64,000 nucleotides of DNA from Streptomyces sp. NBC_00425 (GTDB lineage Bacteria > Actinomycetota > Actinomycetes > Streptomycetales > Streptomycetaceae): the NCBI RefSeq assembly GCF_036030735.1, contig NZ_CP107928.1:5704001-5768000 (forward strand), given 5' to 3'. This document shows, piece after piece, positions 1 through 64,000 of the stretch. How positions within the stretch are numbered: position 1 is the stretch's first letter; the number at the start of each line of letters is the position of its first letter. The notes under the pieces are model-generated. The model made no database searches, had not been told where the DNA came from, and saw nothing but the letters and a program-made list of their open reading frames with translations. The position numbers and the translations under genes were made by a program.

Positions 1-2
1 GC

Positions 3-308
3 GAACTCGCCCCCGTCGGCACCACCGTCGCCCAGCTCGAACGGGCCGGCTTCGAGGTCCGCGACGTCGAGTCGATCCGCGAGCACTACGCCCTCACCCT
101 GCGCCGCTGGGTGACCCGTCTGGAGGACGGCTGGGACCGGGCCGTCCACCTGGCCGGGCCCGGCCGCGCCCGGGTCTGGCGGCTCTACATGGCCGCCTCC
201 GCGGTCGCCTTCGAACGCAACCGCATCGGCGTCAACCAGGTCCTGGCCGTGCGCACCCCCGAGTCCGGGAACTCCGGGCTGCCGCTGCGCGCCCGCACGT
301 GGAACTGA
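3..308 (+). CDS. Cyclopropane-fatty-acyl-phospholipid synthase family methyltransferase, C-terminal part
   Basis: Only the last ~101 codons are present; the frame is open from base 3 to the stop at 306-308 and the start lies left of the window. The segment GFEVRDVESIREHY followed by LTLRRWVTRLEDGWD and, near the end, RIGVNQVLAVRT is typical of the C-terminus of CFA synthase-type enzymes. These transfer a methylene group from S-adenosylmethionine to unsaturated lipid acyl chains at the membrane. The catalytic SAM-binding part is not in view, so another lipid methyltransferase of the same fold is possible. It is a host chromosomal gene converging on the ABC transporter pair. Confidence 0.8.
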   Translation, partial: ELAPVGTTVAQLERAGFEVRDVESIREHYALTLRRWVTRLEDGWDRAVHLAGPGRARVWRLYMAASAVAFERNRIGVNQVLAVRTPESGNSGLPLRARTWN

Positions 309-321
309 CGGAACGACAGAA

Positions 322-353
322 GGGCCCGGCGCCGTGGGGACGACGCCGGGCCC
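322..353. terminator. Bidirectional hairpin terminator
   Basis: A perfect 10-bp stem, GGGCCCGGCG (322-331) with CGCCGGGCCC (344-353) and a 12-base loop, lies between two convergent genes. There is no U-tract, as is common in Streptomyces. Confidence 0.7.
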
Positions 354-367
354 GACCGCTTCCGCCG

Positions 368-2896
368 TTACTCGGACTTGATCGCCGTCAGCATGTTCAG
401 GCGGGACGCCCGCCGGGCCGGCCAGAGCGCCGCCAGGATGCCCACCGCCGCAGCGAGCGCCAGGAAGACCGCCATCCGGCCCCAGGGCACGACGAGTTCG
501 TACGTGGCCATCCTCGTGCCGAGCAGTTCGCCCGCCGCCCAGCCGAAGAACACGCCGAGGCCGATGCCGAGCACCCCGCCGAAGAGCGAGATCACCAGCG
601 ACTCCAGCCGGACCATCCGCTTGACCGACCTGCGGTCCAGGCCGATCGCCCGCAGCATGCCGATCTCCTGGGAGCGCTCGAAGACGGACATCGCGAGGGT
701 GTTGACGACCCCGAGCACCGCGACGATCACGGCCATCGCGAGCAGCCCGTAGAGCATGTTGAGCAGCAGCGTGAACATCTTCGCGATCTCGTCGGAGAGG
801 TCCTGCTTGCTCTGGACCTTGATGGCCGGGTTGGAGCCGAGGGCCTTCTCCAGCCGGTCCTTCGTGCCGTCCGAGACGCCGTCGGACGTCTTGACCATGA
901 CCTGCATGTCGGACGGGTCCTCGACGTGCGGGGCAAGCGCCGAGTTGTCGAGGAGGATGCCCCGGATCAGCTCGTTGCTCTCGTACACCCCGGCGACCGT
1001 CAGCCGCTGGCTGCTGCCGTCCTCGTAGTGCACCGTGAAGGCCGAACCGGCCTTCCAGCCGTAGGACTTCGCGGTGTCCGCGTCGGCGACGACCTGCGAG
1101 CCGCCCACCGTGAAGGCGCCGTTGTCCATCGGGAGGTCGGTGAGCTCGCCGAAGGCGGAGCCGGTGACGCCGGTGAGGAACTCGGTGTTGCCGGCGATGC
1201 GGGCGGGCGCGTTGCGCATCGGGCTGGTGGCGGTCACCCCGTCGACGGCCTTCAGCTTCGCGTCGACGTCCGGGGAGAGCCCGTTGCCGTTGGCCATCGA
1301 CACGACGTAGTCCGCCTTGATCGCGGAGGACGCCATCTTGTCGATGGACTTCTGCAGGCTGCCCGCCATCACCGTCATGCCGGTGATCAGGGTCAGGCCG
1401 ATCATCAGCGCGGAGGCGGTGGCCGCCGTGCGGCGCGGGTTGCGCACCGAGTTCTGCCGGGCCAGCTTCCCGGACACCCCGAAGATCCGCAGGAGGGGCG
1501 CGGAGGCCGCGATCAGCGGGCGGGACAGCAGCGGGGTGAGGATGAAGACGCCGATGATCAGCAGGACCGCGCCGAGGCCCATGGGAGCCTGGCCGTCGGA
1601 GCCGTCCATCGTCGTCGCGGCGAGGACGACGGCGACGCCCGCCGCCGAGAACAGCGCGCCCAGCGTGTTGCGCAGCACCAGCGACTTGGCGGTCGCGGCG
1701 GCGTGCACGCTGCTCATCGCGGCGACCGGCGGGATCTTCGCGGCCCGGCGACCGGGCAGCCAGGCCGCCACCATGGTGATGACGATGCCGACGGCCATGG
1801 CGGTGGCGACCGTGCCGGGCGTGACCACGAGCGGACCGTCGGGGACGGTCGCCCCGAGCGTCCCGAGCAGCGAGCGCAGCCCGGCGCCGATGCCGATGCC
1901 GGCGACCAGCCCGGTCACCCCGGCGACCGTGCCGACCACGAACGCCTCGACCAGCACGGACCGGGTGACCTGGCGGCGGGAGGCGCCGACGGCCCGCATG
2001 AGCGCGAGCTCCTTGGTGCGCTGGGCGACCAGCATGGTGAAGGTGTTGGCGATGATGAAGGTGCCGACGAACAGCGCGATGCCGGCGAAGACCAGCAGCC
2101 CCTGCTTCATTCCGCTCATCGACGCGGAGATCGTCTCGGCCTGGTCGTCCGCCAGCCGACGGCCGGTGGTGGTCTCGACCTGGCCCTCGGGAAGGGCGGC
2201 GTCCAGCGCGGACTTCAGCGCGCTCTGCGAGGTCCCGGCGGCCGCCTTGACGTCGATCTCGTCGTACGTGCCCGGCTTGCCGAACAGCGTCTGCGCGCTC
2301 GCGGTGTCGAAGAGGGCGAGGCTGCCGCCTGCGGCGACGTTGCCGTCGTCGGTGGTGAAGACGCCGACGATCTTCGGGGTGAGGACGGGGCCGTCCACGG
2401 AGATCCGCACCGTGTCCCCGACCTCGTACCCGGCCCGGTCGGCCGTCCGCGAGTCTATGAGGACCTCGTTCGTGCCGCTCGGGGCGTGCCCGGAGACGAG
2501 CGGGTAGCGGGCGTCCTTCTCGCCCCAGTAGTTGCCGCCCTGCGACTGGAAGCCGCCGCCGACGAGCTTGCCGTCCTTGTCGGCGATGGCGGTGAAGCCG
2601 TTGACGACGCCGATCGCGGACGCCGCGCCCGGGACCTTCGCGCTCTTCTCCAGCAGGGCCTGGGTCAGCTCGGGCGTCTTGACGATGCGGTCGCCGACGT
2701 CCGGCTGGGACTCGGCGGTGACGGCGACGTCGACCTGGTCGAAGCCCTTGGCGGAGCTGTTCTGGAGAGCGTTGGACAAGGTGTTGGTGAAGACCAGGGT
2801 CCCCGACACGAAGGCCACGCCGAGCATCACGGCGAGCACGGTCATCAGGAGCCGGGCCTTGTGCGCGAGCACGTTGCGCAAGGCGGTACGGAACAT
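368..2896 (-). CDS. ABC transporter permease, FtsX/MacB type
   Basis: An 842-residue integral membrane protein. A first transmembrane helix lies at about residues 15-35 (LLMTVLAVMLGVAFVSG), followed by a large extracytoplasmic MacB-like periplasmic core domain. Two FtsX-type three-helix blocks lie at about residues 265-390 and 715-840, each preceded by the typical ALMRAVGASRRQV or GMLRAIGLDRRSV coupling helix. The duplicated architecture is characteristic of two-FtsX-domain exporters that move lipoproteins, lipids or antimicrobial peptides outwards. It lies 54 bases downstream of its ATPase on the same strand, so the two are probably co-transcribed. The substrate cannot be read from the sequence. 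It is a host gene, outside the prophage. Confidence 0.93.
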   Translation of the reverse strand: MFRTALRNVLAHKARLLMTVLAVMLGVAFVSGTLVFTNTLSNALQNSSAKGFDQVDVAVTAESQPDVGDRIVKTPELTQALLEKSAKVPGAASAIGVVNGFTAIADKDGKLVGGGFQSQGGNYWGEKDARYPLVSGHAPSGTNEVLIDSRTADRAGYEVGDTVRISVDGPVLTPKIVGVFTTDDGNVAAGGSLALFDTASAQTLFGKPGTYDEIDVKAAAGTSQSALKSALDAALPEGQVETTTGRRLADDQAETISASMSGMKQGLLVFAGIALFVGTFIIANTFTMLVAQRTKELALMRAVGASRRQVTRSVLVEAFVVGTVAGVTGLVAGIGIGAGLRSLLGTLGATVPDGPLVVTPGTVATAMAVGIVITMVAAWLPGRRAAKIPPVAAMSSVHAAATAKSLVLRNTLGALFSAAGVAVVLAATTMDGSDGQAPMGLGAVLLIIGVFILTPLLSRPLIAASAPLLRIFGVSGKLARQNSVRNPRRTAATASALMIGLTLITGMTVMAGSLQKSIDKMASSAIKADYVVSMANGNGLSPDVDAKLKAVDGVTATSPMRNAPARIAGNTEFLTGVTGSAFGELTDLPMDNGAFTVGGSQVVADADTAKSYGWKAGSAFTVHYEDGSSQRLTVAGVYESNELIRGILLDNSALAPHVEDPSDMQVMVKTSDGVSDGTKDRLEKALGSNPAIKVQSKQDLSDEIAKMFTLLLNMLYGLLAMAVIVAVLGVVNTLAMSVFERSQEIGMLRAIGLDRRSVKRMVRLESLVISLFGGVLGIGLGVFFGWAAGELLGTRMATYELVVPWGRMAVFLALAAAVGILAALWPARRASRLNMLTAIKSE

Positions 2897-2950
2897 GGGT
2901 GTTGTCTTCTCAGTCCTGCTCGTCGGCGAGCGGTCGGTCCCGGTCCGGGA

Positions 2951-3721
2951 TCAGCTGGTGCGGCCCTTGGCGTCGAAGCGCTTCATACGGTCGAGCACCG
3001 ACTCGGCGGTCGGGCCGTGCACCTCGTCGACGACCCGTCCGTCCGCGAGGAAGACGACCCGGTCCGCGTAGGCCGCGGCCACCGGGTCGTGGGTCACCAT
3101 CACCACGGTCTGCCCCAGCTCGCGCACGGAGTTGCGCAGGAAGCCCAGCACCTCGGCGCCCGAGCGCGAGTCGAGGTTGCCGGTCGGCTCGTCACCGAAG
3201 ATGATCTCGGGCCGCGAGGCCAGGGCGCGGGCGACGGCGACCCGCTGCTGCTGACCGCCGGAGAGCTGCGAGGGGCGGTGGCCGAGCCGGTCGGCGAGCC
3301 CGACCATGGCGATGACCTTTTCCAGCCACTCCTTGTCCGGCTTGCGGCCCGCGATGTCCATGGGGAGCGTGATGTTCTCGAGCGCCGTCAGCGTCGGCAG
3401 CAGGTTGAACGCCTGGAAGATGAACCCGATCTTGTCCCGGCGGAGCTTGGTGAGCTGCTTGTCCTTCAGCGAGCCGAGCTCGGTGTCGCCGATGCGCACG
3501 GAGCCGGAGGAGAAGGTGTCGAGACCGGCCACACAGTGCATCAGCGTGGACTTGCCGGAGCCGGACGGCCCCATGATCGCGGTGAACTCGGCCTGCCGGA
3601 AGTCGACCGACACCCGGTCCAGGGCGACCACCTGGGTCTCGCCCTGTCCGTAGATCTTCGACAGGTCCGTGGCGCGCGCGGCGACGGCGGTGGTCCGCTC
3701 GGCGAGGGGGCTGGTGGTCAC
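2951..3721 (-). CDS. ABC transporter ATP-binding protein (MacB/LolD type)
   Basis: A 256-residue nucleotide-binding subunit that powers the FtsX-type permease downstream. Walker A is GPSGSGKST, the Q-loop region is FIFQAFNLLPTLTALEN, the signature is LSGGQQQRVAVARAL, and Walker B is IIFGDEPTGNLD followed by the H-loop VTHD. The order and the NLLPTLTALENI segment are typical of the MacB/LolD subfamily that pairs with two-domain FtsX permeases. I chose the GTG at 3721 because an AGGAG lies about 10 bases upstream; the frame stays open to 3772. This is a host gene. Confidence 0.93.
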   Translation of the reverse strand: MTTSPLAERTTAVAARATDLSKIYGQGETQVVALDRVSVDFRQAEFTAIMGPSGSGKSTLMHCVAGLDTFSSGSVRIGDTELGSLKDKQLTKLRRDKIGFIFQAFNLLPTLTALENITLPMDIAGRKPDKEWLEKVIAMVGLADRLGHRPSQLSGGQQQRVAVARALASRPEIIFGDEPTGNLDSRSGAEVLGFLRNSVRELGQTVVMVTHDPVAAAYADRVVFLADGRVVDEVHGPTAESVLDRMKRFDAKGRTS

Positions 3722-4211
3722 GGGAAACGGGCTCCTGACGGGACGGTGGATGGTTCCGGGGGACTGAACCATCGTCCCGCCCGCCCGCCGCCGTGTAGTC
3801 AGCCGCTGTTCCGGTTCTGAGGGCAGACTCCGGATGGACCGGGAGCTGCGATCTCATACCTGGGGATGACCTGTGCCCCTGAGGAGCGGTCCCACGAGGC
3901 GGCCCCCGAGACGGCCCGGAGACGGCCGGAGTCGGCTTCGAGGGACGCTCGTGCGAGGCGGTCACCGGGACGGTCGGGCCCGACGAAGTGTCAAGAACCG
4001 GTGGAGCAACCTCGTCCGGACGGTGAAATTCCGTCATTCCGCATACGCAAGCGGTTTCCGCGCGCCAGGCTACTGGCAAGTGCTGATGGCCGGTGCCGTG
4101 TACTGATGCACCCTCAGGCGTCAATAAAATAAGACAACATGAGGTCTGCTCGTCCGCTGTTCGGGGGACGGATCCCGATAGGGTCGGAAGCTCCAGCGGA
4201 GCCTTGGGCCT
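3722..4211. other. Intergenic region upstream of the ABC operon and of tRNA-Leu
   Basis: About 490 bases without a credible gene. It must hold the promoter of the minus-strand ABC operon and that of the tRNA gene. The stretch 4108-4142 is unusually AT-rich for this DNA (AATAAAATAAGACAAC). I could not assign clear -35 and -10 boxes. Confidence 0.5.
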
Positions 4212-4295
4212 GCCCAGATGGTGGAATGCAGACACGGCGAGCTTAAACCTCGCTGCCCCTTCGTGGGCGTGCCGGTTCAAGTCCGGCTCTGGGCA
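4212..4295 (+). tRNA. tRNA-Leu (anticodon UAA); prophage integration target
   Basis: The acceptor stem GCCCAGA (4212-4218) pairs with TCTGGGC (4288-4294), with discriminator A at 4295. The anticodon stem GCGAG/CTCGC encloses the loop CTTAAAC, giving anticodon TAA at 4244-4246. A long variable arm and the T-arm GCCGG-TTCAAGT-CCGGC complete a class II tRNA of 84 bases. CCA is not encoded. The integrase gene begins 115 bases downstream, the usual arrangement for an element inserted at the 3' end of a tRNA gene. The attachment core is therefore expected in the T-arm/acceptor part, with a second copy beyond the window. Confidence 0.95.
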
Positions 4296-4315
4296 CTTGC
4301 TTGCTCCGCAGCGAC

Positions 4316-4355
4316 GACGGCGTCTGACCAGCCAATTTGGCTGGTGGACGCCGTC
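4316..4355. terminator. Hairpin terminator after tRNA-Leu
   Basis: A long interrupted dyad: GACGGCGTC (4316-4324) and ACCAGCCAA (4327-4335) pair with TTGGCTGGT (4337-4345) and GACGCCGTC (4347-4355). It ends the tRNA transcript and insulates the integrase gene, or could serve as an arm site for recombination. Confidence 0.6.
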
Positions 4356-4409
4356 ACTCTTTGGAGTCGCTGGCGCACGCGTGGCGCACGGGGCCCCTAT
4401 CTTGCCGCC

Positions 4410-6224
4410 ATGGCTTATGTGAAAGCGATGCAGAACAAGGCCGGCGAGGTGACCAGCCATCGGGTCCGCTGGCGTCTCGGAGGCGCTAGGGACGGGGACT
4501 GGCAGAGCGAGCTGTTCGACGGCGACGAGGCCGGAGCGGAGGCGGCGGCCATCTTCTGTGCCGCCGTCAACGAGGGGGGCCAGCAGTGGCCCCCGGGGTG
4601 GGTGAAGGGGAAGGGGTACATCGTCGCGGGCGTCGAGGAGCCTGACGACGTGCGGTATCGCTTCGACCGGTTCGCGCTGGAGATGTACGAGAACCGAACG
4701 GGCATCCAGGACCAGTACCGGCAGGACTGCCTCCGGGACTTGCGACGGTGGATCATCCCGACGTTCGGAAACTGCGACATCCGGTCGGTGGAGCACTTCT
4801 GCGGCGACACGGTCACGGCGTGGGTGCGGCAGCTGGAGCAGACGATGGTGACCCGGGGTCAGGCGCCGAAGCAGGGGCCGGCGAAGCTGCGGCCGATGTC
4901 GCCGAAGACGATCCGCAACCTGCACGGCCTGCTGTCGGCGGTGATGGAGCGGGCGGTGCGGTCGGAGCCGCCGCTGAGGGACCGCAACCCGTGCGCCTTG
5001 ACGAGGCTGCCGCGTACGGACGACGACGGCGCGGACGGCGGTGAGGACATCGAGTTCCTCACTCCCGACGAGGTCGAGGGTCTGGTCTCGTGCATGGAGC
5101 GTCGTTCCGACCAGCTGCTGGCGATCGTGAAGTACGGCACGGGCCTACGCTGGGGGGAGGTGTCGGCGCTGGCTCCCGAGTGCCTGGTGGACTGGAGGAC
5201 GGCGAAGCCGGTGATCCGCGTGAAGCGGGCCTGGAAGAAGGACGGCAAGGGCGGTTACAAGATCGGTATGCCGAAGTCGAAGCGGGGCCGGCGCAGCATC
5301 CGCGTGTCGCAGACGGTGGTGGCGGCGATCGAGGAGCTGGGCGGCGAGGACAACGCCGACCCGGGGCGACTGTTCTTCACCGGCGACCAGAACGGCAACC
5401 GGCTGCACTACTCGACGTTCTACGACCGGTGGCAGCGGGCCGTTCTGCGGGCGAAGGAGGCCGGTCTCCTGCCGAGTCACAAGTCGCCGACGGCTCACGA
5501 CCTTCGGCACTCGCACGCGGCAGTGCTGCTGTCCGAGGGGCGTGGCCTGACGTACGTGCAGCGGCGCCTCGGTCATGAGTCGATCAAGACGACGTCGGAT
5601 ACGTACGGGCATCTGCTGCCCGAGGCGGACGACGACGCCATGGAGATCATCGACCGGTCGCTGAACCGCGGCCGGCCGCCCGCGCCGGTTCCGGCGCAGC
5701 AGGCCGCGCGGCCTGCCCCGGCGTCATCAGTCGTGCACGTGGTCACGTTCCCCGTCGGCCATCAGGAGGCGTTCTGGCGTCCGGAGGTCGCCCGCCTGGT
5801 CGCGGAGGTGTGGAGGCTGGAGTGCCGCAGCCTCGCGCAGACGCAGGAGCATGCGGCGTCGGCGTGGGCGGCCCGTCACGGGGGCTTGGACGGGGTGCGT
5901 GCGTCGATGCCTGGACGGGCCCGGGTCTGGATCGCCAGCGCGCTGTTCTCCGCCGACGGCTCCCGCTTCCAGGCGGGTGCCGTGGCCGACGAGGTGACCA
6001 CGGCATGGACGTGGGAGTGGGAGGAGCACTACACCAGCGAGCCGGCGAAGTGGTCGGTCGTGCATGCCGAGGGGCTGCAGGCGCTCACGCAGGTGCGGGC
6101 GTGGGGTGTGGATGAGAAGGGGGTGCGGTCGGCGTTCACGCACGCGTGCGCGGAAGCGTTGGCGGTGTGCGGGCAGCACCCGGTGCTCGGCAGCGGAGGG
6201 ACGCCGGTTCAGACGGACTCTTGA
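4410..6224 (+). CDS. int: Phage tyrosine recombinase (integrase)
   Basis: A 604-residue site-specific recombinase that should integrate the phage into tRNA-Leu. The N-terminal arm-binding and SAM-like core-binding domains cover about residues 1-205. The catalytic domain has the first Arg at residue 247 (GTGLRWGEVSAL), the HxxR box at residues 363-366 (HDLRHSHAAVLLSEG), RLGHESIKTTSDTYGH and the nucleophilic Tyr at about residue 399. About 200 residues follow the tyrosine, longer than usual, with a Trp-rich segment (TTAWTWEWEEHY) I do not recognise. The ATG at 4410 was chosen because the product starts with the typical MAYVKAMQNK; the frame itself is open from 4218, through the tRNA. Confidence 0.95.
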   Translation: MAYVKAMQNKAGEVTSHRVRWRLGGARDGDWQSELFDGDEAGAEAAAIFCAAVNEGGQQWPPGWVKGKGYIVAGVEEPDDVRYRFDRFALEMYENRTGIQDQYRQDCLRDLRRWIIPTFGNCDIRSVEHFCGDTVTAWVRQLEQTMVTRGQAPKQGPAKLRPMSPKTIRNLHGLLSAVMERAVRSEPPLRDRNPCALTRLPRTDDDGADGGEDIEFLTPDEVEGLVSCMERRSDQLLAIVKYGTGLRWGEVSALAPECLVDWRTAKPVIRVKRAWKKDGKGGYKIGMPKSKRGRRSIRVSQTVVAAIEELGGEDNADPGRLFFTGDQNGNRLHYSTFYDRWQRAVLRAKEAGLLPSHKSPTAHDLRHSHAAVLLSEGRGLTYVQRRLGHESIKTTSDTYGHLLPEADDDAMEIIDRSLNRGRPPAPVPAQQAARPAPASSVVHVVTFPVGHQEAFWRPEVARLVAEVWRLECRSLAQTQEHAASAWAARHGGLDGVRASMPGRARVWIASALFSADGSRFQAGAVADEVTTAWTWEWEEHYTSEPAKWSVVHAEGLQALTQVRAWGVDEKGVRSAFTHACAEALAVCGQHPVLGSGGTPVQTDS

Positions 6225-6802
6225 CGGTCCCGGGTCTCGACCACGGTGAGAGACGGAGAGGGGCCGCGATGCCGATGGCGCCGCGGCCCGTGCTCGTGTG
6301 GTCCGTCCTGTCCGTAGCCGACCGCGGCGGCCTGGACGCGCGCTTCCTGTCCGGGCAGGGGCTCGGCGAGGGCGTCGCGGACCACGGCGTTGTAGTCGCG
6401 GGTGAGGTCTCCGTAGTCGTGCTGCAGTTCCTCCAGCGCGCTCTTGGTGTTACGGAGTTCGCCGGTGACCTGGTCGAGGCGTCCGTAGACGCTGCGGACC
6501 CGGAGATCCGCCACGGCTTCGATCCGGTCGCAGCGGTCTTGTTCTCGGCGTCTCACTTCCGCCATCTCTTCGCGGTGTTCCTCTTCGCGCCGCCTCATCG
6601 TTTCAGCAAGATCCTTGGCGCGCTGATCGTTGGTGCGGGTCATCCGACGGATGGCAGTGAGGGCGACCGCGGTGACGCACACCACGGGGAAGAGGGGGCC
6701 GACGTTGGGGAGGTCGCCGTCGAGGGTATTCACGCCGGCGCCGGTGGCGAAGCTGCTGACTCCTACCAGGGCGATGGTGGTGTGGCGGGAAGAACGGCGC
6801 AT
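6209..6802 (-). CDS. Membrane-anchored coiled-coil protein, unknown function
   Basis: A 197-residue protein. Two hydrophobic segments lie at about residues 9-25 and 35-50 (PLFPVVCVTAVALTAI), followed by a charged coiled coil (residues ~60-140, with RREEEHREEMAEVRRREQD) and a His/Arg-rich tail. It overlaps the 3' end of int by 16 bases on the opposite strand and lies 8 bases downstream of the repressor gene. It is therefore probably co-transcribed with the repressor and expressed in the lysogen. Lysogeny-module membrane proteins sometimes act in superinfection exclusion, but nothing specific shows this here. Confidence 0.75.
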   Translation of the reverse strand: MRRSSRHTTIALVGVSSFATGAGVNTLDGDLPNVGPLFPVVCVTAVALTAIRRMTRTNDQRAKDLAETMRRREEEHREEMAEVRRREQDRCDRIEAVADLRVRSVYGRLDQVTGELRNTKSALEELQHDYGDLTRDYNAVVRDALAEPLPGQEARVQAAAVGYGQDGPHEHGPRRHRHRGPSPSLTVVETRDRQESV

Positions 6803-6810
6803 GAGTCCCC

Positions 6811-7281
6811 CTACGTTCCTACGGCGGCCCCCCCGTCGTCGCCGTCCTGGACGCTGTCTGCCTCGCGCTGCAGTCGAAGGGCTTGTTCAATGCTGCTGGT
6901 CAGCATCCTGCGAACGTGGGGCAGGGTGATGCCCAGGAAGTCCGCGATCGCCTCGGGGGCAGGCGACTGGGGAAACGACACTACTGCGGCGTCTGTCTGT
7001 TTTGTGCGACCGGACAGGGGAATCCCTGCCGCGTCCAGCAGTCGGCGCTCGTCGACCTTGAGGGCGCGGGCCAGCGCGATGATGTTCTCTGGCTTCGGGA
7101 GTGTCTCCCCGCGCAGCATGCGGCTGACGGCTGAGGCGCTCATGCCCGTCTGGTCTGTCAGCTTGCGTCTGCCCGTGCCGTAGGGCGCGATGTCGTATCC
7201 GGCCTGGACGGCCAGGGAGGCGACGAGTGTGCCGAAGGCACCGGCGTCGTCCGGCCGTCCGAGTGATCCCTTGCTCCGCAT
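6811..7281 (-). CDS. CI-like phage repressor, XRE-family HTH
   Basis: A 156-residue protein with an N-terminal helix-turn-helix of the Cro/C1 family (residues ~35-90: KLTDQTGMSASAVSRMLRGE, then KPENIIALARALKVD). The C-terminal part has no recognisable protease motif. It probably maintains lysogeny by binding the palindromes in the divergent promoter region to its right. The ATG at 7281 is preferred over the upstream in-frame codons back to 7392, because those would run through operator-like DNA at 7322-7335. The gene is divergent from the Cro-like gene at 7527, the classical immunity-region arrangement. Confidence 0.85.
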   Translation of the reverse strand: MRSKGSLGRPDDAGAFGTLVASLAVQAGYDIAPYGTGRRKLTDQTGMSASAVSRMLRGETLPKPENIIALARALKVDERRLLDAAGIPLSGRTKQTDAAVVSFPQSPAPEAIADFLGITLPHVRRMLTSSIEQALRLQREADSVQDGDDGGAAVGT

Positions 7282-7321
7282 ACACGCGAGGTTAGTGGGC
7301 GTGCAACTGCTTGGGGAGGGC

Positions 7322-7335
7322 GTGCATGCGTGCAC
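7322..7335. promoter_or_regulatory. Operator palindrome O1 of the immunity region
   Basis: GTGCATGCGTGCAC is a near-perfect 14-bp palindrome 41 bases upstream of the repressor start. It matches the three sites at 7446-7508 and is placed for autoregulation of the repressor. Confidence 0.7.
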
Positions 7336-7445
7336 GATCGGCTGGTGATCGCCCCCATGGGACATATGCGCTGGTTGCGCCCCAGCGGGCATGCCGCCGC
7401 ATCACCTAAAAATCACATTAATCCTGTTTGACGTGTCGCGGTTGT

Positions 7446-7508
7446 GTGCACGCGTGCACGTGATCTAGGTTGTGCATGCATGCACGAACAGAGCGCGCAT
7501 GCATGCAC
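7446..7508. promoter_or_regulatory. Operator cluster O2-O4 upstream of the Cro-like gene
   Basis: Three related 14-bp dyads lie at 7446-7459 (GTGCACGCGTGCAC, perfect), 7472-7485 (GTGCATGCATGCAC, perfect) and 7495-7508 (GCGCATGCATGCAC, one deviation). Centres are 26 and 23 bases apart. The last ends four bases before the ribosome-binding site of the gene at 7527, so bound repressor would block lytic transcription and possibly translation. Confidence 0.75.
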
Positions 7509-7526
7509 ATGAAAGGAGGGGTCCCA

Positions 7527-7760
7527 GTGCTCATGCTCCAGACCGGCGTACTGCTGGAACGGGCGACGTCGAGGGGCGACCTCACACACGACGACATTGC
7601 CAAGAGGGCCGGTATCGACCGGTCCGCCGTGTCGCGCCTCCTGGCCGGCCGTGGCGTGCCGACTCTGCCCATCGTCACCGCGCTCGCCTGGGCGTACGGG
7701 ATCGAGCTGGACACGTTCATCCCGCGCCCGGTGGCTTCGGCGAAGGGGAGCAAGGCATGA
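7527..7760 (+). CDS. Cro-like HTH DNA-binding protein
   Basis: A 77-residue XRE-family protein. The HTH is at about residues 18-60 (DLTHDDIAKRAGIDRSAVSRLLAGRG, followed by PTLPIVTALAWAYGIELD). It is divergent from the larger repressor and preceded by the operator cluster, which suggests a Cro-type early regulator. The GTG at 7527 has AAAGGAGGGG five bases upstream; an ATG at 7533 is also possible. The frame opens earlier at 7470, inside the operators, which is unlikely to be translated. The stop overlaps the next start (ATGA). Confidence 0.85.
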   Translation: MLMLQTGVLLERATSRGDLTHDDIAKRAGIDRSAVSRLLAGRGVPTLPIVTALAWAYGIELDTFIPRPVASAKGSKA

Positions 7761-8074
7761 ACGCCCTGCCGCGCGCGGGCAGCCGCCCGCACTGCACCTG
7801 CGCCGTGGTCCGCAACTACGACTACGACCAGGCCGCCGAGAAGCTGGGCTGCAAGCCGCGGTTCCTCCAGGACAACGTCACCAGGTTCATTCACCAGCAC
7901 ATCGGTGAGCGACGCCTGTTCTGCGAATGCGAGCTGCGGCTCATCCAGGCCGCCCGCACGGTCGTCCCCGCACAGGACCCGGCTGCGCCGGTCCTCGAGG
8001 ACGACGCCCCCGCCGTCACGACGCTCCGCACGATCCGCCCGGCTCGGGCGCGACGGGCAACCAGCTCCGGATGA
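7757..8074 (+). CDS. Excisionase-like small DNA-binding protein
   Basis: A 105-residue protein. Residues ~20-60 (YDQAAEKLGCKPRFLQDNV, then LFCECELRLI) resemble the winged HTH of excisionase/MerR-type proteins, in which the helix reads 'AAE.LG....L'. A CTC pair and CEC add possible metal ligands. It starts on the ATGA overlap with the Cro-like gene. Its position next to the immunity region fits recombination directionality control or early transcription control. The family assignment is tentative. Confidence 0.65.
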   Translation: MNALPRAGSRPHCTCAVVRNYDYDQAAEKLGCKPRFLQDNVTRFIHQHIGERRLFCECELRLIQAARTVVPAQDPAAPVLEDDAPAVTTLRTIRPARARRATSSG

Positions 8075-8157
8075 CGGCGAGCGGGACCGCAGACCCTTGC
8101 CCGGTCTCAGCGGCCCCGCCCACCAGGAACCCTCAACTACGTGGATTTGAGGTCCCA

Positions 8158-8547
8158 ATGGACAGCAACCTTACCCCTGAGCAGGCTGCCGCTGCGGCGC
8201 TCGCTCACCTCCTGGCCGAGCACCCCCAGCTCGGTTCGATCACCTGGTCGGTAGGTGAGAGGCCCGGGGTCCTGACCGGCCGCCTCGTCGCCGAGACCGG
8301 TCACGGCGAGATCATCGACGACTGCGCGGAGGTCATGGGCGGCACCGTCGCCCGCACCTCGCACTACCGCGACGACGACGGACACGGCGTCGCTCAGCTC
8401 GTCACCTCCTACCGTGACGTGCCGGTGCACGTGTGGGCCACCTACCTCCTGCCGGACTCCACCGGCCTGACGAGCACGGACCTGCGCCAGCTGCTGGCCG
8501 GCCGCCCGCTCGGCACCCTCCCGATGCTGCCCGGGGGTGCCCTGTGA
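8158..8547 (+). CDS. Unknown early phage protein
   Basis: A 129-residue protein I do not recognise. It contains no Cys and no HTH; an N-terminal Ala-rich helix (LTPEQAAAAALAHLLAEHPQ) precedes a mixed region with SITWSVGERPGVLTGRLVAE. It is the first gene of a long chain of overlapping genes running to 15.8 kb, so it is probably co-transcribed with the recombination genes. An 83-base gap precedes it. Confidence 0.7.
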   Translation: MDSNLTPEQAAAAALAHLLAEHPQLGSITWSVGERPGVLTGRLVAETGHGEIIDDCAEVMGGTVARTSHYRDDDGHGVAQLVTSYRDVPVHVWATYLLPDSTGLTSTDLRQLLAGRPLGTLPMLPGGAL

Positions 8548-8705
8548 CCGAGGTCCTCTCTCTCATCGTCCTCGTGCTGATGGCCGCGTGCGTCGCGGTC
8601 CTGCCTTTCTCGGTGATCGCCCGCCAGGTCAAGGAGCAGCGCGCACGACAGGCCGTCATCGAGGCCGCGCGGCAGCGCATGCAGAAGGCCGGTGAGGTCG
8701 CGTGA
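8544..8705 (+). CDS. Small single-pass membrane protein
   Basis: A 53-residue product starting at GTG 8544, overlapping the previous stop (GTGA). One N-terminal transmembrane helix (LSLIVLVLMAACVAVLPFSV) is followed by a basic helix (KEQRARQAVIEAARQRMQK). The function is unknown. Confidence 0.7.
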   Translation: MTEVLSLIVLVLMAACVAVLPFSVIARQVKEQRARQAVIEAARQRMQKAGEVA

Positions 8706-8836
8706 AGCACAACCCGCGTACCTGCCCGCTCTGCGCCCCGCTGGTCCGCCCGTCGTCCTTCGGCGGCCGCCGCGCCGTGGTCGCCGTCCGCCTGCCCCGC
8801 CAGACGGAGCAGTCCCGCAAGAACGGAGGCCGATGA
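8702..8836 (+). CDS. Basic microprotein with a Cys pair
   Basis: A 44-residue frame from GTG 8702 (overlapping the previous TGA) to TGA 8834-8836, which in turn overlaps the next start. It begins VKHNPRTCPLCAPL, giving a CxxC pair, and is otherwise Arg-rich. The tight coupling on both sides is the main evidence that it is translated. Confidence 0.55.
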   Translation: MKHNPRTCPLCAPLVRPSSFGGRRAVVAVRLPRQTEQSRKNGGR

Positions 8837-9630
8837 CCATGTGCGACAACGAGCGCCGGGAGAAGGTCGACCACCAGGCCATCGCGTGGAAGTGCCAGCT
8901 GGAGCCGGGGCGGGAGTTCCCCGTCGGCGTCTACCGGATCCGGGTGGACGCCGCCCGTGCCGCGCGGGACATCCGCGCCGGGGCGAACCCGATCTACCGG
9001 CCTGTCGGCTTCTACGAAGCGTCGGCCCACCCCCACGCCCGGGGAACGGCCGTGTGGGTGCGGTACGTCGAGGCGGGTGAGCCGGTGCCGCTGCCCGTCA
9101 GCATGACGGTCCGCGTCCCCAACTACGGCACCCAGCGCGGCTACGAGGGCGTGCGGATCTCCGAGGTCACCATCTCGGCGCGCTGCGCCAGCTGCGGCGG
9201 CCCGCGCGGTGAGACGGTCCTGCACCACTTCGTTCGTGACGGGCGGCGTCTGTCGTGCGACCGGTGGACGAACCTGTGCGGCCACGAGGACATGTACGAC
9301 GCGGTCCTGGCCGAGGCCCGGGTGTTCGCCGAGCAGGCGGCTAAGTCGGCACGGCGGGGGCCTCGTATCCAGAGCCCCGGCGGGGAGTTCGCTCAGGCTG
9401 TCGCGATCCTCGCGGACGCGGTGGGTGCGAACCCGTGGATGAGCGCGCAGTCCGGCATCGAGCTGCTGCTGAAGCGCGGCCAGGGCTCGGCCGCCGACGC
9501 GGTGCGCGGCTTCAACGACCGGAACCACGGGACTCCGTCGGCGCGGTCTGCGGCGCTGTTCCTTGCCGACTGCGACGCCCGGATGCTCGCCGCCAAGGCC
9601 GCCAACACGACGACGGGGGACACGAAGTGA
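8833..9630 (+). CDS. Unknown zinc-ribbon-containing phage protein
   Basis: A 265-residue protein directly upstream of the exonuclease/RecT pair. A central CASCGG...C...C pattern (residues ~118-150, with RLSCDRWTNLCGHEDMYDA) suggests a metal-binding site, and a C-terminal Ala-rich helical region follows. I do not recognise the family. Start at ATG 8833 (ATGA overlap, GGAGG four bases upstream) or ATG 8839. Confidence 0.75.
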   Translation: MTMCDNERREKVDHQAIAWKCQLEPGREFPVGVYRIRVDAARAARDIRAGANPIYRPVGFYEASAHPHARGTAVWVRYVEAGEPVPLPVSMTVRVPNYGTQRGYEGVRISEVTISARCASCGGPRGETVLHHFVRDGRRLSCDRWTNLCGHEDMYDAVLAEARVFAEQAAKSARRGPRIQSPGGEFAQAVAILADAVGANPWMSAQSGIELLLKRGQGSAADAVRGFNDRNHGTPSARSAALFLADCDARMLAAKAANTTTGDTK

Positions 9631-10787
9631 TGATGCAGATGAGTCTGCTGGAGTCGGACACCCGCTCCGTCGACTGCTCCGACATCCCGGCCGGCCCGGT
9701 CCAGTTGGCCGCGCCGACGCCCTGCCGCCGCAAGCCTGCGGCGCGGGTGACCGTGCAGGAAGGTCCCGCCGCGACGCTGCTGCTGGGCCGTCGGGCGTCC
9801 CGGAAGAAGTGGGAGGCCGTACGCCGCGAGGGCATCGGCGGCTCCGACGTCGCCGCGCTGTTCGGCCTGGCGGGCAAGTACGCCAGCCCTCGGCACGTCT
9901 TCGAGGAGAAGCACGGCCGGCCGACGTTCCGCGAGACGGAGCCCGCCGAGATCGGCCGCGAGATCGAGGCGTTCATCGCCCGCATGTTCACCAAGCGGTC
10001 CGGGCTGAAGACACGCATGCCGTCCGGGATGATCCAGAACATCGCGCGGCCGTGGATGCGGGCGAACGTCGACCGCTACGTCCTGGACGCCGAGGGCCGG
10101 ATCGTCGCCCCGCTGGAGCTGAAGAACCGCTCGGAGTACCAGGCCGACGACTGGGAGGACGGCGTCCCGGACGGGCCCGCCCTTCAGGCGCACTGGTACA
10201 TGGCGGTCGGCGGCTGGGACCACGCCTACGTCGCCGCGCTGGTCGGCGGGAACAAGCTGCGCTGGTTCCGCCTGGAGCGCGACGAGGAGATCATCGAAGA
10301 ACTCGTCGGGCACTGCGAGGCCTGGTATCAGCGGCACATCGTCGACGGTTTCCCGCCCCCCGCTGACGGCCTGGAAGCCACGACGAGCCTCCTGGCCCGC
10401 CTGTGGCAGGTCCAGCCGGAGAAGGTCGTCACGGTCGCCGAGGAGAAGGCCAAGACGCTCCTGGACCGCGAGGAGCGGCTGACGGAGAAGGTCAAGGCGG
10501 CCGAGGAGCAGCTCCGCGCCGTCCAGAACGAGATGCGGTTGCTGGCCGGTGACGCTGAGGTCGTCATGGCCGCTGGTCGACCGGCCTGGACCTTCAAGCA
10601 GAACTCCACGTTCTCCTCGAAGCGGTTCACCGCGGACTACCCCGAACTGGCGGCGAAGTACACGCACAAGGCGGATGCCTTGGACATGGACCGGCTCAAG
10701 GCCGAGTCCCCGGAGGAGTACCGGCTGTGCCGCTCCCGTCAGCTCCGCCGCTCCACGACCAAGACGACGAAGAAGGCTGCGCGATGA
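9630..10787 (+). CDS. YqaJ-type viral recombinase (5'-3' exonuclease)
   Basis: A 385-residue lambda-exonuclease-fold nuclease. Residues ~70-85 contain GIGGSDVAALFGLAGKYASP, the conserved YqaJ opening. The active-site series continues with NVDRYVLD (Asp) and APLELKNRS (Glu-x-Lys), then QAHWYMAVGG. A long coiled coil follows (residues ~270-320). It is known of the family that such exonucleases resect DNA ends and load the annealing protein encoded next door. Here the stop overlaps the RecT start (ATGA), confirming the functional pair. It acts in phage recombination and replication. Confidence 0.92.
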   Translation: MMQMSLLESDTRSVDCSDIPAGPVQLAAPTPCRRKPAARVTVQEGPAATLLLGRRASRKKWEAVRREGIGGSDVAALFGLAGKYASPRHVFEEKHGRPTFRETEPAEIGREIEAFIARMFTKRSGLKTRMPSGMIQNIARPWMRANVDRYVLDAEGRIVAPLELKNRSEYQADDWEDGVPDGPALQAHWYMAVGGWDHAYVAALVGGNKLRWFRLERDEEIIEELVGHCEAWYQRHIVDGFPPPADGLEATTSLLARLWQVQPEKVVTVAEEKAKTLLDREERLTEKVKAAEEQLRAVQNEMRLLAGDAEVVMAAGRPAWTFKQNSTFSSKRFTADYPELAAKYTHKADALDMDRLKAESPEEYRLCRSRQLRRSTTKTTKKAAR

Positions 10788-11791
10788 CCAACGATCTGAA
10801 ATCCCGTTTGCGCGCCGCCCGTACCCGCGCGGCGGCTCCCGTCGAGGAGCGGCACGACCAGGCAGCCGACGTTCCGGCGCAGCTCGCCGACGTGAAGGGC
10901 ACCGAGGACGTCGCGCCCGCCATGGACAAGACCGTCATGGCGTGGCTGGCCCGCTACTCGGCCGAGTTCGAGGAGGCGCTGCCCGCGCACATCGACCGGT
11001 CCTCGTTCTTCGCGGCGGTGCGGGCGATCCTGCCGAAGCTGGCCCGGTGCACGCCGGCGAGCACGCTGCAGGCGCTCCTGACGTGCGCGAAGTTCGGCTT
11101 GGTCCCGGACGAGAAGCACGCGGTCATCAAGCGCGAGGGCACCACCGCGGTGTTCGTGCCGATGGCGCAGGGCTTCGTCGACCTGATGTACCGGTCGGGC
11201 GCAGTGGCCTCGGTGCACGTCGGGGAGATCCGGGCGGGCGACGAGTACAGCTACACACCGACCGCGCCATCCCCGGACGACTTCGTGCACCGGCCCGACC
11301 TCACCAAGTCGAAGGCGGAGCGCGGCGACGTCGTCCTGTGCTACGCGTTCGCGTGGCTGCGGGGTGGGGCGCGTTCGCAGGTCATCATCCTCAGTCGCGA
11401 GGACGCCGAGGCGATCCGCGACGAGTACAGCGCCGCCTACCAGGCTGCGAAGGCCGAGGGTCGCACGGACTCGTTCTGGCACACCCACTTCCTGGACATG
11501 TGGCGCAAGAGCTGTGTGCGCCGTCTGGCGAAGGTCGTGCCGATGAGCGCCGAGCTGGTCGCGCTGGTGAAGACCGATGACGCGGGGGAGGCCGGGCAGG
11601 TGCAGGTGCTGCACGCCCCGAACCCGGAGGATGCCCGCCTCCTCGCCGAGGCGGAGGCGGCCTCTAAGGCCGCTGAGGCGTCGCAGGACATGCCCACCCA
11701 CACCATCACCGGCCGGCTGCCTGTGAAGCGCAGCCAGCCCCGCCGGAAGGCCTCGAAGGCCCGGCGTAGCGGAAGGAAGCACACGGTATGA
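10784..11791 (+). CDS. recT: RecT-family single-strand annealing protein
   Basis: A 335-residue annealase. The core at about residues 75-225 has the RecT hallmarks: ILPKLARCTPASTLQALLTC, AKFGLVPDEKHAVI, VFVPMAQGFVDLMYRSG and, later, WHTHFLDMWRKSCVRRLAK. The N-terminus and C-terminus are Ala/Lys/Arg-rich and disordered. The start ATG 10784 overlaps the exonuclease stop, and its own stop overlaps the DnaQ-like start. The protein pairs homologous single strands during recombination-dependent replication. Confidence 0.95.
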   Translation: MTNDLKSRLRAARTRAAAPVEERHDQAADVPAQLADVKGTEDVAPAMDKTVMAWLARYSAEFEEALPAHIDRSSFFAAVRAILPKLARCTPASTLQALLTCAKFGLVPDEKHAVIKREGTTAVFVPMAQGFVDLMYRSGAVASVHVGEIRAGDEYSYTPTAPSPDDFVHRPDLTKSKAERGDVVLCYAFAWLRGGARSQVIILSREDAEAIRDEYSAAYQAAKAEGRTDSFWHTHFLDMWRKSCVRRLAKVVPMSAELVALVKTDDAGEAGQVQVLHAPNPEDARLLAEAEAASKAAEASQDMPTHTITGRLPVKRSQPRRKASKARRSGRKHTV

Positions 11792-12516
11792 AGGCGTTCA
11801 CCTGGACCCGGCGTCCCTTGATCGGCTTCGACCTCGAAACCACCGGCGTGGATGTCGAGACGGCCCGCATCGTCACCGCTGCTGTCGTGCGCTGGGGCGG
11901 CGGCATGCCGACCGAGGCCCAGAACTGGATCTCCGACCTGGACGGCGCGGAGATCCCGGCCGCCGCTGCCGACATCCACGGCTACTCGACGCAGCGTGCC
12001 CGACTGGAGGGCCGACCGGCCGGCGAGGTCGTTGCGGAGATCACCGCTGCGCTGGCCGAACTCACCAAGGGCGGCTGGCCGGTGGTGGCGATGTGCGCCC
12101 AGTTCGACCTGACGATCCTGTGGCGAGAGTGCGTCCGGTACGGGGTGCTGCCGCTGTGGGAGCGGGTGACGCCCGTCGTCCTCGACCCGCGCGTCCTGGA
12201 CAAGGAAGTCGACCAGTTCCGCAAGGGGTCGCGCCGCCTGGTCGACCTGTGCCACCACTACGGCGTGAAGCTGGAAGGCGGCGCCCACAACAGTGAGGTC
12301 GACGCCAAGGCGGCGTGCGGTGTGGTCTGGAAGATCGGCCAGCGGCACCAGCGGATCGGGCAGGCCGACATCGGCCGGCTGCACGCGAATCAGGTCGACT
12401 GGGCGCAGAAGCAGGACGAGAGCTTCCGCGAGTACCAGGCCCGCACGTACGGGCAGGTCGACGACTCGCCGTTCGGGTGGCCGCTGATCCCCGCGCCGTC
12501 GGGAGCCGGGTCCTGA
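11788..12516 (+). CDS. DnaQ-like 3'-5' exonuclease (DEDDh)
   Basis: A 242-residue exonuclease with all three motifs: ExoI IGFDLETTGVD (Asp-x-Glu), ExoII VAMCAQFDLTIL, and ExoIII GGAHNSEVDAKAA (His...Asp, DEDDh class). It is fused to no polymerase. Phage copies of this domain usually process ends or proofread in trans. It sits in the recombination operon behind RecT with an ATGA overlap. Confidence 0.9.
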   Translation: MKAFTWTRRPLIGFDLETTGVDVETARIVTAAVVRWGGGMPTEAQNWISDLDGAEIPAAAADIHGYSTQRARLEGRPAGEVVAEITAALAELTKGGWPVVAMCAQFDLTILWRECVRYGVLPLWERVTPVVLDPRVLDKEVDQFRKGSRRLVDLCHHYGVKLEGGAHNSEVDAKAACGVVWKIGQRHQRIGQADIGRLHANQVDWAQKQDESFREYQARTYGQVDDSPFGWPLIPAPSGAGS

Positions 12517-12824
12517 TGGACGCCTTTGTCAGCATCGGCGTCGGAGCCTGCTACGCGGGTTCCGGCGCCCTCGCCCTGGCCGCTCTGCGGAGCGGCCGTG
12601 CCGGGGTGCCTGCGGGTGCCCCGGCCCGCCGGTTGCACGTCTCCGAGGTCGAGCAGGTTCCTGTGTCGCCGGGGACCGGCCGGCTCGAGGTCATCGACTC
12701 TTACGCGCCGTACGACACGGCCGAATACCACTACTGCCCAGCCGAGTTCAGGGTCACCGCTCATGCCGTGCAGGCGGACGGCACCCTCTCCTGCTGGCAC
12801 TGCGAACCCCTGGGGGAAGCGTGA
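12516..12824 (+). CDS. Small protein with hydrophobic N-terminus and CxxC pair
   Basis: A 102-residue protein, coupled to the exonuclease by TGATG overlap. The N-terminal ~30 residues are hydrophobic (IGVGACYAGSGALALAALR), possibly one membrane helix. The C-terminus has YHYCPAEF and CWHCEPL, which could bind a metal ion. The function is unknown. Confidence 0.7.
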   Translation: MDAFVSIGVGACYAGSGALALAALRSGRAGVPAGAPARRLHVSEVEQVPVSPGTGRLEVIDSYAPYDTAEYHYCPAEFRVTAHAVQADGTLSCWHCEPLGEA

Positions 12825-13561
12825 GCATGTACGACGACAGCGTGCACGAGTCGTTCGGCCCGGTGTACGTGCGGCCGGACAACCCGCCCTGTCCGGACTG
12901 CGGTTGCTGCACGACGGTGCTGTGCGCGCAGGGCCGCGCCAGTGTGCGGGAGTGCTCGGGGCACGTCGATGACGACGAGCTGATCGAGCGGGTCACGGGC
13001 TGTCCGTGCTCGGCGGAGTCGACGCGGGGCACGCTGTCGTGGCGGGCCGCGATGATCCGCGCGGTCACCTTCGCCACGGAGAAGCCGCTGCGCCGCGAGT
13101 TGGAGGGCTTGCTGACGCGGATCGCGGAAGGCGACCCGTTCGACGACTCGCGTGACCTGCTGCCGAAGCTGGCGGTGCGCCGGTACGTGTACTGGCGTCC
13201 GGGCCGGGAGCCGGTGGTGTCGGACTTCGGGTGGGCGTACATCCGGGCCCGCTGGGGTGCCGGGCGTATCGATGCGCCGGTGACGGTGCGGTCGGTCGAC
13301 GTGGCCGCTCGGACGGCGCAGGCCCTCGTCTCCGCGTTCAGCGCCGACCAGCTGGTGACGGTGCCGCTGGACCAGGTGGTGAACTCTCGGACGGGGCTGA
13401 CCCTCGAGGCGTTCGGCGACACGCTGTACGCCGAGGTGAACGCGGATGCGCGGACCGCCGATGACGTGGTCCTGACGAAGGTCCGCAACCCGTCTCTGCC
13501 CGCCCAGTTCAAGCCGGGCGGGTACGTGACACGGGCGGTCCTCCGGGATGACGTCCGGTGA
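12821..13561 (+). CDS. Unknown protein with Cys-rich N-terminus
   Basis: A 246-residue protein from GTG 12821. The N-terminus holds PPCPDCGCCTTVLC and later ECSG and GCPCS, a likely zinc- or cluster-binding module. The remainder has no Cys and ends in a region of alternating beta-like segments (PVTVRSVDVAARTAQALVSA). I do not recognise it. It lies between DnaQ-like and RusA genes in one overlapping chain. Confidence 0.75.
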   Translation: MSMYDDSVHESFGPVYVRPDNPPCPDCGCCTTVLCAQGRASVRECSGHVDDDELIERVTGCPCSAESTRGTLSWRAAMIRAVTFATEKPLRRELEGLLTRIAEGDPFDDSRDLLPKLAVRRYVYWRPGREPVVSDFGWAYIRARWGAGRIDAPVTVRSVDVAARTAQALVSAFSADQLVTVPLDQVVNSRTGLTLEAFGDTLYAEVNADARTADDVVLTKVRNPSLPAQFKPGGYVTRAVLRDDVR

Positions 13562-14115
13562 GTGTCCTGCCGGACCGCGAGCGGGGCGAGGAGCTGCTGA
13601 AGCTCCTCGCCCCGCAGGCGATGGACTCGTGGGGCACGGTCGTCGCCGGCGAGCCGCACTCCAAGAGTCGCCCCCGGTTCAGCAAGGACGGCCACGCGTA
13701 CAAGGACCCGGCCGACGAGGATGCCGAGCAGGCCACGAAGTGGAAGCTGCGCCGCTGGTGGCGGCGGGGCCCGCTCACGGGGAACGTGGCGCTGGGCTGT
13801 GTGTTCCACCGGTCGTCCATGCAATTGATCGACGTCGACAACTTGCTCAAGCACGTGTGTGACGCGGGGAACGGGATTCTGTGGGTCGACGACTCGCAGG
13901 TCACCGCGAAGTACGGGGCGATCGAGCTGGACCGCTTCATGCCGAGGACGGTCCTGGTGGTCGCGCCGCACGTGTCGACGATGCTGCGCGGCACCGACCA
14001 CGTCCGCGGCTGCGAGGGCTGCGGCGAGACGTTCCAGCCGTCGCGGGCGTCGCAGAAATACCACTCCCGGGAGTGCGCGAGCGCGGCCCGTAAGTCTGGG
14101 GCGGTGCGCGCATGA
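13558..14115 (+). CDS. RusA-like Holliday junction resolvase with C-terminal zinc finger
   Basis: A 185-residue protein. Residues ~30-125 are RusA-like: PHSKSRPRFSKDG at the start, LIDVDNLLKHVCDAG with the conserved acidic cluster, then WVDDSQVTAKYG. RusA proteins cleave four-way junctions produced by recombination. The C-terminal ~35 residues form a Cys finger (GCEGCGETFQPSRASQKYH, SREC) not found in short RusA proteins, perhaps for DNA binding. It overlaps both neighbours. Confidence 0.9.
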   Translation: MSVLPDRERGEELLKLLAPQAMDSWGTVVAGEPHSKSRPRFSKDGHAYKDPADEDAEQATKWKLRRWWRRGPLTGNVALGCVFHRSSMQLIDVDNLLKHVCDAGNGILWVDDSQVTAKYGAIELDRFMPRTVLVVAPHVSTMLRGTDHVRGCEGCGETFQPSRASQKYHSRECASAARKSGAVRA

Positions 14116-14540
14116 GGCCGTCGTGGGAGTACCTGGCGCACGTCCTCGGCGAGGAGCACGAGACCGCATCGGATGCCGAGCTGGCGTGGCGGTTCGGTGT
14201 GACGCGGGATGTCGTCACGAGGGTCCGCGCCGACCTGCACCTGCCCGAGTTCCTGGTGCCGTCCCCGATGTCGAAGCTGTCGCCGGAAGCGATCGTGACG
14301 GTCCACTCGGTGAGCGTGCAGGGCGGCGCCGGGCACTGCAAGTGGATCGGCCTGCGGTCGAACCAACGGGTTCCGCTGATCGACTTCCGGACGTCGGCGC
14401 TGCGGGTCGCGTTCCGCATGTTCCACGGCCGGGAGCCCGAGGGCATGGTGCGGGTCACCTGCGTCATGAAGCGGTGCGTGGCCGGCGCTCACCTGGGGGA
14501 CCGGCCCATGCGCGAGGCGGCGAAGGCGGCTGCCGGGTGA
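14112..14540 (+). CDS. HTH protein with degenerate HNH fold, paralogue 1
   Basis: A 142-residue protein. The N-terminus is an HTH (SDAELAWRFGVTRDVVTRVR). The C-terminal domain has the layout of phage HNH endonucleases (W-x-G, helix with FR..HGR.P.G, then C-x4-CV-x2-AHL-x2-R-x-MR). The catalytic 'DH' before the first Cys is replaced (RVTCVMKRCVAGAHLGD), and the 'HR' histidine is lost. It is therefore probably a DNA-binding protein without nuclease activity. Two similar genes follow directly. Confidence 0.65.
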   Translation: MRPSWEYLAHVLGEEHETASDAELAWRFGVTRDVVTRVRADLHLPEFLVPSPMSKLSPEAIVTVHSVSVQGGAGHCKWIGLRSNQRVPLIDFRTSALRVAFRMFHGREPEGMVRVTCVMKRCVAGAHLGDRPMREAAKAAAG

Positions 14541-15004
14541 AGGCGTCGACGAGGCAGATCCGGGCCGCGTTCATGGCCCGGACCCGCCAAATGAGCAGCG
14601 GCCACCGGCGCTGGACGGGCGTCCTCGACTCCAGCGGAACGGCGATGCTGTACGTCGGCAAGGAGCGGATCACTGCGGCGCGGGCGGCGTTCCTCCTCGC
14701 CCACGGACGGCCGCCCGCCGGGAACGCCAAGCCTGGCTGCAGCCTGGCCGGCTGTGTGGCGCCCGCGCACATGGAAGACCGGGAGATGCGCGCGGCGCGT
14801 CGGGCGAAGCCTGCCCTCGACGTGGACGAGTGGGTCGTCGAGCTGGCCGTCGCCGGGCACCTCCGCGACCCGGGTCTGAACCCGGCGGAGAAGGCCGCCG
14901 CGGTGGCGCTGGCCCCGCGGTCGATGCCGGTGATCACGCTGGCCCGCCGGATCGGCTGCTGTACCCGCACGGTGAAGAAGCTCCGGGAGGCGATGGCCTC
15001 GTGA
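14537..15004 (+). CDS. HTH protein with degenerate HNH fold, paralogue 2
   Basis: A 155-residue relative of the preceding gene with the domains in the reverse order. The HNH-like part comes first (GHRRWTGVLDSSG, AAFLLAHGRPPAGN, GCSLAGCVAPAHMEDREMR). A C-terminal HTH follows (KAAAVALAPRSMPVITLARRIGCCTRTVKKL, residues ~120-150). The catalytic His of the HNH motif is missing (KPGC). Start GTG 14537 overlaps the previous stop. Confidence 0.65.
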   Translation: MKASTRQIRAAFMARTRQMSSGHRRWTGVLDSSGTAMLYVGKERITAARAAFLLAHGRPPAGNAKPGCSLAGCVAPAHMEDREMRAARRAKPALDVDEWVVELAVAGHLRDPGLNPAEKAAAVALAPRSMPVITLARRIGCCTRTVKKLREAMAS

Positions 15005-15624
15005 ACGCGGAGAAGTGGGAGCGGATCGCCCGCGCGCTCAAGACGGAGAGCATGGGCAACGCGCAGATCGCGGCGAAGCTCGGCGTTGGCGCGGAGGCCG
15101 TCCGTAAGGTCCGCGCCGACCTCGGCATGTCCGCGTACCGGCATCGCTTGAAGGTGTGGACGTGGGCGGAGTTCGAGAAGTCCGCGCCGCGGCTCCAGGG
15201 CGGTCACCGGCTGTGGAAGGGCCGTCGGGGCCCGTCGGGCGTGCCGATGGCGAACCGCAGACTGACCGCGTATCAGCTGGCGTTCCGGCTGCACCACGGG
15301 CGTGATCCGGTCGGGAAGGTCACCGGCCGCTGCCGGAAGAAGGGCTGCGTCGAGGGCTCGCACCTGGTCGACAAGATCCTCCGGGACGGCATCGACGCCA
15401 GCCTCACCGAGCTGCCCGCCGAGGCGACGTACCGGGGCATGGACGTCGTCGCGATCCGCCGGTGCCTGCGCGGGGACCCGCCGTGGCCGCCGCTGAAGCT
15501 CGCCGAGGCGCGGTTCGCGTTCCGGTTCGCGAACCCGGACATGCCCGCGACGGAGCTGTCCGAACGGCTCGGGCTGTGCGCGACGACCGTCGAGCGGTAC
15601 CGCAAGAAAGGGGTGCCGTCATGA
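15001..15624 (+). CDS. HTH protein with degenerate HNH fold and second HTH, paralogue 3
   Basis: A 207-residue protein combining all three parts. An N-terminal HTH (NAQIAAKLGVGAEAVRKVRADLG) matches paralogue 1 (RFGVTRDVVTRVRADLH). The HNH-like centre is GHRLWKGRRGPSG, LAFRLHHGRDPVGK and CRKKGCVEGSHLVDKILRD. A C-terminal HTH (MPATELSERLGLCATTVERYRKKG) matches paralogue 2. The DH catalytic pair is absent (GRC). Its layout suggests that paralogues 1 and 2 are its two halves or derive from it by duplication. Confidence 0.65.
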   Translation: MNAEKWERIARALKTESMGNAQIAAKLGVGAEAVRKVRADLGMSAYRHRLKVWTWAEFEKSAPRLQGGHRLWKGRRGPSGVPMANRRLTAYQLAFRLHHGRDPVGKVTGRCRKKGCVEGSHLVDKILRDGIDASLTELPAEATYRGMDVVAIRRCLRGDPPWPPLKLAEARFAFRFANPDMPATELSERLGLCATTVERYRKKGVPS

Positions 15625-15800
15625 CGCGGCACCCCGCGCCCGCGACACGTCCGGACGGTGTCCGGACGCGATCCGGACGGCGTCCGGACGCCCACCCCGG
15701 ACGCCCCCACCGATGGCCGTTGACCTGCCTGGACACCGTCCGGACGCGGTCGCGGATGCTCGTCCGGACGATGTCCGGGCCCGGGTCAGGAGGTGCCTGA
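15621..15800 (+). CDS. Short Arg-rich frame carrying TCCGGACG repeats; doubtful protein
   Basis: A 59-residue frame, coupled to both neighbours by ATGA overlaps, but its composition is dictated by the repeated octamer TCCGGACG (VRTRSGRRPDA and similar). It may be translated only to couple the WhiB-like gene to the upstream operon. Confidence 0.4.
   Translation: MTRHPAPATRPDGVRTRSGRRPDAHPGRPHRWPLTCLDTVRTRSRMLVRTMSGPGSGGA
15650..15770. repeat. TCCGGACG cluster 1
   Basis: Six exact TCCGGACG octamers begin at 15650, 15661, 15672, 15683, 15739 and 15763, the first four exactly 11 bases apart, with further one-base variants in between. The core TCCGGA is a palindrome. Similar clusters recur at 25.8, 29.5, 36.3 and 61.6 kb. 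Confidence 0.8.
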
Positions 15801-16123
15801 TGCGTAGCCGGTTTTCCGCTCCCGAATCGCTGCCGCGTCCCGCGCACTGGGACGACAACGCCGAATGCCGCCAGTCCGAGAACCCGGACTACTGGTTCGC
15901 GGAAGGCAACGACCCCGAGGCCATCGCCGAACGGCTCGAGGCCAAACGGGTCTGCCAGCGCTGCCCGGTCAGGCCCTCGTGCCTGCACGACGCCCTCGAC
16001 GACGGCCGACCCGGCGTCTGGGGCGGCCTCGACCAGGACGAGCGCGCCGCACTCGTCCTCCTCCGCCCCACCCGCACGGAGGACGGAGGCCATGGCGCGG
16101 AACAGCACACCGCGACGGGATGA
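15800..16123 (+). CDS. WhiB-like iron-sulfur regulator 1
   Basis: A 107-residue Wbl protein. The four cluster ligands are visible as AEC, then RVCQRCPVRPSC, followed by the GVWGG turn typical of the family. WhiB-like proteins bind a [4Fe-4S] cluster and act on the primary sigma factor region 4 to alter promoter choice; phage copies are known in actinophages. ATG 15800 has CAGGAGG upstream and overlaps the previous TGA. The C-terminal end overlaps the next gene by 32 bases. Confidence 0.9.
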   Translation: MRSRFSAPESLPRPAHWDDNAECRQSENPDYWFAEGNDPEAIAERLEAKRVCQRCPVRPSCLHDALDDGRPGVWGGLDQDERAALVLLRPTRTEDGGHGAEQHTATG

Positions 16124-16328
16124 CCCGCCCCCCACCGGCCTCCTCGACTGGAGCAACGGGCACTGGGGGCGCACCCCGCGCCCCTGCCGCTACCAGTGCG
16201 GAGGCCTCCCCACCCAACTCCGCGACAGCAAAGGCCGGCCCGCGCACAAGGTGTGCGCGGAAGCGGCCTTCGCCCAGCAGATCGCCGACTCGGTCGAGTC
16301 GTACGAGAACGAAAGGCTCCGACTTTGA
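16092..16328 (+). CDS. Small unknown protein
   Basis: A 78-residue protein whose start lies inside the WhiB-like gene in another frame. It has a Cys pair in PCRYQCGGLP and a conserved-looking segment AHKVCAEAAFAQQIADSVE. I do not recognise it; similar small proteins travel with WhiB-like genes in actinophages, as far as I recall. Confidence 0.6.
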   Translation: MARNSTPRRDDPPPTGLLDWSNGHWGRTPRPCRYQCGGLPTQLRDSKGRPAHKVCAEAAFAQQIADSVESYENERLRL

Positions 16329-16543
16329 GAAGCACCCGCCAGCCCCGCCTGAGGGGCGAGCAGCGCCAGGCCAAGGCTGAGGAACTGCAGGCCAAGTACT
16401 ACGCCGGCTCGTCGATCCGCAGCCTCGCCGACCAGACCGGCTACTCCTACGGCACGGTCCGCAACCTGCTGCTCCTCGCCGGAACGCGGCTCCGTAAGCG
16501 CGGCGGGGGTCTGCCTCGCCCGGTCCCGGAGCTGGACCGGTGA
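16325..16543 (+). CDS. Small helix-turn-helix protein
   Basis: A 72-residue basic protein with an HTH: KYYAGSSIRSLADQTGYSYGTVRNLLLLAG, a resolvase-like or Lsr2-companion type helix pair. It starts at TTG 16325, overlapping the preceding TGA. It is likely a DNA-binding regulator. Confidence 0.7.
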   Translation: MRSTRQPRLRGEQRQAKAEELQAKYYAGSSIRSLADQTGYSYGTVRNLLLLAGTRLRKRGGGLPRPVPELDR

Positions 16544-16869
16544 GCGCCGACCCGCTGTCCCCGCGCGTCCTGGCCGCCGCCGCGGTGCTCGCCGTCGTCG
16601 TCGGCGTGGGGGTCGCGTACTGCGACCACCAGGACGACCCGGCGCCCCCGGCCACGGACGCATGCGCGGACGTCGCGTACGTCACCGGCGGAGGACGGCC
16701 CCGGCCGCCGGCTCCGGCTCGTCCGGCGCCGCGACAGCCCGCTCACCCGCCGAAGTCGCTCCGGAAGGCCCCGCCGCTGGCGGGGCCCTCGACGCCGACG
16801 GTCCGGCCCTCGAGGACGGGCCGCCCACACCACCGGCATGACATCGAACTCGACCTGGACGGCTGCTGA
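16540..16869 (+). CDS. Small membrane protein with proline-rich tail
   Basis: A 109-residue protein. An N-terminal transmembrane helix (VLAAAAVLAVVVGVGVAYC, residues ~9-27) is followed by an acidic stretch and a long Pro/Arg-rich region, probably disordered. Start GTG 16540 overlaps the previous stop and its own stop overlaps the next ATG. The function is unknown. Confidence 0.65.
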   Translation: MSADPLSPRVLAAAAVLAVVVGVGVAYCDHQDDPAPPATDACADVAYVTGGGRPRPPAPARPAPRQPAHPPKSLRKAPPLAGPSTPTVRPSRTGRPHHRHDIELDLDGC

Positions 16870-17558
16870 TGACCGGCCCGGCCCCCCATCCGAAGGTGAG
16901 CACCCCCGTGACTCCTGTTGTGCACCACGCGGACGTGCCGGTCCCGGCGCGCATGGCCCGCCGCCCCCGCGACCGCCACGGCCGGCTCGTGCCGTGGTTC
17001 GTGGGCTACGTCGACGGACAGCCCGACCACCGACTGGTCCGGCCCGGGGGCATCCGGGACGCGGTCCGCTTCAACCTGTGCTTCCTGTGCGGAGACACTC
17101 TCGGCGCGTTCCAGACCTTCACCGTGGGCCCGATGTGCAGCATCAACCGAGTCACCGCGGAGCCGCCGGGCCATCGGGACTGCGCGGAGTACGCGGTCAA
17201 GGCGTGCCCGTTCCTGACGCACCCCCACATGCGGCGCCGCCCCGACCTCCCCGAGGACACGGTCGACCCGGACGGTGACATGGACCCGCGCAACCCTGGC
17301 GCGTGCATCACGTGGACCGTGCGGTCCTGGTCGAAGAAGCCGGGGATGCAGCTGTTCGACCTCGGCGAGCCCACTTCCGTCGGCTGGTGGAAGGAAGGCC
17401 GCCCGGCGACGTACACGGAGGCCCTCGACGCTCTCGTGGCCGGCCACGACGCCCTCGCGGAGAAGGCCAACGAGGACGAGCGTCCGCTGCAGGCCGCCGC
17501 CAGCCTCCTGGAGCAGTACGAGGTCGCCCTGCGCTACCTGCCGGGGAACTCGGGGTGA
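16869..17558 (+). CDS. Unknown Cys-containing phage protein
   Basis: A 229-residue soluble protein with FNLCFLCGDTLG, a later MCSINRV and DCAEYAVKACPFLTHPHM, which could form a zinc site of four cysteines. The C-terminus has GWWKEGRPATYTEALDALVAG, suggesting a compact domain. Homologues occur in Streptomyces phages and genomes as far as I recall, without a known function. It is the last gene of the chain beginning at 8158. Confidence 0.7.
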   Translation: MTGPAPHPKVSTPVTPVVHHADVPVPARMARRPRDRHGRLVPWFVGYVDGQPDHRLVRPGGIRDAVRFNLCFLCGDTLGAFQTFTVGPMCSINRVTAEPPGHRDCAEYAVKACPFLTHPHMRRRPDLPEDTVDPDGDMDPRNPGACITWTVRSWSKKPGMQLFDLGEPTSVGWWKEGRPATYTEALDALVAGHDALAEKANEDERPLQAAASLLEQYEVALRYLPGNSG

Positions 17559-17575
17559 GGCGCTCCGCCCTGTCG

Positions 17576-17782
17576 TCAGGAGTCCGCTGCGGCGGACTCC
17601 TGCGGCGGCATGCCCCTGCTGGCCTCGATGGCTTCGGCATCGACGACCGGGACGATCGCGGCGATGCGGACGCCATGGCTGGTGACGTACGTGATCTCAC
17701 CCTTCACCGCCGCGCCAAGCCGCTTGCTGAGCTTCTCGCGCAGCTCCCGGATGCCCATCTCTGTGTTTCCGATCTCCGCCAT
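17576..17782 (-). CDS. Phd/YefM-like antitoxin or repressor
   Basis: A 68-residue protein with the Phd/YefM pattern: MGIRELREKLSKRLGAAVKGE, then ITYVTSHGVRIAAIVPV. Such proteins bind palindromic operators with the N-terminal half and neutralise a toxin with the C-terminal tail. It is divergent from a GIY-YIG nuclease gene, with two TGTGTACACA dyads between them. No RelE- or Doc-like toxin lies next to it, so the nuclease may be its partner or it may act only as a regulator. It interrupts an otherwise all-plus block. Confidence 0.8.
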   Translation of the reverse strand: MAEIGNTEMGIRELREKLSKRLGAAVKGEITYVTSHGVRIAAIVPVVDAEAIEASRGMPPQESAAADS

Positions 17783-17797
17783 GCCGCCACCGTAACA

Positions 17798-17831
17798 TGT
17801 GTACACAAGTCCCAAGCTTTGTGTACACAAA
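17798..17831. promoter_or_regulatory. Double operator between Phd-like and GIY-YIG genes
   Basis: Two copies of TGTGTACACA lie at 17798-17807 and 17820-17829, the second extended to a perfect 14-bp palindrome (17818-17831). Their centres are 22 bases apart, about two helical turns, so two dimers would bind on the same DNA face. They lie 16 bases from the antitoxin start and 18 bases from the nuclease start. Confidence 0.75.
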
Positions 17832-17848
17832 GTGGTAGGGTGAGTCTC

Positions 17849-18598
17849 ATGATCAACGATCAAGCACGGCACTTTCCTGCCCGCCCTCTCGACCGAGACG
17901 CTTCGTGGGACGAGTACGACATGCCCGGAGGCGTCGATACCGGGAACCTCCTCTACCGCTTCTACGACGGCGACAGGCTCCCGCTCTACATCGGCAAGAC
18001 GACGGTGACGACCGCCCGTCTCGAACAGCACCGCAGGCACGCGGAGTGGTACGGCCTGGTCGAGTACGTCGCCCTGTCGCTGTACCCGAGCCACGCGCTT
18101 CTGCTTCGGGCCGAGCGGGCTGCGATCCGCCACGAGCAGCCCCGGTTCAACAAGGTCGACCGGCGCGGTCGGGACCGCGTGAAGCTGAACCTGCACGGGC
18201 CTGCTGAGGCTGCCGCTGTCGTCCTGCTGGATCAGGCGGACCCCGAATTCCTCGCCGAACTAGTTCGACTCCTGGGACTGCCGGACAGGGCTCTCCTCGC
18301 AGCCGCTCCACCGGCTGCTGACTGGGACGCCATCGACTGGGCGGAAGCCGAGAGAGGCCGGGTCCTGTGGGCCAGGGACCTCGCGGACGACTGGTGTGCC
18401 TGGCTCGACCAGTTCGGCCACCGTCAGCCGACCTTGGACGAAGGTCGTGCGTTCCATGGCCGGTTGATCGCAGAGGCCCGCCGCGGCTCGCTTGAGCCGC
18501 GTCAGTTCAGGCTGCTCGCCCGCGTCATGGCACAGCACGGCCGCTACGACATCGACGTGGCCTTCCCGAGCTTCGTGGCGCTGTACCGACCTAGGTAG
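17849..18598 (+). CDS. GIY-YIG nuclease-domain protein
   Basis: A 249-residue protein. Residues ~30-105 match the GIY-YIG fold: NLLYRFYDGDRLPLYIGKT, then TARLEQHRRHAEWYG and RAERAAIRHEQPRFNKV with the Glu and final Asn. Such domains cut DNA in homing enzymes, repair and restriction. The C-terminal ~140 residues are helical and unfamiliar. It is divergent from a Phd-like gene and shares its operators. Possible roles are host or competitor DNA cleavage, exclusion, or a toxin; the sequence does not decide. Confidence 0.8.
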   Translation: MINDQARHFPARPLDRDASWDEYDMPGGVDTGNLLYRFYDGDRLPLYIGKTTVTTARLEQHRRHAEWYGLVEYVALSLYPSHALLLRAERAAIRHEQPRFNKVDRRGRDRVKLNLHGPAEAAAVVLLDQADPEFLAELVRLLGLPDRALLAAAPPAADWDAIDWAEAERGRVLWARDLADDWCAWLDQFGHRQPTLDEGRAFHGRLIAEARRGSLEPRQFRLLARVMAQHGRYDIDVAFPSFVALYRPR

Positions 18599-18640
18599 GG
18601 CCCCCGACCGCCATCCGCCCACTACCGCAGAGAGACGCCC

Positions 18641-19681
18641 GTGAGCACAGAGCAGCAGGACGACCGGACTTCGGGGAGCCCGGCGCACTCGTTCGGCAAC
18701 ACGCTGGCCTGGAACTGGTCGCGCGAGATGCCCCGCTATCTCAAGGGCCCGTTCCTGACCGCGCTGTACGCCTGCCGTGCGCTGGCGTCGGCCTCGGGCC
18801 GAATGTGCTTCAAGGACGGCAAGGCGATCCGCATTCAGGACATGGCGAAGGCCTTCGGATGCCGCGAGCAGGACGCCCGCCGCTACCTGGACGCTGCGAT
18901 CCGGGCCGGCGTGATCCTGGTCGACGGGGAGCGTCGGCGGGGCATCGCGACGGTCTACGTGCTGAACGCGCTGATCCGTCACCCGGACTGGAAGGCCGCC
19001 GAGGACTACCTGAAGGCGACGGCTCGCCGTCCCAAGGAGGAGGAGACGCCCGCCAAGGGTTCGAGCCACAGTGGCACGAACTCCAGCGACGGGGGTTCGG
19101 TCCACAGTGGCACGAACCAGTTCGGTCCACAGAGGCACGAACTCGGCTCGCCGGACGCGGAAGAAGTTCGTGCCACAGAGGCACGACCGGGTTCGGACCA
19201 CAGTGGCACGAATGGTTCGGTCCACAGAGGCACGAATAACCCAGGTAGTAACCATGAACTACCCCACGAGATGGCTGATGTAGTTACTCAACCTCAGCCC
19301 GTCGCGCGCGAGGTCCTCGAAAGCGATCGATCTTCGGCTGAGGACGGAGACGGCGACGAACCGCCGTTCGGCCGGTGCGAGGTTTGCCGGGTTCCGCTGA
19401 CTCGGCCGGGACGTAATCGGTGCGCTGGCCACCTCGAGGGAATGCCCGGCCAGCGTCGCGCCGTGGGCCGCAGGAGGCCCGTTCAGGCCCCGCTGATGAC
19501 CGTGGTCCCCCCGGTCGCGGACAGCCCCGCTGAGGCCTCGTCAGAGCCGTTCCACTGGGAGCCCGAGAACCCGTTGGACCCGGAGCGGGTGTGTGCCTGT
19601 GGCCGCACGTTCCGATCCCGCGACGGCAAGACCTGCCAGGACTGCAAGCACGCTGCGCACCAGGAGGCACGGACCGCATGA
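18641..19681 (+). CDS. Putative replication initiator with internal iterons
   Basis: A 346-residue protein (GTG 18641). The N-terminal ~120 residues look like the winged HTH of phage replisome organisers (LAWNWSREMPRYLKGPFLTA, then QDMAKAFGCREQDARRYLDA and GVILVDGERRRG). The middle, residues ~140-199, is encoded by six 23-bp DNA repeats and is low in complexity (SHSGTNSSDGGS). The C-terminus has two Cys motifs (CEVCRVPLTR and CACGRTFRSRDGKTCQDC). Origin iterons inside the initiator gene are known from lambda O and similar phages; by analogy this protein would bind them to start replication. Confidence 0.7.
   Translation: MSTEQQDDRTSGSPAHSFGNTLAWNWSREMPRYLKGPFLTALYACRALASASGRMCFKDGKAIRIQDMAKAFGCREQDARRYLDAAIRAGVILVDGERRRGIATVYVLNALIRHPDWKAAEDYLKATARRPKEEETPAKGSSHSGTNSSDGGSVHSGTNQFGPQRHELGSPDAEEVRATEARPGSDHSGTNGSVHRGTNNPGSNHELPHEMADVVTQPQPVAREVLESDRSSAEDGDGDEPPFGRCEVCRVPLTRPGRNRCAGHLEGMPGQRRAVGRRRPVQAPLMTVVPPVADSPAEASSEPFHWEPENPLDPERVCACGRTFRSRDGKTCQDCKHAAHQEARTA
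19058..19236 (+). repeat. Six iterons, probable replication origin
   Basis: Six direct 23-bp repeats lie at 19058-19080, 19094-19116, 19119-19141, 19165-19187, 19190-19212 and 19214-19236. Each starts RGTTCG, has a central CCACAG(T/A)GG and ends GCACGA(A/C). Each unit has internal dyad character; in the fourth, TCGTGCC pairs with GGCACGA. Start-to-start spacings are 36, 25, 46, 25 and 24. The DNA just right of them (19237-19300) is less GC-rich, fitting an unwinding region. Confidence 0.8.
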
Positions 19682-20094
19682 CGTACCTGTCCACCGAGCT
19701 GGGGAGCGCGCTGCGCGCCCTGGGGGAGCACGGCGAGCGGCTGCTGGCCTTCGCTGCGGCCCCGGAGCAGCTCGACGAGATCGGCGAGGGCCTCGACCGG
19801 GCTCGCCGGCTGCTGACCGACGCCCGCGCTGAGCTCGGCCCGTCCGGCTGCCGACTGCACCCGACGGCGCCGGTCGACCCGGCCGCCGGGGGCGGCTGCC
19901 TGTTCTGCGCGACGAACCGGCGTCGCGGCCTGGCCGCCGCCGCGGTGGTCGAGGAAGCGCCGACGTCGGTGATCTGCCGGGCGGTCGTCGAGCAGGGCCA
20001 CGAGGCCGCTGTCGCCCGCTACGGAGCCCGCGCTGTGACTCGGGCGATCTTGACCTGCCGCAACAACCCCGAGTTCCTGGAGGAGTCCGCGTGA
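19678..20094 (+). CDS. Unknown small protein
   Basis: A 138-residue protein with an N-terminal helical region (LRALGEHGERLLAFAAAPEQ) and one CLFC pair (GGGCLFCATNRRRG) that could bind metal. It overlaps the initiator gene and the next gene by four bases each. Function unknown. Confidence 0.65.
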   Translation: MTYLSTELGSALRALGEHGERLLAFAAAPEQLDEIGEGLDRARRLLTDARAELGPSGCRLHPTAPVDPAAGGGCLFCATNRRRGLAAAAVVEEAPTSVICRAVVEQGHEAAVARYGARAVTRAILTCRNNPEFLEESA

Positions 20095-20555
20095 GCGAGG
20101 ACCTGTTCGCGCCTGAGGTCGTCGAGCGTGCGGTCGCCGACTTCGACCGGGCGCTGAGTGAGCCGGGCCGCGCCGCCGACGCGATGGGCGCACTGTTCCA
20201 GGCGCTTGGCGCGGCAGCCGCCCAGCAGGATCAGGAGCGCCGGGCGGCGCGGACCGCGTGGCGTAACCGGCCCGAGGCCAAGGCCGCCCGCTCCGCCGCT
20301 GCGAAGAAGGCCGCTGCGACCCGGGCGGCGAAGAAGGCCGCCGAGCGGGCCGCGCAGGCCGCCGAGGACGAGCGGGACGCGCGGGTGCCGACGGTGCACT
20401 GCCCGCACATGGACTTCGTGCCGTACGGCAGCGGCGAGACGGAATGCGTCCTGACGCCGGGGCATCTGGGCGACGACCACGAAGACCTCGACGGCCACAC
20501 CTGGCCGTCGGACGACTGCAACGCCGAAGAGTGTGGAGAAGCCTGTGGGTTCTGA
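20091..20555 (+). CDS. Ala/Lys-rich helical protein with Cys/His-rich C-terminus
   Basis: A 154-residue protein. Residues ~45-95 form a long Ala/Lys/Arg helix (KAARSAAAKKAAATRAAKKA). The C-terminal part contains VHCPHMDFVPYG, ECVLTPGHLGDDHEDLDGH and CNAEECGEAC, a pattern I recall from short phage proteins whose role is unknown. GTG 20091 overlaps the previous stop. Confidence 0.65.
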   Translation: MSEDLFAPEVVERAVADFDRALSEPGRAADAMGALFQALGAAAAQQDQERRAARTAWRNRPEAKAARSAAAKKAAATRAAKKAAERAAQAAEDERDARVPTVHCPHMDFVPYGSGETECVLTPGHLGDDHEDLDGHTWPSDDCNAEECGEACGF

Positions 20556-21021
20556 ACTGTCCCCGATGCCGCCGCTGATGGTCGAGGAGGCCATGCGGAT
20601 GGCCGTCGCGGGGGACCCGGTCGGCGGGGGGATGCTCCTCGGCCCGCTGATCGAGGCCGGGCAGCGCGAGTGCTACGCGCTGTGCGCGGCGCTCGCCGCC
20701 GCGGCGACGAGCGGCACGGGCCCGAAGCCTGAGAACGGCATGTACGTGTTCGAGGTCGCGGACACGTTCACCGGTCAGCCGGGCCAGCCCGAGGACATGC
20801 CGCCGGACCTGAGGTTCGCGGGTCAGTTCGCTGTGGCGTACGCCAACGGCGACACCGGCATGGCCCGCGCCCTGTTCGACGCCCTTGCTGCCGACGCGGA
20901 CACCGAGGACGGCATGGACCGTGTCGTGGACGGCGTCCTGGCCCTGTACCAGATGGCCGTCGCCACGACCCACGCTCTGGTCGCCGCGCAGCGCAGCCAC
21001 CACAACCAGGAAGAGGACTGA
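20545..21021 (+). CDS. Unknown soluble protein
   Basis: A 158-residue, Ala/Gly/Asp-rich protein with no recognisable motif beyond PEDMPPDLRFAGQFAVAYAN and a C-terminal helix. I chose GTG 20545, which has GGAGAA four bases upstream. GTG 20533 in the same frame is the alternative. It overlaps the preceding gene in another frame. Confidence 0.6.
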   Translation: MGSELSPMPPLMVEEAMRMAVAGDPVGGGMLLGPLIEAGQRECYALCAALAAAATSGTGPKPENGMYVFEVADTFTGQPGQPEDMPPDLRFAGQFAVAYANGDTGMARALFDALAADADTEDGMDRVVDGVLALYQMAVATTHALVAAQRSHHNQEED

Positions 21022-21024
21022 CCC

Positions 21025-21516
21025 TTGACCACTCTGGAGATCCCCGCGACCAGCCTGACCGTTTCGGATGACCGCAGCCCGGTCGAGCGGGCCGTCATGG
21101 GCAGCGTGCTCGCCGGCCACGAACCGGAGATGTACCTCGGGTTCTGCTTCTACCGGCCCGACGGCGGAGCCCGCGTCTGGCACAGCTGGACCCGGGGCGG
21201 CGACGTCCTCGGCGACCAGGTTGACCAGCTCGCCCTCGCCGCAGGCATGGACTCGGCGGACTGGCTCCACATCGGTGACCGCCACTGCACCACCAGCCAC
21301 CGCGGCCGCATCCGGATCGAGGCCTACCGGCTGCGGCCGGTCCTCGCCGACGTCCAGGCCGGCGAGCGCAGCCCGGAAGACCGGCGCGCAGGCATCCGCC
21401 GAATCCTCGACTGCGCCGCCGAGCAGACCGGCACGACCATCCCGGCCGGCGTGCCGCGCTGGGTGGGCTTCGGCCCGCACCTCCTGACCGTCCTCAACCC
21501 GAAGGGAATCCGATGA
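21025..21516 (+). CDS. Unknown soluble protein
   Basis: A 163-residue protein starting at TTG 21025. It contains MYLGFCFYRPDGGARVWHSW and WVGFGPHLLTVL; I do not recognise the fold. It ends on an ATGA overlap with the next gene. Confidence 0.6.
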   Translation: MTTLEIPATSLTVSDDRSPVERAVMGSVLAGHEPEMYLGFCFYRPDGGARVWHSWTRGGDVLGDQVDQLALAAGMDSADWLHIGDRHCTTSHRGRIRIEAYRLRPVLADVQAGERSPEDRRAGIRRILDCAAEQTGTTIPAGVPRWVGFGPHLLTVLNPKGIR

Positions 21517-22307
21517 AGTTCGACACTGAGGCCGAGGTCCGTGACTTCCTCCGCCTGTGCCTGGAGCCCCGTCCCGGCCTGACGCGGACCCCGGCCAGGC
21601 TCGCCGAGATCATGCCCGGCCCGCTGTTCGAGGCGCTGGTGCGGTTCGCGCCGCACCTGCGCGTCCTGCACGACCAGGTCGAGGAGCAGGAGAAGGCGGC
21701 GCGCGCGGCCCGCCGGGCGTACGGCGCCGCCCTCGCGGCATGGATCGAGGACGAGCCCGCCCGCGAGGACGATGCCCTTCCGCCCACGCTGTGTGAGCAG
21801 AACCGGCTCGGCGACAAGGCGGAACCGCAGTACCACCACTACCGGCGCGACGGCGCCGGGGTGCTGCGGTGCGTGTTCTGCGGCGTGCCCGAAGGGTGGG
21901 GCGACGAGCCGGCCCGCGGATACCGCACCCCCGACGGCCGGGAGTGGATGCGGGCCGCCGAGGACGACGAGCGCGGCGCGGCCCTGTACGAGTCGCCGTT
22001 CGTCGGGACCCGGTTCACCGCCCTGGCCCTGGAAGTTCTTCACGGCTCGATCGAGGACGTCGAAACCCCGACGGCCCGCACCTTCGTGTTCAAGGAACGG
22101 TCGGTGAACCGGACCACGAAGCACATCCCGAGCCCGACGAATCACCTGCTCACCCTGTGCAGGGACGTCGCCTCCCGGCCGATGAGCGCCGAGGACGCGG
22201 CCCGGCTCGCCCTGTGCGGCGGCTGCCGGAAGGAGTTCCTCGACTCTCTGCCCCTCGACCTCGAGGCGGGCGGCTACCCGGATACCGCGTACGCCGACCT
22301 GCCGTGA
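21513..22307 (+). CDS. Unknown protein with zinc-ribbon-like Cys pairs
   Basis: A 264-residue protein. The N-terminal half is helical (PGPLFEALVRFAPHLRVLHD, coiled coil to ~residue 90). A VLRCVFCGVPEGWG pair follows, and LCGGCRKEFL near the end could complete a zinc site. The last gene before a strong hairpin. Function unknown. Confidence 0.65.
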   Translation: MKFDTEAEVRDFLRLCLEPRPGLTRTPARLAEIMPGPLFEALVRFAPHLRVLHDQVEEQEKAARAARRAYGAALAAWIEDEPAREDDALPPTLCEQNRLGDKAEPQYHHYRRDGAGVLRCVFCGVPEGWGDEPARGYRTPDGREWMRAAEDDERGAALYESPFVGTRFTALALEVLHGSIEDVETPTARTFVFKERSVNRTTKHIPSPTNHLLTLCRDVASRPMSAEDAARLALCGGCRKEFLDSLPLDLEAGGYPDTAYADLP

Positions 22308-22319
22308 CCCGTACGACAA

Positions 22320-22350
22320 CAGCCGCCCCTGAGGGACACAGGGGCGGCTG
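22320..22350 (+). terminator. Hairpin terminator
   Basis: A perfect 12-bp stem, CAGCCGCCCCTG (22320-22331) with CAGGGGCGGCTG (22339-22350) and a 7-base loop, 13 bases after a stop codon. Confidence 0.75.
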
Positions 22351-22375
22351 GCCCTCAGCAAACCAGGAGCCACCC

Positions 22376-22975
22376 TTGAGCGCCAGAACCACGCTCCACT
22401 GCGAGACCGTCCACGGCTACTCGGCGTGCGCGGCCTCCCTCATCACCGACGGCTTCGACGCCGCCGAGGCACGCCAGATCGGCGCCGCCCACGGCTGGCG
22501 GCACTCCGGAGGCAAGGACTACTGCCCCGGATGCTCCGGGAGCCGTATGCGGCCCCGGGTGATCGTCGCAGTCCCGGAGGCGAAGACCCTCGAGGGCCGC
22601 CCAGACCATCGGCTGCAGGAAGCCGAGGCTCTGCTGTCCGCCCGCCTCAACGCGGCCACCGGCGGCACTTGGCGCACCGGCCGCACCCCGGAGCCCCTGC
22701 CGCACCTGCCCGGGGTGGAGTTCGTCACCGGCGGCCACCACGGCTCGGAATGCGTCGCACGCACCGGTCAGGCCGGCAACGAGCAGGCCGCCGCCGACGC
22801 CGCGTACATCGCCACCCTCGACCCGGACGTCGGCCGCGCCATCACGGCGGTCCTGCACGAGGCGCGCGAGTCCGTCAGTCAGGAACACGGACTGGTCGAG
22901 GACTCGCTGGCGCAGGCCGCCGTCGATCTCGCCGACGCGCTGCTGCGGCGCCGGGACCCGGCGGTGATCGGGTGA
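22376..22975 (+). CDS. Unknown protein with CPGC motif
   Basis: A 199-residue protein starting at TTG 22376, with CAGGAG upstream. An N-terminal Cys/His module (TLHCETVHGYSACAASLI, then KDYCPGCSGSR) is followed by helical segments. An earlier GTG at 22304 would run through the terminator hairpin and is not favoured. Function unknown. Confidence 0.6.
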   Translation: MSARTTLHCETVHGYSACAASLITDGFDAAEARQIGAAHGWRHSGGKDYCPGCSGSRMRPRVIVAVPEAKTLEGRPDHRLQEAEALLSARLNAATGGTWRTGRTPEPLPHLPGVEFVTGGHHGSECVARTGQAGNEQAAADAAYIATLDPDVGRAITAVLHEARESVSQEHGLVEDSLAQAAVDLADALLRRRDPAVIG

Positions 22976-23064
22976 TCGCCACAGATGGCCGAACGCCACG
23001 ACGTCCCAGCCGGGACGCCGTGCACACTACGTCGCCGCGCACGAAGGAGAGGTGGAGTAGGTGA
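22972..23064 (+). CDS. Possible 30-residue linker frame
   Basis: A frame from GTG 22972 (overlapping the previous TGA) to a TGA overlapping the next GTG at 23061. The product is short and basic (RTPRRPSRDAVHTTSP). It could only serve translational coupling. Weakly supported. Confidence 0.25.
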   Translation: MIATDGRTPRRPSRDAVHTTSPRTKERWSR

Positions 23065-23417
23065 CCCGCACCAGCATGACCGTCGGAATCGTCTTCGGTC
23101 TCGGTTTCGTGTTCTGCGTCTCCGTCGGCGGAGGAGACGTCACCGCGGGCCGCTGGGGGCACGCGTTCGCCGCGTACGTCTTCGCCGGGCTGTGCGTCCT
23201 CGGCGCGGCCCGCGAGGCCGGGCGCGCGGCCCTGACTGGCGACTACACCGACGACATCGACGAGACCCCGGCGAAGGGCAAGCCACTCGGCCGGCTCCAC
23301 GCCGCCCGCGAGGCCCGCCGCCTCGCCCGGGAGACGACGTGCAGTTGCCCCCGCTACTGGGAGACCGCGGGCCGGGAGCACGACACCTGGTGCCTGCACT
23401 TCCGGAGCATGGCGTGA
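23061..23417 (+). CDS. Two-helix membrane protein with CxC/Cys tail
   Basis: A 118-residue protein. Two hydrophobic segments (VGIVFGLGFVFCVSVG and AFAAYVFAGLCVLGAA) are followed by a soluble tail with TTCSCPRYWETAGREHDTWC, where three Cys and His residues could bind metal. GTG 23061 is preceded by GGAG. Function unknown. Confidence 0.6.
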   Translation: MTRTSMTVGIVFGLGFVFCVSVGGGDVTAGRWGHAFAAYVFAGLCVLGAAREAGRAALTGDYTDDIDETPAKGKPLGRLHAAREARRLARETTCSCPRYWETAGREHDTWCLHFRSMA

Positions 23418-23614
23418 ACGGCGAGGGCCTCGTGCACGAGATGCCGCGCGCGGGCGGCACGGTCACCGGCTGCTGCCTGACCGTGCCCGCCGAGCTGCCC
23501 ACCCTCGACTGCTTCACCCGCGACCCCGGACGGGTCACCTGCACCGTCCGCACCGTCGCCGAGCTGACCGTCGACCAGGACGACGGCGAATCGCCGTTCG
23601 GCTGGCGCGACTGA
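23414..23614 (+). CDS. Small unknown protein
   Basis: A 66-residue protein starting at GTG 23414 (GTGA overlap). It contains VTGCCLTVPAELPTLDCF and ends DDGESPFGWRD. The same SPFGW-type ending occurs in the DnaQ-like protein. Function unknown. Confidence 0.5.
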   Translation: MNGEGLVHEMPRAGGTVTGCCLTVPAELPTLDCFTRDPGRVTCTVRTVAELTVDQDDGESPFGWRD

Positions 23615-23622
23615 CCACCCCA

Positions 23623-23647
23623 GGGCGGCCGGGCCTTCCGGCCGCCC
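23623..23647 (+). terminator. Hairpin terminator
   Basis: A perfect 10-bp stem, GGGCGGCCGG (23623-23632) with CCGGCCGCCC (23638-23647) and a 5-base loop. Confidence 0.65.
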
Positions 23648-23665
23648 CCCTCGGGAAGGACCCCT

Positions 23666-23926
23666 ATGCCCAGCACCACCGCCGACCGGGCCCGCGCACA
23701 CGGCGCCCACCACCGGGCCCGCCTCGCCGACCTCGTCCAGCAGCTCGGCGACGCGTTCCGGGAGTTCGCCCGGACCGTGGCCCGGACCGTGGCCCGGATC
23801 GTCACCCGGACCGTGCGCGCTACCAGGGCCCTCGCCGACCAGACCACGGTCCGGCGCGCCCCGGACCGGCCGGCGCACGTCAGCCCGTACGGGCCGCCCC
23901 CACGCGGCCGCCACCGCCGCCACTGA
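23666..23926 (+). CDS. Small basic helical protein
   Basis: An 86-residue protein with a repetitive amphipathic helix (FARTVARTVARIVTRTVRAT) and a basic disordered tail. ATG 23666 is preceded by GGGAAGGA. It might bind nucleic acid or membranes; nothing specific can be said. Confidence 0.5.
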   Translation: MPSTTADRARAHGAHHRARLADLVQQLGDAFREFARTVARTVARIVTRTVRATRALADQTTVRRAPDRPAHVSPYGPPPRGRHRRH

Positions 23927-23964
23927 CCAGCCCACCCAGGCACACCCGCACGGAAGGCACGACC

Positions 23965-24378
23965 ATGCAGCACCACCCCACGCCGATCCTCGACGAGCAC
24001 TGGCAGGGCTTCGAGCTGGCCGCAGACGACACCCACCGCTACCTGTGGATCTGGCTGGGCTGCAACCTCCGCCTGGTCGCCGTCCCGATCGGCGACATCA
24101 CCGGCTATGACCACGGCTGGTGCTACCCCCGCGACCCCGAGCTGGTGGCCGCCGCGGTCGCCGCCTGGGACCCGGACACGCAGGACGAACCGGACGGCTG
24201 GCATAAGCGGGCCACCTGGCCTGTCCGCCGCGCACCCCGCCGCGACACGAACCCCGGCGGGAACCGGCCGCGCTGCGCCCACGGCTGCTACCTCGACGAC
24301 GGCTGCCGCACCCTCAACTGCGAGGAGGCCCTGGCCCGCCGGGACGCCGCCCGCACCACCTTGGAAGGAACCCGATGA
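23965..24378 (+). CDS. Unknown Trp/Cys-containing protein
   Basis: A 137-residue protein with an aromatic core (HRYLWIWLGCNLRLVAVPIG, DHGWCYPRDPE) and a C-terminal Cys cluster (RCAHGCYLDDGCRTLNC), probably a small metal-binding fold. It starts at ATG 23965 and ends on an ATGA overlap. Confidence 0.6.
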   Translation: MQHHPTPILDEHWQGFELAADDTHRYLWIWLGCNLRLVAVPIGDITGYDHGWCYPRDPELVAAAVAAWDPDTQDEPDGWHKRATWPVRRAPRRDTNPGGNRPRCAHGCYLDDGCRTLNCEEALARRDAARTTLEGTR

Positions 24379-24899
24379 CCGAAGCCGACGCTCCTCCCGC
24401 GGCCGACGGCGGCCTCCTGCCGCCCTTCTCAGGCGTGGAAACGGTCTGCTCCAAGTGCCTGAGCTCGGATACGTACACGTGGTACCGGCCGGCCAAGGCA
24501 TCCATGCCGCCGGACGAGTTCAACGGCGCCCTGCGCCGCGTCGCGCTCCCGGAGCGGCTCGAGCGCCAGTGCACCCGCTGCGACTTCCAGTGGGACGAGG
24601 CCCTCGCCATGGACGAGCCGGGCATGACCGTCGCGGCCCTGGCGCACGCCCTCGACAACAGCACCCCGTACCCGGTCGAACTCGACGGCCAGGTGCTGGC
24701 CTGGATGGCGCGCGAACTCCTCCGCATGCTGCGGATCACCGCCCGCCCCGAACACCCCGTGTGGCAGTACAGCAACGGCCGGCCCCCGCCGGTCGTCGCC
24801 CCCACGGAGATGTGCGAGGCCCTGCACCCGACCGCTGAAGACGAAGAGGCCTGCGAGCAACGGCGCACCCACCCCGAGCCGAAGGAGACGGACCGATGA
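24375..24899 (+). CDS. Zinc-ribbon protein, unknown function
   Basis: A 174-residue protein. The four-Cys ribbon is VCSKCLSSDTYTWYRPAK plus RQCTRCDFQWDE. Helical segments follow (GQVLAWMARELLRMLRITA). It is coupled to both neighbours by ATGA overlaps. Confidence 0.65.
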   Translation: MTEADAPPAADGGLLPPFSGVETVCSKCLSSDTYTWYRPAKASMPPDEFNGALRRVALPERLERQCTRCDFQWDEALAMDEPGMTVAALAHALDNSTPYPVELDGQVLAWMARELLRMLRITARPEHPVWQYSNGRPPPVVAPTEMCEALHPTAEDEEACEQRRTHPEPKETDR

Positions 24900-25171
24900 C
24901 GATTCTCAACGAACTGATCGGCGAGCTGGACACCACCGCGAAGCGGTTCCGGATCACCACCAGCCAGGCGACGGAGCTGCAGACCGCCCTCGGTGTCGAC
25001 CTGGCCGACGAGGAGGTCACGGTGACCTGGCAGCGCGTCAGCGACCGCGTGCCCAGCGTCCTGGTGACCGTGCCGACCGGCGAGGACTGCTGGGCGCTCC
25101 CGGTGCCGCAGCGGCCCGAGTGGCTGACCGAACTCCTCGTGAAGCAGGCCCCCGCCTGGTGGCTGAAGTGA
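24896..25171 (+). CDS. Small unknown protein
   Basis: A 91-residue acidic protein without Cys clusters (ITTSQATELQTALGVDLADE, then RVPSVLVTVPTGEDCWALPV). It begins on an ATGA overlap and ends on a GTGA overlap. Confidence 0.6.
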   Translation: MTILNELIGELDTTAKRFRITTSQATELQTALGVDLADEEVTVTWQRVSDRVPSVLVTVPTGEDCWALPVPQRPEWLTELLVKQAPAWWLK

Positions 25172-26829
25172 CCAACCACGGCACCCTCCTCCAGCTCCTC
25201 GGCCAGTGGGTCACCGTCACCGACCCGCAGGACCACCACGTCTGGCACGGCCAGCTCGGCAACCTCATGGACGCGCCGTCCCTCGTGCTGCACATGCCCG
25301 AGGGCGGCACGAAGGTCCTCCCGCAGGCCTTCGACGTCACCGGGGCCGCCCCGGCGGCTGGCGGCCCGCACCCCGACCCCGACAGCCCCGGCAGGCCCTT
25401 CGAGGAACTGCGGGAGACCGGCCTGCTCTGGCTGATCAACCGGGTCGCGTTCCACCCCCGCGGCCTGGCCCTCGCCCTCTACCTCGACGGCGACGGCAAG
25501 GCGCACGGCTGGAGCCTCGTCAGCAACCTCGACGGCGAGCCATGGCAGTTCGACCCGGCCACCGACAACGACGGCTATGTCCGCGCCGAGGCCACCATCG
25601 AGCACTATCTCGGCGGAGGCGACGCCAGGATGGCGCCGACGGCCCGCTGCTGCGTGTGCGGAGGCGGCCCCGTGGTGTACGAGAACTACCAGGAGCAGCC
25701 GTTCTGCGCCGGGTGCGCGAACTGCTCCTGCGACCAGGTGCCGTGCGCCCGGACACCAGCGGACGACGTCCGGACGTGTCCGGACGGCCATCCGGACGCC
25801 GACGTCCAGACGGGCGGACACGTCCGGACGCTACTCCTCGCCAACCACGACGGATGCCCCCCGACCTGCACGGACACCGTCCGGACGCATCCGGACGCGG
25901 ACACGTCCGGACGTCCGGACGGAACCCCGTCGCTCCGGGAGAAGCTCACCGACTCGGTCGCCACGGCGTTCGCCCTCCCACCGGATCTCCTCGCCCCGGC
26001 ACCCTGCTCCTGCGGCCAGACCAGCCCCCTGGTCCACGTCGCGCCCGACGGCGGGCACTGGCACCTGGACCCCGCCGAGTACGAGAAGCTGGAGCGCGGC
26101 CGGGACGACATCCACCCGGCCACCGCCGCCTGGAGCCAGTGCTGGGACCGCGCCGAGGGCTACCGGATCCGCCTCGGCCTCGCCCGCCAGGTCCTCATCG
26201 ACGACGGCTTCTTCGCCGACGACCAGATCGGCGACGACCTCGCCCCCCGCCTCCTGGAATGGGTCAACGTCCACCGGGCCCGCATCCGCGAACTGGCCGG
26301 CGCACTCACCGAGGCACTCGCCGAGTTCACCGTCCCCGCCACCATCAACCACGAGCCCGCCCTACGGACCGGCTACGTCAACGCGGAACAGGTCGGCCGC
26401 TGGCGCGCCACCCTCGGCTACGTCCGCCGCACCCGGCACGCCCAGTACCCCGACGTCCAGGGACACTGTCCGGCCTGCGGCAGCGAAACCCTCGTCCTCG
26501 GCGACGGCGGACACGTCCAGTGCACCCGCCTGGAATGCCCGGACAAGACCGCCGCCAGCAGCCTCCTCGGCGACCCCCCGAACCCCGGCTTCGCATGCAG
26601 GCGGACCGCATGCACAGCCGCCCTCAACGACCTGGCCGTGGCGTCAGCCGCGTACGAAGTCGTCCGGAGTCACACCATCACGGCGGGCAAGTACATCGCC
26701 CAGCAGCGGCACGCCCGCTTTCCGTTCACCGGAGACAACCGCGGGCGCATCCTCCAAGCCCTCGGCGCATGGACCGGCGACCCCGGCCCCCTCAAGCTCG
26801 CCACCCGCTCCACCGACGAGGCCCCATGA
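25168..26829 (+). CDS. Large multidomain protein of unknown function with a repeat-encoded middle
   Basis: A 553-residue protein from GTG 25168. An N-terminal ~150-residue domain (LGQWVTVTDPQDHHVWHGQL) is followed by a Cys-rich segment (CCVCGGGPVVYENYQEQPFC and CANCSCDQVPC). A linker at residues ~200-252 is encoded almost entirely by TCCGGACG repeats. A helical domain and a C-terminal zinc ribbon (HCPACGSETLVLGDGGHVQC) complete it. It is probably a tandem fusion of small metal-binding modules. Function unknown. Confidence 0.65.
   Translation: MTNHGTLLQLLGQWVTVTDPQDHHVWHGQLGNLMDAPSLVLHMPEGGTKVLPQAFDVTGAAPAAGGPHPDPDSPGRPFEELRETGLLWLINRVAFHPRGLALALYLDGDGKAHGWSLVSNLDGEPWQFDPATDNDGYVRAEATIEHYLGGGDARMAPTARCCVCGGGPVVYENYQEQPFCAGCANCSCDQVPCARTPADDVRTCPDGHPDADVQTGGHVRTLLLANHDGCPPTCTDTVRTHPDADTSGRPDGTPSLREKLTDSVATAFALPPDLLAPAPCSCGQTSPLVHVAPDGGHWHLDPAEYEKLERGRDDIHPATAAWSQCWDRAEGYRIRLGLARQVLIDDGFFADDQIGDDLAPRLLEWVNVHRARIRELAGALTEALAEFTVPATINHEPALRTGYVNAEQVGRWRATLGYVRRTRHAQYPDVQGHCPACGSETLVLGDGGHVQCTRLECPDKTAASSLLGDPPNPGFACRRTACTAALNDLAVASAAYEVVRSHTITAGKYIAQQRHARFPFTGDNRGRILQALGAWTGDPGPLKLATRSTDEAP
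25769..25921. repeat. TCCGGACG cluster 2
   Basis: Eight exact octamers start at 25769, 25779, 25791, 25823, 25880, 25890, 25906 and 25914. They fall in more than one reading frame of the host gene, so the same DNA word gives different peptides. Confidence 0.8.
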
Positions 26830-27110
26830 CCTCCCTCCCGCACTTCCTCGACGAGGTACCCGGCCCCTGGCCGGAAACCCCCTGCAAGGAACGCCCCGAC
26901 TACTTCATCGACAGCAGCCGGACCACCCCCACCAGGGACCGCGTCGACCAGGCCAAGATGCTCTGCGCAGGCTGCCCCGTCCGGGAAGCCTGCGCGGACT
27001 ACGCCATCGCCAACGGCTGCCGGGACGGCATCTGGGGCGGCCTCACAGTCGACGAACGCGACCAACTCGCCGACGCCCGCGCCACCGCCGACCAGCACGC
27101 CGAGCAGTAG
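26826..27110 (+). CDS. WhiB-like iron-sulfur regulator 2
   Basis: A 94-residue Wbl protein. Cluster ligands are PCKE and MLCAGCPVREAC, followed by the DGIWGG turn. It is distinct from the copy at 15800, so the prophage carries two. It begins on an ATGA overlap. The codons for its last ~12 residues are duplicated 357 bases downstream. Confidence 0.9.
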   Translation: MTSLPHFLDEVPGPWPETPCKERPDYFIDSSRTTPTRDRVDQAKMLCAGCPVREACADYAIANGCRDGIWGGLTVDERDQLADARATADQHAEQ

Positions 27111-27167
27111 AACCCCGGCGGAACCCACACCACGAGAGCCCCCACGCCACAGGCGGCATGGGGGCTC
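27072..27167 (+). repeat. 96-bp direct repeat, copy A
   Basis: Covers the end of the WhiB-like gene, its stop and the following hairpin. It matches 27429-27524 at 94 of 96 positions, offset 357 bases, a multiple of three. Confidence 0.9.
27136..27167 (+). terminator. Hairpin terminator after the second WhiB-like gene
   Basis: GAGCCCCCACGCC (27136-27148) pairs with GGCATGGGGGCTC (27155-27167) with one mismatch. The flanking CACGA arm of copy B is absent here, so the stem is shorter. Confidence 0.7.
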
Positions 27168-27428
27168 ACGCCGTTCAGACCGGGGGCTCTCAGGGCGTCG
27201 GTTCCACAACCATCGCGAGGATGTCGGCGTGATCGAACGCCAGCGGCGTCAGGGCATCCCAGGGCCGCCACCGGACCGCGCAGGCTTGCTGACTCGTGAC
27301 TTCAGGTGGTCATCTATGCACGGATCGTGTAACCTCTGTGCCCTCGCATCGCAGCGAGGGGATAGCGGGAGCCCCACTTCCCAGGGCTTGCGAGGTCCGT
27401 CCGGGAAGCGGGGCTCACGCGTGTCACG
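27168..27428. other. Non-coding spacer within the 357-bp duplication
   Basis: No convincing gene. It contains a small hairpin at 27341-27360 (CCCTCGC/GCGAGGG) and a longer one at 27369-27416 (GAGCCCCACTTCCC with GGGAAGCGGGGCTC, one mismatch). These could belong to a small structured RNA or be remnants of the duplication. Confidence 0.4.
27369..27416. terminator. Long-loop hairpin
   Basis: 14-bp stem with one mismatch, arms 27369-27382 and 27403-27416. A terminator or the 3' end of a small RNA. Confidence 0.45.
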
Positions 27429-27524
27429 GACGCCCGCGTCACCGCCGACCAGCCCGCCGAGCAGTAGAACCCCGGCGGAACCCACACCACGAGAGCCCCC
27501 ACGCCACAGGCGGCATGGGGGCTC
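27429..27524 (+). repeat. 96-bp direct repeat, copy B
   Basis: 94 of 96 bases match copy A at 27072-27167. The copied WhiB codons here have no gene in front of them. Confidence 0.9.
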
Positions 27525-27529
27525 TCGTG
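27488..27529. terminator. Bidirectional terminator between convergent units
   Basis: An 18-base arm (27488-27505) pairs with 27512-27529 with one mismatch. It lies between the plus-strand WhiB unit and the convergent minus-strand HTH gene. Confidence 0.75.
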
Positions 27530-27557
27530 CGTCCGTTCCTGGTCAGTCCTGGGCGAG

Positions 27558-27881
27558 TTAGTCGCCGGGGGGGCTCACCTCCGACGTCTTTCGCACCGGC
27601 CTGTTGATCTCTCCTCGCTGCCCTGTTGCGATCTGCTGCGCCCGCGCGGCGGTGACGCCCTTGCGGCCGAGGAGCGAGCCGATCCGTTTCCACGTCAGGC
27701 CCGAATCCTTCAGCCGCTTCACGCGGTCCTGCCGCATGCTGCGCAGTTGGGCGTGAAGGCCCGGCCAGTCCTCCAGGATGACGCTGATCGCCTTCGCGCA
27801 GGTCTCGTCGTCTTCGATGGCGGCGAGTGCATCGATGGCCTCCTTCACCCTCCTCACCTCCTCCGGATCTGCCTCTTCCAA
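27558..27881 (-). CDS. Small HTH regulator, paralogue A
   Basis: A 107-residue protein (start TTG 27881, with GGAGGGAG upstream; GTG 27923 is the alternative). An acidic helical N-terminus is followed by an HTH (RLKDSGLTWKRIGSLLG, ARAQQIATGQRG). The region aligns with the minus-strand protein at 37119-37403 (ALADLAGDPT..., VTPQRVADIAAGHRN). A 15-bp inverted repeat lies just upstream, in front of the divergent plus-strand block. It probably represses itself and that block. Confidence 0.75.
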   Translation of the reverse strand: MEEADPEEVRRVKEAIDALAAIEDDETCAKAISVILEDWPGLHAQLRSMRQDRVKRLKDSGLTWKRIGSLLGRKGVTAARAQQIATGQRGEINRPVRKTSEVSPPGD

Positions 27882-27925
27882 CGTGGCTCCCTCCGTCGCT
27901 GAGAGGGGCGCCGACGAAGACACGG

Positions 27926-27963
27926 TAAACCCTACGGTTGCGCTACATCAACCATAGGGTTTA
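27926..27963. promoter_or_regulatory. Inverted-repeat operator between divergent units
   Basis: TAAACCCTACGGTTG (27926-27940) faces CAACCATAGGGTTTA (27949-27963): 15 bp with one mismatch and an 8-base spacer. It lies 45 bases upstream of the minus-strand HTH gene and 115 bases before the plus-strand gene at 28078. I saw no other copy in the window. Confidence 0.75.
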
Positions 27964-28077
27964 CGTTTGTCTCGCGGGGCCGCCTCTCGGTCTCGCACCT
28001 ACAAGTCGGCCCCCGGTCGGGGCCTGAGAAACGCCGACCGGGGGCCGCGCCAGACCTGACTGCACAGGAGCTGACGC

Positions 28078-28470
28078 ATGGCACAGAAGAGTACTGATCA
28101 ATGTCCGCCGAGTCTCGGGGGCATCAGCAAGGAACACGCGGCGTGTGCGGCGTGGGTGCTCGGGACGATCGCGGTGAAGTACCGCGACGGGCGGTCCGGT
28201 GACCCGGTCGACATGCTCGACTTCACGGTCCGCATGGCCACCGCGGCGTACGACCTCGTCGGTGACGACGGCTCGGGCGACGCCCGGGGGATCGCGCGAA
28301 TGGCTCGCGCGGCGGCCGGCGACGTCCCGGACGGCGTGGCACGCGGAACGCTTGCCGACCAGCTCGAGGCCGCCGCACTACGGCTGGGCTGCGAGTGGGG
28401 CGCGGACGGCGAGCCGAAGCTGCCGATCCCGGGCCCGCGCAAGCCGTCGCAGATGGCGGTGGCCCGGTGA
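28078..28470 (+). CDS. Unknown small protein
   Basis: A 130-residue protein with AGGAG before ATG 28078. It is helical (EHAACAAWVLGTIAVKYRDG, DFTVRMATAAYDLVGDDGSG) with no catalytic motif I recognise. First gene of the block controlled by the inverted repeat at 27926-27963. Confidence 0.65.
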   Translation: MAQKSTDQCPPSLGGISKEHAACAAWVLGTIAVKYRDGRSGDPVDMLDFTVRMATAAYDLVGDDGSGDARGIARMARAAAGDVPDGVARGTLADQLEAAALRLGCEWGADGEPKLPIPGPRKPSQMAVAR

Positions 28471-28598
28471 AGTGCTGCGGACGACCGATGGTGCGTGACG
28501 GCCGCCAGCTCGTGTGCCGCAAGTGCAAGGCCTGGATCGACGCGGGCGTGTACGCCAGCCGGTTCGCGGCCCGCCTGTACGCGGCGGTGACCGGATGA
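28467..28598 (+). CDS. Zinc-ribbon microprotein
   Basis: A 43-residue protein beginning VKCCGRPMVRDGRQLVCRKC, a compact CC...CxxC ribbon. GTG 28467 overlaps the preceding TGA, and its own stop overlaps the next ATG. Confidence 0.65.
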   Translation: MKCCGRPMVRDGRQLVCRKCKAWIDAGVYASRFAARLYAAVTG

Positions 28599-28756
28599 GC
28601 CCCAAGTACTGGCCCCCGTCCACGAAGGACATGGAGAAGGCGGCCAAGCAGAAGGCGAAGGAACAGGCCGCGAGCAAGGAACGGGCTCGAGCCCATAAGG
28701 TCCGCGTTGCCCGAAAAGGCCCGGATCCCATGCCGATGACCCGCTACTACGACTGA
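28595..28756 (+). CDS. Small Lys-rich helical protein
   Basis: A 53-residue basic protein, helix KDMEKAAKQKAKEQAASKER. ATG 28595 overlaps the previous TGA. A strong hairpin follows. Confidence 0.55.
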   Translation: MSPKYWPPSTKDMEKAAKQKAKEQAASKERARAHKVRVARKGPDPMPMTRYYD

Positions 28757-28765
28757 CCCCCTGAC

Positions 28766-28804
28766 CGGCCCGGCCTCCTCCGTCCCTCGGCGGAGGCCGG
28801 GCCG
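28766..28804 (+). terminator. Hairpin terminator
   Basis: A perfect 13-bp stem, CGGCCCGGCCTCC (28766-28778) with GGAGGCCGGGCCG (28792-28804). Confidence 0.75.
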
Positions 28805-28839
28805 ACCCCGTGATGCTCAGCACGAAGGACGGACGCCAC

Positions 28840-29910
28840 ATGACCGACAACCACGACCAGCCGCGCGTCCCCGGGGTCCGGTACCGGACGGAGACCCGCT
28901 ACCGGCCGGTCACGACGTACGTGTTCGGCGAGGAGCAGACGGACTACGAGCCGTACCAGGTCGACGTTCCGGTCCCGCCCCGGGACTGGGACCGCGCCCT
29001 GATGCGGTTCGTGATGACCGTGGCGTTCGCCTCGACGGTCGTCGCGGTGGTGTGGTCGACGGCCAGCATCAGCCGCCTCCTCGCCCTGGTCGTCTCGTCG
29101 GCGGCGATCGCCGTAGCGGCGGCCTCCCTGTTCGAGCTGCTGTGGATCATGTGCCTCGCGGCCGAGTGGCTGCTGCGCGGACGGCCTAACCGGGCCAAGC
29201 CCATGCAGGTGGCCGGCTGGATCACGGTGTGGTTTGTCGTCGCCGGGGTGATCGTCGAAGGCGTCCACGAGAAGCAGATCGCGGCGGGCATCGTCGGCGG
29301 CGCCGTCTCCCTGATGGCGAAGGGTTCGTGGTGGGTGGTCTACCGGGTGCGGCAGGTCGAGCTGCGACGCCCGATCGCGGCCTGGCTGCAGCGCAACCAG
29401 GAGGAGACCGCCGCGGCGGAGGCGCTCCTCGGCTTCAAGTCGCAGATGGGCGGCCGCCAGGCGTACGCCGAGCTGGTCTACGGCCGCGACGCTGTCCTCG
29501 CCGCCCGCGCGACCGTCGAGGCCGCGAACCGGCTCGGTCTGGACCCGTCCGGACCGCGTCCGGACCCGTCCGGACGCCCCGTCCAGGCTGCGCCCGCGCC
29601 GCAGGCCGCCCCGATCCCGGCCGCGCCGGTCCAGGCCCCGGCCGCCCCCGTCCAGCCGCCCGCCCCGGCCGCCGTACCGACGGCGTCCGCGCCGGTGGGC
29701 CCGCCGGTCACCCAGCTCGGCCCGTCGATCCGGCAGACCGTCGTCGCCATCCTCGACCGGGACTGGAACGTGAGCGACGAGGACCTGGTCGACGAGGTCC
29801 GCCGGATCCACGGCGACCGGCCGAAGCTCGCCGACACCGTCGCCACCTACCGCCGCAAGGAAGCCAAGGCCCGCCGGGGCAGCGGCCCCATCGCGCAGGG
29901 AAACCCATGA
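28840..29910 (+). CDS. Membrane protein with proline-rich linker, plasmid-transfer-like
   Basis: A 356-residue protein. Transmembrane helices lie at about residues 48-68, 75-100 and 120-145, with a possible fourth (ITVWFVVAGVIVEG). A long Ala/Pro/Gln linker (residues ~245-295, with TCCGGACC/G words at 29548-29576) precedes a C-terminal HTH-like domain (ETVVAILDRDWNVSDEDLVDEV region). The layout recalls Spd/Tra accessory membrane proteins of Streptomyces conjugative elements, but that is inference. Start ATG 28840 is preferred; GTG 28810 is possible. Confidence 0.6.
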   Translation: MTDNHDQPRVPGVRYRTETRYRPVTTYVFGEEQTDYEPYQVDVPVPPRDWDRALMRFVMTVAFASTVVAVVWSTASISRLLALVVSSAAIAVAAASLFELLWIMCLAAEWLLRGRPNRAKPMQVAGWITVWFVVAGVIVEGVHEKQIAAGIVGGAVSLMAKGSWWVVYRVRQVELRRPIAAWLQRNQEETAAAEALLGFKSQMGGRQAYAELVYGRDAVLAARATVEAANRLGLDPSGPRPDPSGRPVQAAPAPQAAPIPAAPVQAPAAPVQPPAPAAVPTASAPVGPPVTQLGPSIRQTVVAILDRDWNVSDEDLVDEVRRIHGDRPKLADTVATYRRKEAKARRGSGPIAQGNP

Positions 29911-30638
29911 CCCTGGTCCTGATCGCCGTCCTCCTCGTCCTGCTCCTCCTCCCGCCGCTCGGCAAAGCCGGGCTCCTGGCCGCCGTCGCCGTCGCCGCAT
30001 GGCGGCACCTGGCGCGGCCCGGAGCCCGCCCCCGGCCGGGGGACCCGGGCGCTTCCGCCCTCGACCGGGCACACGAACTCCGCACCCCGCTCGTCCGCGT
30101 CGCCACGGCGCTGAGCATCCCGACCAAAGCTGGAACCCTGGCCGCCCGCTACGAGGCAGGCGGCAGGGGAGAGCAGCACGTCGCCGCCCTCCTCGCCGAG
30201 CTGACCGACGAAGGCTGGGCGTTCCTGTACGACCGGCGACTGCCCAGCGGCTCGACCAACATCGACGGCCTCGCCCTCAGCCCCCGCGGGCACGTCTACG
30301 TCCTGGACCCCAAGGTGATGTCCCCGCGGTTCCCGGTGACCGTCCAGAACGGCCGGCTCCTCCACGGAACCCGCGACGTCACCGGCCGCCTGGAAGGCCT
30401 CATGCGCGGCGCCCGCGCCGTGCACAGCCTCCTCAGCACCCAGCCGGTACCGGTCGCGATCATCGTCGGCCGGCTGCCCGCCGGACGGGACCACCGGGTC
30501 AGTGGCGCCCGCATCGTGGCGGCCGCCGACGTCTGCGACGCGCTGCGCCGCATGGACGCCGCCCGGGTCCCGCGCCAGCGGCCCGCCAACTTCCTCGACG
30601 TCGCGGCCCGACTCCTGCCGCCCTACACCGGAAGGTGA
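29907..30638 (+). CDS. Membrane-anchored NERD-domain protein
   Basis: A 243-residue protein. An N-terminal hydrophobic segment (LVLIAVLLVLLLLPPLGKAG) anchors it. Residues ~85-190 fit the NERD (nuclease-related) domain: AGGRGEQHVAALLAELTDEG, then NIDGLALSPRGHVYVLDPKV, where the family has a 'D...G.. viE.K' site; here Asp-Pro-Lys replaces Glu-x-Lys. NERD proteins are linked to DNA processing and are frequent on actinomycete plasmids. It is coupled to the preceding gene (ATGA). Confidence 0.75.
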   Translation: MTLVLIAVLLVLLLLPPLGKAGLLAAVAVAAWRHLARPGARPRPGDPGASALDRAHELRTPLVRVATALSIPTKAGTLAARYEAGGRGEQHVAALLAELTDEGWAFLYDRRLPSGSTNIDGLALSPRGHVYVLDPKVMSPRFPVTVQNGRLLHGTRDVTGRLEGLMRGARAVHSLLSTQPVPVAIIVGRLPAGRDHRVSGARIVAAADVCDALRRMDAARVPRQRPANFLDVAARLLPPYTGR

Positions 30639-30646
30639 ATCGCCCC

Positions 30647-30883
30647 GTGAACCGCATCGCCCGCAGCGCCGTGTACGTGGCCCTCCTGCTCCTGGGCCTG
30701 TCGATGACACCCACCCGGATCTACGGGCTGTCGCTCAACTTCGCTGCCGTCGGCATCCTCGCGCTCGTCCTCCTCCAGCTGCGGACGACGAAGAACCCGG
30801 TGGACTACGCCCTGGCCCGGCTCGCCCTGGGCTGCCTGGGCGTCGTCTACTTCGCCCCGCTCCTCGTGCTGGGTGTCCAGTGA
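30647..30883 (+). CDS. Two-helix membrane protein
   Basis: A 78-residue protein with hydrophobic segments VYVALLLLGLSMTP, FAAVGILALVLLQL and LALGCLGVVYFAPLLVLGV. Start GTG 30647 (GGAAGG upstream); GTG 30635 is the alternative. Part of the transfer-like membrane block. Confidence 0.6.
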   Translation: MNRIARSAVYVALLLLGLSMTPTRIYGLSLNFAAVGILALVLLQLRTTKNPVDYALARLALGCLGVVYFAPLLVLGVQ

Positions 30884-31764
30884 CCTCGGCGAGCGAGCGC
30901 TGGACACAGCGCGTCCTGGGCGGCCTCAGTGCCCGCCCCATCGGCCACGGCGAGGCAGTCGACGCCGACGGCCCGCAGGTCCCCGTGCAGTCCCCCCAGC
31001 CTCCGCAGCCGACGCCGATCCGGCGGCCGGCCCCGCGGCTCCCGCACTGGTGGGAGGACAAGCCCACCAGCCTCGCCCCGGACGAGGAGCCCGCCGAGGA
31101 GCAGGCCCTCGAGGACCAGCCCGCCGAGGAGCAGGCCGAGGAGCCCGACGTCGAGGAACCTCCCACGGTCGAGGAGCCCCCGAAGACCGCGCCCGCGCCC
31201 AGCGGCCCGGTCGAGAAGATCCCGGCCGACGCCCCTAAGCGGACCGGGGTCCGGAAAGCGGCGGACCTGGCGGCCGAGGACCGCAGCACACGGTTCATCG
31301 CCTTCAACCTGAGCGCCGGGGGAGCCGGATACGCCCTCGGCATCGTCCCCTTCCTCGGCAAGTTCCTGCCCGCCGCCGAGCACGGCGCGGTCGGCATGCT
31401 CGGCCTCACCACCGCCGTCGCCGGGGGATACGCGGCCTGGCACGCCACCCGGTTCCCCGCAGTCCGGCAGATCCTCCCCGTCCCCCCGGTGTCCCGCGTC
31501 GTCATCATCGCCGGGGCCGCCGAGATCGGCCGCCGTATGGCGCCGGTCCCCGTCGCATGGCTCAACGTCCACGGCCAGCAGTGGGGCCTCGGCCCCAGCG
31601 CCGTGAGCCTCCTCATCACGGCCGGCGCCATGTGCGGCGGCCTGTGGTGGTTCATCGACCGCCGCGTCCGCCACTGGCACTGGACGGCCCGATGGCTCGT
31701 CCGGATTCCCCTCGCGTCCGCTGTCCTCGCAACCGGCCTGTACGCCCCCGGCGTCACCCCGTGA
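30880..31764 (+). CDS. Large membrane protein with acidic N-terminal domain (Spd-like)
   Basis: A 294-residue protein. The first ~130 residues are Pro/Glu-rich and cytoplasmic in character (EEPAEEQALEDQPAEEQAEE). At least four transmembrane helices follow (FLPAAEHGAVGMLGLTTAVA, VSRVVIIAGAAEIG, LLITAGAMCGGLWWFI, RIPLASAVLATGLYA). The architecture resembles SpdB-type spread proteins of Streptomyces plasmids. It is translationally coupled on both sides. Confidence 0.55.
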   Translation: MTSASERWTQRVLGGLSARPIGHGEAVDADGPQVPVQSPQPPQPTPIRRPAPRLPHWWEDKPTSLAPDEEPAEEQALEDQPAEEQAEEPDVEEPPTVEEPPKTAPAPSGPVEKIPADAPKRTGVRKAADLAAEDRSTRFIAFNLSAGGAGYALGIVPFLGKFLPAAEHGAVGMLGLTTAVAGGYAAWHATRFPAVRQILPVPPVSRVVIIAGAAEIGRRMAPVPVAWLNVHGQQWGLGPSAVSLLITAGAMCGGLWWFIDRRVRHWHWTARWLVRIPLASAVLATGLYAPGVTP

Positions 31765-31775
31765 AAGGCACCACC

Positions 31776-32258
31776 GTGATCGAGTACCTTGCCGCTCCCG
31801 CCCAGGCTCCCGGCATCACCGGCGGGCAGATCTTCGGCACCGTGCTGACGTCCGGCGTCGCCCTCGCCGCCGGGGTCGGCCTCATCCTCGGACTGAAGGG
31901 GAGCGACTGGGGCCCCCTCGTCATCAACAATAAGAAGAAGGCCGCCTGGTGGGGCATCTTCACCGGCACCGCCTGGATGGCCGCCGGGGGCACCTGGGCC
32001 GACCTCGCCCAAGGCCTCGGCTCCGTCCCGCCAGCCCTGCTCTCCGGGAACAACGGCTTCGGCGACCCCGGACTCGGCGCGGTCGCCATCGTCCTGACCA
32101 TGATCGCCTTCGGGGCGAAGTGGGGCAGCAAGACGACTCCGCCCGCCCTGATCGGCATCATGGCCGCGGTCGTCTACGCCAAGGCCGGCGGCATCTGGGG
32201 CATCCTCGTCAACGTCATCAACATGGTCATCGGCATCGTCACCGGCCTGGGGCACTGA
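31776..32258 (+). CDS. Hydrophobic pilin-size membrane protein
   Basis: A 160-residue protein with four hydrophobic stretches (ALAAGVGLILGLKG, WWGIFTGTAWMAAGG, LGAVAIVLTMIAFGA, WGILVNVINMVIGIVTG). Start GTG 31776 has AAAGG upstream; GTG 31761 overlaps the previous stop. Function unknown; part of the transfer-like block. Confidence 0.6.
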   Translation: MIEYLAAPAQAPGITGGQIFGTVLTSGVALAAGVGLILGLKGSDWGPLVINNKKKAAWWGIFTGTAWMAAGGTWADLAQGLGSVPPALLSGNNGFGDPGLGAVAIVLTMIAFGAKWGSKTTPPALIGIMAAVVYAKAGGIWGILVNVINMVIGIVTGLGH

Positions 32259-33214
32259 TGGGCGCCGTCCGCCAGGTCCTCGACGTCCTCCAGCCCCGGA
32301 GCTTCCTGCGCAGCCTGGGACGCGGCTCCTGGATCCTGCTCAGGCTGATCGGCCGCGCCCTCGTGACCGGGCTCAAGCGCGCCGTCTCCAGCACGCAGGG
32401 GGCCGCCAAGACGGACCCGAAAGCCGCGGACGGCGAGACCGCCCAGGACGGCGGCGAGAACGCCGGGCGGCCACCCTCCAAGGAGAAGGCGGCCGCCGCG
32501 GTCCGCTCCACCGGCGAGGCCGCCGAACGGCTCGGCATGGGCCTCCTGGTCGTCTTCGTCGCGGCCGGCACCCTCAGCGGCCTCGGCGGCATGGCGCTGC
32601 TCCTGCTCCGCCCCTACGTGAACGTCATCGCAGCGGTCCTCGTGCTCGGCTGGATCGCGGCCGCACTGACCGCCGACCTCGCCGCCCAGCCCGGAAACGA
32701 TCATGACGAATCGGCGGGGGAGCAGCCCGAAGAGGACGAGGAAGAGGCCGCCGAAAAGACGCAGGAAAAACCGGCAGGGGAGTCGTGGGAAGTCGTCCGC
32801 GACCGCCTCACCCGGTATGTGGAACAGCGGGTCGCGGCCGGTGCCGCAGGCCACACGGAAGGCGTCAGGGGAAGAGGCGCGAGGGTGGACGATCTCCTCG
32901 CCGAACAGCAGGCCAACGGAGGCCTCCCCGGCATGGAGCGAAAGGACATGATCGAGCTGCTGGAAGAGGCCGGAATCACCGTCCGGGAACAGATGAGTTT
33001 CACGGTCATGGAAGAGACCGAAACGGGCGAGGTGAAGCGGAAGCGAAACATGCCCGGAGTGCACGTCGAGGACCTCGCGAAAGACCTCGGTCGGACCCCC
33101 CAGCTGCCCCCCCATTTGGTGCCCGACCTGACCCCCACTCCAGCAGTGAAATCGGCCCCGATTCCGGCCCAGGAATTGCCCCAGATTCCGGCCGCCAGGG
33201 CAGCCGGAGAATAG
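32258..33214 (+). CDS. Membrane protein with long charged C-terminal domain
   Basis: A 318-residue protein. Two transmembrane helices lie at about residues 92-140 (LLVVFVAAGTLSGLGGMALLLL, ...NVIAAVLVLGWIAAALT). A cytoplasmic C-terminal part contains DRLTRYVEQRVAAGAAGHTE and LLEEAGITVREQMSFTVMEE, a segment reminiscent of small helix-turn-helix-like modules. Last gene of the block; TGATG overlap with the preceding gene. Confidence 0.6.
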   Translation: MGAVRQVLDVLQPRSFLRSLGRGSWILLRLIGRALVTGLKRAVSSTQGAAKTDPKAADGETAQDGGENAGRPPSKEKAAAAVRSTGEAAERLGMGLLVVFVAAGTLSGLGGMALLLLRPYVNVIAAVLVLGWIAAALTADLAAQPGNDHDESAGEQPEEDEEEAAEKTQEKPAGESWEVVRDRLTRYVEQRVAAGAAGHTEGVRGRGARVDDLLAEQQANGGLPGMERKDMIELLEEAGITVREQMSFTVMEETETGEVKRKRNMPGVHVEDLAKDLGRTPQLPPHLVPDLTPTPAVKSAPIPAQELPQIPAARAAGE

Positions 33215-33472
33215 GCCGCACAGAGCCCGCCGTCCCGGCCGGCTCGGGGGCGCCGCAGGGGAGTGGCCAAGAGGCCCTCCCCTCCCCCGCCTGAGAGGGG
33301 TACCGGTCGCCTACTACCTACTGGGTAGAGCCCGCCTACTACCGGCCTACCGGGGGAGAGAGGCGGACAAAGCGGACGCCACTTCCGTCGGGGTCACGGA
33401 GCGCGCTAACCTCGTCACGCACCGCGTCGAGGTCGCGGAGCGGAAGGCTCGCAAGACTTCAGGGGGTCAAGG
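33215..33472. other. Intergenic region after the membrane block
   Basis: About 260 bases without a gene. It holds the repeated word GCCTACTACC (around 33309 and 33341) and an imperfect dyad CTACC...GGTAG. A weak promoter (TTCCGT, 18 bases, TAACCT near 33381-33410) could serve the next gene. Confidence 0.4.
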
Positions 33473-33703
33473 ATGTTCAGCTACGAGTGCGGCAACTGCA
33501 ATCTCCGCTCGGAGCCCTACGTCCTCCGGAATGGCGCCGAGCGGCGGGGGCAGCGGCACCGGGACGAAAAGCATGACGGAATGCACCCGCTGAACGAGGC
33601 GATCCTGTCCGCCAGCGGCCGTATGCCGCAGGCCGGCGAGTGGAAGGTCTTCGCTATCGTCGCCGCCTTGATGCTGGCCGGGCTCATCTCGAAGATGCTG
33701 TAA
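33473..33703 (+). CDS. Zinc-finger protein with C-terminal membrane anchor
   Basis: A 76-residue tail-anchored protein: FSYECGNCNLRSEPYVLRNG at the N-terminus and a hydrophobic C-terminus (VFAIVAALMLAGLI). Monocistronic, flanked by a long spacer and a strong terminator. Function unknown. Confidence 0.6.
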   Translation: MFSYECGNCNLRSEPYVLRNGAERRGQRHRDEKHDGMHPLNEAILSASGRMPQAGEWKVFAIVAALMLAGLISKML

Positions 33704-33741
33704 CCGTCCGGGCCGACGCCCGGCAGACTGCCCCCTAAACA

Positions 33742-33780
33742 CCGGAAGGGCCGCGCTCCCCCACTGCGCGGCCCTTCCGG
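33742..33780. terminator. Strong hairpin terminator
   Basis: A perfect 15-bp stem, CCGGAAGGGCCGCGC (33742-33756) with GCGCGGCCCTTCCGG (33766-33780), between convergent genes. Confidence 0.85.
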
Positions 33781-33802
33781 CATTCCCCTGTCATGCGGGT
33801 GA

Positions 33803-34087
33803 TCAGTCGGCGGTCGACTTCGCCTTGTTGGGCTGGCGGGGCTGGACGCCGTATTCCTTGCCGATTCCCCGCAGGGTCATCTCGGTCCACGGCACGCGGT
33901 CGTGCTTGGCGACCGACGCATAGGGCAGGTCGGGGTCCGACTTGAGGTCGGCGGCGAGGGCGGCACGGGCGGCGTGGCGCAGGCGCTCCTCCTCGGCGAC
34001 AGCCTCCTGCCATGCGCGGAGGGCCTCGAGCGCTCGGTCGCTCGGTTCGTAGTGGGGCAGCGGTGTGGGTCCTGGCTTCCTGGGCAT
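33803..34087 (-). CDS. Small putative DNA-binding regulator, minus strand
   Basis: A 94-residue basic protein starting at ATG 34087 (MPRKPGPTPLPHYEPSD). A helical centre (ALEALRAWQEAVAEEERLRH) is followed by PWTEMTLRGIGKEYGVQPRQ, an HTH-like ending. It is divergent from the gene at 34280; the interval has repeated GGTTAGG-type sites. By analogy with the other minus-strand genes it is a candidate repressor for those sites. The HTH is less clear than in the paralogues. Confidence 0.6.
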   Translation of the reverse strand: MPRKPGPTPLPHYEPSDRALEALRAWQEAVAEEERLRHAARAALAADLKSDPDLPYASVAKHDRVPWTEMTLRGIGKEYGVQPRQPNKAKSTAD

Positions 34088-34115
34088 GCCGGGAGTCTTC
34101 CACAAGGCGGCTTTG

Positions 34116-34216
34116 GAAAACCGGTTTGGGGAGTGCGGTCCAGGCGGAGGCTTCTGACCTGGAGGTCTTTGCGAACTCTTTACACAGCAATGTTTCGAAA
34201 GACGGTTAGGTAAAGT
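34116..34216. promoter_or_regulatory. Divergent regulatory region with GGTTAGG-type sites
   Basis: A palindrome AAACCGGTTT (34118-34127) lies near the minus-strand start. ACGGTTAGGTAAAGT (34202-34216) lies before the plus-strand gene at 34280. Matching words occur at 35271-35285 (ACGGTTAGGCAAAAT) and 43296-43310 (TGGATTAGGCAAAGT). TGTTTC...GAAACA brackets the 34202 site. Confidence 0.6.
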
Positions 34217-34279
34217 CTGTTTTGGAAACAATGGTTGTGTAAGCACTCGCCGACCAGCCCCCCCCCCCAGGAGCCCCCG

Positions 34280-34642
34280 ATGAGCACCACGGCCGCCGCC
34301 CCCCAGAAGTGCACCAAGTGCGGCCGCCGGTTGCGGAACCACTCGGAGGACGGCCTCGGCCCGAAGTGCCGCCGCATGATCCGCCGCGCGGGCAAGGCCC
34401 CGCAGATCATCGACGGCTACAAGCCGAGCCAGGTCGAGAAGGCCGTCGAGCACATCCGCCAGGGCGGCGTCGCCCTGCTCCGCAAGACCAGCAAGAACCG
34501 GGTCTACATGATCGTCGGCAACGACGGCCTGAACACCTACCGCACCGCCCGGCAGGCCTGCACCTGCCCGGCCGGCCTCAAGGCCAAGCACGTTTGTTGG
34601 CACCGCGTCGCCGCGCACATCTTCGACCTCGCCAGCCACTGA
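34280..34642 (+). CDS. SWIM zinc-finger protein with N-terminal zinc ribbon
   Basis: A 120-residue protein. An N-terminal four-Cys module (KCTKCGRRLRN ... GLGPKCRR) is followed by a C-terminal SWIM-type finger, ACTCPAGLKAKHVCWHRVA (CxC-x7-CxH). SWIM fingers bind DNA or proteins. ATG 34280 has CAGGAG upstream. Confidence 0.75.
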   Translation: MSTTAAAPQKCTKCGRRLRNHSEDGLGPKCRRMIRRAGKAPQIIDGYKPSQVEKAVEHIRQGGVALLRKTSKNRVYMIVGNDGLNTYRTARQACTCPAGLKAKHVCWHRVAAHIFDLASH

Positions 34643-34667
34643 ACCCCACCCCGCCAGGAGGAACCCC

Positions 34668-35225
34668 ATGGACGCCTACACCGCCACCGCCCGCCGCCTG
34701 CGCCTGGCCGCCGACATCTTCGAGGCCCGCGCCCACCACTGCACCCGGGCCGTCCTTGACCTGGTCACGGCCGGCTTCCGCTCTGCGGCCAGCGCTTTCG
34801 AGGACATCGCGCCGGGTGCGCCGTACGACCTGCCCGAGGCGCTGACCGACGCGATCGACGCGCTCACGGCGGTGTTCCAGGCCCACGACTTCGGCCTGTC
34901 GCCCGCGCTCGTCGAGTACGCGGTCGCGCCCGCCGCCGAGGAGACCCCCCGCCTGCGGGCCCTCGGCGCGGTGAACGCGGAACTGGCCTGGGAGGACTTC
35001 GAGCTCCGGTGCCGACAGCGCGTCCTGGCCAACGGCGGCGCGCTCGACTCCCTCGACGACGAGACCGTCAGCTGGGCCCTGCGGTCCCTGGCGACCGTCC
35101 ACTACCAGCACGAGGTCCTCGCCGACCGGATCGCGGTCGACAACGCCACGCCCGACAACCGGGGCCGCGAGGCCTTCCGGCCGATCCCCGGAGCGCGGAC
35201 GGCCCCCGACCACCACGCCGCCTGA
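34668..35225 (+). CDS. Unknown helical protein
   Basis: A 185-residue Ala-rich, mostly helical protein (ATARRLRLAADIFEARAHHC, LPEALTDAIDALTAVFQAHD). No motif recognised. AGGAGG precedes ATG 34668. Probably co-transcribed with the SWIM gene. Confidence 0.6.
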   Translation: MDAYTATARRLRLAADIFEARAHHCTRAVLDLVTAGFRSAASAFEDIAPGAPYDLPEALTDAIDALTAVFQAHDFGLSPALVEYAVAPAAEETPRLRALGAVNAELAWEDFELRCRQRVLANGGALDSLDDETVSWALRSLATVHYQHEVLADRIAVDNATPDNRGREAFRPIPGARTAPDHHAA

Positions 35226-35253
35226 CCAGGGGTTTCTTAGCGGTTCCTTTACT

Positions 35254-35301
35254 CAATCCATTTGGTCAAAACGGTTAGGCAAAATGGATTGCGGAAAGGA
35301 T
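35254..35301 (+). promoter_or_regulatory. GGTTAGG-type promoter/operator 2
   Basis: ACGGTTAGGCAAAAT (35271-35285) is followed by GATTGCGGAAAGGAT. It is embedded in a dyad CAATCCATTT (35254-35263) / AAATGGATTG (35282-35291). The block ATTGCGGAAAGGAT recurs after the site at 43296. Confidence 0.6.
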
Positions 35302-35341
35302 GGAAGTGACAGCAGAACCCACCGACCACAGGGAGCCCGCA

Positions 35342-35626
35342 ATGCACGACCTCACCCCCTTCACCGCGGACATCGAGGCCCTCGCCAACCTCCTCGCCGA
35401 GGAGTACGAGGAGGGCTGCCTCCCCCTGGTCGACCTCCACCCGCAGATGGCCGGCCGGTACCGCGCCATCGCCGCTGACCTGGTCTCCCGGAACCTCCCG
35501 CGCGACCTGTTCCAGCTCGCCCCCGCCCTCGCCGTCCTGGTCGACGGAGTCGCCCCCGAGGACAACGACCCCTGGGCCTTCGGCCGCCACCTGGACGCCG
35601 CCGAGGACGTCCTGAACCAGTTCTGA
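35342..35626 (+). CDS. Unknown small acidic protein
   Basis: A 94-residue acidic protein (DIEALANLLAEEYEEGCLPL, LPRDLFQLAPALAVLVDGVA). ATG 35342 has AGGGAG upstream; ATG 35300 lies too close to GGAAAGG to be used well. Function unknown. Confidence 0.6.
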   Translation: MHDLTPFTADIEALANLLAEEYEEGCLPLVDLHPQMAGRYRAIAADLVSRNLPRDLFQLAPALAVLVDGVAPEDNDPWAFGRHLDAAEDVLNQF

Positions 35627-35696
35627 CCCACCCAGACCGGGGGCCCGGTGCACCAGCCGGGCCCCCACCCCACCCCTGCATGAAAGAGAAGCGCAC

Positions 35697-36308
35697 ATGT
35701 TCCGCGAGACCGTGACGCACGCCGGTGGCGACAGCAAGGGCACTGCCCGCGAGTCCCACGCCCTGATGCTCCTGCGCCGGGCCCGTAACAGCGGGTACGC
35801 CATGGAAGCCACCATCACGGGCGGCGCCTCCATCCGCTGGACCCGGGTCGACCACTCCACCCGCACGCTCGTCGCGCGGGCCATCGCCCTCGACCCGGAG
35901 ACGCCGGTCGGAGACCTGGACGACACCACCCGGGCCCACCTCGCCCTCATCGACCTCGGCGACGCCCGCTACCTCGTGCGGGCCGACGGCCGCGCCATCA
36001 CCACCGCGGACGGCGAGATCGGCGCACTCGCCGCAGCCCGGCTGCGCGCCCGCCGCCTCGTCGCGGTCGACGACCGGGGCCGCGTCCGCCTCACCATGGC
36101 CGCCCGCCTCGGCCTCCTCGCCCACGACCACCGCCAGGCCGGGGGAGGCACCGACGGCTTCGCGATGTGCTCCTGCGGCTTCACCGTCCACGGCCCGACC
36201 GGCGAGGCCGCCGACGAGATCCTGCGGAACCACCGGCAGACGGTCACCGCCCGCTTCGTCGACTCGATCACGGCCGCGTACGCGGCAGCCATCTCGACCA
36301 CCCGCTGA
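35697..36308 (+). CDS. Unknown protein
   Basis: A 203-residue protein. The N-terminus (SHALMLLRRARNSGYAMEAT) may include a winged-helix-like fold; the C-terminal part has MCSCGFTVHGPTGEAADEIL, a one-knuckle Cys/His motif. Function unknown. Confidence 0.6.
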   Translation: MFRETVTHAGGDSKGTARESHALMLLRRARNSGYAMEATITGGASIRWTRVDHSTRTLVARAIALDPETPVGDLDDTTRAHLALIDLGDARYLVRADGRAITTADGEIGALAAARLRARRLVAVDDRGRVRLTMAARLGLLAHDHRQAGGGTDGFAMCSCGFTVHGPTGEAADEILRNHRQTVTARFVDSITAAYAAAISTTR

Positions 36309-36314
36309 CCCACC

Positions 36315-36360
36315 CCCGGACGCCGTCCGGACGCGTCCACGGACGCGCCCGGACGGCGTC
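36315..36360. repeat. TCCGGACG cluster 3, intergenic
   Basis: One exact TCCGGACG (36326) and several one-base variants (CCCGGACG, CCACGGACG) fill the short gap between two genes; another exact copy is at 36851-36858. This shows the word outside coding sequence. Confidence 0.7.
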
Positions 36361-36388
36361 CGCCGCATCCACCCCGGAAGGATCGACC

Positions 36389-36850
36389 ATGCGAACCACC
36401 AAGGCCCACGCGCGGGGCATCTACGCGACCGCCCTCCAGTACCTCGCCGACGGCCAGGGCCCCGCCGAGCCGCGACACCTGATGCGGGCTCTCGACACGG
36501 CGATCCACCGTCGGCACGCGGGAGCTGACAGCCGGGACAGGAAGGCGCTGCGGCACCTGGCGCTCGATGGACTCGGCGACTGGAGGAGCGCGGAGACCAT
36601 CGACGACCTCTCCGCCCGCCTCCGCGAGGGTGCCCGCGAAGGGCTCGACCTCGCCGACATGCCCGGGAAGCGGCACGCCGCCGTCGCGGCCGGCATCTGG
36701 TTCCACGGCGCGTACTCGTCGCGGCGCACGGTCGCCGACCAGCCGACGCCACGCGGCCTGTCCTTCGACGGCCGACCCTGGCTGTACCTCTGGACGGACG
36801 ACCCGGCCGCCCGGAACCCGGTCGTCCTGCGCGCCGCGTTCGCCGCATGA
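36389..36850 (+). CDS. Unknown protein
   Basis: A 153-residue protein, helical N-terminus (ARGIYATALQYLADGQGPAE) and C-terminal SFDGRPWLYLWTDDPA. ATG 36389 has GGAAGG upstream. No family recognised. Confidence 0.6.
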   Translation: MRTTKAHARGIYATALQYLADGQGPAEPRHLMRALDTAIHRRHAGADSRDRKALRHLALDGLGDWRSAETIDDLSARLREGAREGLDLADMPGKRHAAVAAGIWFHGAYSSRRTVADQPTPRGLSFDGRPWLYLWTDDPAARNPVVLRAAFAA

Positions 36851-36888
36851 TCCGGACGCCGTCCACACGATGAGAGAAGGAAGCACGG

Positions 36889-37050
36889 ATGAGCACGGAC
36901 AGCGCAGTCGCCCCCGGAGGGTGCCGTTGGTGCGGGATCGAGAGGCGGGGGCACGCCCGGCAGTGGACGCCGGAAGCGGGGTGGCATGCCTGGACCGCGC
37001 CGACTGCAGAACAGCACAAGGCGCGCCTGCGGGCCCGGACCACGCGGTGA
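36889..37050 (+). CDS. Small Cys/Trp/His protein
   Basis: A 53-residue protein with CRWCGIERRGHARQW and GWHAW, a plausible CxxC...H...H mini-zinc site. GAAGGAAG precedes ATG 36889. Similar short proteins are frequent in Streptomyces phages as I recall. Confidence 0.6.
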   Translation: MSTDSAVAPGGCRWCGIERRGHARQWTPEAGWHAWTAPTAEQHKARLRARTTR

Positions 37051-37066
37051 GCGGACCGACGACGAA

Positions 37067-37101
37067 CGCCCGCCAGCATCCGGGAGGTATGCGGGCGGGC
37101 G
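37067..37101. terminator. Hairpin between convergent genes
   Basis: CGCCCGCC (37067-37074) pairs with GGCGGGCG (37094-37101); CAT/ATG inside the loop can extend it. Confidence 0.55.
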
Positions 37102-37118
37102 CCGGGCTGCTCGGGCCG

Positions 37119-37403
37119 TCAGCCGTTCTTGCGGGCCTTGGCGAGGGACGCCGCATTGCGATGGCCGGCTGCGATGTCCGCGACGCGCTGCGGGGTGACC
37201 TCCAGGTGCGGGGCCAGGTCGTTCCGGTCGTACGGGCCGTCCAGGAGAGCGCGGACGGTCAGCTGCCGCTCCTCGCGCAGCCAGCGCTGCAGGTCGGGTA
37301 CGGCCTTGAGGGCCTTCCCCAGCAGAACGGCCCGGTCGATGGTCGGGTCGCCAGCCAGGTCGGCGAGGGCAGCGAAGGGCTCGGGGAGTTCGGTGCGGTC
37401 CAT
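37119..37403 (-). CDS. Small HTH regulator, paralogue B; candidate repressor of the TAGTG-N6-CACTA regulon
   Basis: A 94-residue protein with an HTH at the C-terminus (RNDLAPHLEVTPQRVADIAA). Its helical core (ALKAVPDLQRWLREERQLTV) aligns with the minus-strand regulator at 27558. Eleven bases upstream of its ATG (37403) lies one copy of the dyad TAGTG-N6-CACTA, the element found in seven downstream cassettes. An autoregulated repressor beside its operator is the simplest reading; it could equally be an activator. Confidence 0.75.
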   Translation of the reverse strand: MDRTELPEPFAALADLAGDPTIDRAVLLGKALKAVPDLQRWLREERQLTVRALLDGPYDRNDLAPHLEVTPQRVADIAAGHRNAASLAKARKNG

Positions 37404-37413
37404 GACGTCAGCT

Positions 37414-37429
37414 TAGTGGGTAGACACTA
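37414..37429 (-). promoter_or_regulatory. TAGTG-N6-CACTA operator at the regulator gene
   Basis: TAGTG (37414-37418), six bases, CACTA (37425-37429), immediately upstream of the minus-strand HTH gene. No GGAAC/GTT element accompanies it on the minus strand. Confidence 0.75.
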
Positions 37430-37463
37430 CGGCTCGCGACCACGGGGAACCCGGGCAGGCTCC

Positions 37464-37547
37464 TGACCTGGGCTTTTCTCGAAAAACTTCCGCGCGACCC
37501 GGAACCCTCCCGCCCTCTGTGGCGTTATCCATAGTGAGTAGCCACTA
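37464..37547 (+). promoter_or_regulatory. Promoter/operator cassette C1
   Basis: TGACCTGGG at 37464, then TTTTCTCGAAAAA; GGAAC 37501-37505; 18 bases; GTT 37524-37526; 5 bases; TAGTG-N6-CACTA 37532-37547. The leader ends with GAAGGAG before the ATG at 37574. Confidence 0.8.
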
Positions 37548-37573
37548 CGACGACAGTTCTGAAGGAGCCCCCC

Positions 37574-38293
37574 ATGGACGCCACACAGGCCCTCGCCCTC
37601 CTCGCCACCCGCGCCGACAACCACATCAAGACCGCCCGCGAGGCGCGCGAGCGTCTGACCGTCGCCCTGGCCGCCGAGGGCGGCGCGCACCTCGACTACC
37701 TGATGACCGAGGTCCTCAAGGAGGAGGGCGAGGCCGCCCCGTGGCGCGAGCTGATGCTGCGCATCGACCGTCACGGCGTCCTCGAGGGCCTCGCCAAGCA
37801 GCGCGAAGTGGCCACCGAGCGGGTCATGGGGTACGGGCTCGCCATGAGTACCAGCCTCGTGTCGAACGCGGCCCGCCTCGCGGAACTCGACGGCCTGCGG
37901 CGCTTCGTCAACGCCACCGAGGGCCTGCGGATCGATGAAGGCAAGGCCTCGGTCGAGGAGGCAGCCCCCGCGGCCGAGCCACAGGCGGCCCTGGCGTCCG
38001 CCCTGGCGTCCGCCCCGGCGTCCGCCCCGGCGTCCGCCCCGGTGGGCGTACACAAGGCCACCCCCGCCCAGAAGCGCACGCTCGCCGCCATCCGGGACAG
38101 GGGCGTGGGTCTCACCGAGCTGCGAGTAGGACGGATGCGGGTGACGGTCGCCAACGACGGCGACCGCCCGCGACTGGACATGGTCCTCTGGGTCATCGAG
38201 CAGGGTTGGGCGACGCGGGACCACTCGACCAGCCTCTACAGCGGCCAGGCCGTGACGCTGACCGCGATCGGCGAGGCCGTCCTGGCCGGCTGA
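37574..38293 (+). CDS. Unknown protein with Ala/Ser/Pro linker and winged-helix-like end
   Basis: A 239-residue protein. The N-terminal ~115 residues are helical (ALALLATRADNHIKTAREAR, VMGYGLAMSTSLVSNAARLA). A repeated ASAPASAP linker (residues ~138-157) joins a C-terminal ~75-residue domain (PAQKRTLAAIRDRGVGLTEL ... LTAIGEAVLAG) resembling a winged helix. First gene behind cassette C1. Confidence 0.65.
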   Translation: MDATQALALLATRADNHIKTAREARERLTVALAAEGGAHLDYLMTEVLKEEGEAAPWRELMLRIDRHGVLEGLAKQREVATERVMGYGLAMSTSLVSNAARLAELDGLRRFVNATEGLRIDEGKASVEEAAPAAEPQAALASALASAPASAPASAPVGVHKATPAQKRTLAAIRDRGVGLTELRVGRMRVTVANDGDRPRLDMVLWVIEQGWATRDHSTSLYSGQAVTLTAIGEAVLAG

Positions 38294-38325
38294 CTGGATC
38301 ATCCGGGCGGAGGGCGTACACGCTC

Positions 38326-38409
38326 TGACCTGGGGTTTTCCCGAAAAACTTCCGCGTCACCCGGAACCCCTCCGCCCCCTCCAGCGTTATTCATAGTGAG
38401 TAGCCACTA
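38326..38409 (+). promoter_or_regulatory. Promoter/operator cassette C2
   Basis: TGACCTGGG at 38326; GGAAC 38363-38367; 18 bases; GTT 38386-38388; 5 bases; TAGTG-N6-CACTA 38394-38409; GAAGGAG leader before ATG 38436. Confidence 0.8.
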
Positions 38410-38435
38410 CGACGACAGTCCCGAAGGAGCCCGCC

Positions 38436-38774
38436 ATGACCGCTCAGACCGCCACCGCCATCCCCACCCCCGCCGAAGTTCGCGCCCTCGAAGACGCAGC
38501 CATGAAGATCTACCACCACCACCTCCAGGTCTGGGCCGACTACCGCGCGCTTCCGCAGGAGGAGCAGGAGCGACAGAACCTTCTGTGGCGTCAGCTCAAC
38601 GACCGTCTGAGCGACGAGTACACGAGGGCCTGGGCCCTGTATGCCGCCGCCCAGGCGATCCTCGACAAGGAAGCCGCTCTGAAGCGAAACAAGGCCAGGG
38701 CCGAGGCCGTGCGCTCCAAGACCTGCATGTCCTGCTTCGAAGTCAGGGCAGCCAACGGGACCTGCGGATGCTGA
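38436..38774 (+). CDS. Helical protein with C-terminal Cys motif
   Basis: A 112-residue protein with two long helices (RALEDAAMKIYHHHLQVWAD, EYTRAWALYAAAQAILDKEA) and CMSCFEVRAANGTCGC at the end. Function unknown. Behind cassette C2. Confidence 0.65.
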   Translation: MTAQTATAIPTPAEVRALEDAAMKIYHHHLQVWADYRALPQEEQERQNLLWRQLNDRLSDEYTRAWALYAAAQAILDKEAALKRNKARAEAVRSKTCMSCFEVRAANGTCGC

Positions 38775-38788
38775 GGGCCCCCGCCTGA

Positions 38789-38873
38789 GGGCGCAGCACA
38801 AGCTGCGCCCACCCCCCTAGGGCCCCAGGCCCGACCAGCTCGACCACCCACGGCCCGGCACTCCGCCGGGCCG
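38789..38873 (+). terminator. Two tandem hairpin terminators
   Basis: GGGCGCAGC/GCTGCGCCC (38789-38797, 38802-38810) and CGGCCCGGC/GCCGGGCCG (38851-38859, 38865-38873), both perfect 9-bp stems. Confidence 0.75.
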
Positions 38874-38900
38874 TCCGCACACCCAGAAGGGAACCCCGGC

Positions 38901-41900
38901 ATGGCCGACATCGAGATCACGCATACGCGGGCAGAAGGCACGATCCTCACCGGATCCAGCAAGGGAGACGGCGTCTTCGAACTGGTCAGGCCGCACGGCT
39001 TCTGGTTCTCCCGCAACGTCGAGGGCCTGTACATCAAGCGGTCCCGCGACAAGGAAGCCCAGCACTGGCGGATCAACGCGGCCGCCGACGCGCTGCGCGA
39101 GGCCGGACACACGGTCACCGTCGACATCCGCGAGGAGGAGCGACGCAGCTTCGAAGAGGCCGAGGCCGAGCGCATGGAGCGCGCCGCCGAGCGCGCCGAG
39201 CGCTACGCCGACCGGGCCGGCCGCGCCGCCGCGACCAGCGACGCCCGATGGGAGGCCGCCCACCGGATCTCGGACGGCATCCCCATGGGCCAGCCGATCC
39301 TCGTCGGCCACCACTCGGAGCGGCGCGCCCGCCGCGACGTCGACCGGATGCACGGTCACATGGCGGCCTCGATCGACGCAGGGAAGAAGGCGTCGTACTA
39401 CGCGGATCGGGCGAAGACGGCCGAGCGCTACGAGGCGTTCCGGAACGACCCGCACCGCACCCTGCGACGCCTCGACCGTCTCGGGGCCGACCTCCGGCAG
39501 CAGGAACGCTACGTCGCCCGCGCCCAAGAGGAAGGCTGGGACGCCGAACGTCACGAGCGCCTGGCCGAGGATCTGCGCGAGGAGATCGCCTGCTGGCAGA
39601 AGATCGTCGAGCAGGCCAAGGCCGACGGCGTGAAGATGTGGGGCCCGGAGGACTTCGCGGCCGGCGACTACGTCCTGTACCTCGGCTCCTGGTACCAGGT
39701 GAAGCGAGTCAACGCGAAGACGCTCAGCGTCGCCTGGAACTTGAGGCTGGCCCCGAAGCAGGTCATGACCTTGGAGGACGCCGACTTCAATGGGCGCACG
39801 TCGACCCACTCGGCCGACTACACGCAGGTGCGGGGCCGCTGCCCCGAAGCGGCCATGACCGCCTTCCTCGCCGACGGCAAGGTCCCCGGCGCAAAGACTG
39901 CTCGCGCCGCCTCCGAGGAGCAGCCCGCCAGCGCCGTGCGCGAGGCACTGGCCGCCAAGCCGAAGACCAAGGCCAAGGGCACGGCCAAGCGGAGGGACCC
40001 CAAGGTGCCCGCCCGGGTGCACGTCACCTGCGACCTGGGAGGCACCGAAGCCACCCTGACATGGCAGAACGGGAACAGCCGACCGCACAAGGACCACCCG
40101 CCGGTCACGATCACCCCGCCCGAGGGGGAGAGGTTCCACCGGGCGGTGTGGTCGAAGCTGCTCCAGGAGGAGATCGGCAAGCTCCTCGCCGAACACGGCT
40201 GGACGTACGGGGGCGACGACTGGACGGTGTCCCGCGACCGCAGCGGGTTCGTGCGCGCCATCGAGCCGCTGCCCGCCCAGCCCGAGCGGCCGGCCGAGGA
40301 GCCCGCCGCCGAGGAGGCCGCGCCGGTCGAGGCCGAGGCGCCGGTCGACGAGCCCGCCGCCACGGCGGAAGGGGAGACCGAGGGGGCAGAAAAAACCCCT
40401 CTGACCAGGGAAAACGTGGAAAACACCCGGAACCACGAGGACCCCGCAGGCGTTGTACATAGTGAGTACGCACTACGCGTCGAGACCCCCCAGGAGGACC
40501 CCATGCCGACCGAGACCGAGACGTACGGCCGCCCCCTCACCCGCAAGGAGCGCAAGGCGGTCCACGTCGCCGTGCTGCGCGCCAAGTCCGCGGTGCAGCC
40601 CGAGGTGGAGCGCACGGCCGAGCTGGACGACGCCTACCGGACGTACGTCGACGACGGGATCGCCTCCACCGACGGCTGGTACGCGCCGCTCGACTTCCAG
40701 GCATGGGCCACCACCCTGGGCGGCGTCAAGGTCGAGTACCCCGTCATCGACACCCGCGCGGTCGGCCTGGCCGCCCTGGCGGAGATGGGGGCCACCGTCC
40801 CCGCGATGGAGGAGGAAGCGGCGCCGGTCGCCGAGCAGCCGAAGGTCTGGGGGCCGGGCGACTTCCGCAGGGGCGACTTCGTCCAGGCGCTGGACCGCTG
40901 GTTCGAGGTGAAGCGGGTCAACCCCCGCAGCGTCTCGATCGAGGACGCGCCGTACCTCATCCAGTGGGCGATGATCACCGGCCAGCGCACCGCGGCCGAG
41001 CAGGCCGAGGCGGAGGCCGCCGCTGTCGAGCCGGTCGCCGAGCCGATCGTCGAGGAGACGCCGGAGGAGGCCGCCGCTGTCGAGCCGATCGTCGAGGAGG
41101 CCCCGGAGGAGGCAGAAAAAACCCCTCTGACCAGGGAAAACGTGGAGAACACCCGGAACCACGAGGACCCCGCAGGTGTTGTACATAGTGACTACGCACT
41201 AAGCGCCTCGACCGAGGAGGACGACATGACCGCCACCACCGCCACCGCGAAGGCCACCACCACCAAGAAGGCCGCCAAGAAGGCCACGGAGCCGAAGGCC
41301 CCGGCCGCCGCCGAGGTCAAGACGGTCCAGCGGCGGGTCGCCGTCGACCGCATCGACCGGGACGCCTCCCAGCCGCGCGAAGAGTTCGACCAGGCCAAGC
41401 TGGAGGAGCTGGCCGGCTCCATGCGCAAGCTGGGCCAGCTCCAGCCCGTCAGCCTTCGCTACAACCCTGGCACCAAGCGGTTCACGCTCATCATGGGCGA
41501 GCGGCGCTGGCGCGCGGCGCAGATGGCGGGCCTGACCGAGCTGGACGCCGTTGTCGTCCACGGCGTCCAGGAGGGCGACCGCGAGACCCTCGCCAAGCAG
41601 GTCGCTGAGAACGTCGGCCGCGCGGACATGACCCCCATCGAGGAGGCTAAGTCCTTCAAGCGGCTCCTCGACGCCGAGTACACCCTCGACGAGGTCGCGG
41701 AGATGTGCGGCAAGTCCACCTCCTACATCGGGTGGAGGGTCGACCTCCTGCGCCTGTGCGACGCGGCGCAGGAAGCGCTCGGCAAGGGCCACCTGCCCGT
41801 CGGAATGGCCTGGTACGTCTCGCTGCTGAGCTGCGACAACCAGATGCGGTTCCTGGCCAAGTACGCCCGGGGCGCGTTCCCCAACGACCGCGCCGCCGAG

Positions 41901-42314
41901 GAGTTCGTCAAGGCCTGCCGCGCGGAGGAGAAGCGGCGCTCCGAGCAGGGCTCCTTCTTCGTCCTCGCCGACGAGACGGCACAGGCCGACGGTGGCACCC
42001 AGGAGGAGATCCCGGGGGCGCACGACGTCTCCGAGGAGGAGCGCGAGCGGATCGGCATGGAGCGCTCCACGCTGACGAAGAAGATCGACCGGCTGTCGAC
42101 GGCCGGCGAGATCCTGTCCGAGTTGGCCACCGCGGACCCGGAGGAGCTGGCGCTCCTCCTGGGCGGCACCCCGGGTGGCGTCGCCGGTCACGAGCTGCGC
42201 ATCGAGCACCTGAAGAAGCTGATCGGGAAGGCGTCGAGCAACCTGCGGAAGGCGCAGGCCATCGCCGAGGTCCGCGCCAGCGGCATCGTCATCAACCCCG
42301 AGGCCGCCGCGTAG
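38901..42314 (+). CDS. 1137-codon open frame: DUF3560 protein, middle module and ParB-like protein in one frame
   Basis: Residues ~1-170 match DUF3560 (ITHTRAEGTILTGSSKGDGV, GQPILVGHHSERRARRD). A ~50-residue module occurs twice (KMWGPEDFAAGDYVLYLGSW near 245 and KVWGPGDFRRGDFVQALDRW near 647). From residue ~776 a ParB/Spo0J-type protein follows (VDRIDRDASQPREEFDQAKL, GERRWRAAQMAGL, then an HTH). Promoter cassettes C3 and C4 fall inside, translated as the near-identical peptides at residues 497-524 and 739-766. It may make one fusion protein, or three products from internal starts at 40503 and 41226. DUF3560 and ParB proteins are common on actinobacterial mobile elements. Confidence 0.75.
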   Translation: MADIEITHTRAEGTILTGSSKGDGVFELVRPHGFWFSRNVEGLYIKRSRDKEAQHWRINAAADALREAGHTVTVDIREEERRSFEEAEAERMERAAERAERYADRAGRAAATSDARWEAAHRISDGIPMGQPILVGHHSERRARRDVDRMHGHMAASIDAGKKASYYADRAKTAERYEAFRNDPHRTLRRLDRLGADLRQQERYVARAQEEGWDAERHERLAEDLREEIACWQKIVEQAKADGVKMWGPEDFAAGDYVLYLGSWYQVKRVNAKTLSVAWNLRLAPKQVMTLEDADFNGRTSTHSADYTQVRGRCPEAAMTAFLADGKVPGAKTARAASEEQPASAVREALAAKPKTKAKGTAKRRDPKVPARVHVTCDLGGTEATLTWQNGNSRPHKDHPPVTITPPEGERFHRAVWSKLLQEEIGKLLAEHGWTYGGDDWTVSRDRSGFVRAIEPLPAQPERPAEEPAAEEAAPVEAEAPVDEPAATAEGETEGAEKTPLTRENVENTRNHEDPAGVVHSEYALRVETPQEDPMPTETETYGRPLTRKERKAVHVAVLRAKSAVQPEVERTAELDDAYRTYVDDGIASTDGWYAPLDFQAWATTLGGVKVEYPVIDTRAVGLAALAEMGATVPAMEEEAAPVAEQPKVWGPGDFRRGDFVQALDRWFEVKRVNPRSVSIEDAPYLIQWAMITGQRTAAEQAEAEAAAVEPVAEPIVEETPEEAAAVEPIVEEAPEEAEKTPLTRENVENTRNHEDPAGVVHSDYALSASTEEDDMTATTATAKATTTKKAAKKATEPKAPAAAEVKTVQRRVAVDRIDRDASQPREEFDQAKLEELAGSMRKLGQLQPVSLRYNPGTKRFTLIMGERRWRAAQMAGLTELDAVVVHGVQEGDRETLAKQVAENVGRADMTPIEEAKSFKRLLDAEYTLDEVAEMCGKSTSYIGWRVDLLRLCDAAQEALGKGHLPVGMAWYVSLLSCDNQMRFLAKYARGAFPNDRAAEEFVKACRAEEKRRSEQGSFFVLADETAQADGGTQEEIPGAHDVSEEERERIGMERSTLTKKIDRLSTAGEILSELATADPEELALLLGGTPGGVAGHELRIEHLKKLIGKASSNLRKAQAIAEVRASGIVINPEAAA
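40429..40475 (+). promoter_or_regulatory. Promoter/operator cassette C3, inside an open frame
   Basis: GGAAC 40429-40433; 18 bases; GTT 40452-40454; 5 bases; TAGTG-N6-CACTA 40460-40475; CAGGAGGA before the in-frame ATG 40503. Confidence 0.75.
41155..41201 (+). promoter_or_regulatory. Promoter/operator cassette C4, inside an open frame
   Basis: GGAAC 41155-41159; 18 bases; GTT 41178-41180; 5 bases; TAGTG-N6-CACTA 41186-41201; GAGGAGGA before the in-frame ATG 41226. Nearly identical to C3 over ~89 bases. Confidence 0.75.
41226..42314 (+). other. Possible internal product 2: stand-alone ParB-like protein
   Basis: From ATG 41226 the product would be a 362-residue ParB/RepB-type protein: Ala/Lys N-terminus, ParB N-domain with GERRWRAAQMAGL, an HTH (YTLDEVAEMCGKSTSYIGWR) and a helical C-terminus. 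Its length is normal for the family, so this is likely the functional unit. It may serve partition of a plasmid-like state or regulation. Confidence 0.6.
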
Positions 42315-42327
42315 TGCCTACCCACTA
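42312..42327. promoter_or_regulatory. Solitary TAGTG-N6-CACTA operator at the end of the ParB frame
   Basis: TAGTG (42312-42316) includes the stop codon TAG; CACTA is at 42323-42327. There is no GGAAC/GTT element upstream, so the protein-binding site occurs here without the promoter. Confidence 0.7.
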
Positions 42328-42349
42328 GGGCCGCCCTTCGGAGCGGCCC
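42328..42349 (+). terminator. Hairpin terminator
   Basis: GGGCCGC (42328-42334) pairs with GCGGCCC (42343-42349), directly after the solitary operator. Confidence 0.6.
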
Positions 42350-42419
42350 CCCCCACCCCCCTCGCGGGAGCGCCGCACAGCGCGACGCTCCCGCCCCCTC
42401 AACCCACACGGAGGCCCCC

Positions 42420-43250
42420 ATGCAGTTCACCGCCGAAGCTCTCGCCGTCCTCACCGACCAGCGCACGGAGATCCGCGACGACCGCGTGCGCATCCCCTTC
42501 GACCTCGACCGGCCGGTCTACGAGCAGGTCGACCGCGTCCTGAAGGACATGGGCGGCCGGTGGGACGGTCGCATGCGGGTCCGCGCGCACGTCTTCCCGC
42601 AGCGGATCGAGGAGTTCATGCGCCAGTGCCTCACGGCCGGGGAGTACCCGGGGAAGAACGAGCAGGGCTGGTACGCCACCCCGCCCGCGCTGGTCACGCA
42701 GATCGTCGACCTCGCCGGGATCCGCGCCGGGGACATCGTGCTGGAGCCATCGGCCGGCGCGGGCGCGATGACGTCCGAGATCGCCCGCCGCGGCGGCCTG
42801 GTCGACGCGTACGAGATCGACGAGCGCCGCGCCGACGTCCTGCGGGCGCAGGGCGACTGCCGCAGGGTCTTCGCCGCCGACTTCCTCGCCCAGGACCCGA
42901 TGGAGTACGCGGAGGGCTTCGACAAGGTGGTGATGAACCCGCCGTTCAACAACGGGCTCGACCACATCCTTCACGCGATCCAGTTCATGAAGGACGACGG
43001 CATCCTGGTCTCCGTCATGAGCCAGGGCCTGATGTGGTGGAGCGACAAGAAGTCGACCGCCTTCCGTGAGGTCGTCGAGGAGGTCGGCGGGGAGATCGAG
43101 GCCCTGCCCGACGACTCGTTCGCGGTCTCCGGGACGAGCGTCCGCACCTGCCTCGTCTTCCTCCCCGGCTATGCGGGAGGCCCGCTGCGTACCCACGACT
43201 GGCTGATGCGGCAGCCGAAGCAGCTCGACCTGTTCGACATGGCCGCCTGA
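42420..43250 (+). CDS. Adenine-specific DNA methyltransferase (class I, NPPF)
   Basis: A 276-residue SAM-dependent methyltransferase. Motif I is VLEPSAGAGAMTSEIARRGG, and the catalytic motif IV is VVMNPPFNNG at about residue 172. An N-terminal ~70-residue segment (RIPFDLDRPVYEQVDRVLKD) precedes the catalytic fold. It is likely a solitary phage N6-adenine methyltransferase protecting DNA from host restriction or marking it for regulation; no restriction endonuclease lies beside it. Confidence 0.88.
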   Translation: MQFTAEALAVLTDQRTEIRDDRVRIPFDLDRPVYEQVDRVLKDMGGRWDGRMRVRAHVFPQRIEEFMRQCLTAGEYPGKNEQGWYATPPALVTQIVDLAGIRAGDIVLEPSAGAGAMTSEIARRGGLVDAYEIDERRADVLRAQGDCRRVFAADFLAQDPMEYAEGFDKVVMNPPFNNGLDHILHAIQFMKDDGILVSVMSQGLMWWSDKKSTAFREVVEEVGGEIEALPDDSFAVSGTSVRTCLVFLPGYAGGPLRTHDWLMRQPKQLDLFDMAA

Positions 43251-43267
43251 CCGGGCTCATCCCGCCA

Positions 43268-43326
43268 CCACTTTCCCAAATGATTTTTGGGAAAGTGGAT
43301 TAGGCAAAGTGAGTTGCGGAAAGGAT
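43268..43326 (+). promoter_or_regulatory. GGTTAGG-type promoter/operator 3 with perfect dyad
   Basis: CCACTTTCCCAAA (43268-43280) pairs perfectly with TTTGGGAAAGTGG (43286-43298). The conserved TGGATTAGGCAAAGT (43296-43310) and GAGTTGCGGAAAGGAT follow. It precedes the gene at 43373. Confidence 0.65.
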
Positions 43327-43372
43327 CAAGGTAGAACGACCAACCGCCACAATCACCCAGGAAAGGGACAGC

Positions 43373-43813
43373 ATGACCAGCCCGATCAAACTCGCCACCT
43401 GCACCTACCAGGAGTTCACCCCCGACATGGGCACCCCCGTCCGCACCACGGCCGGCCGCCCCCGCTTCGCCCTCCCGTACCCCATGACCGCGCACGCCCG
43501 ACTCATCACCCCGTCCTGGGACCTCGTCAGGGCCGGCCTCCCCCAAGACGCCTACGAGTTTCAGTACCGGCGGGCCCTCAACGAGACCGGCCTCGAGCAG
43601 ATCCAGGCCGAGCTGCTGCGCATCGCGGGCGCATACGACCTGGACAGCCCCCTCGTCCTCCTCTGCTTCGACAAGCTCAACCAGCTGCCCGCCCGGGACG
43701 CCTGGTGCCACCGCACCCACTTCGGCAAGTGGTACGCGGAGCAGACCGGCGTCGACGTACCCGAGCTCGGCGCACTGCCCAAGCAGGCCCCCGCTCAGGG
43801 CGGCCTCTTCTAA
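43373..43813 (+). CDS. DUF488-like protein
   Basis: A 146-residue protein. LATCTYQEFTPDMGTPVRTT at the start and LVLLCFDKLNQLPARDAWCH near residue 110, followed by HFGKWYAEQTGV, match the DUF488 pattern (Cys-Phe and Cys-His-Arg). The activity of the family is not established. GGAAAGGGA precedes the ATG. Confidence 0.7.
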   Translation: MTSPIKLATCTYQEFTPDMGTPVRTTAGRPRFALPYPMTAHARLITPSWDLVRAGLPQDAYEFQYRRALNETGLEQIQAELLRIAGAYDLDSPLVLLCFDKLNQLPARDAWCHRTHFGKWYAEQTGVDVPELGALPKQAPAQGGLF

Positions 43814-43832
43814 CCACCCCCAGCACGCCAAC

Positions 43833-43862
43833 CCGGCCGGGACCCCACAAGGTCCCGGCCGG
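43833..43862 (+). terminator. Hairpin terminator
   Basis: A perfect 12-bp stem CCGGCCGGGACC/GGTCCCGGCCGG (43833-43844, 43851-43862), nearly identical to the hairpin at 45983-46012. Confidence 0.75.
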
Positions 43863-43886
43863 ACCCACACCCGGACGGAGAACCAC

Positions 43887-44246
43887 ATGCAGCACCTCAC
43901 CTCGACCCGCGTCACCCTCCCCGGCCTCGAAGGGTCCTACGAGGCGTACGTCGCCCCCGGCCGCGACTGCAGCCCGCTGTTCACCCTCGACACCACCCGG
44001 AAGATCGCGGCCGAGACGCAGAAGGTCGCCGCCGCATCGCGGGACCCGCGCAGCGCCGAGACCATCCATGTCCTCGAGGCCGCCCCCGCCGCGGCCGGCC
44101 AGCGGGCCGCGATCGTCGTGCACGTCGACTGGTGCGCCCAGACCGACGGCGACGCCGACGCGGCACGCATCGTCACGCCGAACGGGAACGGCCTGTACCC
44201 GCTCGGGACCGACTGGCAGTGGGCGCCGGTCGCCTGCCGCCAGTAG
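43887..44246 (+). CDS. Unknown protein, paralogue of the N-terminus of the next gene
   Basis: A 119-residue beta-rich protein. TRVTLPGLEGSYEAYV, FTLDTTRKIA and ETIHVLEAAP align with TRVTLDNIVGPYDAIG, FTLDATRQVS and ETIHVIDGRQ of the following gene. ATG 43887 has CGGAG upstream. Function unknown. Confidence 0.65.
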   Translation: MQHLTSTRVTLPGLEGSYEAYVAPGRDCSPLFTLDTTRKIAAETQKVAAASRDPRSAETIHVLEAAPAAAGQRAAIVVHVDWCAQTDGDADAARIVTPNGNGLYPLGTDWQWAPVACRQ

Positions 44247-44254
44247 CCACCCCC

Positions 44255-44279
44255 GGGGCGGGCGCACGACGCCCGCCCC
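44255..44279 (+). terminator. Hairpin terminator
   Basis: GGGGCGGGCG/CGCCCGCCCC, 44255-44264 and 44270-44279, perfect 10-bp stem. Confidence 0.7.
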
Positions 44280-44320
44280 GCCGTCCAGCACCGCTCACAC
44301 AAGGAATGAAGGGCTCCGCC

Positions 44321-45217
44321 ATGATCGCCACCCGCGTCACCCTGGACAACATCGTCGGCCCGTACGACGCCATCGGGACTGGCTGGTCCTACCGCTTCAC
44401 CCTCGACGCCACCCGGCAGGTATCGACCGGGACGCTGGAGATGGCCGACAGCTACGGCTTCACCAGCATGGAGACCATCCACGTCATCGACGGCCGCCAG
44501 GGCAGCCCGGACACGGTCCACATCATCGACAGCGGCGAGACGTACGAGGTCAACGAGGACGGCGACCGCGCCGCCCGCGCCGTCGCCGTCCGCGTCCGCT
44601 GGCGCGGCACGACGCCGAACGCGACGCTCGTCCCGGTCACCCCGCAGGCCCGCCGCGCCGCCCGCAAGACGCAGGGCAAGGCCGGCGGCCGTGGCGCTGC
44701 CCGCGCGGTCGTCGTGTGCGTCCGCTGGCAGTGGGTCGACGAGGAGGGCTCGACCGCGGCCGACATCATCAAGCCGGTCGACGGCCACTACCCCATCGGG
44801 GGCAGGGAATGGCCGTGGTGCGTCGTCACCTGGGCCTGCGCATGCGGATACACCCAGGACTGGGACGAGGGCTGTTCCTGCGGCCTCACCCGCGACGGGC
44901 AGCCAGCAACGCCCCTCGCCGCCGCCAGCCACAAGGCCGGCGAGGAGCTGCGGACCCTGGTCCCCGGCGTGACGTCCGCCCTGGTCGACCTCACTGGCCC
45001 GCCGTACATCTGCGCGGTGTTCGCGGGCGACGTCGAGATCGACACGGCCGACGACACCGGCCCCTTCGACAGCGAGACCCTCGGCGCCGCCGACACGGCG
45101 CTGCGGGCCGCCTACGACGAGCCCGGCGCGGACGAGAAGGCGGCCGGCTGGGAGCTGGTCCCGGACCCGAAGTCACAGCACCTGTACCGGATCACCTTCG
45201 CCCCCGCCCCCCAGTAG
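44321..45217 (+). CDS. Unknown protein with duplicated N-terminal domain
   Basis: A 298-residue protein. The first ~110 residues match the preceding gene. A Cys cluster follows (WACACGYTQDWDEGCSCGL, residues ~170-190), then a C-terminal domain (LVDLTGPPYICAVFAGDVEI). ATG 44321 has AAGGG upstream; ATG 44306 is the alternative. Function unknown. Confidence 0.65.
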   Translation: MIATRVTLDNIVGPYDAIGTGWSYRFTLDATRQVSTGTLEMADSYGFTSMETIHVIDGRQGSPDTVHIIDSGETYEVNEDGDRAARAVAVRVRWRGTTPNATLVPVTPQARRAARKTQGKAGGRGAARAVVVCVRWQWVDEEGSTAADIIKPVDGHYPIGGREWPWCVVTWACACGYTQDWDEGCSCGLTRDGQPATPLAAASHKAGEELRTLVPGVTSALVDLTGPPYICAVFAGDVEIDTADDTGPFDSETLGAADTALRAAYDEPGADEKAAGWELVPDPKSQHLYRITFAPAPQ

Positions 45218-45225
45218 CCCGACCC

Positions 45226-45250
45226 GGGCGGGCGCATCCGGCGCCCGCCC
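45226..45250 (+). terminator. Hairpin terminator
   Basis: GGGCGGGCGC/GCGCCCGCCC, 45226-45235 and 45241-45250, loop ATCCG. Confidence 0.7.
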
Positions 45251-45290
45251 CGACCTCCAGCACCCCACCCACATGGAACGAGGACGTCAC

Positions 45291-45875
45291 ATGACCACTC
45301 AGCCGACTTACCAGGTTGACCAGCTCCCCGAGCACCTCCGCAGCCAGGTCCGGGTGACGGACGCCGGCTGCTGGGAGTGGCAGGGCAAGGTGAACAACAA
45401 GGGGTACGGCTACTACTCGGAGCGCGGCCGGCACACGTATGCGCACCGTAGCTCGTACGAGGCTCTGGTCGGGCCGATCCCTGACGGCCTGGAGATCGAC
45501 CACCTCTGCGTGAACCCGCCATGCATCAACCCGGCCGACCTGGAGCCCGTGACGCACGCCGAGAACCAGCGGCGGATCGCCGAGCGCCAGACGGCATGCA
45601 AGCGGCAGGGGCATGACTGGACCGACCCCGCCAACGTCCGCACCCGGCCGAACGGCTCCCGGTACTGCTACGCGTGCGAACGGGAGGCGCAGCGCCGACG
45701 GCACACCGAGAAGACCGGCGTCCCCTACCGGGGCGCACAGGCCGACCGAACGCACTGCCCACAGGGCCACCCGTACGACGAGGAGAACACCTACAGGACC
45801 AAGCGGGGCGGCCGGATGTGCAAGGAGTGCACGCGACAGCGGAACAGGGAACGGCGTGCACTGAAGCGGCTCTGA
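45291..45875 (+). CDS. HNH endonuclease
   Basis: A 194-residue nuclease. CWEWQGKVNNKGYGYYSERG and AHRSSYEALVGPIPDG precede the catalytic LEIDHLCVNPPCINPADLE, followed by EPVTHAENQRR. The DH pair and final Asn are intact. A second Cys/His half (RYCYACEREAQRRRH and MCKECTRQRNR) forms a zinc region. Such genes are free-standing phage homing-type or packaging-related nucleases. The product also shows what the three proteins at 14.1-15.6 kb have lost. Confidence 0.9.
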   Translation: MTTQPTYQVDQLPEHLRSQVRVTDAGCWEWQGKVNNKGYGYYSERGRHTYAHRSSYEALVGPIPDGLEIDHLCVNPPCINPADLEPVTHAENQRRIAERQTACKRQGHDWTDPANVRTRPNGSRYCYACEREAQRRRHTEKTGVPYRGAQADRTHCPQGHPYDEENTYRTKRGGRMCKECTRQRNRERRALKRL

Positions 45876-45956
45876 CCTGGGGATTCTCTGAAAAACCCCG
45901 GGTGAACCCGGAACCGCCCGCGCCCCTCGCGCGTTGTTCATAGTGACTACCCACTA
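45873..45956 (+). promoter_or_regulatory. Promoter/operator cassette C5
   Basis: The TGA of the HNH gene opens the cassette (TGACCTGGG, 45873). GGAAC 45910-45914; 18 bases; GTT 45933-45935; 5 bases; TAGTG-N6-CACTA 45941-45956. Unlike the others, a hairpin lies between it and the gene. Confidence 0.8.
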
Positions 45957-45982
45957 CGACGACGTCACTCGATCCAGCCCCA

Positions 45983-46012
45983 CCGGCCGGGACCCAACAG
46001 GGTCCCGGCCGG
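45983..46012 (+). terminator. Hairpin in the leader of the cytosine methyltransferase gene (possible attenuator)
   Basis: A perfect 13-bp stem, CCGGCCGGGACCC (45983-45995) with GGGTCCCGGCCGG (46000-46012), lies downstream of cassette C5 and 24 bases before the start codon. Confidence 0.6.
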
Positions 46013-46036
46013 ACCCATCTCCCGAGGAGGCCCTCA

Positions 46037-47902
46037 GTGCCGTACATCGACTCCACTTCCCGTCAGTGGGCCGCCGCCAGCAAGGCGGCCGACGCCCCCC
46101 GCCGGATCCGCGCCTACAAGCACGACAGCGGCGACCTAGCCGTGATGGATTGGTTCGCCGGTTGCGGGGGCTCCGGCCAAGGCGCCGACGCCGTCCCCGG
46201 TCTCCGGGTGGCGTACGCGGCCAACCACTGGAAGCAGGCGATCAAGACTCACGAACTCAACTTCCCGGACGTGGCCCACTACATCGGGGACATCCGCAAG
46301 GCGCCGGTCTGGGCGTGGCCGGTGACCGAAATCTTCTGGGCGAGCCCGGAATGCACTCAGTGGAGCATCGCCCAGGGTAAGAAGCGGTCCTGGGCCAAGG
46401 CGGCACAGGGCGACCTCCTCAACCTCTACGCAGACATGGAAGAGGAGCGGTTCAAGACGGCCGACCAGAAGGACAACGGGCCCACCGAGGAGGAGGAGGC
46501 CAGCCGGGCGCTGATGGAGGAGGTGCCCCTGTACCTGCGCGGCGTGATCGAGCGCGGCGGCCTGGTCAAGGCGGGCGTCGTCGAGAACGTCGTCGATGTC
46601 AGGGCCTGGGGCGAGTGGGATGCCTGGCTGGGCGAGTTCCACAAGCTGGGCTACCGGACGCGGGTGATCGCCCTCAACTCCATGCACGCCGACCCGCGCA
46701 GCGTCCACGCCGCCCCCCAGAGCCGGGACCGGCTGTACGTGGCGTACTGGCACAAGTCGCTGGGCCGTACCCCCGACTGGGACAAGTGGCTTCGCCCCCG
46801 CGCGTACTGCACGGGCTGCGACGAGATGGTGTCGGCGCTCCAGGTCTTCCGGAAGCCCGGCAAGGACATGGGCCGCTATGGGTCGAGCTACGACTACCGC
46901 TGCCCGCGCACCAGCTGCCGGGCCATCGTGCACCCCGACGTCCTGCCCGCCGCGGCGGCCATCGACTGGTCGATCAAGGGCACGCCGATCGGCTCGCGCC
47001 CGGCGACCGACGACTGCCCCGAGGGCCTCGCCCCGGCGACCATGGACCGCATCCGCGCGGGCATCCGGAAGTACTGGCCGCAGCCCGGCGCCCCGGCCGG
47101 CGAGGAGCAGGGAGCGCTGTTCGACGAGGCCGACGGCAGCCAGGTCGCGCCGATGCTCGTGCCCACCGGGGGCACCTGGCGCAAGGGCGCGGCCCCGGTC
47201 GACGCCCCGATGGCCACGCGGACGACGGTCGAGAGCGACGCCCTCGTGGCGCCGCAGGGCTTCCTCGTCCCCTGCGAGGGCCGCGAGGGCAAGCAGCCGA
47301 TGCCCCTCGACGAGCCGCTGCGGACCCAGACGGCGCGGGCCGAGACCGCCGTCGCCTACGTCCCGTTCGTGGTGCCGATGCGGGGCGGGGGCGACAAGGA
47401 GAAGGCCCGGTACATCAGCGAGCCCCTGCACACCGTGTCGGCCGGCGGCAATCACCACGGCCTGGCGATGGCGCCCCGGCCGCTGGTCATGCGGAACAAC
47501 ACCCCGAAGGGCGACCCCGCCCAGATGGTCACGCCGGTCGAGGAGCCGCTGCGGACCATGACGGCCACGAGCGCGCAGTCGCTCCTCGTCCCGTACTACG
47601 GCAACGGCCAGGCCCGGCCCACGGCCGAGCCGGTCGGGGCGCTCCCGACCCGCGACCGGTACGCCCTCCTCGACGCCAACGGGGAGTACGACGTCAGCAA
47701 GATCCTGTTCCGGATGCTCCAGCCGAAGGAGATCAAGAGGGCGATGGCATTCGGAGACCGGTACAAGATCCTGGGCTCGAAGCGGGACCAGGTGAGGCAG
47801 CTGGGCAACGCGGTCACGCCGAATGCGGCCGAGGTGCTGCTGTGCGCCCTCGTCGAGTGCATCACGGGCGAGTCGATCGACCGGTACGCGCTGGCCTCCT
47901 GA
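46037..47902 (+). CDS. DNA (cytosine-5)-methyltransferase
   Basis: A 621-residue C5 methyltransferase. Motif I is MDWFAGCGGSGQGADAV, the catalytic motif IV is WASPECTQWS (Cys near residue 106), motif VI is VVENVVDV, motif VIII is APQSRDRLYVAY, and motif X is VRQLGNAVTPNAAEVLL. The segment from ~residue 255 to 540 is a long target-recognition insert with a Cys4 finger (AYCTGCDEMV ... CPRTSC). No partner endonuclease is seen. It starts at GTG 46037 with GAGGAGG upstream. Confidence 0.93.
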   Translation: MPYIDSTSRQWAAASKAADAPRRIRAYKHDSGDLAVMDWFAGCGGSGQGADAVPGLRVAYAANHWKQAIKTHELNFPDVAHYIGDIRKAPVWAWPVTEIFWASPECTQWSIAQGKKRSWAKAAQGDLLNLYADMEEERFKTADQKDNGPTEEEEASRALMEEVPLYLRGVIERGGLVKAGVVENVVDVRAWGEWDAWLGEFHKLGYRTRVIALNSMHADPRSVHAAPQSRDRLYVAYWHKSLGRTPDWDKWLRPRAYCTGCDEMVSALQVFRKPGKDMGRYGSSYDYRCPRTSCRAIVHPDVLPAAAAIDWSIKGTPIGSRPATDDCPEGLAPATMDRIRAGIRKYWPQPGAPAGEEQGALFDEADGSQVAPMLVPTGGTWRKGAAPVDAPMATRTTVESDALVAPQGFLVPCEGREGKQPMPLDEPLRTQTARAETAVAYVPFVVPMRGGGDKEKARYISEPLHTVSAGGNHHGLAMAPRPLVMRNNTPKGDPAQMVTPVEEPLRTMTATSAQSLLVPYYGNGQARPTAEPVGALPTRDRYALLDANGEYDVSKILFRMLQPKEIKRAMAFGDRYKILGSKRDQVRQLGNAVTPNAAEVLLCALVECITGESIDRYALAS

Positions 47903-47983
47903 CCTGGGCTTTTGTCGAAAAACCTCCGTTCCCACCCGGAACCCCCAGGCTGGTTCCGCGTTAGTCATAGTGAGTACGCACTA
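47900..47983 (+). promoter_or_regulatory. Promoter/operator cassette C6
   Basis: The TGA of the methyltransferase opens the cassette (47900). GGAAC 47938-47942; 17 bases; GTT 47960-47962; 5 bases; TAGTG-N6-CACTA 47968-47983; GAAGGAG leader before ATG 48010. Confidence 0.8.
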
Positions 47984-48009
47984 CGACGGTAACCCTGAAG
48001 GAGCCCCCC

Positions 48010-48222
48010 ATGAAGGTCGTCATCACCCCCCGCGCGATCTACCTGCCCGGCCCGACGTTCATGGAGATCGGCACGATCTCCCTCCCGGCGCCCACGCCGG
48101 TCTCGCCGGCGCCGGTCGAGGAGGTCTGCGAGGACTGCGGCGCGGACCTGGTCCCGCTGATCGGGGACAAGCCGGGCGAGGTGCGGGCGATGTTCTGCGA
48201 GGCGTGCGAGTTCGGCGTCTGA
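48010..48222 (+). CDS. Small zinc-ribbon protein
   Basis: A 70-residue protein with a C-terminal ribbon: VCEDCGADLVPLIGDKPGEV and FCEACEFGV. Monocistronic under cassette C6. Function unknown. Confidence 0.65.
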   Translation: MKVVITPRAIYLPGPTFMEIGTISLPAPTPVSPAPVEEVCEDCGADLVPLIGDKPGEVRAMFCEACEFGV

Positions 48223-48296
48223 GTCTCACGAGAAAACCTCCGATCCAGCCGGAACCCCAAGGGTAGTCAGGCGTTGGACATAGTGACTACCCACTA
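48220..48296 (+). promoter_or_regulatory. Promoter/operator cassette C7
   Basis: The TGA of the preceding gene opens it (48220; TGAGTCTC rather than TGACCTGGG). GGAAC 48251-48255; 17 bases; GTT 48273-48275; 5 bases; TAGTG-N6-CACTA 48281-48296; GAAGGAG leader before ATG 48322. Confidence 0.78.
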
Positions 48297-48321
48297 CGAA
48301 CCTACTTCGAAGGAGCCCGAC

Positions 48322-49131
48322 ATGACCACCACCGCCACCACCGCCGAGGTCCGCGAGTTCATCATCGTCGGCCAGTGCCAGGGCACCGGCTACGCCCTCT
48401 GGGACATCGCCCCCGCCCCCGTCGACCCCGCCCGCCGCGCCGCCGTCCTCGAAGAGCTGGGCGTCGACGCGATGGACGCCTTCGGGGACGTCAACACCGA
48501 GTGCGGCGCGACCGCCCGCGAGGCCCTCGACAACTTCCTGGAGGAGATGAGGGAGCAGTCCGGCCTGGACGACTACGACCTCACCGCCGACAGCCGCACG
48601 GACCGTATCGCCGAGGTCGACGCAGTCCGCGCGCACGGAGCCTCGCCCCGAGGCCGAGTGGAGATCACCGCGACCGTCACGCCCGGACCGGACCGTCTCA
48701 CCATCACCGGCACCCACCCGTACGACACGGGCGTCCACGGCCGCATGCACGGCGGCATCACCCGCGCGGGCATCGACTTCCCGGCCGGCGAGGTCGCCGT
48801 CCGCATCGACGACCACCGCGACGTGAGCGGAACCCTCGACCTCGCGGTGGCCTGCGCCATCCTCGGCGCAGCCGGACAGATCGACCGCCACGCCCTCGAC
48901 TCGGTCGTCTGCCTCGGCGAGCTGTGCTGGGACGGCTTCGTGTGCAACGTCTTCAACCTCCGCGCAGTCGTCCAGGCCGCCTACGACGGAGGCCACCGCA
49001 CCGTCCTGGTCCCCGCCGTGCAGGTCATGGACGTCCGGCGCATGGGCTTCGACGGCCTCACCGTCATCGGAGCCCGCCACTTCACCCAGGCCGTCGACGC
49101 GGTCAACAAGCTCGCCCAGCAGGACGACTGA
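48322..49131 (+). CDS. Stand-alone ChlI/Lon-S16-fold domain protein 1
   Basis: A 269-residue protein. The C-terminal ~140 residues match the ribosomal-S5/Lon-S16-like domain at the N-terminus of ComM/ChlI and at the C-terminus of RadA: IDFPAGEVAVRIDDHRDVSG, TLDLAVACAILGAAGQI and VVCLGELCWDGFVCNV. The AAA+ motor normally joined to it is absent. The N-terminal ~100 residues are unique. In RadA and ComM the fold supports branch migration or DNA uptake, so a recombination role is possible. A similar gene follows. Confidence 0.7.
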   Translation: MTTTATTAEVREFIIVGQCQGTGYALWDIAPAPVDPARRAAVLEELGVDAMDAFGDVNTECGATAREALDNFLEEMREQSGLDDYDLTADSRTDRIAEVDAVRAHGASPRGRVEITATVTPGPDRLTITGTHPYDTGVHGRMHGGITRAGIDFPAGEVAVRIDDHRDVSGTLDLAVACAILGAAGQIDRHALDSVVCLGELCWDGFVCNVFNLRAVVQAAYDGGHRTVLVPAVQVMDVRRMGFDGLTVIGARHFTQAVDAVNKLAQQDD

Positions 49132-49145
49132 CCGCCGTCCGCCCA

Positions 49146-49172
49146 GCCGGGGAGCATGCAGCGCTCCCCGGC
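49146..49172 (+). terminator. Hairpin terminator
   Basis: GCCGGGGAGC/GCTCCCCGGC (49146-49155, 49163-49172), identical to 50058-50084. Confidence 0.75.
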
Positions 49173-49201
49173 CCCACCCCACCCCCACCGAGAGGAACGC
49201 C

Positions 49202-50041
49202 ATGACCGCCACCCAGACCACCGAGGCCAACCGGACCGCCTTCCTGCGGAACACGGCCTTGAATGTCGGCCGCATCATCCGGGAGGTTCTGCCCGCGGCG
49301 TCCGCCATGACCGTAGACACCTCGACCCGGACGCTTCACGAGGTCCGCGACGAGACGGGCAACGTCCTCTGGTACGCGCCCGCGAGCGGGAGGCACGACC
49401 TCGACGAGCACCTCGCCACCATCGAGCGCCTCCTCGGCGACGCGATCACCATGGGCGGCCTGCGGGCAGCGGGCTGGGAGCGCACGCTGGACGGCTGCAT
49501 GTTCCGCGCTGTGCAGCTCCCCCCGCCGTCGCGTCACGCGCGCGCGTACGTCCTGCACGAGGGCATGGTCTGCCACGTGCACGTCGACCTCGCCCCCGCC
49601 GACGTCTCGTCGATCACCCTGGTCGACCCGGACGGCGCCGAGATGCGCGAGACCAGGGACCGGGTCCGCGCCGCCATCGTGAACAGCGGCTACGACCTGC
49701 CCCACGGCGCGATGGACATCGAATGCCACGGCTCCGGGACTCCCGGCCCGTCCGCAGACCTGGCCATCGCCTGCGCGATCCTCGCGGCCGCCGGGCACAT
49801 CAACCCGCGCGCCCTCAAGCGGACCGTCCTGGTCGGCGAACTCGGTCTCGACGGCCGGCTCCGCGACCCCCGCGTCACGGTGCGCTTCGCCGACGTCTGC
49901 GGCCCGTACCGGCGACTGATCGTGGCCGCCCCGTCCGCCCCGGCCTACGCGGCATACCCGGTGATCCCCGGGGGCTCGGTCCACGCGGCGACCGACCTGA
50001 GCCAGGCCCTCGCCTTCCTCGCGCAGCCCATCAACCCCTGA
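49202..50041 (+). CDS. Stand-alone ChlI/Lon-S16-fold domain protein 2
   Basis: A 279-residue paralogue. The fold is clearer here: MDIECHGSGTPGPSADLAIACAI region and RTVLVGELGLDGRLRDPRV, matching RadA/ComM. The N-terminal ~140 residues are unrelated to those of the preceding gene. No catalytic Ser-Lys dyad of Lon is evident. GAGAGGAA precedes the ATG. Confidence 0.72.
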   Translation: MTATQTTEANRTAFLRNTALNVGRIIREVLPAASAMTVDTSTRTLHEVRDETGNVLWYAPASGRHDLDEHLATIERLLGDAITMGGLRAAGWERTLDGCMFRAVQLPPPSRHARAYVLHEGMVCHVHVDLAPADVSSITLVDPDGAEMRETRDRVRAAIVNSGYDLPHGAMDIECHGSGTPGPSADLAIACAILAAAGHINPRALKRTVLVGELGLDGRLRDPRVTVRFADVCGPYRRLIVAAPSAPAYAAYPVIPGGSVHAATDLSQALAFLAQPINP

Positions 50042-50057
50042 CCACCCGGCAGACAGG

Positions 50058-50084
50058 GCCGGGGAGCATGCAGCGCTCCCCGGC
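50058..50084 (+). terminator. Hairpin terminator
   Basis: GCCGGGGAGC/GCTCCCCGGC (50058-50067, 50075-50084) with the same loop as the hairpin at 49146. Confidence 0.75.
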
Positions 50085-50124
50085 CCCACCACCCATCCAA
50101 GCAGGACCCTCCGAGAGGAACACC

Positions 50125-50778
50125 ATGACCGGCACGACGGCGTTCAGCATGCCCAGCATCCGCTACAAGGCCTACGGCCCCGACCACTTCCGGCCCGGCC
50201 TCCCGTTCGGCCGGACCGGCTACCTCCTGACCGTCCCGGGCGACTTCCCGAGCGACACCCACGTGCACACCAACCTCCTGAGCATGCAGCTCGCGGTCTA
50301 CCGGGCGTTCGGCGAATGGGAAGTCCGCGACGTCGACGGCCCCCGGAAGGCGTGGGGAACCGGAGCCACCCGCGCCGCCGCCGTCGCCACGGCGTACGCC
50401 GAGCTGTACCGCGTCCGCATCCAGCGGGCCGCCGACATCGCCGAGCACCGTCGACTCTGCGGCCTGGAAGACGTGCCCCCGTTCGCGGTCGAGGTCACCA
50501 ACACGGTCACTCTCGTGTCCACCCGGACCGGGATCGCCGTCCTCGACAAGGTCCTGAACACCACCCCGACCACCTACCTGGTGACCGACCCCCGGACCGG
50601 CACCAAGGCGACCATCCCGGCCGCCGACACCGACAGCCGCACCACGTCGACCGGCTTCATCCACGAGCGGTGCGGCTGCGAGCCCTCCGCGGCCTGGTTC
50701 GAGAACGAGGACTCCGCCCGCGACTACGCCGAAGAGCTGCTGACGACCTGGTGGCCGTGCCCCGGGTCGGCCGGCTGA
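50125..50778 (+). CDS. Unknown protein
   Basis: A 217-residue protein with beta-rich N-terminus (TGYLLTVPGDFPSDTHVHTN), a helical part (ATRAAAVATAYAELYRVRIQ) and a C-terminal DTDSRTTSTGFIHERCGCEP. ATG 50125 has GAGAGGAA upstream. Not recognised. Confidence 0.6.
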   Translation: MTGTTAFSMPSIRYKAYGPDHFRPGLPFGRTGYLLTVPGDFPSDTHVHTNLLSMQLAVYRAFGEWEVRDVDGPRKAWGTGATRAAAVATAYAELYRVRIQRAADIAEHRRLCGLEDVPPFAVEVTNTVTLVSTRTGIAVLDKVLNTTPTTYLVTDPRTGTKATIPAADTDSRTTSTGFIHERCGCEPSAAWFENEDSARDYAEELLTTWWPCPGSAG

Positions 50779-50791
50779 CCTCGCCCGCCCA

Positions 50792-50830
50792 GTGTGGGGC
50801 CGCAACCCTCCCCGGGGTGCGGCCCCACAC
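50792..50830 (+). terminator. Hairpin terminator
   Basis: A perfect 13-bp stem GTGTGGGGCCGCA/TGCGGCCCCACAC (50792-50804, 50818-50830). Confidence 0.75.
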
Positions 50831-51009
50831 GCACGTCTGAGCCCCTCGCCCCCGGCCGCAACCCCCACCCCGCACTGGGGCTCCGAGGAGGTGACAGGCG
50901 GCCCCACGGCCGCCCGGGGTGCCGCCCACCAGCACAGTAGGTAGACCGCCGGATACGGACGGTGTTGTACGATGCCGTCCTGGCCGTCATGCGAGACGTG
51001 ACCGGCCGG

Positions 51010-51084
51010 GCGCTGGTGGTGTAACAGCAGCACACCCTGACTTCCAGTCGGGTGGTCCAGGTGCGAACCCTGGCCGGCGCTCCA
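51010..51084 (+). tRNA. tRNA-Gly (anticodon UCC), phage-borne, CCA encoded
   Basis: The acceptor stem GCGCTGG (51010-51016) pairs with CCGGCGC (51074-51080). The anticodon arm CCTGA-CTTCCAG-TCGGG gives anticodon TCC, and the T-arm is CCAGG-TGCGAAC-CCTGG. CCA is encoded at 51082-51084. A possible -10 TACGAT lies at 50968-50973. It reads GGA, an infrequent codon in high-GC hosts. Confidence 0.92.
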
Positions 51085-51087
51085 CCC

Positions 51088-51120
51088 CGAAGGCCCCCAT
51101 CCATCCGGTGGGGGCCTTCG
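51088..51120 (+). terminator. Terminator after tRNA-Gly
   Basis: A perfect 12-bp stem CGAAGGCCCCCA/TGGGGGCCTTCG (51088-51099, 51109-51120). Confidence 0.85.
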
Positions 51121-51210
51121 TCGCACCCGGCGCCGGGCGGAAAGCCCGGATTGTCCCAGCTCAGCTATCCTCGCCGCCCCAATTCGGCAGCCGACGCCGC
51201 GAGGTGACCC

Positions 51211-52566
51211 ATGTTCCACGGCTCTATCCCCACCCCCCTCCGCTCGATCATCTACGAGCACGCAGGTACCTGGCCCGGCGACGACGTCTACGTGGGGTGC
51301 TCCGGGAACTTCACGATCGAACGCGTCCTGTACTCCCGCTTCGGGAAGGACCGCCGAGTCCACGGCAATGACATCCAGGGCTACTCGTGCGCCCTCGGCT
51401 GGTGGCTGGCCGACCAGGAGTTGGACTACCGGCTCAAGCCCGAGTACCTGGAACAGGTCCCCTGGCTGGAGCCGTACACCCAGGAGCGCACCGACCTCCT
51501 CGCCACGATCATGCTGGGCACCCGCTTCCTGGGGTACGTCGGCAAGCACGGCGACTACCACCGCCGAGTCATGGTCGCGACGGAGCTCCAGTGGGAGCGG
51601 ATGCACTCCAAGACCGTCGCGAAGCTCCAGGGGCTCGAGACGCGCATCGGGTCGTTCTACGCCGGCGATGTCCGCGACTACCTGCGGGACGCCGTCCCGA
51701 CTGAGGCGCCGGTCGTCATGTTCCCCCCGTTCTACGCCAAGGACTATCAGTCCCAGTTCGCCAGCATCGACGAGGCGTTCGACTGGCCGGTACCGGACTT
51801 CCGAAACCTCGACGAGGACGGCAAGGAAGAGATCATCGCCCAGGTGCAGGACCGGCCCAACTGGATGCTCGGCCTGCACATCGAGCGGGAGGCGCTGCGC
51901 GACCGGCTCGTGGGCGTCGTCCAGACCGCGAACCGCGGCCTGCCGATCTTCGTGTACGCGGGCGGCGGGCCGTCCCGCATCGTGCAGCCCCGGCAGATCC
52001 TCGAACCCCTTCCCATGCGGAAGCTCGGCCCCACGGAGGACTTGGGCGACAAGATCACCGTCCACCCCATCAACATGGCCCAGTTCTGCATGGTGCGGTC
52101 GGAGTTCATGTCCAAGACGATCCTGCCCGGCAGCCCCCTGGAGGCGTGCGCCGTCGCCGTCGACGGCCGGCTGATCGGCGCGTTCGCGTTCAACGAGGAC
52201 AAGTACGACACCCACGGCGCGTACCTCCTCTCGGACTTCCCGGTGTCGTGGACCCGCTACCGGCGGCTGTCCAAGCTGATCGTCATGGTGGCCTGCTCCA
52301 AGGAAGTCCAGCACCTCATGCAGCGCCGCCTCTCCCGGAAGATCAACACGTGGGCGACCACGGCATTCTCCGACCGCCCCAACTCTGCGAAGTACGGGCG
52401 CGGCATCCCCGGCTGCAAGCTCACCAAGCGGCAGGAACCCGGCTCCGACGGCATCCACCGCTACCAGCTCCAGTACGACGGCGTCTTCGGCCGGCACACC
52501 CTCGCCGAGACCCTCGACCTGTGGAAGCGCAAGCACGGCCACGACCTGAAGGACACCACGCCATGA
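51211..52566 (+). CDS. Putative antirestriction adenine methyltransferase
   Basis: A 451-residue protein. GDDVYVGCSGNFTIERVLYS resembles a SAM-binding motif I, and VVMFPPFYAKDYQSQF near residue 170 corresponds to the (N/D/S)PP(F/Y) catalytic motif with Phe first. A GNAT-like segment occurs later (AVAVDGRLIGAFAFNEDK). Proteins of this type next to a ParB-like gene and terminase are known from actinophages as putative antirestriction methyltransferases. It probably protects packaged DNA. Its stop overlaps the ParB-like start. Confidence 0.75.
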   Translation: MFHGSIPTPLRSIIYEHAGTWPGDDVYVGCSGNFTIERVLYSRFGKDRRVHGNDIQGYSCALGWWLADQELDYRLKPEYLEQVPWLEPYTQERTDLLATIMLGTRFLGYVGKHGDYHRRVMVATELQWERMHSKTVAKLQGLETRIGSFYAGDVRDYLRDAVPTEAPVVMFPPFYAKDYQSQFASIDEAFDWPVPDFRNLDEDGKEEIIAQVQDRPNWMLGLHIEREALRDRLVGVVQTANRGLPIFVYAGGGPSRIVQPRQILEPLPMRKLGPTEDLGDKITVHPINMAQFCMVRSEFMSKTILPGSPLEACAVAVDGRLIGAFAFNEDKYDTHGAYLLSDFPVSWTRYRRLSKLIVMVACSKEVQHLMQRRLSRKINTWATTAFSDRPNSAKYGRGIPGCKLTKRQEPGSDGIHRYQLQYDGVFGRHTLAETLDLWKRKHGHDLKDTTP

Positions 52567-53489
52567 GCACGACGCCCGCCCCCCACCTCCGCCCCACCCT
52601 GGTCACCCGGGACCCGCGCGCCCTGACCCGGCTCCAGGTGAACGCGCACTACCAGCCCAAGGAGGAGTTCGACCGGCTCGTAGCCAACGTCAAGGCCGAC
52701 GGCTGTCTCACCAGCGTGCCCCTGGTCTACGGAGGCGGCGAGTACGACGAGGGCCAGGAGCTCATCCTGTCCGGGAACCACCGGTGCGACGCCGCCGTAG
52801 AGGCCGGCCTCGACGAGATCACGGTCATGCTCATCTTGGACCCGCAGTCCCGGGACCAGCTGATCGCCCGCCAGCTCTCCCACAACGCCATCAACGGAAA
52901 GGACGACCCGGCCACCCTCCAGGTCCTCTACGACCAGATCGAGGACGTCGACTGGCGGGCCTACAGCGGCCTGGACGACGACGCCCTCGACCTCCTCGCC
53001 GACGTCAGCCCCGAAGGCCTCTCCGAGGCCAACCTGGACTGGTCGACGATCCAACTCATCTTCCTGCCCAACGAGCTGGAAGCCGCCCGCGAAGCCATCC
53101 AGGCCGCCCGCTCCGGACAGTCCGAGACCTGGCTAGCGGCACGCGCCGACTACGAACAGACCCTCGACACCCTCGCGTCATCTCACGCAGCGCACAAAAT
53201 CATCAACGTCACCCTGGCCTGGCACGCCATCGTCCGGATCGCCGAGAACCACCTCACCGACCTCCAGGCCGCCTACACGTTCCCGGACAGCGAGCCACGG
53301 CACACAGGACACGTCGGCCTGGAGACCGTCACCGGCATGCGCACACTCCCCGCCCCCGCAGCCATCACCCTGAACAAGGCCATCGCGGCAGCAGTAGGCA
53401 GGGAGGAGATCCCCGCCGGCGAGGGATGGCGCCTCCTTGAGCGCCTGGCCCAGGAGTACCTCACCGGCACCCAGGACGGCACCCCGTGA
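52563..53489 (+). CDS. ParB-like nuclease-domain protein
   Basis: A 308-residue protein. The ParB N-domain is seen in LTRLQVNAHYQPKEEFDRLV, ELILSGNHRCDAAVEAGLDE and DQLIARQLSHNAINGKDDPA. The C-terminal half is helical and unlike chromosomal ParB. In phages such proteins commonly lie between a methyltransferase and the terminase genes and may bind DNA ends. It is a different type from the ParB-like protein at 41226. Confidence 0.85.
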   Translation: MSTTPAPHLRPTLVTRDPRALTRLQVNAHYQPKEEFDRLVANVKADGCLTSVPLVYGGGEYDEGQELILSGNHRCDAAVEAGLDEITVMLILDPQSRDQLIARQLSHNAINGKDDPATLQVLYDQIEDVDWRAYSGLDDDALDLLADVSPEGLSEANLDWSTIQLIFLPNELEAAREAIQAARSGQSETWLAARADYEQTLDTLASSHAAHKIINVTLAWHAIVRIAENHLTDLQAAYTFPDSEPRHTGHVGLETVTGMRTLPAPAAITLNKAIAAAVGREEIPAGEGWRLLERLAQEYLTGTQDGTP

Positions 53490-54073
53490 CCCGCACCCCG
53501 ATCACCCTCGCCCCCGACCTCGACCCATGGGAACGACAGCCCGGCGAGACCCCCAAGAAACACGGCCAGTTCGTCACCTACCGTGACATCGGACGCACCA
53601 GAACCCTGACGGAAGCCGCGCAAAGGCTGACACTCGCGTACGGGCACGTGAGGAACCTCGCGGCTGACGGACGCTGGCGCGAGCGGGTCGACGCCTACGA
53701 CCGGCACCTGGACGTCCAGTACCAGGCGATGTGGCTGGAGGAGCGGCGCAAGGCCGCCGAGAACGACGCCAAGGTGCTGGGCGCGTCGATCGGCGTCCTG
53801 GTGCAGCGGCTACGGACGCTGCGCCCGGAGGAGCTGTCCACCGGGGACTTCATCCGCCTGATGGACGTCGCGATGCGGCATCGGCGCGTCCTGTTCGGTG
53901 ATCCCACGGAGACGATCGTCCTGGCCGGCGACGGCGCGAACCCGCTGGCGCAGCAGTTCGCCGAGTTCGCCCAGCTCACCCCCGAGGCCAGGCATCAGCG
54001 GCTGGCTGCGCTGTCCGCATCGGTGAACCGACGCCTGAAGGCGGTCGACGGCACTGACGACGACGAGGAGTAG
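53486..54073 (+). CDS. Terminase small subunit
   Basis: A 195-residue protein. An N-terminal HTH-like part (TRTLTEAAQRLTLAYGHVRN) that would recognise packaging sites is followed by coiled-coil helices (MWLEERRKAAENDAKVLGAS) for oligomerisation. Position directly upstream of the large terminase and overlap with the ParB-like gene support the call. Confidence 0.8.
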   Translation: MTRTPITLAPDLDPWERQPGETPKKHGQFVTYRDIGRTRTLTEAAQRLTLAYGHVRNLAADGRWRERVDAYDRHLDVQYQAMWLEERRKAAENDAKVLGASIGVLVQRLRTLRPEELSTGDFIRLMDVAMRHRRVLFGDPTETIVLAGDGANPLAQQFAEFAQLTPEARHQRLAALSASVNRRLKAVDGTDDDEE

Positions 54074-54075
54074 CC

Positions 54076-55653
54076 ATGACGACCGTCGCGCGCGAGCTGG
54101 AGCACCTCGACGACACGGAGGTCTGGGGGGAGCTGCGTGCCGCTGAGCGGTCCATGAGCCGGGAACTGCTCCGGGACCCGACGACGCTCGCGCGCGGTCT
54201 GGACCCCCGCTTCCGGATGCGCCCGCACCTGAAGGTCATCAGCGATGCCCTGGTCGAGGTGACGCGGGGCGACTACGACCGGCTGCTCATTTTCACGCCA
54301 CCGCAGGTTGGGAAATCGACCGTCGTGGCGGAGTGGTTTCCGTTCTGGTGGCTGTGCCTGTTCCCCATGGACAAGGTCGCGGTCACCTCGTACGGCGATG
54401 ACCTCGCACTGCGGCGGGGCGGGACGATCCGCGGCTACGTCGAGGAGCACGGCGACGAGTACGACCTGCGCATGCAGCCCGGCTCGGGGGCGAAACAGGA
54501 CTGGTTGGTGACGCGCGGCGGGGGCGTGCGGTCGGTGTCCGTCGGTAAGGGCCTGACCGGCTTCGACGTGAACCTGCTGATCGTGGACGACCCGCACAAG
54601 GACCGCGCGGACGCCGAGTCCGAGGCATCACGGCGGGCGCTGCACGACTGGTACTCGTCGACCGCGCTCAAGCGGCTCCAGCCGGACCGCAACGCCGTGG
54701 TCGGAATTCAGACCAGGTGGCATCCCGACGACTTCGCCGGGCGCCGCCTGGAGGAGGAGGGCCGCCTGGAAGACGGGGGGCGATGGAAGGTCGTCCACCT
54801 GCCCGCGCACGCCGACCCGAAGTTCGGCCCCGACCCCCTCGGCCGCGCCCCGGGCGAACCGCTGACGCACCCGAAGATCCCCACCCGGAACAAGGCCAAG
54901 CTGCGGGCCTGGTGGGCGGACATGAAGGTCACCTCGATCCCCAGGGACTGGCACTCGCTGTGCCAGGGCGACCCGCAGCCGGCTGTGGGCGCGCTCGTCT
55001 CCGAGGAGCTGCTGCGCCTCATCCGGGACACGACGACGAAGGTGGAGCCGCAGAAGATCGCCGTCAGCATCGACCCCTCGGGCGGGGGCCGCGACGTGGC
55101 CGGCGTCATCGGCGGGTTCCTCGGCGACGACGGCCGCGTGTGGGTCACCGACGATGTCTCGGCGCCCATGTCGTCAGCGGAGTGGTCCACCGCGGCCTCG
55201 CTGCTCGCCTACCGGACGCATGCGGCGATCATCTACGTCGAGTGGAACTTCGGCAGGGACATGTGCGTCCTGGCCATCCAGACGTCGTGGGAGAAGCTCC
55301 AGCGGGACGGGGAGATCCCCCCGGGGGTACTGATGCCCGCGATCCTCCCGGTCCGCGCCAAGCAGGGGAAGCTGCTGAGGGCGGAGCCGGTGGCGCAGCT
55401 GATGGTGCAGGACAAGGTGCGGTTCCGCGGCCTGTTCACCGACCTGGAACGCGAGTGGGCGACGTGGCAGCCCACCGACCCCAGCTCGCCCGGCCGGATC
55501 GACTCGTCGTGCGTTCTGGCGTACGGCCTGATCCCCGAGGCGAACAAGGGGGCCATCGTTCACGCCCCGCTCCCCACGGCCCCGCAGCCCGGCAGCGTGA
55601 CGCCGCCGTCGGGGAGTTCGGCCGCGGCGTACGGGCGCCGCATCGGGAAATGA
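54076..55653 (+). CDS. terL: Terminase large subunit
   Basis: A 525-residue packaging motor. The ATPase has Walker A-like LLIFTPPQVGKSTVVAEWFP (near residue 75) and Walker B LLIVDDPHKD (near 168). The C-terminal RNase H-like nuclease has KIAVSIDPSGGGRDVAGVIG and a later Asp (DSSCVLAYGL). Together they cut concatemers and pump DNA into proheads. Confidence 0.95.
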   Translation: MTTVARELEHLDDTEVWGELRAAERSMSRELLRDPTTLARGLDPRFRMRPHLKVISDALVEVTRGDYDRLLIFTPPQVGKSTVVAEWFPFWWLCLFPMDKVAVTSYGDDLALRRGGTIRGYVEEHGDEYDLRMQPGSGAKQDWLVTRGGGVRSVSVGKGLTGFDVNLLIVDDPHKDRADAESEASRRALHDWYSSTALKRLQPDRNAVVGIQTRWHPDDFAGRRLEEEGRLEDGGRWKVVHLPAHADPKFGPDPLGRAPGEPLTHPKIPTRNKAKLRAWWADMKVTSIPRDWHSLCQGDPQPAVGALVSEELLRLIRDTTTKVEPQKIAVSIDPSGGGRDVAGVIGGFLGDDGRVWVTDDVSAPMSSAEWSTAASLLAYRTHAAIIYVEWNFGRDMCVLAIQTSWEKLQRDGEIPPGVLMPAILPVRAKQGKLLRAEPVAQLMVQDKVRFRGLFTDLEREWATWQPTDPSSPGRIDSSCVLAYGLIPEANKGAIVHAPLPTAPQPGSVTPPSGSSAAAYGRRIGK

Positions 55654-55670
55654 GACGGGGGGTGCATCTG

Positions 55671-55706
55671 CTGGCCAGGCCCCGCTCGGGTACGGGGCCC
55701 GGCCAG
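55671..55706 (+). terminator. Hairpin terminator after the terminase
   Basis: CTGGCCAGGCCCCG (55671-55684) pairs with CGGGGCCCGGCCAG (55693-55706), 14 bp with one mismatch. Confidence 0.75.
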
Positions 55707-56012
55707 CGATCCCGGGGACCGCTCGACGCCGACAGCCGGGGATGCGCCACCCCTGCCGTCCGGAACGCTGCGTGCGGCATCACCGCCGACGTCCTTCCCG
55801 GAACGCGCGCTGCTCAGGACGCGCGATCGCGGACTGTAGCAGAAGCGGCATTCGCGGCGTTTGCATCGAACCCGGCATCCGGGACCGGCGGGTGCACCCA
55901 CACCCCGGGGAGATCGAAAGCCGTACAGGGTTGATCACTTGCAGCGCACGGTTTGTCACGAATGACCTATAGTGCCCGCCGCAACCTGCACGATCCTCAC
56001 GAGGGGCCGGTC
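55707..56012 (+). promoter_or_regulatory. Intergenic region with likely structural-gene promoter
   Basis: No gene seen. A good -10 hexamer TATAGT lies at 55968-55973 in a comparatively AT-rich stretch; the -35 is unclear. It would start the portal/capsid operon. The hexamer context (TATAGTG) resembles the CATAGTG of the cassettes, but CACTA is absent. Confidence 0.5.
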
Positions 56013-56351
56013 ATGATCCCCGTCTACGAGCTAGCCATCCTCGCCGTCGCGGGATACCGCGGCACACAGCTGGTCGTCCATGACTCGCTCCTGGACAACC
56101 CCCGGGATCGCCTCGATGCCTGGCTCGCAAGGAAACCCGAGTCGACAGCCCGGCTCGCCCTGGTCACTCTCATCGGCTGCGTCTACTGCGCGGGCTGGTG
56201 GGTGTCCGGCGCATTCCTCGCCGTCTGGCTCTACACCACCGGCCAATGGCATGACGGCCCCCTGACCGCCCACGTCGTCGAGTGGTTCGCCGTCGCGGGC
56301 GGGCAGTCCCTCCTCAACCGCTGGGACGACTCCCGCAAGGAAGCCGCATGA
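56013..56351 (+). CDS. DUF1360-like small membrane protein
   Basis: A 112-residue protein with ELAILAVAGYRGTQLVVHDS, a conserved-looking CVYCAGWWVSGAFLAVWLY and an amphipathic end. DUF1360 proteins with this CxxCxxxW pattern are found in actinophages upstream of portal genes. ATG 56013 (GAGGGG upstream) is chosen over the open frame from 55953. Ends on ATGA with the portal gene. Confidence 0.75.
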   Translation: MIPVYELAILAVAGYRGTQLVVHDSLLDNPRDRLDAWLARKPESTARLALVTLIGCVYCAGWWVSGAFLAVWLYTTGQWHDGPLTAHVVEWFAVAGGQSLLNRWDDSRKEAA

Positions 56352-58093
56352 CGCGCCCCGCCGTCACCGCAGCGGCCTCCCGGTACGTCGAGCGCCGCCT
56401 GACCCGGCAGAAGACCAGCACCGACCAGGGATGGCAGCTCCGCGCCTGGGAGCTGTACCACCTCGTCCCCGAAGTCCGGTTCGCGGCCACGTACGTCGCC
56501 AACGCCATGGCCGGCGCACTCCTCTTCGCAGGCCGCCGCGCCGACGACGGCACGATCGAGGCCGCCCCCGACGGCCACCGCGTCACCGAGATCGTCTCCG
56601 GCATCGCGGGCGGACCCGACGGCCAGGCCGAGATGCTCAAGGCGTTCGGGAAGCACCTCACCGTCCCCGGAGAGGGCTGGATCATCGTTCGCCCCAACGC
56701 GGACGTCCAGAACCCGGAGATCGCCGAGGACGGCCACGACTGGCGCGTCCTGTCCGTGCGGGAGGTCCGCCAGCAGAACGGCAAACTCCAGGCCGAGGTC
56801 GACGGCGAGGACATCGAGATCCCGGCCGGCGACCCGGATACCCTCGACCCGGACGGCCCGGTCGGCATCCGCGTATGGGAGCCCGACCCGGAACGCGCCA
56901 TCCACGCCGACAGCCCGGTCCGCTCGTCGATGGATCTCCTCGAGGAACTCCTCCTCCTCAACGCGGCCGTCAAGGCCATCGCCCGCAGCCGGCTCACCGG
57001 GCGCGGGATCCTCCTCGTGCCCAAGGGCACCCGCTTCCCGACGCTCCCTCAGCAGAACGGCGCCGACGAGGACCTGATCGAAACGCTGATGACGGTCGCG
57101 GAGACCGCCATCCGCGACCCCGAGTCGGCGGCCGCCACCGTCCCGATCGTCCTGGAAGTCCCCGCGGAGTCCATCTCGGACTTCAAGCTGATCACCTTCG
57201 AGTCGAACTTCGACGAGCTGGCCATCCGCCTCCGGGAAGAGGCCATCAAGCGGTTCGCGATCGGCCTGGAGATGCCCGCCGAGATCCTCCTCGGCCTCGG
57301 CGACATCAACCATTGGGGATTGTGGGGATTGACAGCCGAGGCGATCCGGCTGGCGATCGAGCCGCGACTGGCGACCGTGTGCCGGGCCCTCACCCAGCAG
57401 TGGGTACGGCCCATCCTGGAAGCCGAGGGCGCCGAGGACTGGGACCGCTGGCTCGTCTGGTACGACTCCAGCCCGCTCCGGGTACGCGCCAACCGGTCGG
57501 AGACCGCGCTGCAGGTCTTCGACCGCAAGGCCATCTCCGCCGAGGCCCTGCGCCGGGAAACCGGCTTCGACGACGACGACGCCCCCGAAGCCGAGGAAAT
57601 CGCCGAGCGGAACGCGGAGGAGAACCCGCCGAACGGACAGGACGACCAGACGGCGCCGGAGTCCGCCACGGACCTCCCGGTTGACGAGACGCAGGACGAC
57701 CCCGACAGCCTGCCCGCCTCCGCCCGCCCGGACCGGACGGCGCTGGTCGCCGCCGTCGACGGCCTGATCTGGACGGCGCTGTCCGTCGCGGGGAAGAAGC
57801 TGGCCGGCACCCCGGCCTGCCCCCGCTCCGAACGCGGCCGGGTCCACCGCTCAGCACCATCGGCGATCCACACGCTGGTGCGGGTCGACCGAGAGCAGAT
57901 CGACCAGTACCGGCTGTTCGAGGGCGCGTGGGAGCGCCTCCCGGAGGTCGTCACCCGCTACGGCGGGAACCCGGACTGCCTGACCTCCACCCTCGACGAG
58001 TACTGCCGGGATCTCCTGATCGCCGGGATCGGCCACGACTTCGACCTGGTGCCCAAGCTGCTGAACACATGCGACATGGCGGTGGCGGCATGA
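56348..58093 (+). CDS. Phage portal protein
   Basis: A 581-residue protein located between terminase and head genes. The N-terminal half (LVPEVRFAATYVANAMAGAL, GEGWIIVRPN) and the helical part with FAIGLEMPAEILLGLGDINH, then GLTAEAIRLAIEPRLATVCR, are typical of portal proteins of the HK97-type siphoviruses. The C-terminal ~150 residues are acidic and extended. The dodecameric portal is the DNA gate of the capsid. Confidence 0.88.
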   Translation: MTRPAVTAAASRYVERRLTRQKTSTDQGWQLRAWELYHLVPEVRFAATYVANAMAGALLFAGRRADDGTIEAAPDGHRVTEIVSGIAGGPDGQAEMLKAFGKHLTVPGEGWIIVRPNADVQNPEIAEDGHDWRVLSVREVRQQNGKLQAEVDGEDIEIPAGDPDTLDPDGPVGIRVWEPDPERAIHADSPVRSSMDLLEELLLLNAAVKAIARSRLTGRGILLVPKGTRFPTLPQQNGADEDLIETLMTVAETAIRDPESAAATVPIVLEVPAESISDFKLITFESNFDELAIRLREEAIKRFAIGLEMPAEILLGLGDINHWGLWGLTAEAIRLAIEPRLATVCRALTQQWVRPILEAEGAEDWDRWLVWYDSSPLRVRANRSETALQVFDRKAISAEALRRETGFDDDDAPEAEEIAERNAEENPPNGQDDQTAPESATDLPVDETQDDPDSLPASARPDRTALVAAVDGLIWTALSVAGKKLAGTPACPRSERGRVHRSAPSAIHTLVRVDREQIDQYRLFEGAWERLPEVVTRYGGNPDCLTSTLDEYCRDLLIAGIGHDFDLVPKLLNTCDMAVAA

Positions 58094-58287
58094 GTGCCCC
58101 AGCTGCGGGCGTCCTCAACACGGCGACCAGCGAGCCGCGCGAGGCCTGGTGCCCGGCCTGCAAGGCGTACACGGCCGCCGAGGTCGACGTGCACGCCCTG
58201 TTCCCCACCGGCCTGATGCTCCTCGGCACGCTCTCGGCGTGCGAGATCTGCGACGACCCCACCGACCAAGGAGGCAGCGATGTGTGA
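58090..58287 (+). CDS. Small zinc-ribbon protein
   Basis: A 65-residue protein with WCPACKAYTAAEVDVHALFP and SACEICDD, two CxxC pairs. ATG 58090 overlaps the portal stop. Function unknown. Confidence 0.65.
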   Translation: MSAPAAGVLNTATSEPREAWCPACKAYTAAEVDVHALFPTGLMLLGTLSACEICDDPTDQGGSDV

Positions 58288-58507
58288 CACCGAGGAACAG
58301 CCCAAGCCGTCGCCGCCGCCACTGCACACGGCACCACCCGGCCACTCCCGGGCCGGGCACCGCGTCTTCGGCTGGTGCTCACGCTGTACCGGCCGCGAGG
58401 TGTGGGAGGAGCTCCTCGCCTGGCGGACCCGGCAGAACCAGGCCGACGACAGGTCGGAGGCCCCGGACAGAGCCACCGCGCCGAGTAAGGAGGCCGCCCG
58501 TGGATGA
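58280..58507 (+). CDS. Small protein with CSRC motif
   Basis: A 75-residue Pro-rich protein with GWCSRCTGREVWEELLAWRT. ATG 58280 has AGGAGG upstream. Overlaps both neighbours. Confidence 0.6.
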   Translation: MCDTEEQPKPSPPPLHTAPPGHSRAGHRVFGWCSRCTGREVWEELLAWRTRQNQADDRSEAPDRATAPSKEAARG

Positions 58508-61500
58508 GGAGACGCAGCAGGCCTTGGACGCGGCGGAGGAGGCTGTCGCGGCCGTCGTCGCGGAAGTCCTCGCCGAGGTCGCCGACGAGTTCGCCCAAGG
58601 CCTCGACACGGCGACGGAGATCGTCGCCGCCCGCTTCTCGGTCAGCTCAATCAGCCGCCTGTTCCGCCTGCGGGTGCCGCGCATCGTGCGGCGCCTCCTC
58701 GGCGTCACCGAGCAGGCCGCGCAGCAGACGGCCGACGACGTCGACGCGGAACTCCCCGAAACGTGGACGGACCTGCCAGAGCGTCACGACGAGGGCCGGG
58801 AGCTGCCGGACGCGGTCGCCTCCTACGTGACGGTCACCGAGCACCTGCTGAACGCCGTGGGAGACCGGCTCGCCGAGGCCGCCCGCGAGGAGCTGGCCGC
58901 CGGGGTCGACGCCGGCGAGGACATGGAGCAGCTCCGCGCCCGCCTCCGCGCCAGGTTCGCCCGCGAGGCCGCCCAGCTCGGCGACGCCCGCGAGGAGCGT
59001 ATCGCCCGCACCGAAGCCGGACGGGCCTGGAACACCGCGGTGCTCGGCGCGGCGCAGGCCGTCGAGGGCCCTGACCGGCCGCTGGTGAAGCAGTGGGTCG
59101 CCCGCCGCGACAGCCGGGTACGGCACGACCACGACCAGGCCGACGGGCAGCTCCGCCTCCTCTCGGAGAGCTTCACCGTCGGCGGGGTCCTGATGACGGC
59201 CCCTCACGACCCGACCGCCCCCGCCGGACAGGTAGTCAACTGCCGCTGTGTGTTGCGAGTCCATCCCGAAGTACGGGCGGCGGCCTTGGATCCGCAACTG
59301 CAGGCGCGCGGGCCAGCCTTCGAATCCACGGAAGCGGGCAGTCTGGCCGCTGCTGATGATGGGAGCCACCTCATGGGCGGGATGATCGCCCTGGTACCGA
59401 CCGACGACGACGCCGCCCGCCTGGCCCTGCCCGACGGGGAAGCCGTCGAGGAGCTCCACCTGACGCTGTGGTTCCTCGGCGGCGACGCGTCCACCTGGAC
59501 CGCCGACCAGCGCAACGAGCTGATCGGGAATCTCCAGACGGCAGCCGCCGACCTCGGCGGCCCGGTCCAGGCCCACCTGTTCGGCGTGAACCACTGGAAC
59601 CCCGGCGGCGACGACCCGTGCTGGGTGTGGGCCGTCGGCGACGCCGCCGACAGCGGCGAACATGCCCCGACCCTCGACCTGGCCCGCAAGGCCGCCACCG
59701 TGGCCCTGGAGGACACCCACGAACGCCCCGAGCTGCCCGCGCAGCACTCGCCCTGGCACGCCCACATGACTGGGGTCTACACCCAGCGGGCCTGGCCCCT
59801 GGAGGAGATGGTCGCCAAGGTCGGCCCCGTCACCTTCGACCGCATCAGGGTCGCCTTCGGCGGCGACCACACGGACATCCCTCTCGCCGCCCCCCAGGAG
59901 GACACCGACATGGCCGAGAACAATGCGGCGGCCGCCACAGAGGCCGCCCCCGCACCGACAGTCCGCACCTGGTCCAACCCGGACGAGACGGCGCTCGCCT
60001 TCGAGGACCAGGAGACCGGCGACGGCCGCCTGTTCACCTCCGGAGCCCTCTACTGGGAGAACGGGCCGTGGCCGCTCCAGTACGCCGACGAGATGGGCAT
60101 GGGCCACGACGGCGCGGAGCTGGCCGGCGCCATCAGCGAGATGGGCCGCGACGGGCAGCGCCTCACCGGAGCGGGCCCCCTGTACATCACCCGGCCCGCC
60201 GGGGCCGACGCCGTCCAGCTCCTCGAGGAGGGCTCGCCCCTCGGCGTCTCGGTCGACCTGGACTCGGTCGACGTCGAGTTCGTCGACCGCACCATCACCG
60301 CCGAGGACGACAGCGAGGATGTGCTGTTCGCGTCGGCGCACGTCCCGTCGATGAGCGTGATGCGGATGGAGGACGGCTCATACTTCGTGTCGGCCGCGAC
60401 CGCCCCCGAGTGGACCGCCGACGGTGGAGGCCTCTCCCGGCAGCGCCATGACGTCCAGATCATCACCAACCCGGGCGGCGTGGTCCCCGCCGAGGCGCTG
60501 CGCGCCGCGTTCGGCGCTACGGGCGTCCTCACCGCGGCGGCCGGCGACGCCGACGACGACAGCGGCATGGTCGTCTGGACGGAGAACGCGGGCGACCTCC
60601 TCATGCGGATCACCCGCGCCCGGGTGCGTGGCGCGACCCTCGTCGCCATGCCGGCGTTCGCGGGGGCCCGTATCGTCCTGGACCCGGTCGACGAGGAGAC
60701 TGCCGCCGCGGCCCCGGCGCTGGATCTGTCGGCGGCGAGCGACACCCACGAGGCGGTCATCGCGTACGTCCGCTCCAGCCCGATCGCGGTCGGTGCACGG
60801 GAGGTCGCCTCCATCGTCGGCATCACCATGGAGCAGGCGCGCGGCCACCTCAACCGGGCGGCGAAGGCGGGCACCCTGGTACGCCTCGCCCCCGGCCAGT
60901 ACACCGGCGCGTCGAGCATGCCCGAAGGGGAGGAGACGGCCGCCGCCGTCGACCAGGCCCTCGAGGAACTCGCCGCGTCGGCGTGGACGGCCATGCGCGA
61001 CCTGCCGCCGATGCCCGCAGCCTGGTTCGCCGAGCCGACCACCGAGGAACTCCCGCCGGGCTCCGGAGGAGTCCACTACAAGGACGGCCGGGTGTACGGG
61101 TGGGTCGCGCAGGCCGGGGTGCCGCACGCGGGCTACCCGGGGAAGGACCTGACGATCGAGAAGCTGGCGAAGGCCGGCCTGGACACGACGCACTTCCTGC
61201 GGCAGAAGTTCGTCCTCGACGACGGCAGCACGGTCCGGTGCGGCACCTTCACGATGAACGTGCCGCACCGGCGGGACGGAGCCGAGTGCGAGGACGCGGC
61301 CTGCCAGTTCGACGACTCGCGGACCGTCGCGGGCGTGGTGACGTGCGGCATGTCCGACGGCGGAATGTGGTTCAGCGGCGCGGCGGCCCCGTGGCTGTCC
61401 GAGTGGGACATGCGGGTGTTCCTCGCCTGCCAGCCCTCGTACCACCTCAAGCAGGCGGCGCGCGGCCGTGGCTGGGAGCTGAGGGCGGTCCTGACCGTGC

Positions 61501-61904
61501 CGGTGCCGGGCCACTCGTCGGCGCTCGTGGCCGCCGCTGTAGAGCGCGCGAACCTCGCCCTGGTGGCGTCTGCCGTCGCCGCGGACACCGTGTCCGGACA
61601 GGATCCGGACGATGTCCAGACGACGTCCGCGAGCTCGGACGAGGAGGCTACTGACCTGGGCGGACAGCGTCCGGACGATGAGTCCGGATGGTTCCCGGAC
61701 GCGTCCGAAGTCGCCGAGGTCGTCGTCGCGACGATGCTGACCAGCCCGGAGTTCCTCGACCGCCTCAACGCGGCCCTGGAGACGCGGGTCACGGAACGCG
61801 GCGAGATGGACGCCGAGATCGAACGGCTCGCCGCACAGATGGACCCGACCACCGCCGAACTCGCCGCCGCAGCCGTCGGCGGCCACCCCGAGGGAGACAA
61901 CTGA
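58500..61904 (+). CDS. Fusion of MuF-like head protein, 2H phosphoesterase and capsid maturation protease
   Basis: A 1134-residue protein from GTG 58500. Residues ~1-265: MuF-like minor head domain (ERIARTEAGRAWNTAV, RVRHDHDQADGQ, VVNCRC). Residues ~285-465: 2H phosphoesterase with both motifs, ELHLTLWFLGG (His320) and WHAHMTGVYT (His422). From ~471: a capsid-protease-like domain (ALYWENGPWPLQYADEMGMG, GSPLGVSVDLDSVDVEFVD). HTH-like and Cys-containing segments follow (AREVASIVGITMEQARGHLN; CEDAACQFDD). MuF-protease fusions are known; the inserted 2H domain is unusual. An in-frame ATG at 59910 with CAGGAGGA may start a separate protease/scaffold product. Confidence 0.8.
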   Translation: MDEETQQALDAAEEAVAAVVAEVLAEVADEFAQGLDTATEIVAARFSVSSISRLFRLRVPRIVRRLLGVTEQAAQQTADDVDAELPETWTDLPERHDEGRELPDAVASYVTVTEHLLNAVGDRLAEAAREELAAGVDAGEDMEQLRARLRARFAREAAQLGDAREERIARTEAGRAWNTAVLGAAQAVEGPDRPLVKQWVARRDSRVRHDHDQADGQLRLLSESFTVGGVLMTAPHDPTAPAGQVVNCRCVLRVHPEVRAAALDPQLQARGPAFESTEAGSLAAADDGSHLMGGMIALVPTDDDAARLALPDGEAVEELHLTLWFLGGDASTWTADQRNELIGNLQTAAADLGGPVQAHLFGVNHWNPGGDDPCWVWAVGDAADSGEHAPTLDLARKAATVALEDTHERPELPAQHSPWHAHMTGVYTQRAWPLEEMVAKVGPVTFDRIRVAFGGDHTDIPLAAPQEDTDMAENNAAAATEAAPAPTVRTWSNPDETALAFEDQETGDGRLFTSGALYWENGPWPLQYADEMGMGHDGAELAGAISEMGRDGQRLTGAGPLYITRPAGADAVQLLEEGSPLGVSVDLDSVDVEFVDRTITAEDDSEDVLFASAHVPSMSVMRMEDGSYFVSAATAPEWTADGGGLSRQRHDVQIITNPGGVVPAEALRAAFGATGVLTAAAGDADDDSGMVVWTENAGDLLMRITRARVRGATLVAMPAFAGARIVLDPVDEETAAAAPALDLSAASDTHEAVIAYVRSSPIAVGAREVASIVGITMEQARGHLNRAAKAGTLVRLAPGQYTGASSMPEGEETAAAVDQALEELAASAWTAMRDLPPMPAAWFAEPTTEELPPGSGGVHYKDGRVYGWVAQAGVPHAGYPGKDLTIEKLAKAGLDTTHFLRQKFVLDDGSTVRCGTFTMNVPHRRDGAECEDAACQFDDSRTVAGVVTCGMSDGGMWFSGAAAPWLSEWDMRVFLACQPSYHLKQAARGRGWELRAVLTVPVPGHSSALVAAAVERANLALVASAVAADTVSGQDPDDVQTTSASSDEEATDLGGQRPDDESGWFPDASEVAEVVVATMLTSPEFLDRLNAALETRVTERGEMDAEIERLAAQMDPTTAELAAAAVGGHPEGDN
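61593..61690. repeat. TCCGGACG cluster 4
   Basis: Exact octamers at 61604 and 61670 with variants TCCGGACA (61593) and TCCGGATG (61683), inside an acidic linker of the fusion protein (SGQDPDD, GQRPDDESG). Confidence 0.65.
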
Positions 61905-62131
61905 TGGCTTGTGGCTGCCAGAAGAAGAAGGACCTGTTCCGAGTCGTCACCCGGGGCGGAGCCGGCCGCGCGGTGTTCTCGAACTCGTCGAAGGAGACCA
62001 CCATCGCCATCAGCAAGAAGTACGAGGGCAGCGTGGTGATGGACAAGGACGACAAGATCGTCCACACGAACGTGGCTCCCGTCTCCACCTCGGTGCCCAG
62101 CAGCGGGCAGCCGTCCGAGGTCGCCGAGTAG
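61904..62131 (+). CDS. Small protein upstream of the capsid gene
   Basis: A 75-residue protein beginning MACGCQKKKDLFRVV, with a beta-rich middle (TTIAISKKYEGSVVMDKDD). Tail or head decoration is possible; function unknown. TGATG overlap with the fusion gene. Confidence 0.65.
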   Translation: MACGCQKKKDLFRVVTRGGAGRAVFSNSSKETTIAISKKYEGSVVMDKDDKIVHTNVAPVSTSVPSSGQPSEVAE

Positions 62132-62149
62132 CCTGTCCCCTGGAAGCGT

Positions 62150-62173
62150 CCCGCCGCAGCTCAACGCGGCGGG
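62150..62173 (+). terminator. Hairpin before the capsid gene
   Basis: CCCGCCGC/GCGGCGGG, 62150-62157 and 62166-62173. It may uncouple capsid expression from the upstream genes. Confidence 0.5.
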
Positions 62174-62239
62174 CTACCATCTCTCACTGAAGCCGCTGGT
62201 TCTGGGCCGGGCCTCCATCGCAACACTGGAGACCCGTCC

Positions 62240-63907
62240 ATGGACCCGATCGAAATTCCCGAGACTTTCAGCGCTCTCGACGACACGCAGCTGGCCGACC
62301 TGCTCACCCGGGCGAACGCGGAGTTCCAGGCTCTCCGTGGACAGGACACCGTCAGCGGCACCGATATGGAGCGCATGCGCGCCCTGGCCACCGGTGCCCG
62401 CGCCATCCACGCCGAGCAGGCCACCCGCCTGGACTCCGCGCGCGAGGCCGCCGCCGAGATCGACACCCTCGCCGCCGAGTTCGACGCCCCGGGACAGGAC
62501 CCGGCCCCGGAAGGCGCACCGGCCGAGCCCGCCGCCGAGCCCGTCGCGGCAGCCGACCCGGCCGGCGACGAGCCCACCGACCCCGCCGCTGACCTCGCCC
62601 CGTCGGCGACGGCGTCCGCCCGGCCGGCGATGAACCTCGCCCAGGTCCGCCAGCGGCAGCCGCGCGTCCTTCCGGCCGCGCAGGCCGCCCAGCCGTACCT
62701 GACGGCGTCGGTCGACGTCCCCGGCTTCCGGTCCGGGGCGCGCATGGACCTCGCCGACCTCACCCCGGGCACCATCAACCGGGCCAACGCCCTCAAGTCG
62801 TCTGGCGGTGGCGTCGGCCTCGTCGCGAGCTACCACCACCCGTTCCCGGACGACCTGATCGTCAACGACCCGGGCAGCGCGCCGGAGGGCTCTAACGTCT
62901 CCCTGTACGCCTCCAGCCAGGCCCGCCTCCCGAAGGGCGACCTGGTCGCGTCCGGCGGCTGGTGCGCGCCGTCGGAGACCGAGTACACGTTCCTGCAGAC
63001 GGCGTGCCCGGACATGCTGTGGGACGCCCCCGAGATCCAGCTCGCCCGAGGCGGCATCCGCTACTTCAGGACGCCGTCGCTGGACGTGGCCGCCATGACG
63101 TGGGTCCACACCGAGGCGGACGACATCGCCGGGAACGCCAAGCCCTGCTTCAAGATCCCCTGTGAGGAGCCGATCGAGGCCCGCTGCGACGCCATCGGCA
63201 TCTGCATCGAGGCCGGCATCCTGACGCAGCGCCACTTCCCGGAGCTGGTCTCCTTCTACCTGCGGCAGGCCCTCGTCGCGCACGAGATCCGCATTCGGCA
63301 GGAGCTGCTGAACGAGGTCGCCGCCACGGCGACGCCGGTCACCATCGGAACGTCGTTCGGCGCGATCGCTCCGGTCTTCGCGGCCGTCGCCCTCCAGAGC
63401 GCCGACGTCATCGAGCGGCACAGCCTGTGCGACTCCATCAGCCTGGAAGTGGTCTTCCCCTGGTGGTCGCGGAACCTGTTCCTCGCCGACCTGGCGCGCC
63501 GCAACGGCGTCGACCTCAGCGAGGTGTCCGTCGCCGACGTGCAGGCCCTGTTCACCCCGCTCGGGGTGCGCGTCCAGTGGGCGCGCGGCCTGACCTACGA
63601 CCTCCCGGCGGGCAGCCCGCCCGTGAACGCGGGCATCGGCGGGGCGACCCCCGCGACGGTGTGGCCGGACCAGATCCAGTTCCTCATGTACCCGGCCGGC
63701 CAGATCCAGATCGGACGCGGCGCCGAGGTCAACTTGGGCGTGATCCACGACAGCGCCAAATTCAGCACCAACGACTACACGGCGGCCTTCTCGGAGGAGT
63801 GCGTGACGATCGTCGACCGGTCGATCGACACCCGCCTGGTCACCGTCCCCGTCTGCCCGTCCGGCGAGACCGGCGCACAGACCCTCCTGACCTGCCCGGC
63901 GGCGTGA
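62240..63907 (+). CDS. Major capsid protein (HK97-like)
   Basis: A 555-residue protein. The N-terminal ~130 residues are a helical, Ala/Pro/Glu-rich delta/scaffold region (ADLLTRANAEFQALRGQDTV), probably removed by the protease. The mature part includes LKSSGGGVGLVASYHHPFPD, GGWCAPSETEYTFLQTACPD and DSISLEVVFPWWSRNLFLAD. Position after portal and protease genes fits. The fold is inferred. Confidence 0.85.
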   Translation: MDPIEIPETFSALDDTQLADLLTRANAEFQALRGQDTVSGTDMERMRALATGARAIHAEQATRLDSAREAAAEIDTLAAEFDAPGQDPAPEGAPAEPAAEPVAAADPAGDEPTDPAADLAPSATASARPAMNLAQVRQRQPRVLPAAQAAQPYLTASVDVPGFRSGARMDLADLTPGTINRANALKSSGGGVGLVASYHHPFPDDLIVNDPGSAPEGSNVSLYASSQARLPKGDLVASGGWCAPSETEYTFLQTACPDMLWDAPEIQLARGGIRYFRTPSLDVAAMTWVHTEADDIAGNAKPCFKIPCEEPIEARCDAIGICIEAGILTQRHFPELVSFYLRQALVAHEIRIRQELLNEVAATATPVTIGTSFGAIAPVFAAVALQSADVIERHSLCDSISLEVVFPWWSRNLFLADLARRNGVDLSEVSVADVQALFTPLGVRVQWARGLTYDLPAGSPPVNAGIGGATPATVWPDQIQFLMYPAGQIQIGRGAEVNLGVIHDSAKFSTNDYTAAFSEECVTIVDRSIDTRLVTVPVCPSGETGAQTLLTCPAA

Positions 63908-63925
63908 GCCACCTCCACCCCTGAC

Positions 63926-63959
63926 GTGCCGGGCCTGTGACCTGACACAGGCCCGGCAC
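63926..63959 (+). terminator. Terminator after the capsid gene
   Basis: A perfect 14-bp stem GTGCCGGGCCTGTG/CACAGGCCCGGCAC, 63926-63939 and 63946-63959. Confidence 0.85.
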
Positions 63960-63986
63960 CACCCATGAGCAGACAGGAGGCCAGCG

Positions 63987-64000
63987 ATGCCCTCGACAGG
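63987..64000 (+). CDS. Start of a further head/tail gene, truncated by the window
   Basis: ATG 63987 preceded by ACAGGAGG at 63973-63980, followed by only four complete codons. The gene cannot be identified. Confidence 0.45.

Follow-up and report, generated by a model that had tools for sequence, protein, structure and literature searches.

The 64,000-nucleotide window of the Streptomyces sp. NBC_00425 genome analysed here (contig NZ_CP107928.1, positions 5,704,001 to 5,768,000), which is a prophage, contains seven copies of a cassette in which a two-block promoter core is followed at a fixed distance by a dyad, and the cassette recurred in 10 further elements. Taken together, sequence comparisons make it probable that each cassette is an early-gene promoter carrying its own control site, and that all belong to one multi-operator repressor regulon on ECF-type promoters. 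No description of the cassette was found in the open-access literature.

Cassettes in the window

A pattern search of the window for GGAAC-N17/18-GTT-N5-TAGTG-N6-CACTA revealed all seven copies of the original prediction, between 37501 and 48296, and these were the only full-motif matches in the 9.8-Mb host genome, where a reversed control pattern gave none. The two core blocks are 18 bases apart in five cassettes and 17 in two, and the dyads start at 37532, 38394, 40460, 41186, 45941, 47968 and 48281. The bare dyad (≤2 mismatches) occurred 17 times in the window, nine times perfectly, against a mean of 4.6 and a maximum of 10 in 100 shuffles. Two of the perfect dyads lack a promoter: one at 37414–37429, and one at 42312–42327 (no strand assigned) whose TAG is the parB stop codon and which is followed by a GC-rich inverted repeat.

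All seven cassettes lie on the plus strand. Cassette 1 (37464–37547; upstream element from 37464, −35 GGAAC at 37501, GTT at 37524–37526, dyad at 37532–37547) precedes a family F6 gene (37574–38293, +), and cassette 2 (38326–38409) a 112-aa gene (38436–38774). Cassettes 3 (40402–40475, followed by an internal ATG at 40503) and 4 (41128–41201) both lie within a single unbroken frame (38901–42314, +) that runs from DUF3560 to ParB, the ParB part beginning at an internal ATG at 41226, downstream of cassette 4. Cassette 5 (45873–45956), the TGA of whose upstream element is the stop codon of an HNH gene, precedes the cytosine methyltransferase gene (46037–47902); cassette 6 (47900–47983), whose TGA is in turn the methyltransferase stop codon, precedes a 70-aa gene (48010–48222), and cassette 7 (48251–48296) a ChlI-domain gene (48322–49131). 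The predicted placement at seven gene starts needs qualification for the two copies inside one frame and for the copy with the dyad at 45941, which ends 80 nt before the methyltransferase GTG.

Two further shared parts held only for some copies. The upstream part reads TGACCTGGG in four cassettes (dyads 37532, 38394, 45941 and 47968), appears as TGACCAGGG 10 bp, or one helical turn, closer in two (40460 and 41186), and gave no credible copy when the TGACCTGC element was sought in the cassette with the dyad at 48281. The GAAGGAG leader is present in four of the seven (37532, 38394, 47968 and 48281), leaving three without it.

Conservation in related elements

The motif search in related phages that had been proposed as a check brought the family to 11 mutually related elements, each read in part, with 72 cassettes and 20 bare dyads; 72 of these 92 sites are thus dyads at promoters. 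The search for relatives was run with a spacing of 18/19 and left out N17 copies, so that it missed the element G078. When CCGGWAC-N17/18-GTT was counted on both strands over 359,122 bases from the 11 elements (some pieces overlap; each site was counted once), 67 of 68 sites carried the dyad (≤2 mismatches) at +5, the sole exception lying inside the methyltransferase gene of G396. The distance from cassette to start codon was 20–33 nt in 51 of 62 cases.

Cassettes precede at least 15 gene clusters in the 11 elements. In a nearest-neighbour test, the closest cassette was in the same element for 35 of the 72 (mean 5.8, maximum 15) and had the same downstream family for 15 of the 72 (mean 6.5, maximum 16). 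The variety of genes preceded and the likeness to element-mates suit the suggestion of a spreading cassette, but movement itself was not seen.

The upstream TGACCTGC element is placed in steps of about 10 bp relative to the core, an arrangement that is new here, and three relatives keep this element but carry a different core. Its CTGACC is identical to the vegetative −35 of S. coelicolor, NTGACC (PMC4895711); as a vegetative −35 it was rejected, with TANNNT found 16–19 nt past TGACM in none of the 72 cassettes. The original prediction had held that absence of the motif despite conserved genes would count against it. Such absence was found in three related whole virus records, which lack the dyad; yet the regulator query gave no match in any of the three, and another cassette stands in place of the window-type one. 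A divergent F16 gene, looked at as a regulator of class-2/3 cassettes, led nowhere.

The promoter core and its candidate sigma factor

The −35 block of the 72 cassettes read GGAAC in 42, GGTAC in 25, GAAAC in two, and GGAAT, GGCAC and GGTGC in one each. The core resembles an ECF-type promoter, a candidate reading that the original prediction had proposed: it fits the published C. glutamicum ECF consensus GGAAC-N17-18-cGTT (PMC10012870), but 25 of the 72 copies have GGTAC. Promoters of the sigE/sigH/SigR group (GGAAC-N17-18-cGTT and GGAAT-N18-19-GTT; PMC10012870 and PMC9205884) are likewise similar, but the cassettes are set apart by their use in a phage, the CCCGG flank, the GGTAC variant, the fixed operator and the upstream element.

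Alternatively, the core may not be of the ECF type, and a phage factor or HrdB could use GGWAC...GCGTT or the frequent CATAGTG. This tentative possibility concerns the sigma step only and is compatible with the rest of the repressor reading. It draws on the GGTAC copies, 24 of 25 of which have a spacing of 17 whereas 31 of 42 GGAAC copies have 18, and on the C and A that precede TAGTG in 72% and 85% of cassettes, respectively. Against it, GG.AC is nearly invariant, C precedes GTT in 90% of cassettes (GTT itself was required by the search), and the spacer varies between 17 and 18 as in two-block ECF promoters; moreover, vegetative-type pairs (TGACM/TANNNT at N16–19, or TTGAC/TANNNT) occurred in none of the 72.

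A phage-encoded sigma factor is disfavoured. In eight virus records other than the window prophage, five of them cassette-bearing, Sigma70_r2 had no match, and Sigma70_r4_2 gave weak matches in six, above the cut-off only in G403, a record without the window-type cassette.

The proposed regulator and its operator

The likely binder of the dyad, judged from sequence, is a 94-aa helix-turn-helix protein of family F8 (37119–37403, −), our proposed repressor; its structure model has a mean pLDDT of 85.8, with helices at 60–67 and 71–79. The regulator is present in all 11 cassette elements, as against none of the three dyad-less records, and the query also matched 7 of 392 genomes. Searched against Pfam and NCBIfam, the 94-aa protein gave no match; its homologue in G395 does pass for HTH_3 in Pfam. 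Among solved structures, a profile search returned one weak match, a 'CAP repeat' chain. Re-alignment of 468 PDB chains singled out no family, and a search at E 1e-3 of 50,697 phage records found no relatives.

The perfect dyad at 37414–37429 ends 10 nt before the regulator ATG, on the same (minus) strand, and its final TA opens a −10, TAAGCT, followed by 6 nt and the ATG. This TANNNT-N6-ATG arrangement, a predicted leaderless vegetative promoter, was found in 20 of 20 regulator homologues. Of 54 cassette genes none has it, and among the 1203 ATGs of the window three do. An operator ending in the TA of the −10 was recognisable in 15 of the 20 homologues and left a degenerate remnant in one more (G401). 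In these 16 homologues, comparing the dyad with the 16-base stretch that stops 10 nt short of the ATG revealed no mismatch in nine, one in four, two symmetric ones in one, three in one and the degenerate site in one; the L102 operator has the symmetric change TATTGGGTACCCAATA. L103 and L104 carry three operators (≤2 mismatches) at the regulator start, and L017 two operators and a third with one good half, in each case 23–24 bp apart. Tandem duplication is seen in two regulators, of 200 and 178 aa, as might be expected for a covalent dimer. The combination of promoter, operator and small HTH regulator in the original prediction is supported by the constancy of core and dyad, the co-occurrence of the regulator and the operator-like site at its ATG. 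As in an immunity-repressor regulon, the regulator gene has an operator-like site (degenerate in G401) and the same site stands at early promoters.

The dyad would open the mRNA, and TAGTG and CACTA can pair, so that it could act as an RNA hairpin at the transcript 5′ end; one-sided changes (CAATA, CTCTA) without compensation, and the same site upstream of the regulator's predicted leaderless start, make this highly improbable.

Binding of the dyads by the ParB-like protein, as dispersed parS-like partition sites of a phage-plasmid with promoter effects secondary or ParB-made, is also quite unlikely. The gene for a ParB with an HTH_ParB domain lies between two dyads, a dyad is found at or just past the parB stop in 8 of the 11 elements, and operator divergence correlated no less well with that of ParB (r 0.54) than with that of the regulator (r 0.44; n=11, first domain alone for the two duplicated regulators), a test that did not separate the two proteins. 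However, the dyad keeps a constant +5 position relative to a promoter, and in 16 homologues a dyad-like site accompanies the start of the regulator. L017 has its tandem operators with no ParB match in the whole 55.5-kb record (which may be a fragment), although the positive control L016 has a match; the L103 and L104 genomes contain ParB relatives of only 28–38% identity, the 28% one lying 26 kb off on the L104 contig; and three records whose ParB is 60–63% identical have no dyad.

We also considered whether the regulator binds the dyad as an activator or anti-silencer. This unlikely reading draws on its PHROG label, 'late transcriptional activator', and on the resemblance of one homologue to sigma factors, which stays under threshold (TIGR02937; 24 bits, cut-off 43). 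The dyad would then sit at −4 to +12, not a usual site of activator action; at the regulator gene itself it spans about −26 to −11 of the promoter, and the tandem operators beside the start of a divergent frame resemble repressor switches.

Comparison with known systems

Like the cassette elements, the temperate Streptomyces phage phiC31 has a promoter-like repeat, 8–9 copies of which run through its early region, together with several copies of another repeat, the palindrome CCTACTCACGTGAGTAGG (repeats computed here); we take these to be its early promoters and the conserved inverted repeats (CIR) of its c repressor. In contrast, the searched phiC31 sequence lacks the cassette core with dyad, the dyad and TGACCTGC, its palindrome stands at no fixed distance from the other repeat by coordinates, and one phiC31 gene carries a sigma-factor annotation.

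The original prediction had likened the cassettes to the start-associated sequences (SAS/ESAS) of cluster K mycobacteriophages. The likeness holds for a repeated element before many genes, whose inverted-repeat consensus in that cluster differs between subclusters, but not further: each ESAS consists of two imperfect 17-bp repeats, of unknown role, associated with the translation start (PMC3203893), whereas the cassettes have neither an SAS beside the start codon nor paired 17-bp repeats, but one 16-bp dyad joined to a promoter core, and they come with a nameable likely regulator. The cluster A mycobacteriophage repressor (PMC6550527) binds as a monomer to 20–30 operators or stoperators, asymmetric sites of 13–14 bp mostly off promoters. 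One repressor with many sites, site motifs and repressors that diverge together, and some sites off promoters are shared features; the cassette sites, unlike stoperators, are dyads and stand mostly at promoters. Finally, a host ECF sigma factor matters for the prophage SPbeta, which SigY deletion mutants lose; the effect reported (PMC8270828) concerns maintenance of the prophage rather than ECF promoters at its early genes.

Proposed mechanism and implications

In the repressor model, the 94-aa protein would bind the 16-bp dyad TAGTG-N6-CACTA as a dimer, and the core (GGAAC or GGTAC, N17/18, mostly CGTT) would be read by a host sigma factor, with the upstream TGACCTGC/T-rich element drawing help from a factor or RNA polymerase itself. 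The dyad would lie at about −4 to +12 in the published numbering of such promoters, so that bound repressor would shut RNA polymerase out of every copy simultaneously. The repressor gene would use its leaderless vegetative-type promoter and, since the −10 overlaps its own dyad, the repressor would keep its own level low. Once the repressor has gone or been overcome, early genes, those for ParB and the methyltransferase among them, would start together.

More speculatively, and with considerable doubt, this family of large actinobacterial prophages, in which no sigma factor of its own was found, might place its early genes on a host ECF stress sigma factor, with the cassette as an AND gate that requires an active ECF sigma, the upstream factor and absence of the repressor, and with core, operator and repressor exchanged among relatives while the upstream element is kept. 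Such a gate would couple lytic genes to thiol or envelope stress, and such exchange would allow heteroimmunity to arise via genome-wide core swapping.

The cassettes provide a testable regulator–operator pair for prophage-like elements for which we found no description in the open-access literature, and their natural variants (operator inner bases, tandem-duplicated regulators and exchanged cores) are material for the evolution of multi-operator phage regulation. The ECF-like promoters might tie virus early genes to host stress, which suggests that a phage can run its early genes on a host stress sigma factor without a sigma gene of its own.

Promoter cassettes in the prophage and its relatives

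The window contains a prophage, as indicated by downstream genes for the portal, the head and both terminase subunits, small and large. The seven cassettes of the original prediction, in which GGAAC, 17 or 18 bases, GTT and five bases precede the dyad TAGTG-N6-CACTA, were present and were the sole full-motif matches in the 9.8-Mb genome (control, 0). The bare dyad with up to two mismatches occurred 17 times in the window (shuffle mean 4.6, maximum 10), and two perfect promoterless dyads had been overlooked, one at the HTH gene's start (37414-37429) and one at the parB stop (42312-42327).

The motif was also present in five virus contigs, and a collection of 84,980 species yielded seven genomes with it, of which six carry a Streptomyces title and the seventh is Actinobacteria bacterium OV450; with NRRL S-350 and OV450 counted as the same elements as two virus contigs because of identical site spacing, the total including the window was 11 elements. 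Among 392 genomes of the genus, a pattern restricted to spacings of 18 and 19 matched one, the window's own. Ten of 14 records contained a match to the dyad-only pattern TAGTGNSYRSNCACTA; TSRI0281, which has other inner bases, and the related virus records G403-G405 did not. In the stretches read, the dyad was perfect in 64 cassettes and carried one mismatch in another 8, 72 cassettes in all; a further 20 dyads were bare, located at regulator starts (9), near the parB stop (7) and elsewhere (4). GGAAC was followed by a spacing of 18 in 31 copies and 17 in 11, GGTAC by 17 in 24 and 18 in 1, and five cassettes had other −35 variants. When the core was searched without requiring the dyad, 67 of 68 sites had it at +5.

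At three loci the promoterless dyad after parB was extended to a longer palindrome (L077:10655, L073:11373 and L076 near 10605; GGACCT-TAGTGTCTAGACACTA-AGGTCC in L077), perhaps a terminator and operator in one. DUF3560 and ParB share one open frame (38901-42314) running through one or two cassettes. Eight cassette-matched elements have this arrangement (window, G392, G394, G395, G397, G400, G401 and G402), while the ParB frames of G403-G405 have 397-428 codons; a fused gene may contain an internal promoter here, or the frame may be open by chance. Separately, 51211-52566 encodes a fusion of phage DNA adenine methylase-like and GNAT-like domains (Pfam PF22555, PF22559).

Upstream element and distribution of copies

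The upstream block TGACCTGC was perfect in 52 of the 72 cassettes. Its best match started 27-29 bp (18 cassettes), 36-40 bp (49) or 46 bp (1) 5' of the first base of the −35 element and in none of the 72 at 30-35 or 41-45 bp; four had no credible copy. These steps of one helical turn suggest that a protein contacts the element from one side of the helix. The short-spaced copies often occupy corresponding places, inside the DUF3560-ParB frame and before gene family F14, so that perhaps no more than three independent events account for them. In window cassettes 5 and 6, the TGA of the element doubles as the preceding gene's stop codon.

A recognisable start followed 62 of the 72 cassettes, and the genes behind them formed 15 protein clusters. 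The nearest neighbour lay in the same element for 35 of 72 cassettes (shuffle mean 5.8, maximum 15). Of the suggested spreading of the cassette, the service of many gene clusters and the likeness within elements held, but movement is not shown by these data; the likeness fits duplication, homogenisation or co-adaptation in each phage.

The regulator and its own start

Homologues of the 94-aa regulator (37119..37403, minus strand) were found in 11 of 11 elements, 10 through the gene-family table and that of G392 by direct search, and twelve aligned homologues have 21 invariant columns in common. The structure model has a mean pLDDT of 85.8 and is helical, and its helices 60-67 and 71-79 likely form the helix-turn-helix; fold matches were weak and included sigma region 4.

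All 20 regulator homologues examined, distant ones included, carried TANNNT-N6-ATG, compared with 0 of 54 cassette genes and 3 of 1203 window ATGs. Passages of PMC3160421 and PMC4895711 describe this as a leaderless-gene signature in bacteria such as S. coelicolor. Comparison of the 16 bases ending in the TA of TANNNT with the dyad in 16 homologues revealed a perfect dyad in nine (window, G392-G398 and G402), one mismatch in G400 and in loci L016, L103 and L104, three in L017, paired symmetric changes in L102 and a degenerate site in G401. A regulator bound at its own dyad would block its own promoter. Two regulators are tandem duplications. The four most distant homologues (L105-L107 and L018) retain TANNNT-N6-ATG, with a different palindrome-like stretch further upstream, for example GTAAGGGGACCCCTTAC in L107, and may represent a wider family of small proteins with other operators, perhaps autoregulated.

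Regulator or ParB as the dyad binder

The regulator very probably binds the dyad, whereas binding by ParB instead appears improbable. A dyad-like site is tied to the regulator start codon across the 16 homologues compared (degenerate in G401); ParB has no match in the whole 55.5-kb L017 record, although the positive control L016 matched; and the dyad is absent from three records whose ParB is 60-63% identical, where a regulator match is absent too. Tandem operators accompany the regulator in L103 and L104 (three each) and in L017 (two and one half-site); in each case a divergent frame begins on their far side. The genomes of L103 and L104 encode ParB relatives with identities of 28-38%. One of these, a weak match on the L104 contig (genome G314, contig C17; 28% identity, 642-codon frame), lies ~26 kb away from the regulator and its three tandem operators.

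Across the 11 elements, however, operator inner-base divergence correlated no less strongly with ParB divergence (r 0.54, p 0.002) than with regulator divergence (r 0.44, p 0.005), and a partial test favoured ParB; all three co-vary (regulator-ParB r 0.60). We gave the physical linkage of site to regulator more weight than the correlation. The TAGTGTCCACCCACTA operator form (G394, G397 and G398) goes with QRVHDIA in the regulator recognition region, where most other elements have QRVADIA or QRVSDIA; this association is probably one event by descent.

Promoter reading and possible core exchange

If promoters are numbered as in C. glutamicum, where −31 is the last base of GGAAC (PMC10012870), the dyad falls at about −4 to +12. 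In the simplest mechanism, a regulator at the dyad would exclude RNA polymerase, and repression is probable if the regulator binds. A host sigma of ECF type, which could be SigR-like or another, is a reasonably likely reader of the cassettes; a section of PMC6767563 models S. coelicolor sigE promoters with 16 or 17 bp spacers, and eight virus records, of which five carry cassettes, gave no match to sigma region 2.

In G403-G405 the same upstream element and several of the early gene families are retained, but the repeated cores differ, resembling GAATCGGCTTGTTAAAACTGGCTAGGGCAAGCCGATTC in two records and TTGCCC-TATGAGGTTA-GGGCAA in the remaining one. Their loci L082, L085 and L087 hold analogous multi-copy cassettes with TGACCTGC kept and other inverted repeats, and share a GGAAGGAT-like/GAAGTAG block ~70 bp downstream. 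L016 is the converse case, having the regulator, dyads, ParB and methyltransferases but lacking the GGWAC-GTT core; L102 has an altered dyad together with the regulator and two of the early genes. An ECF-type core, a fixed-distance start-site dyad and a phased upstream element are combined in none of the systems compared; in way of working, the cassettes resemble phage multi-operator repressor systems, and in layout the repeated early promoters of phiC31.
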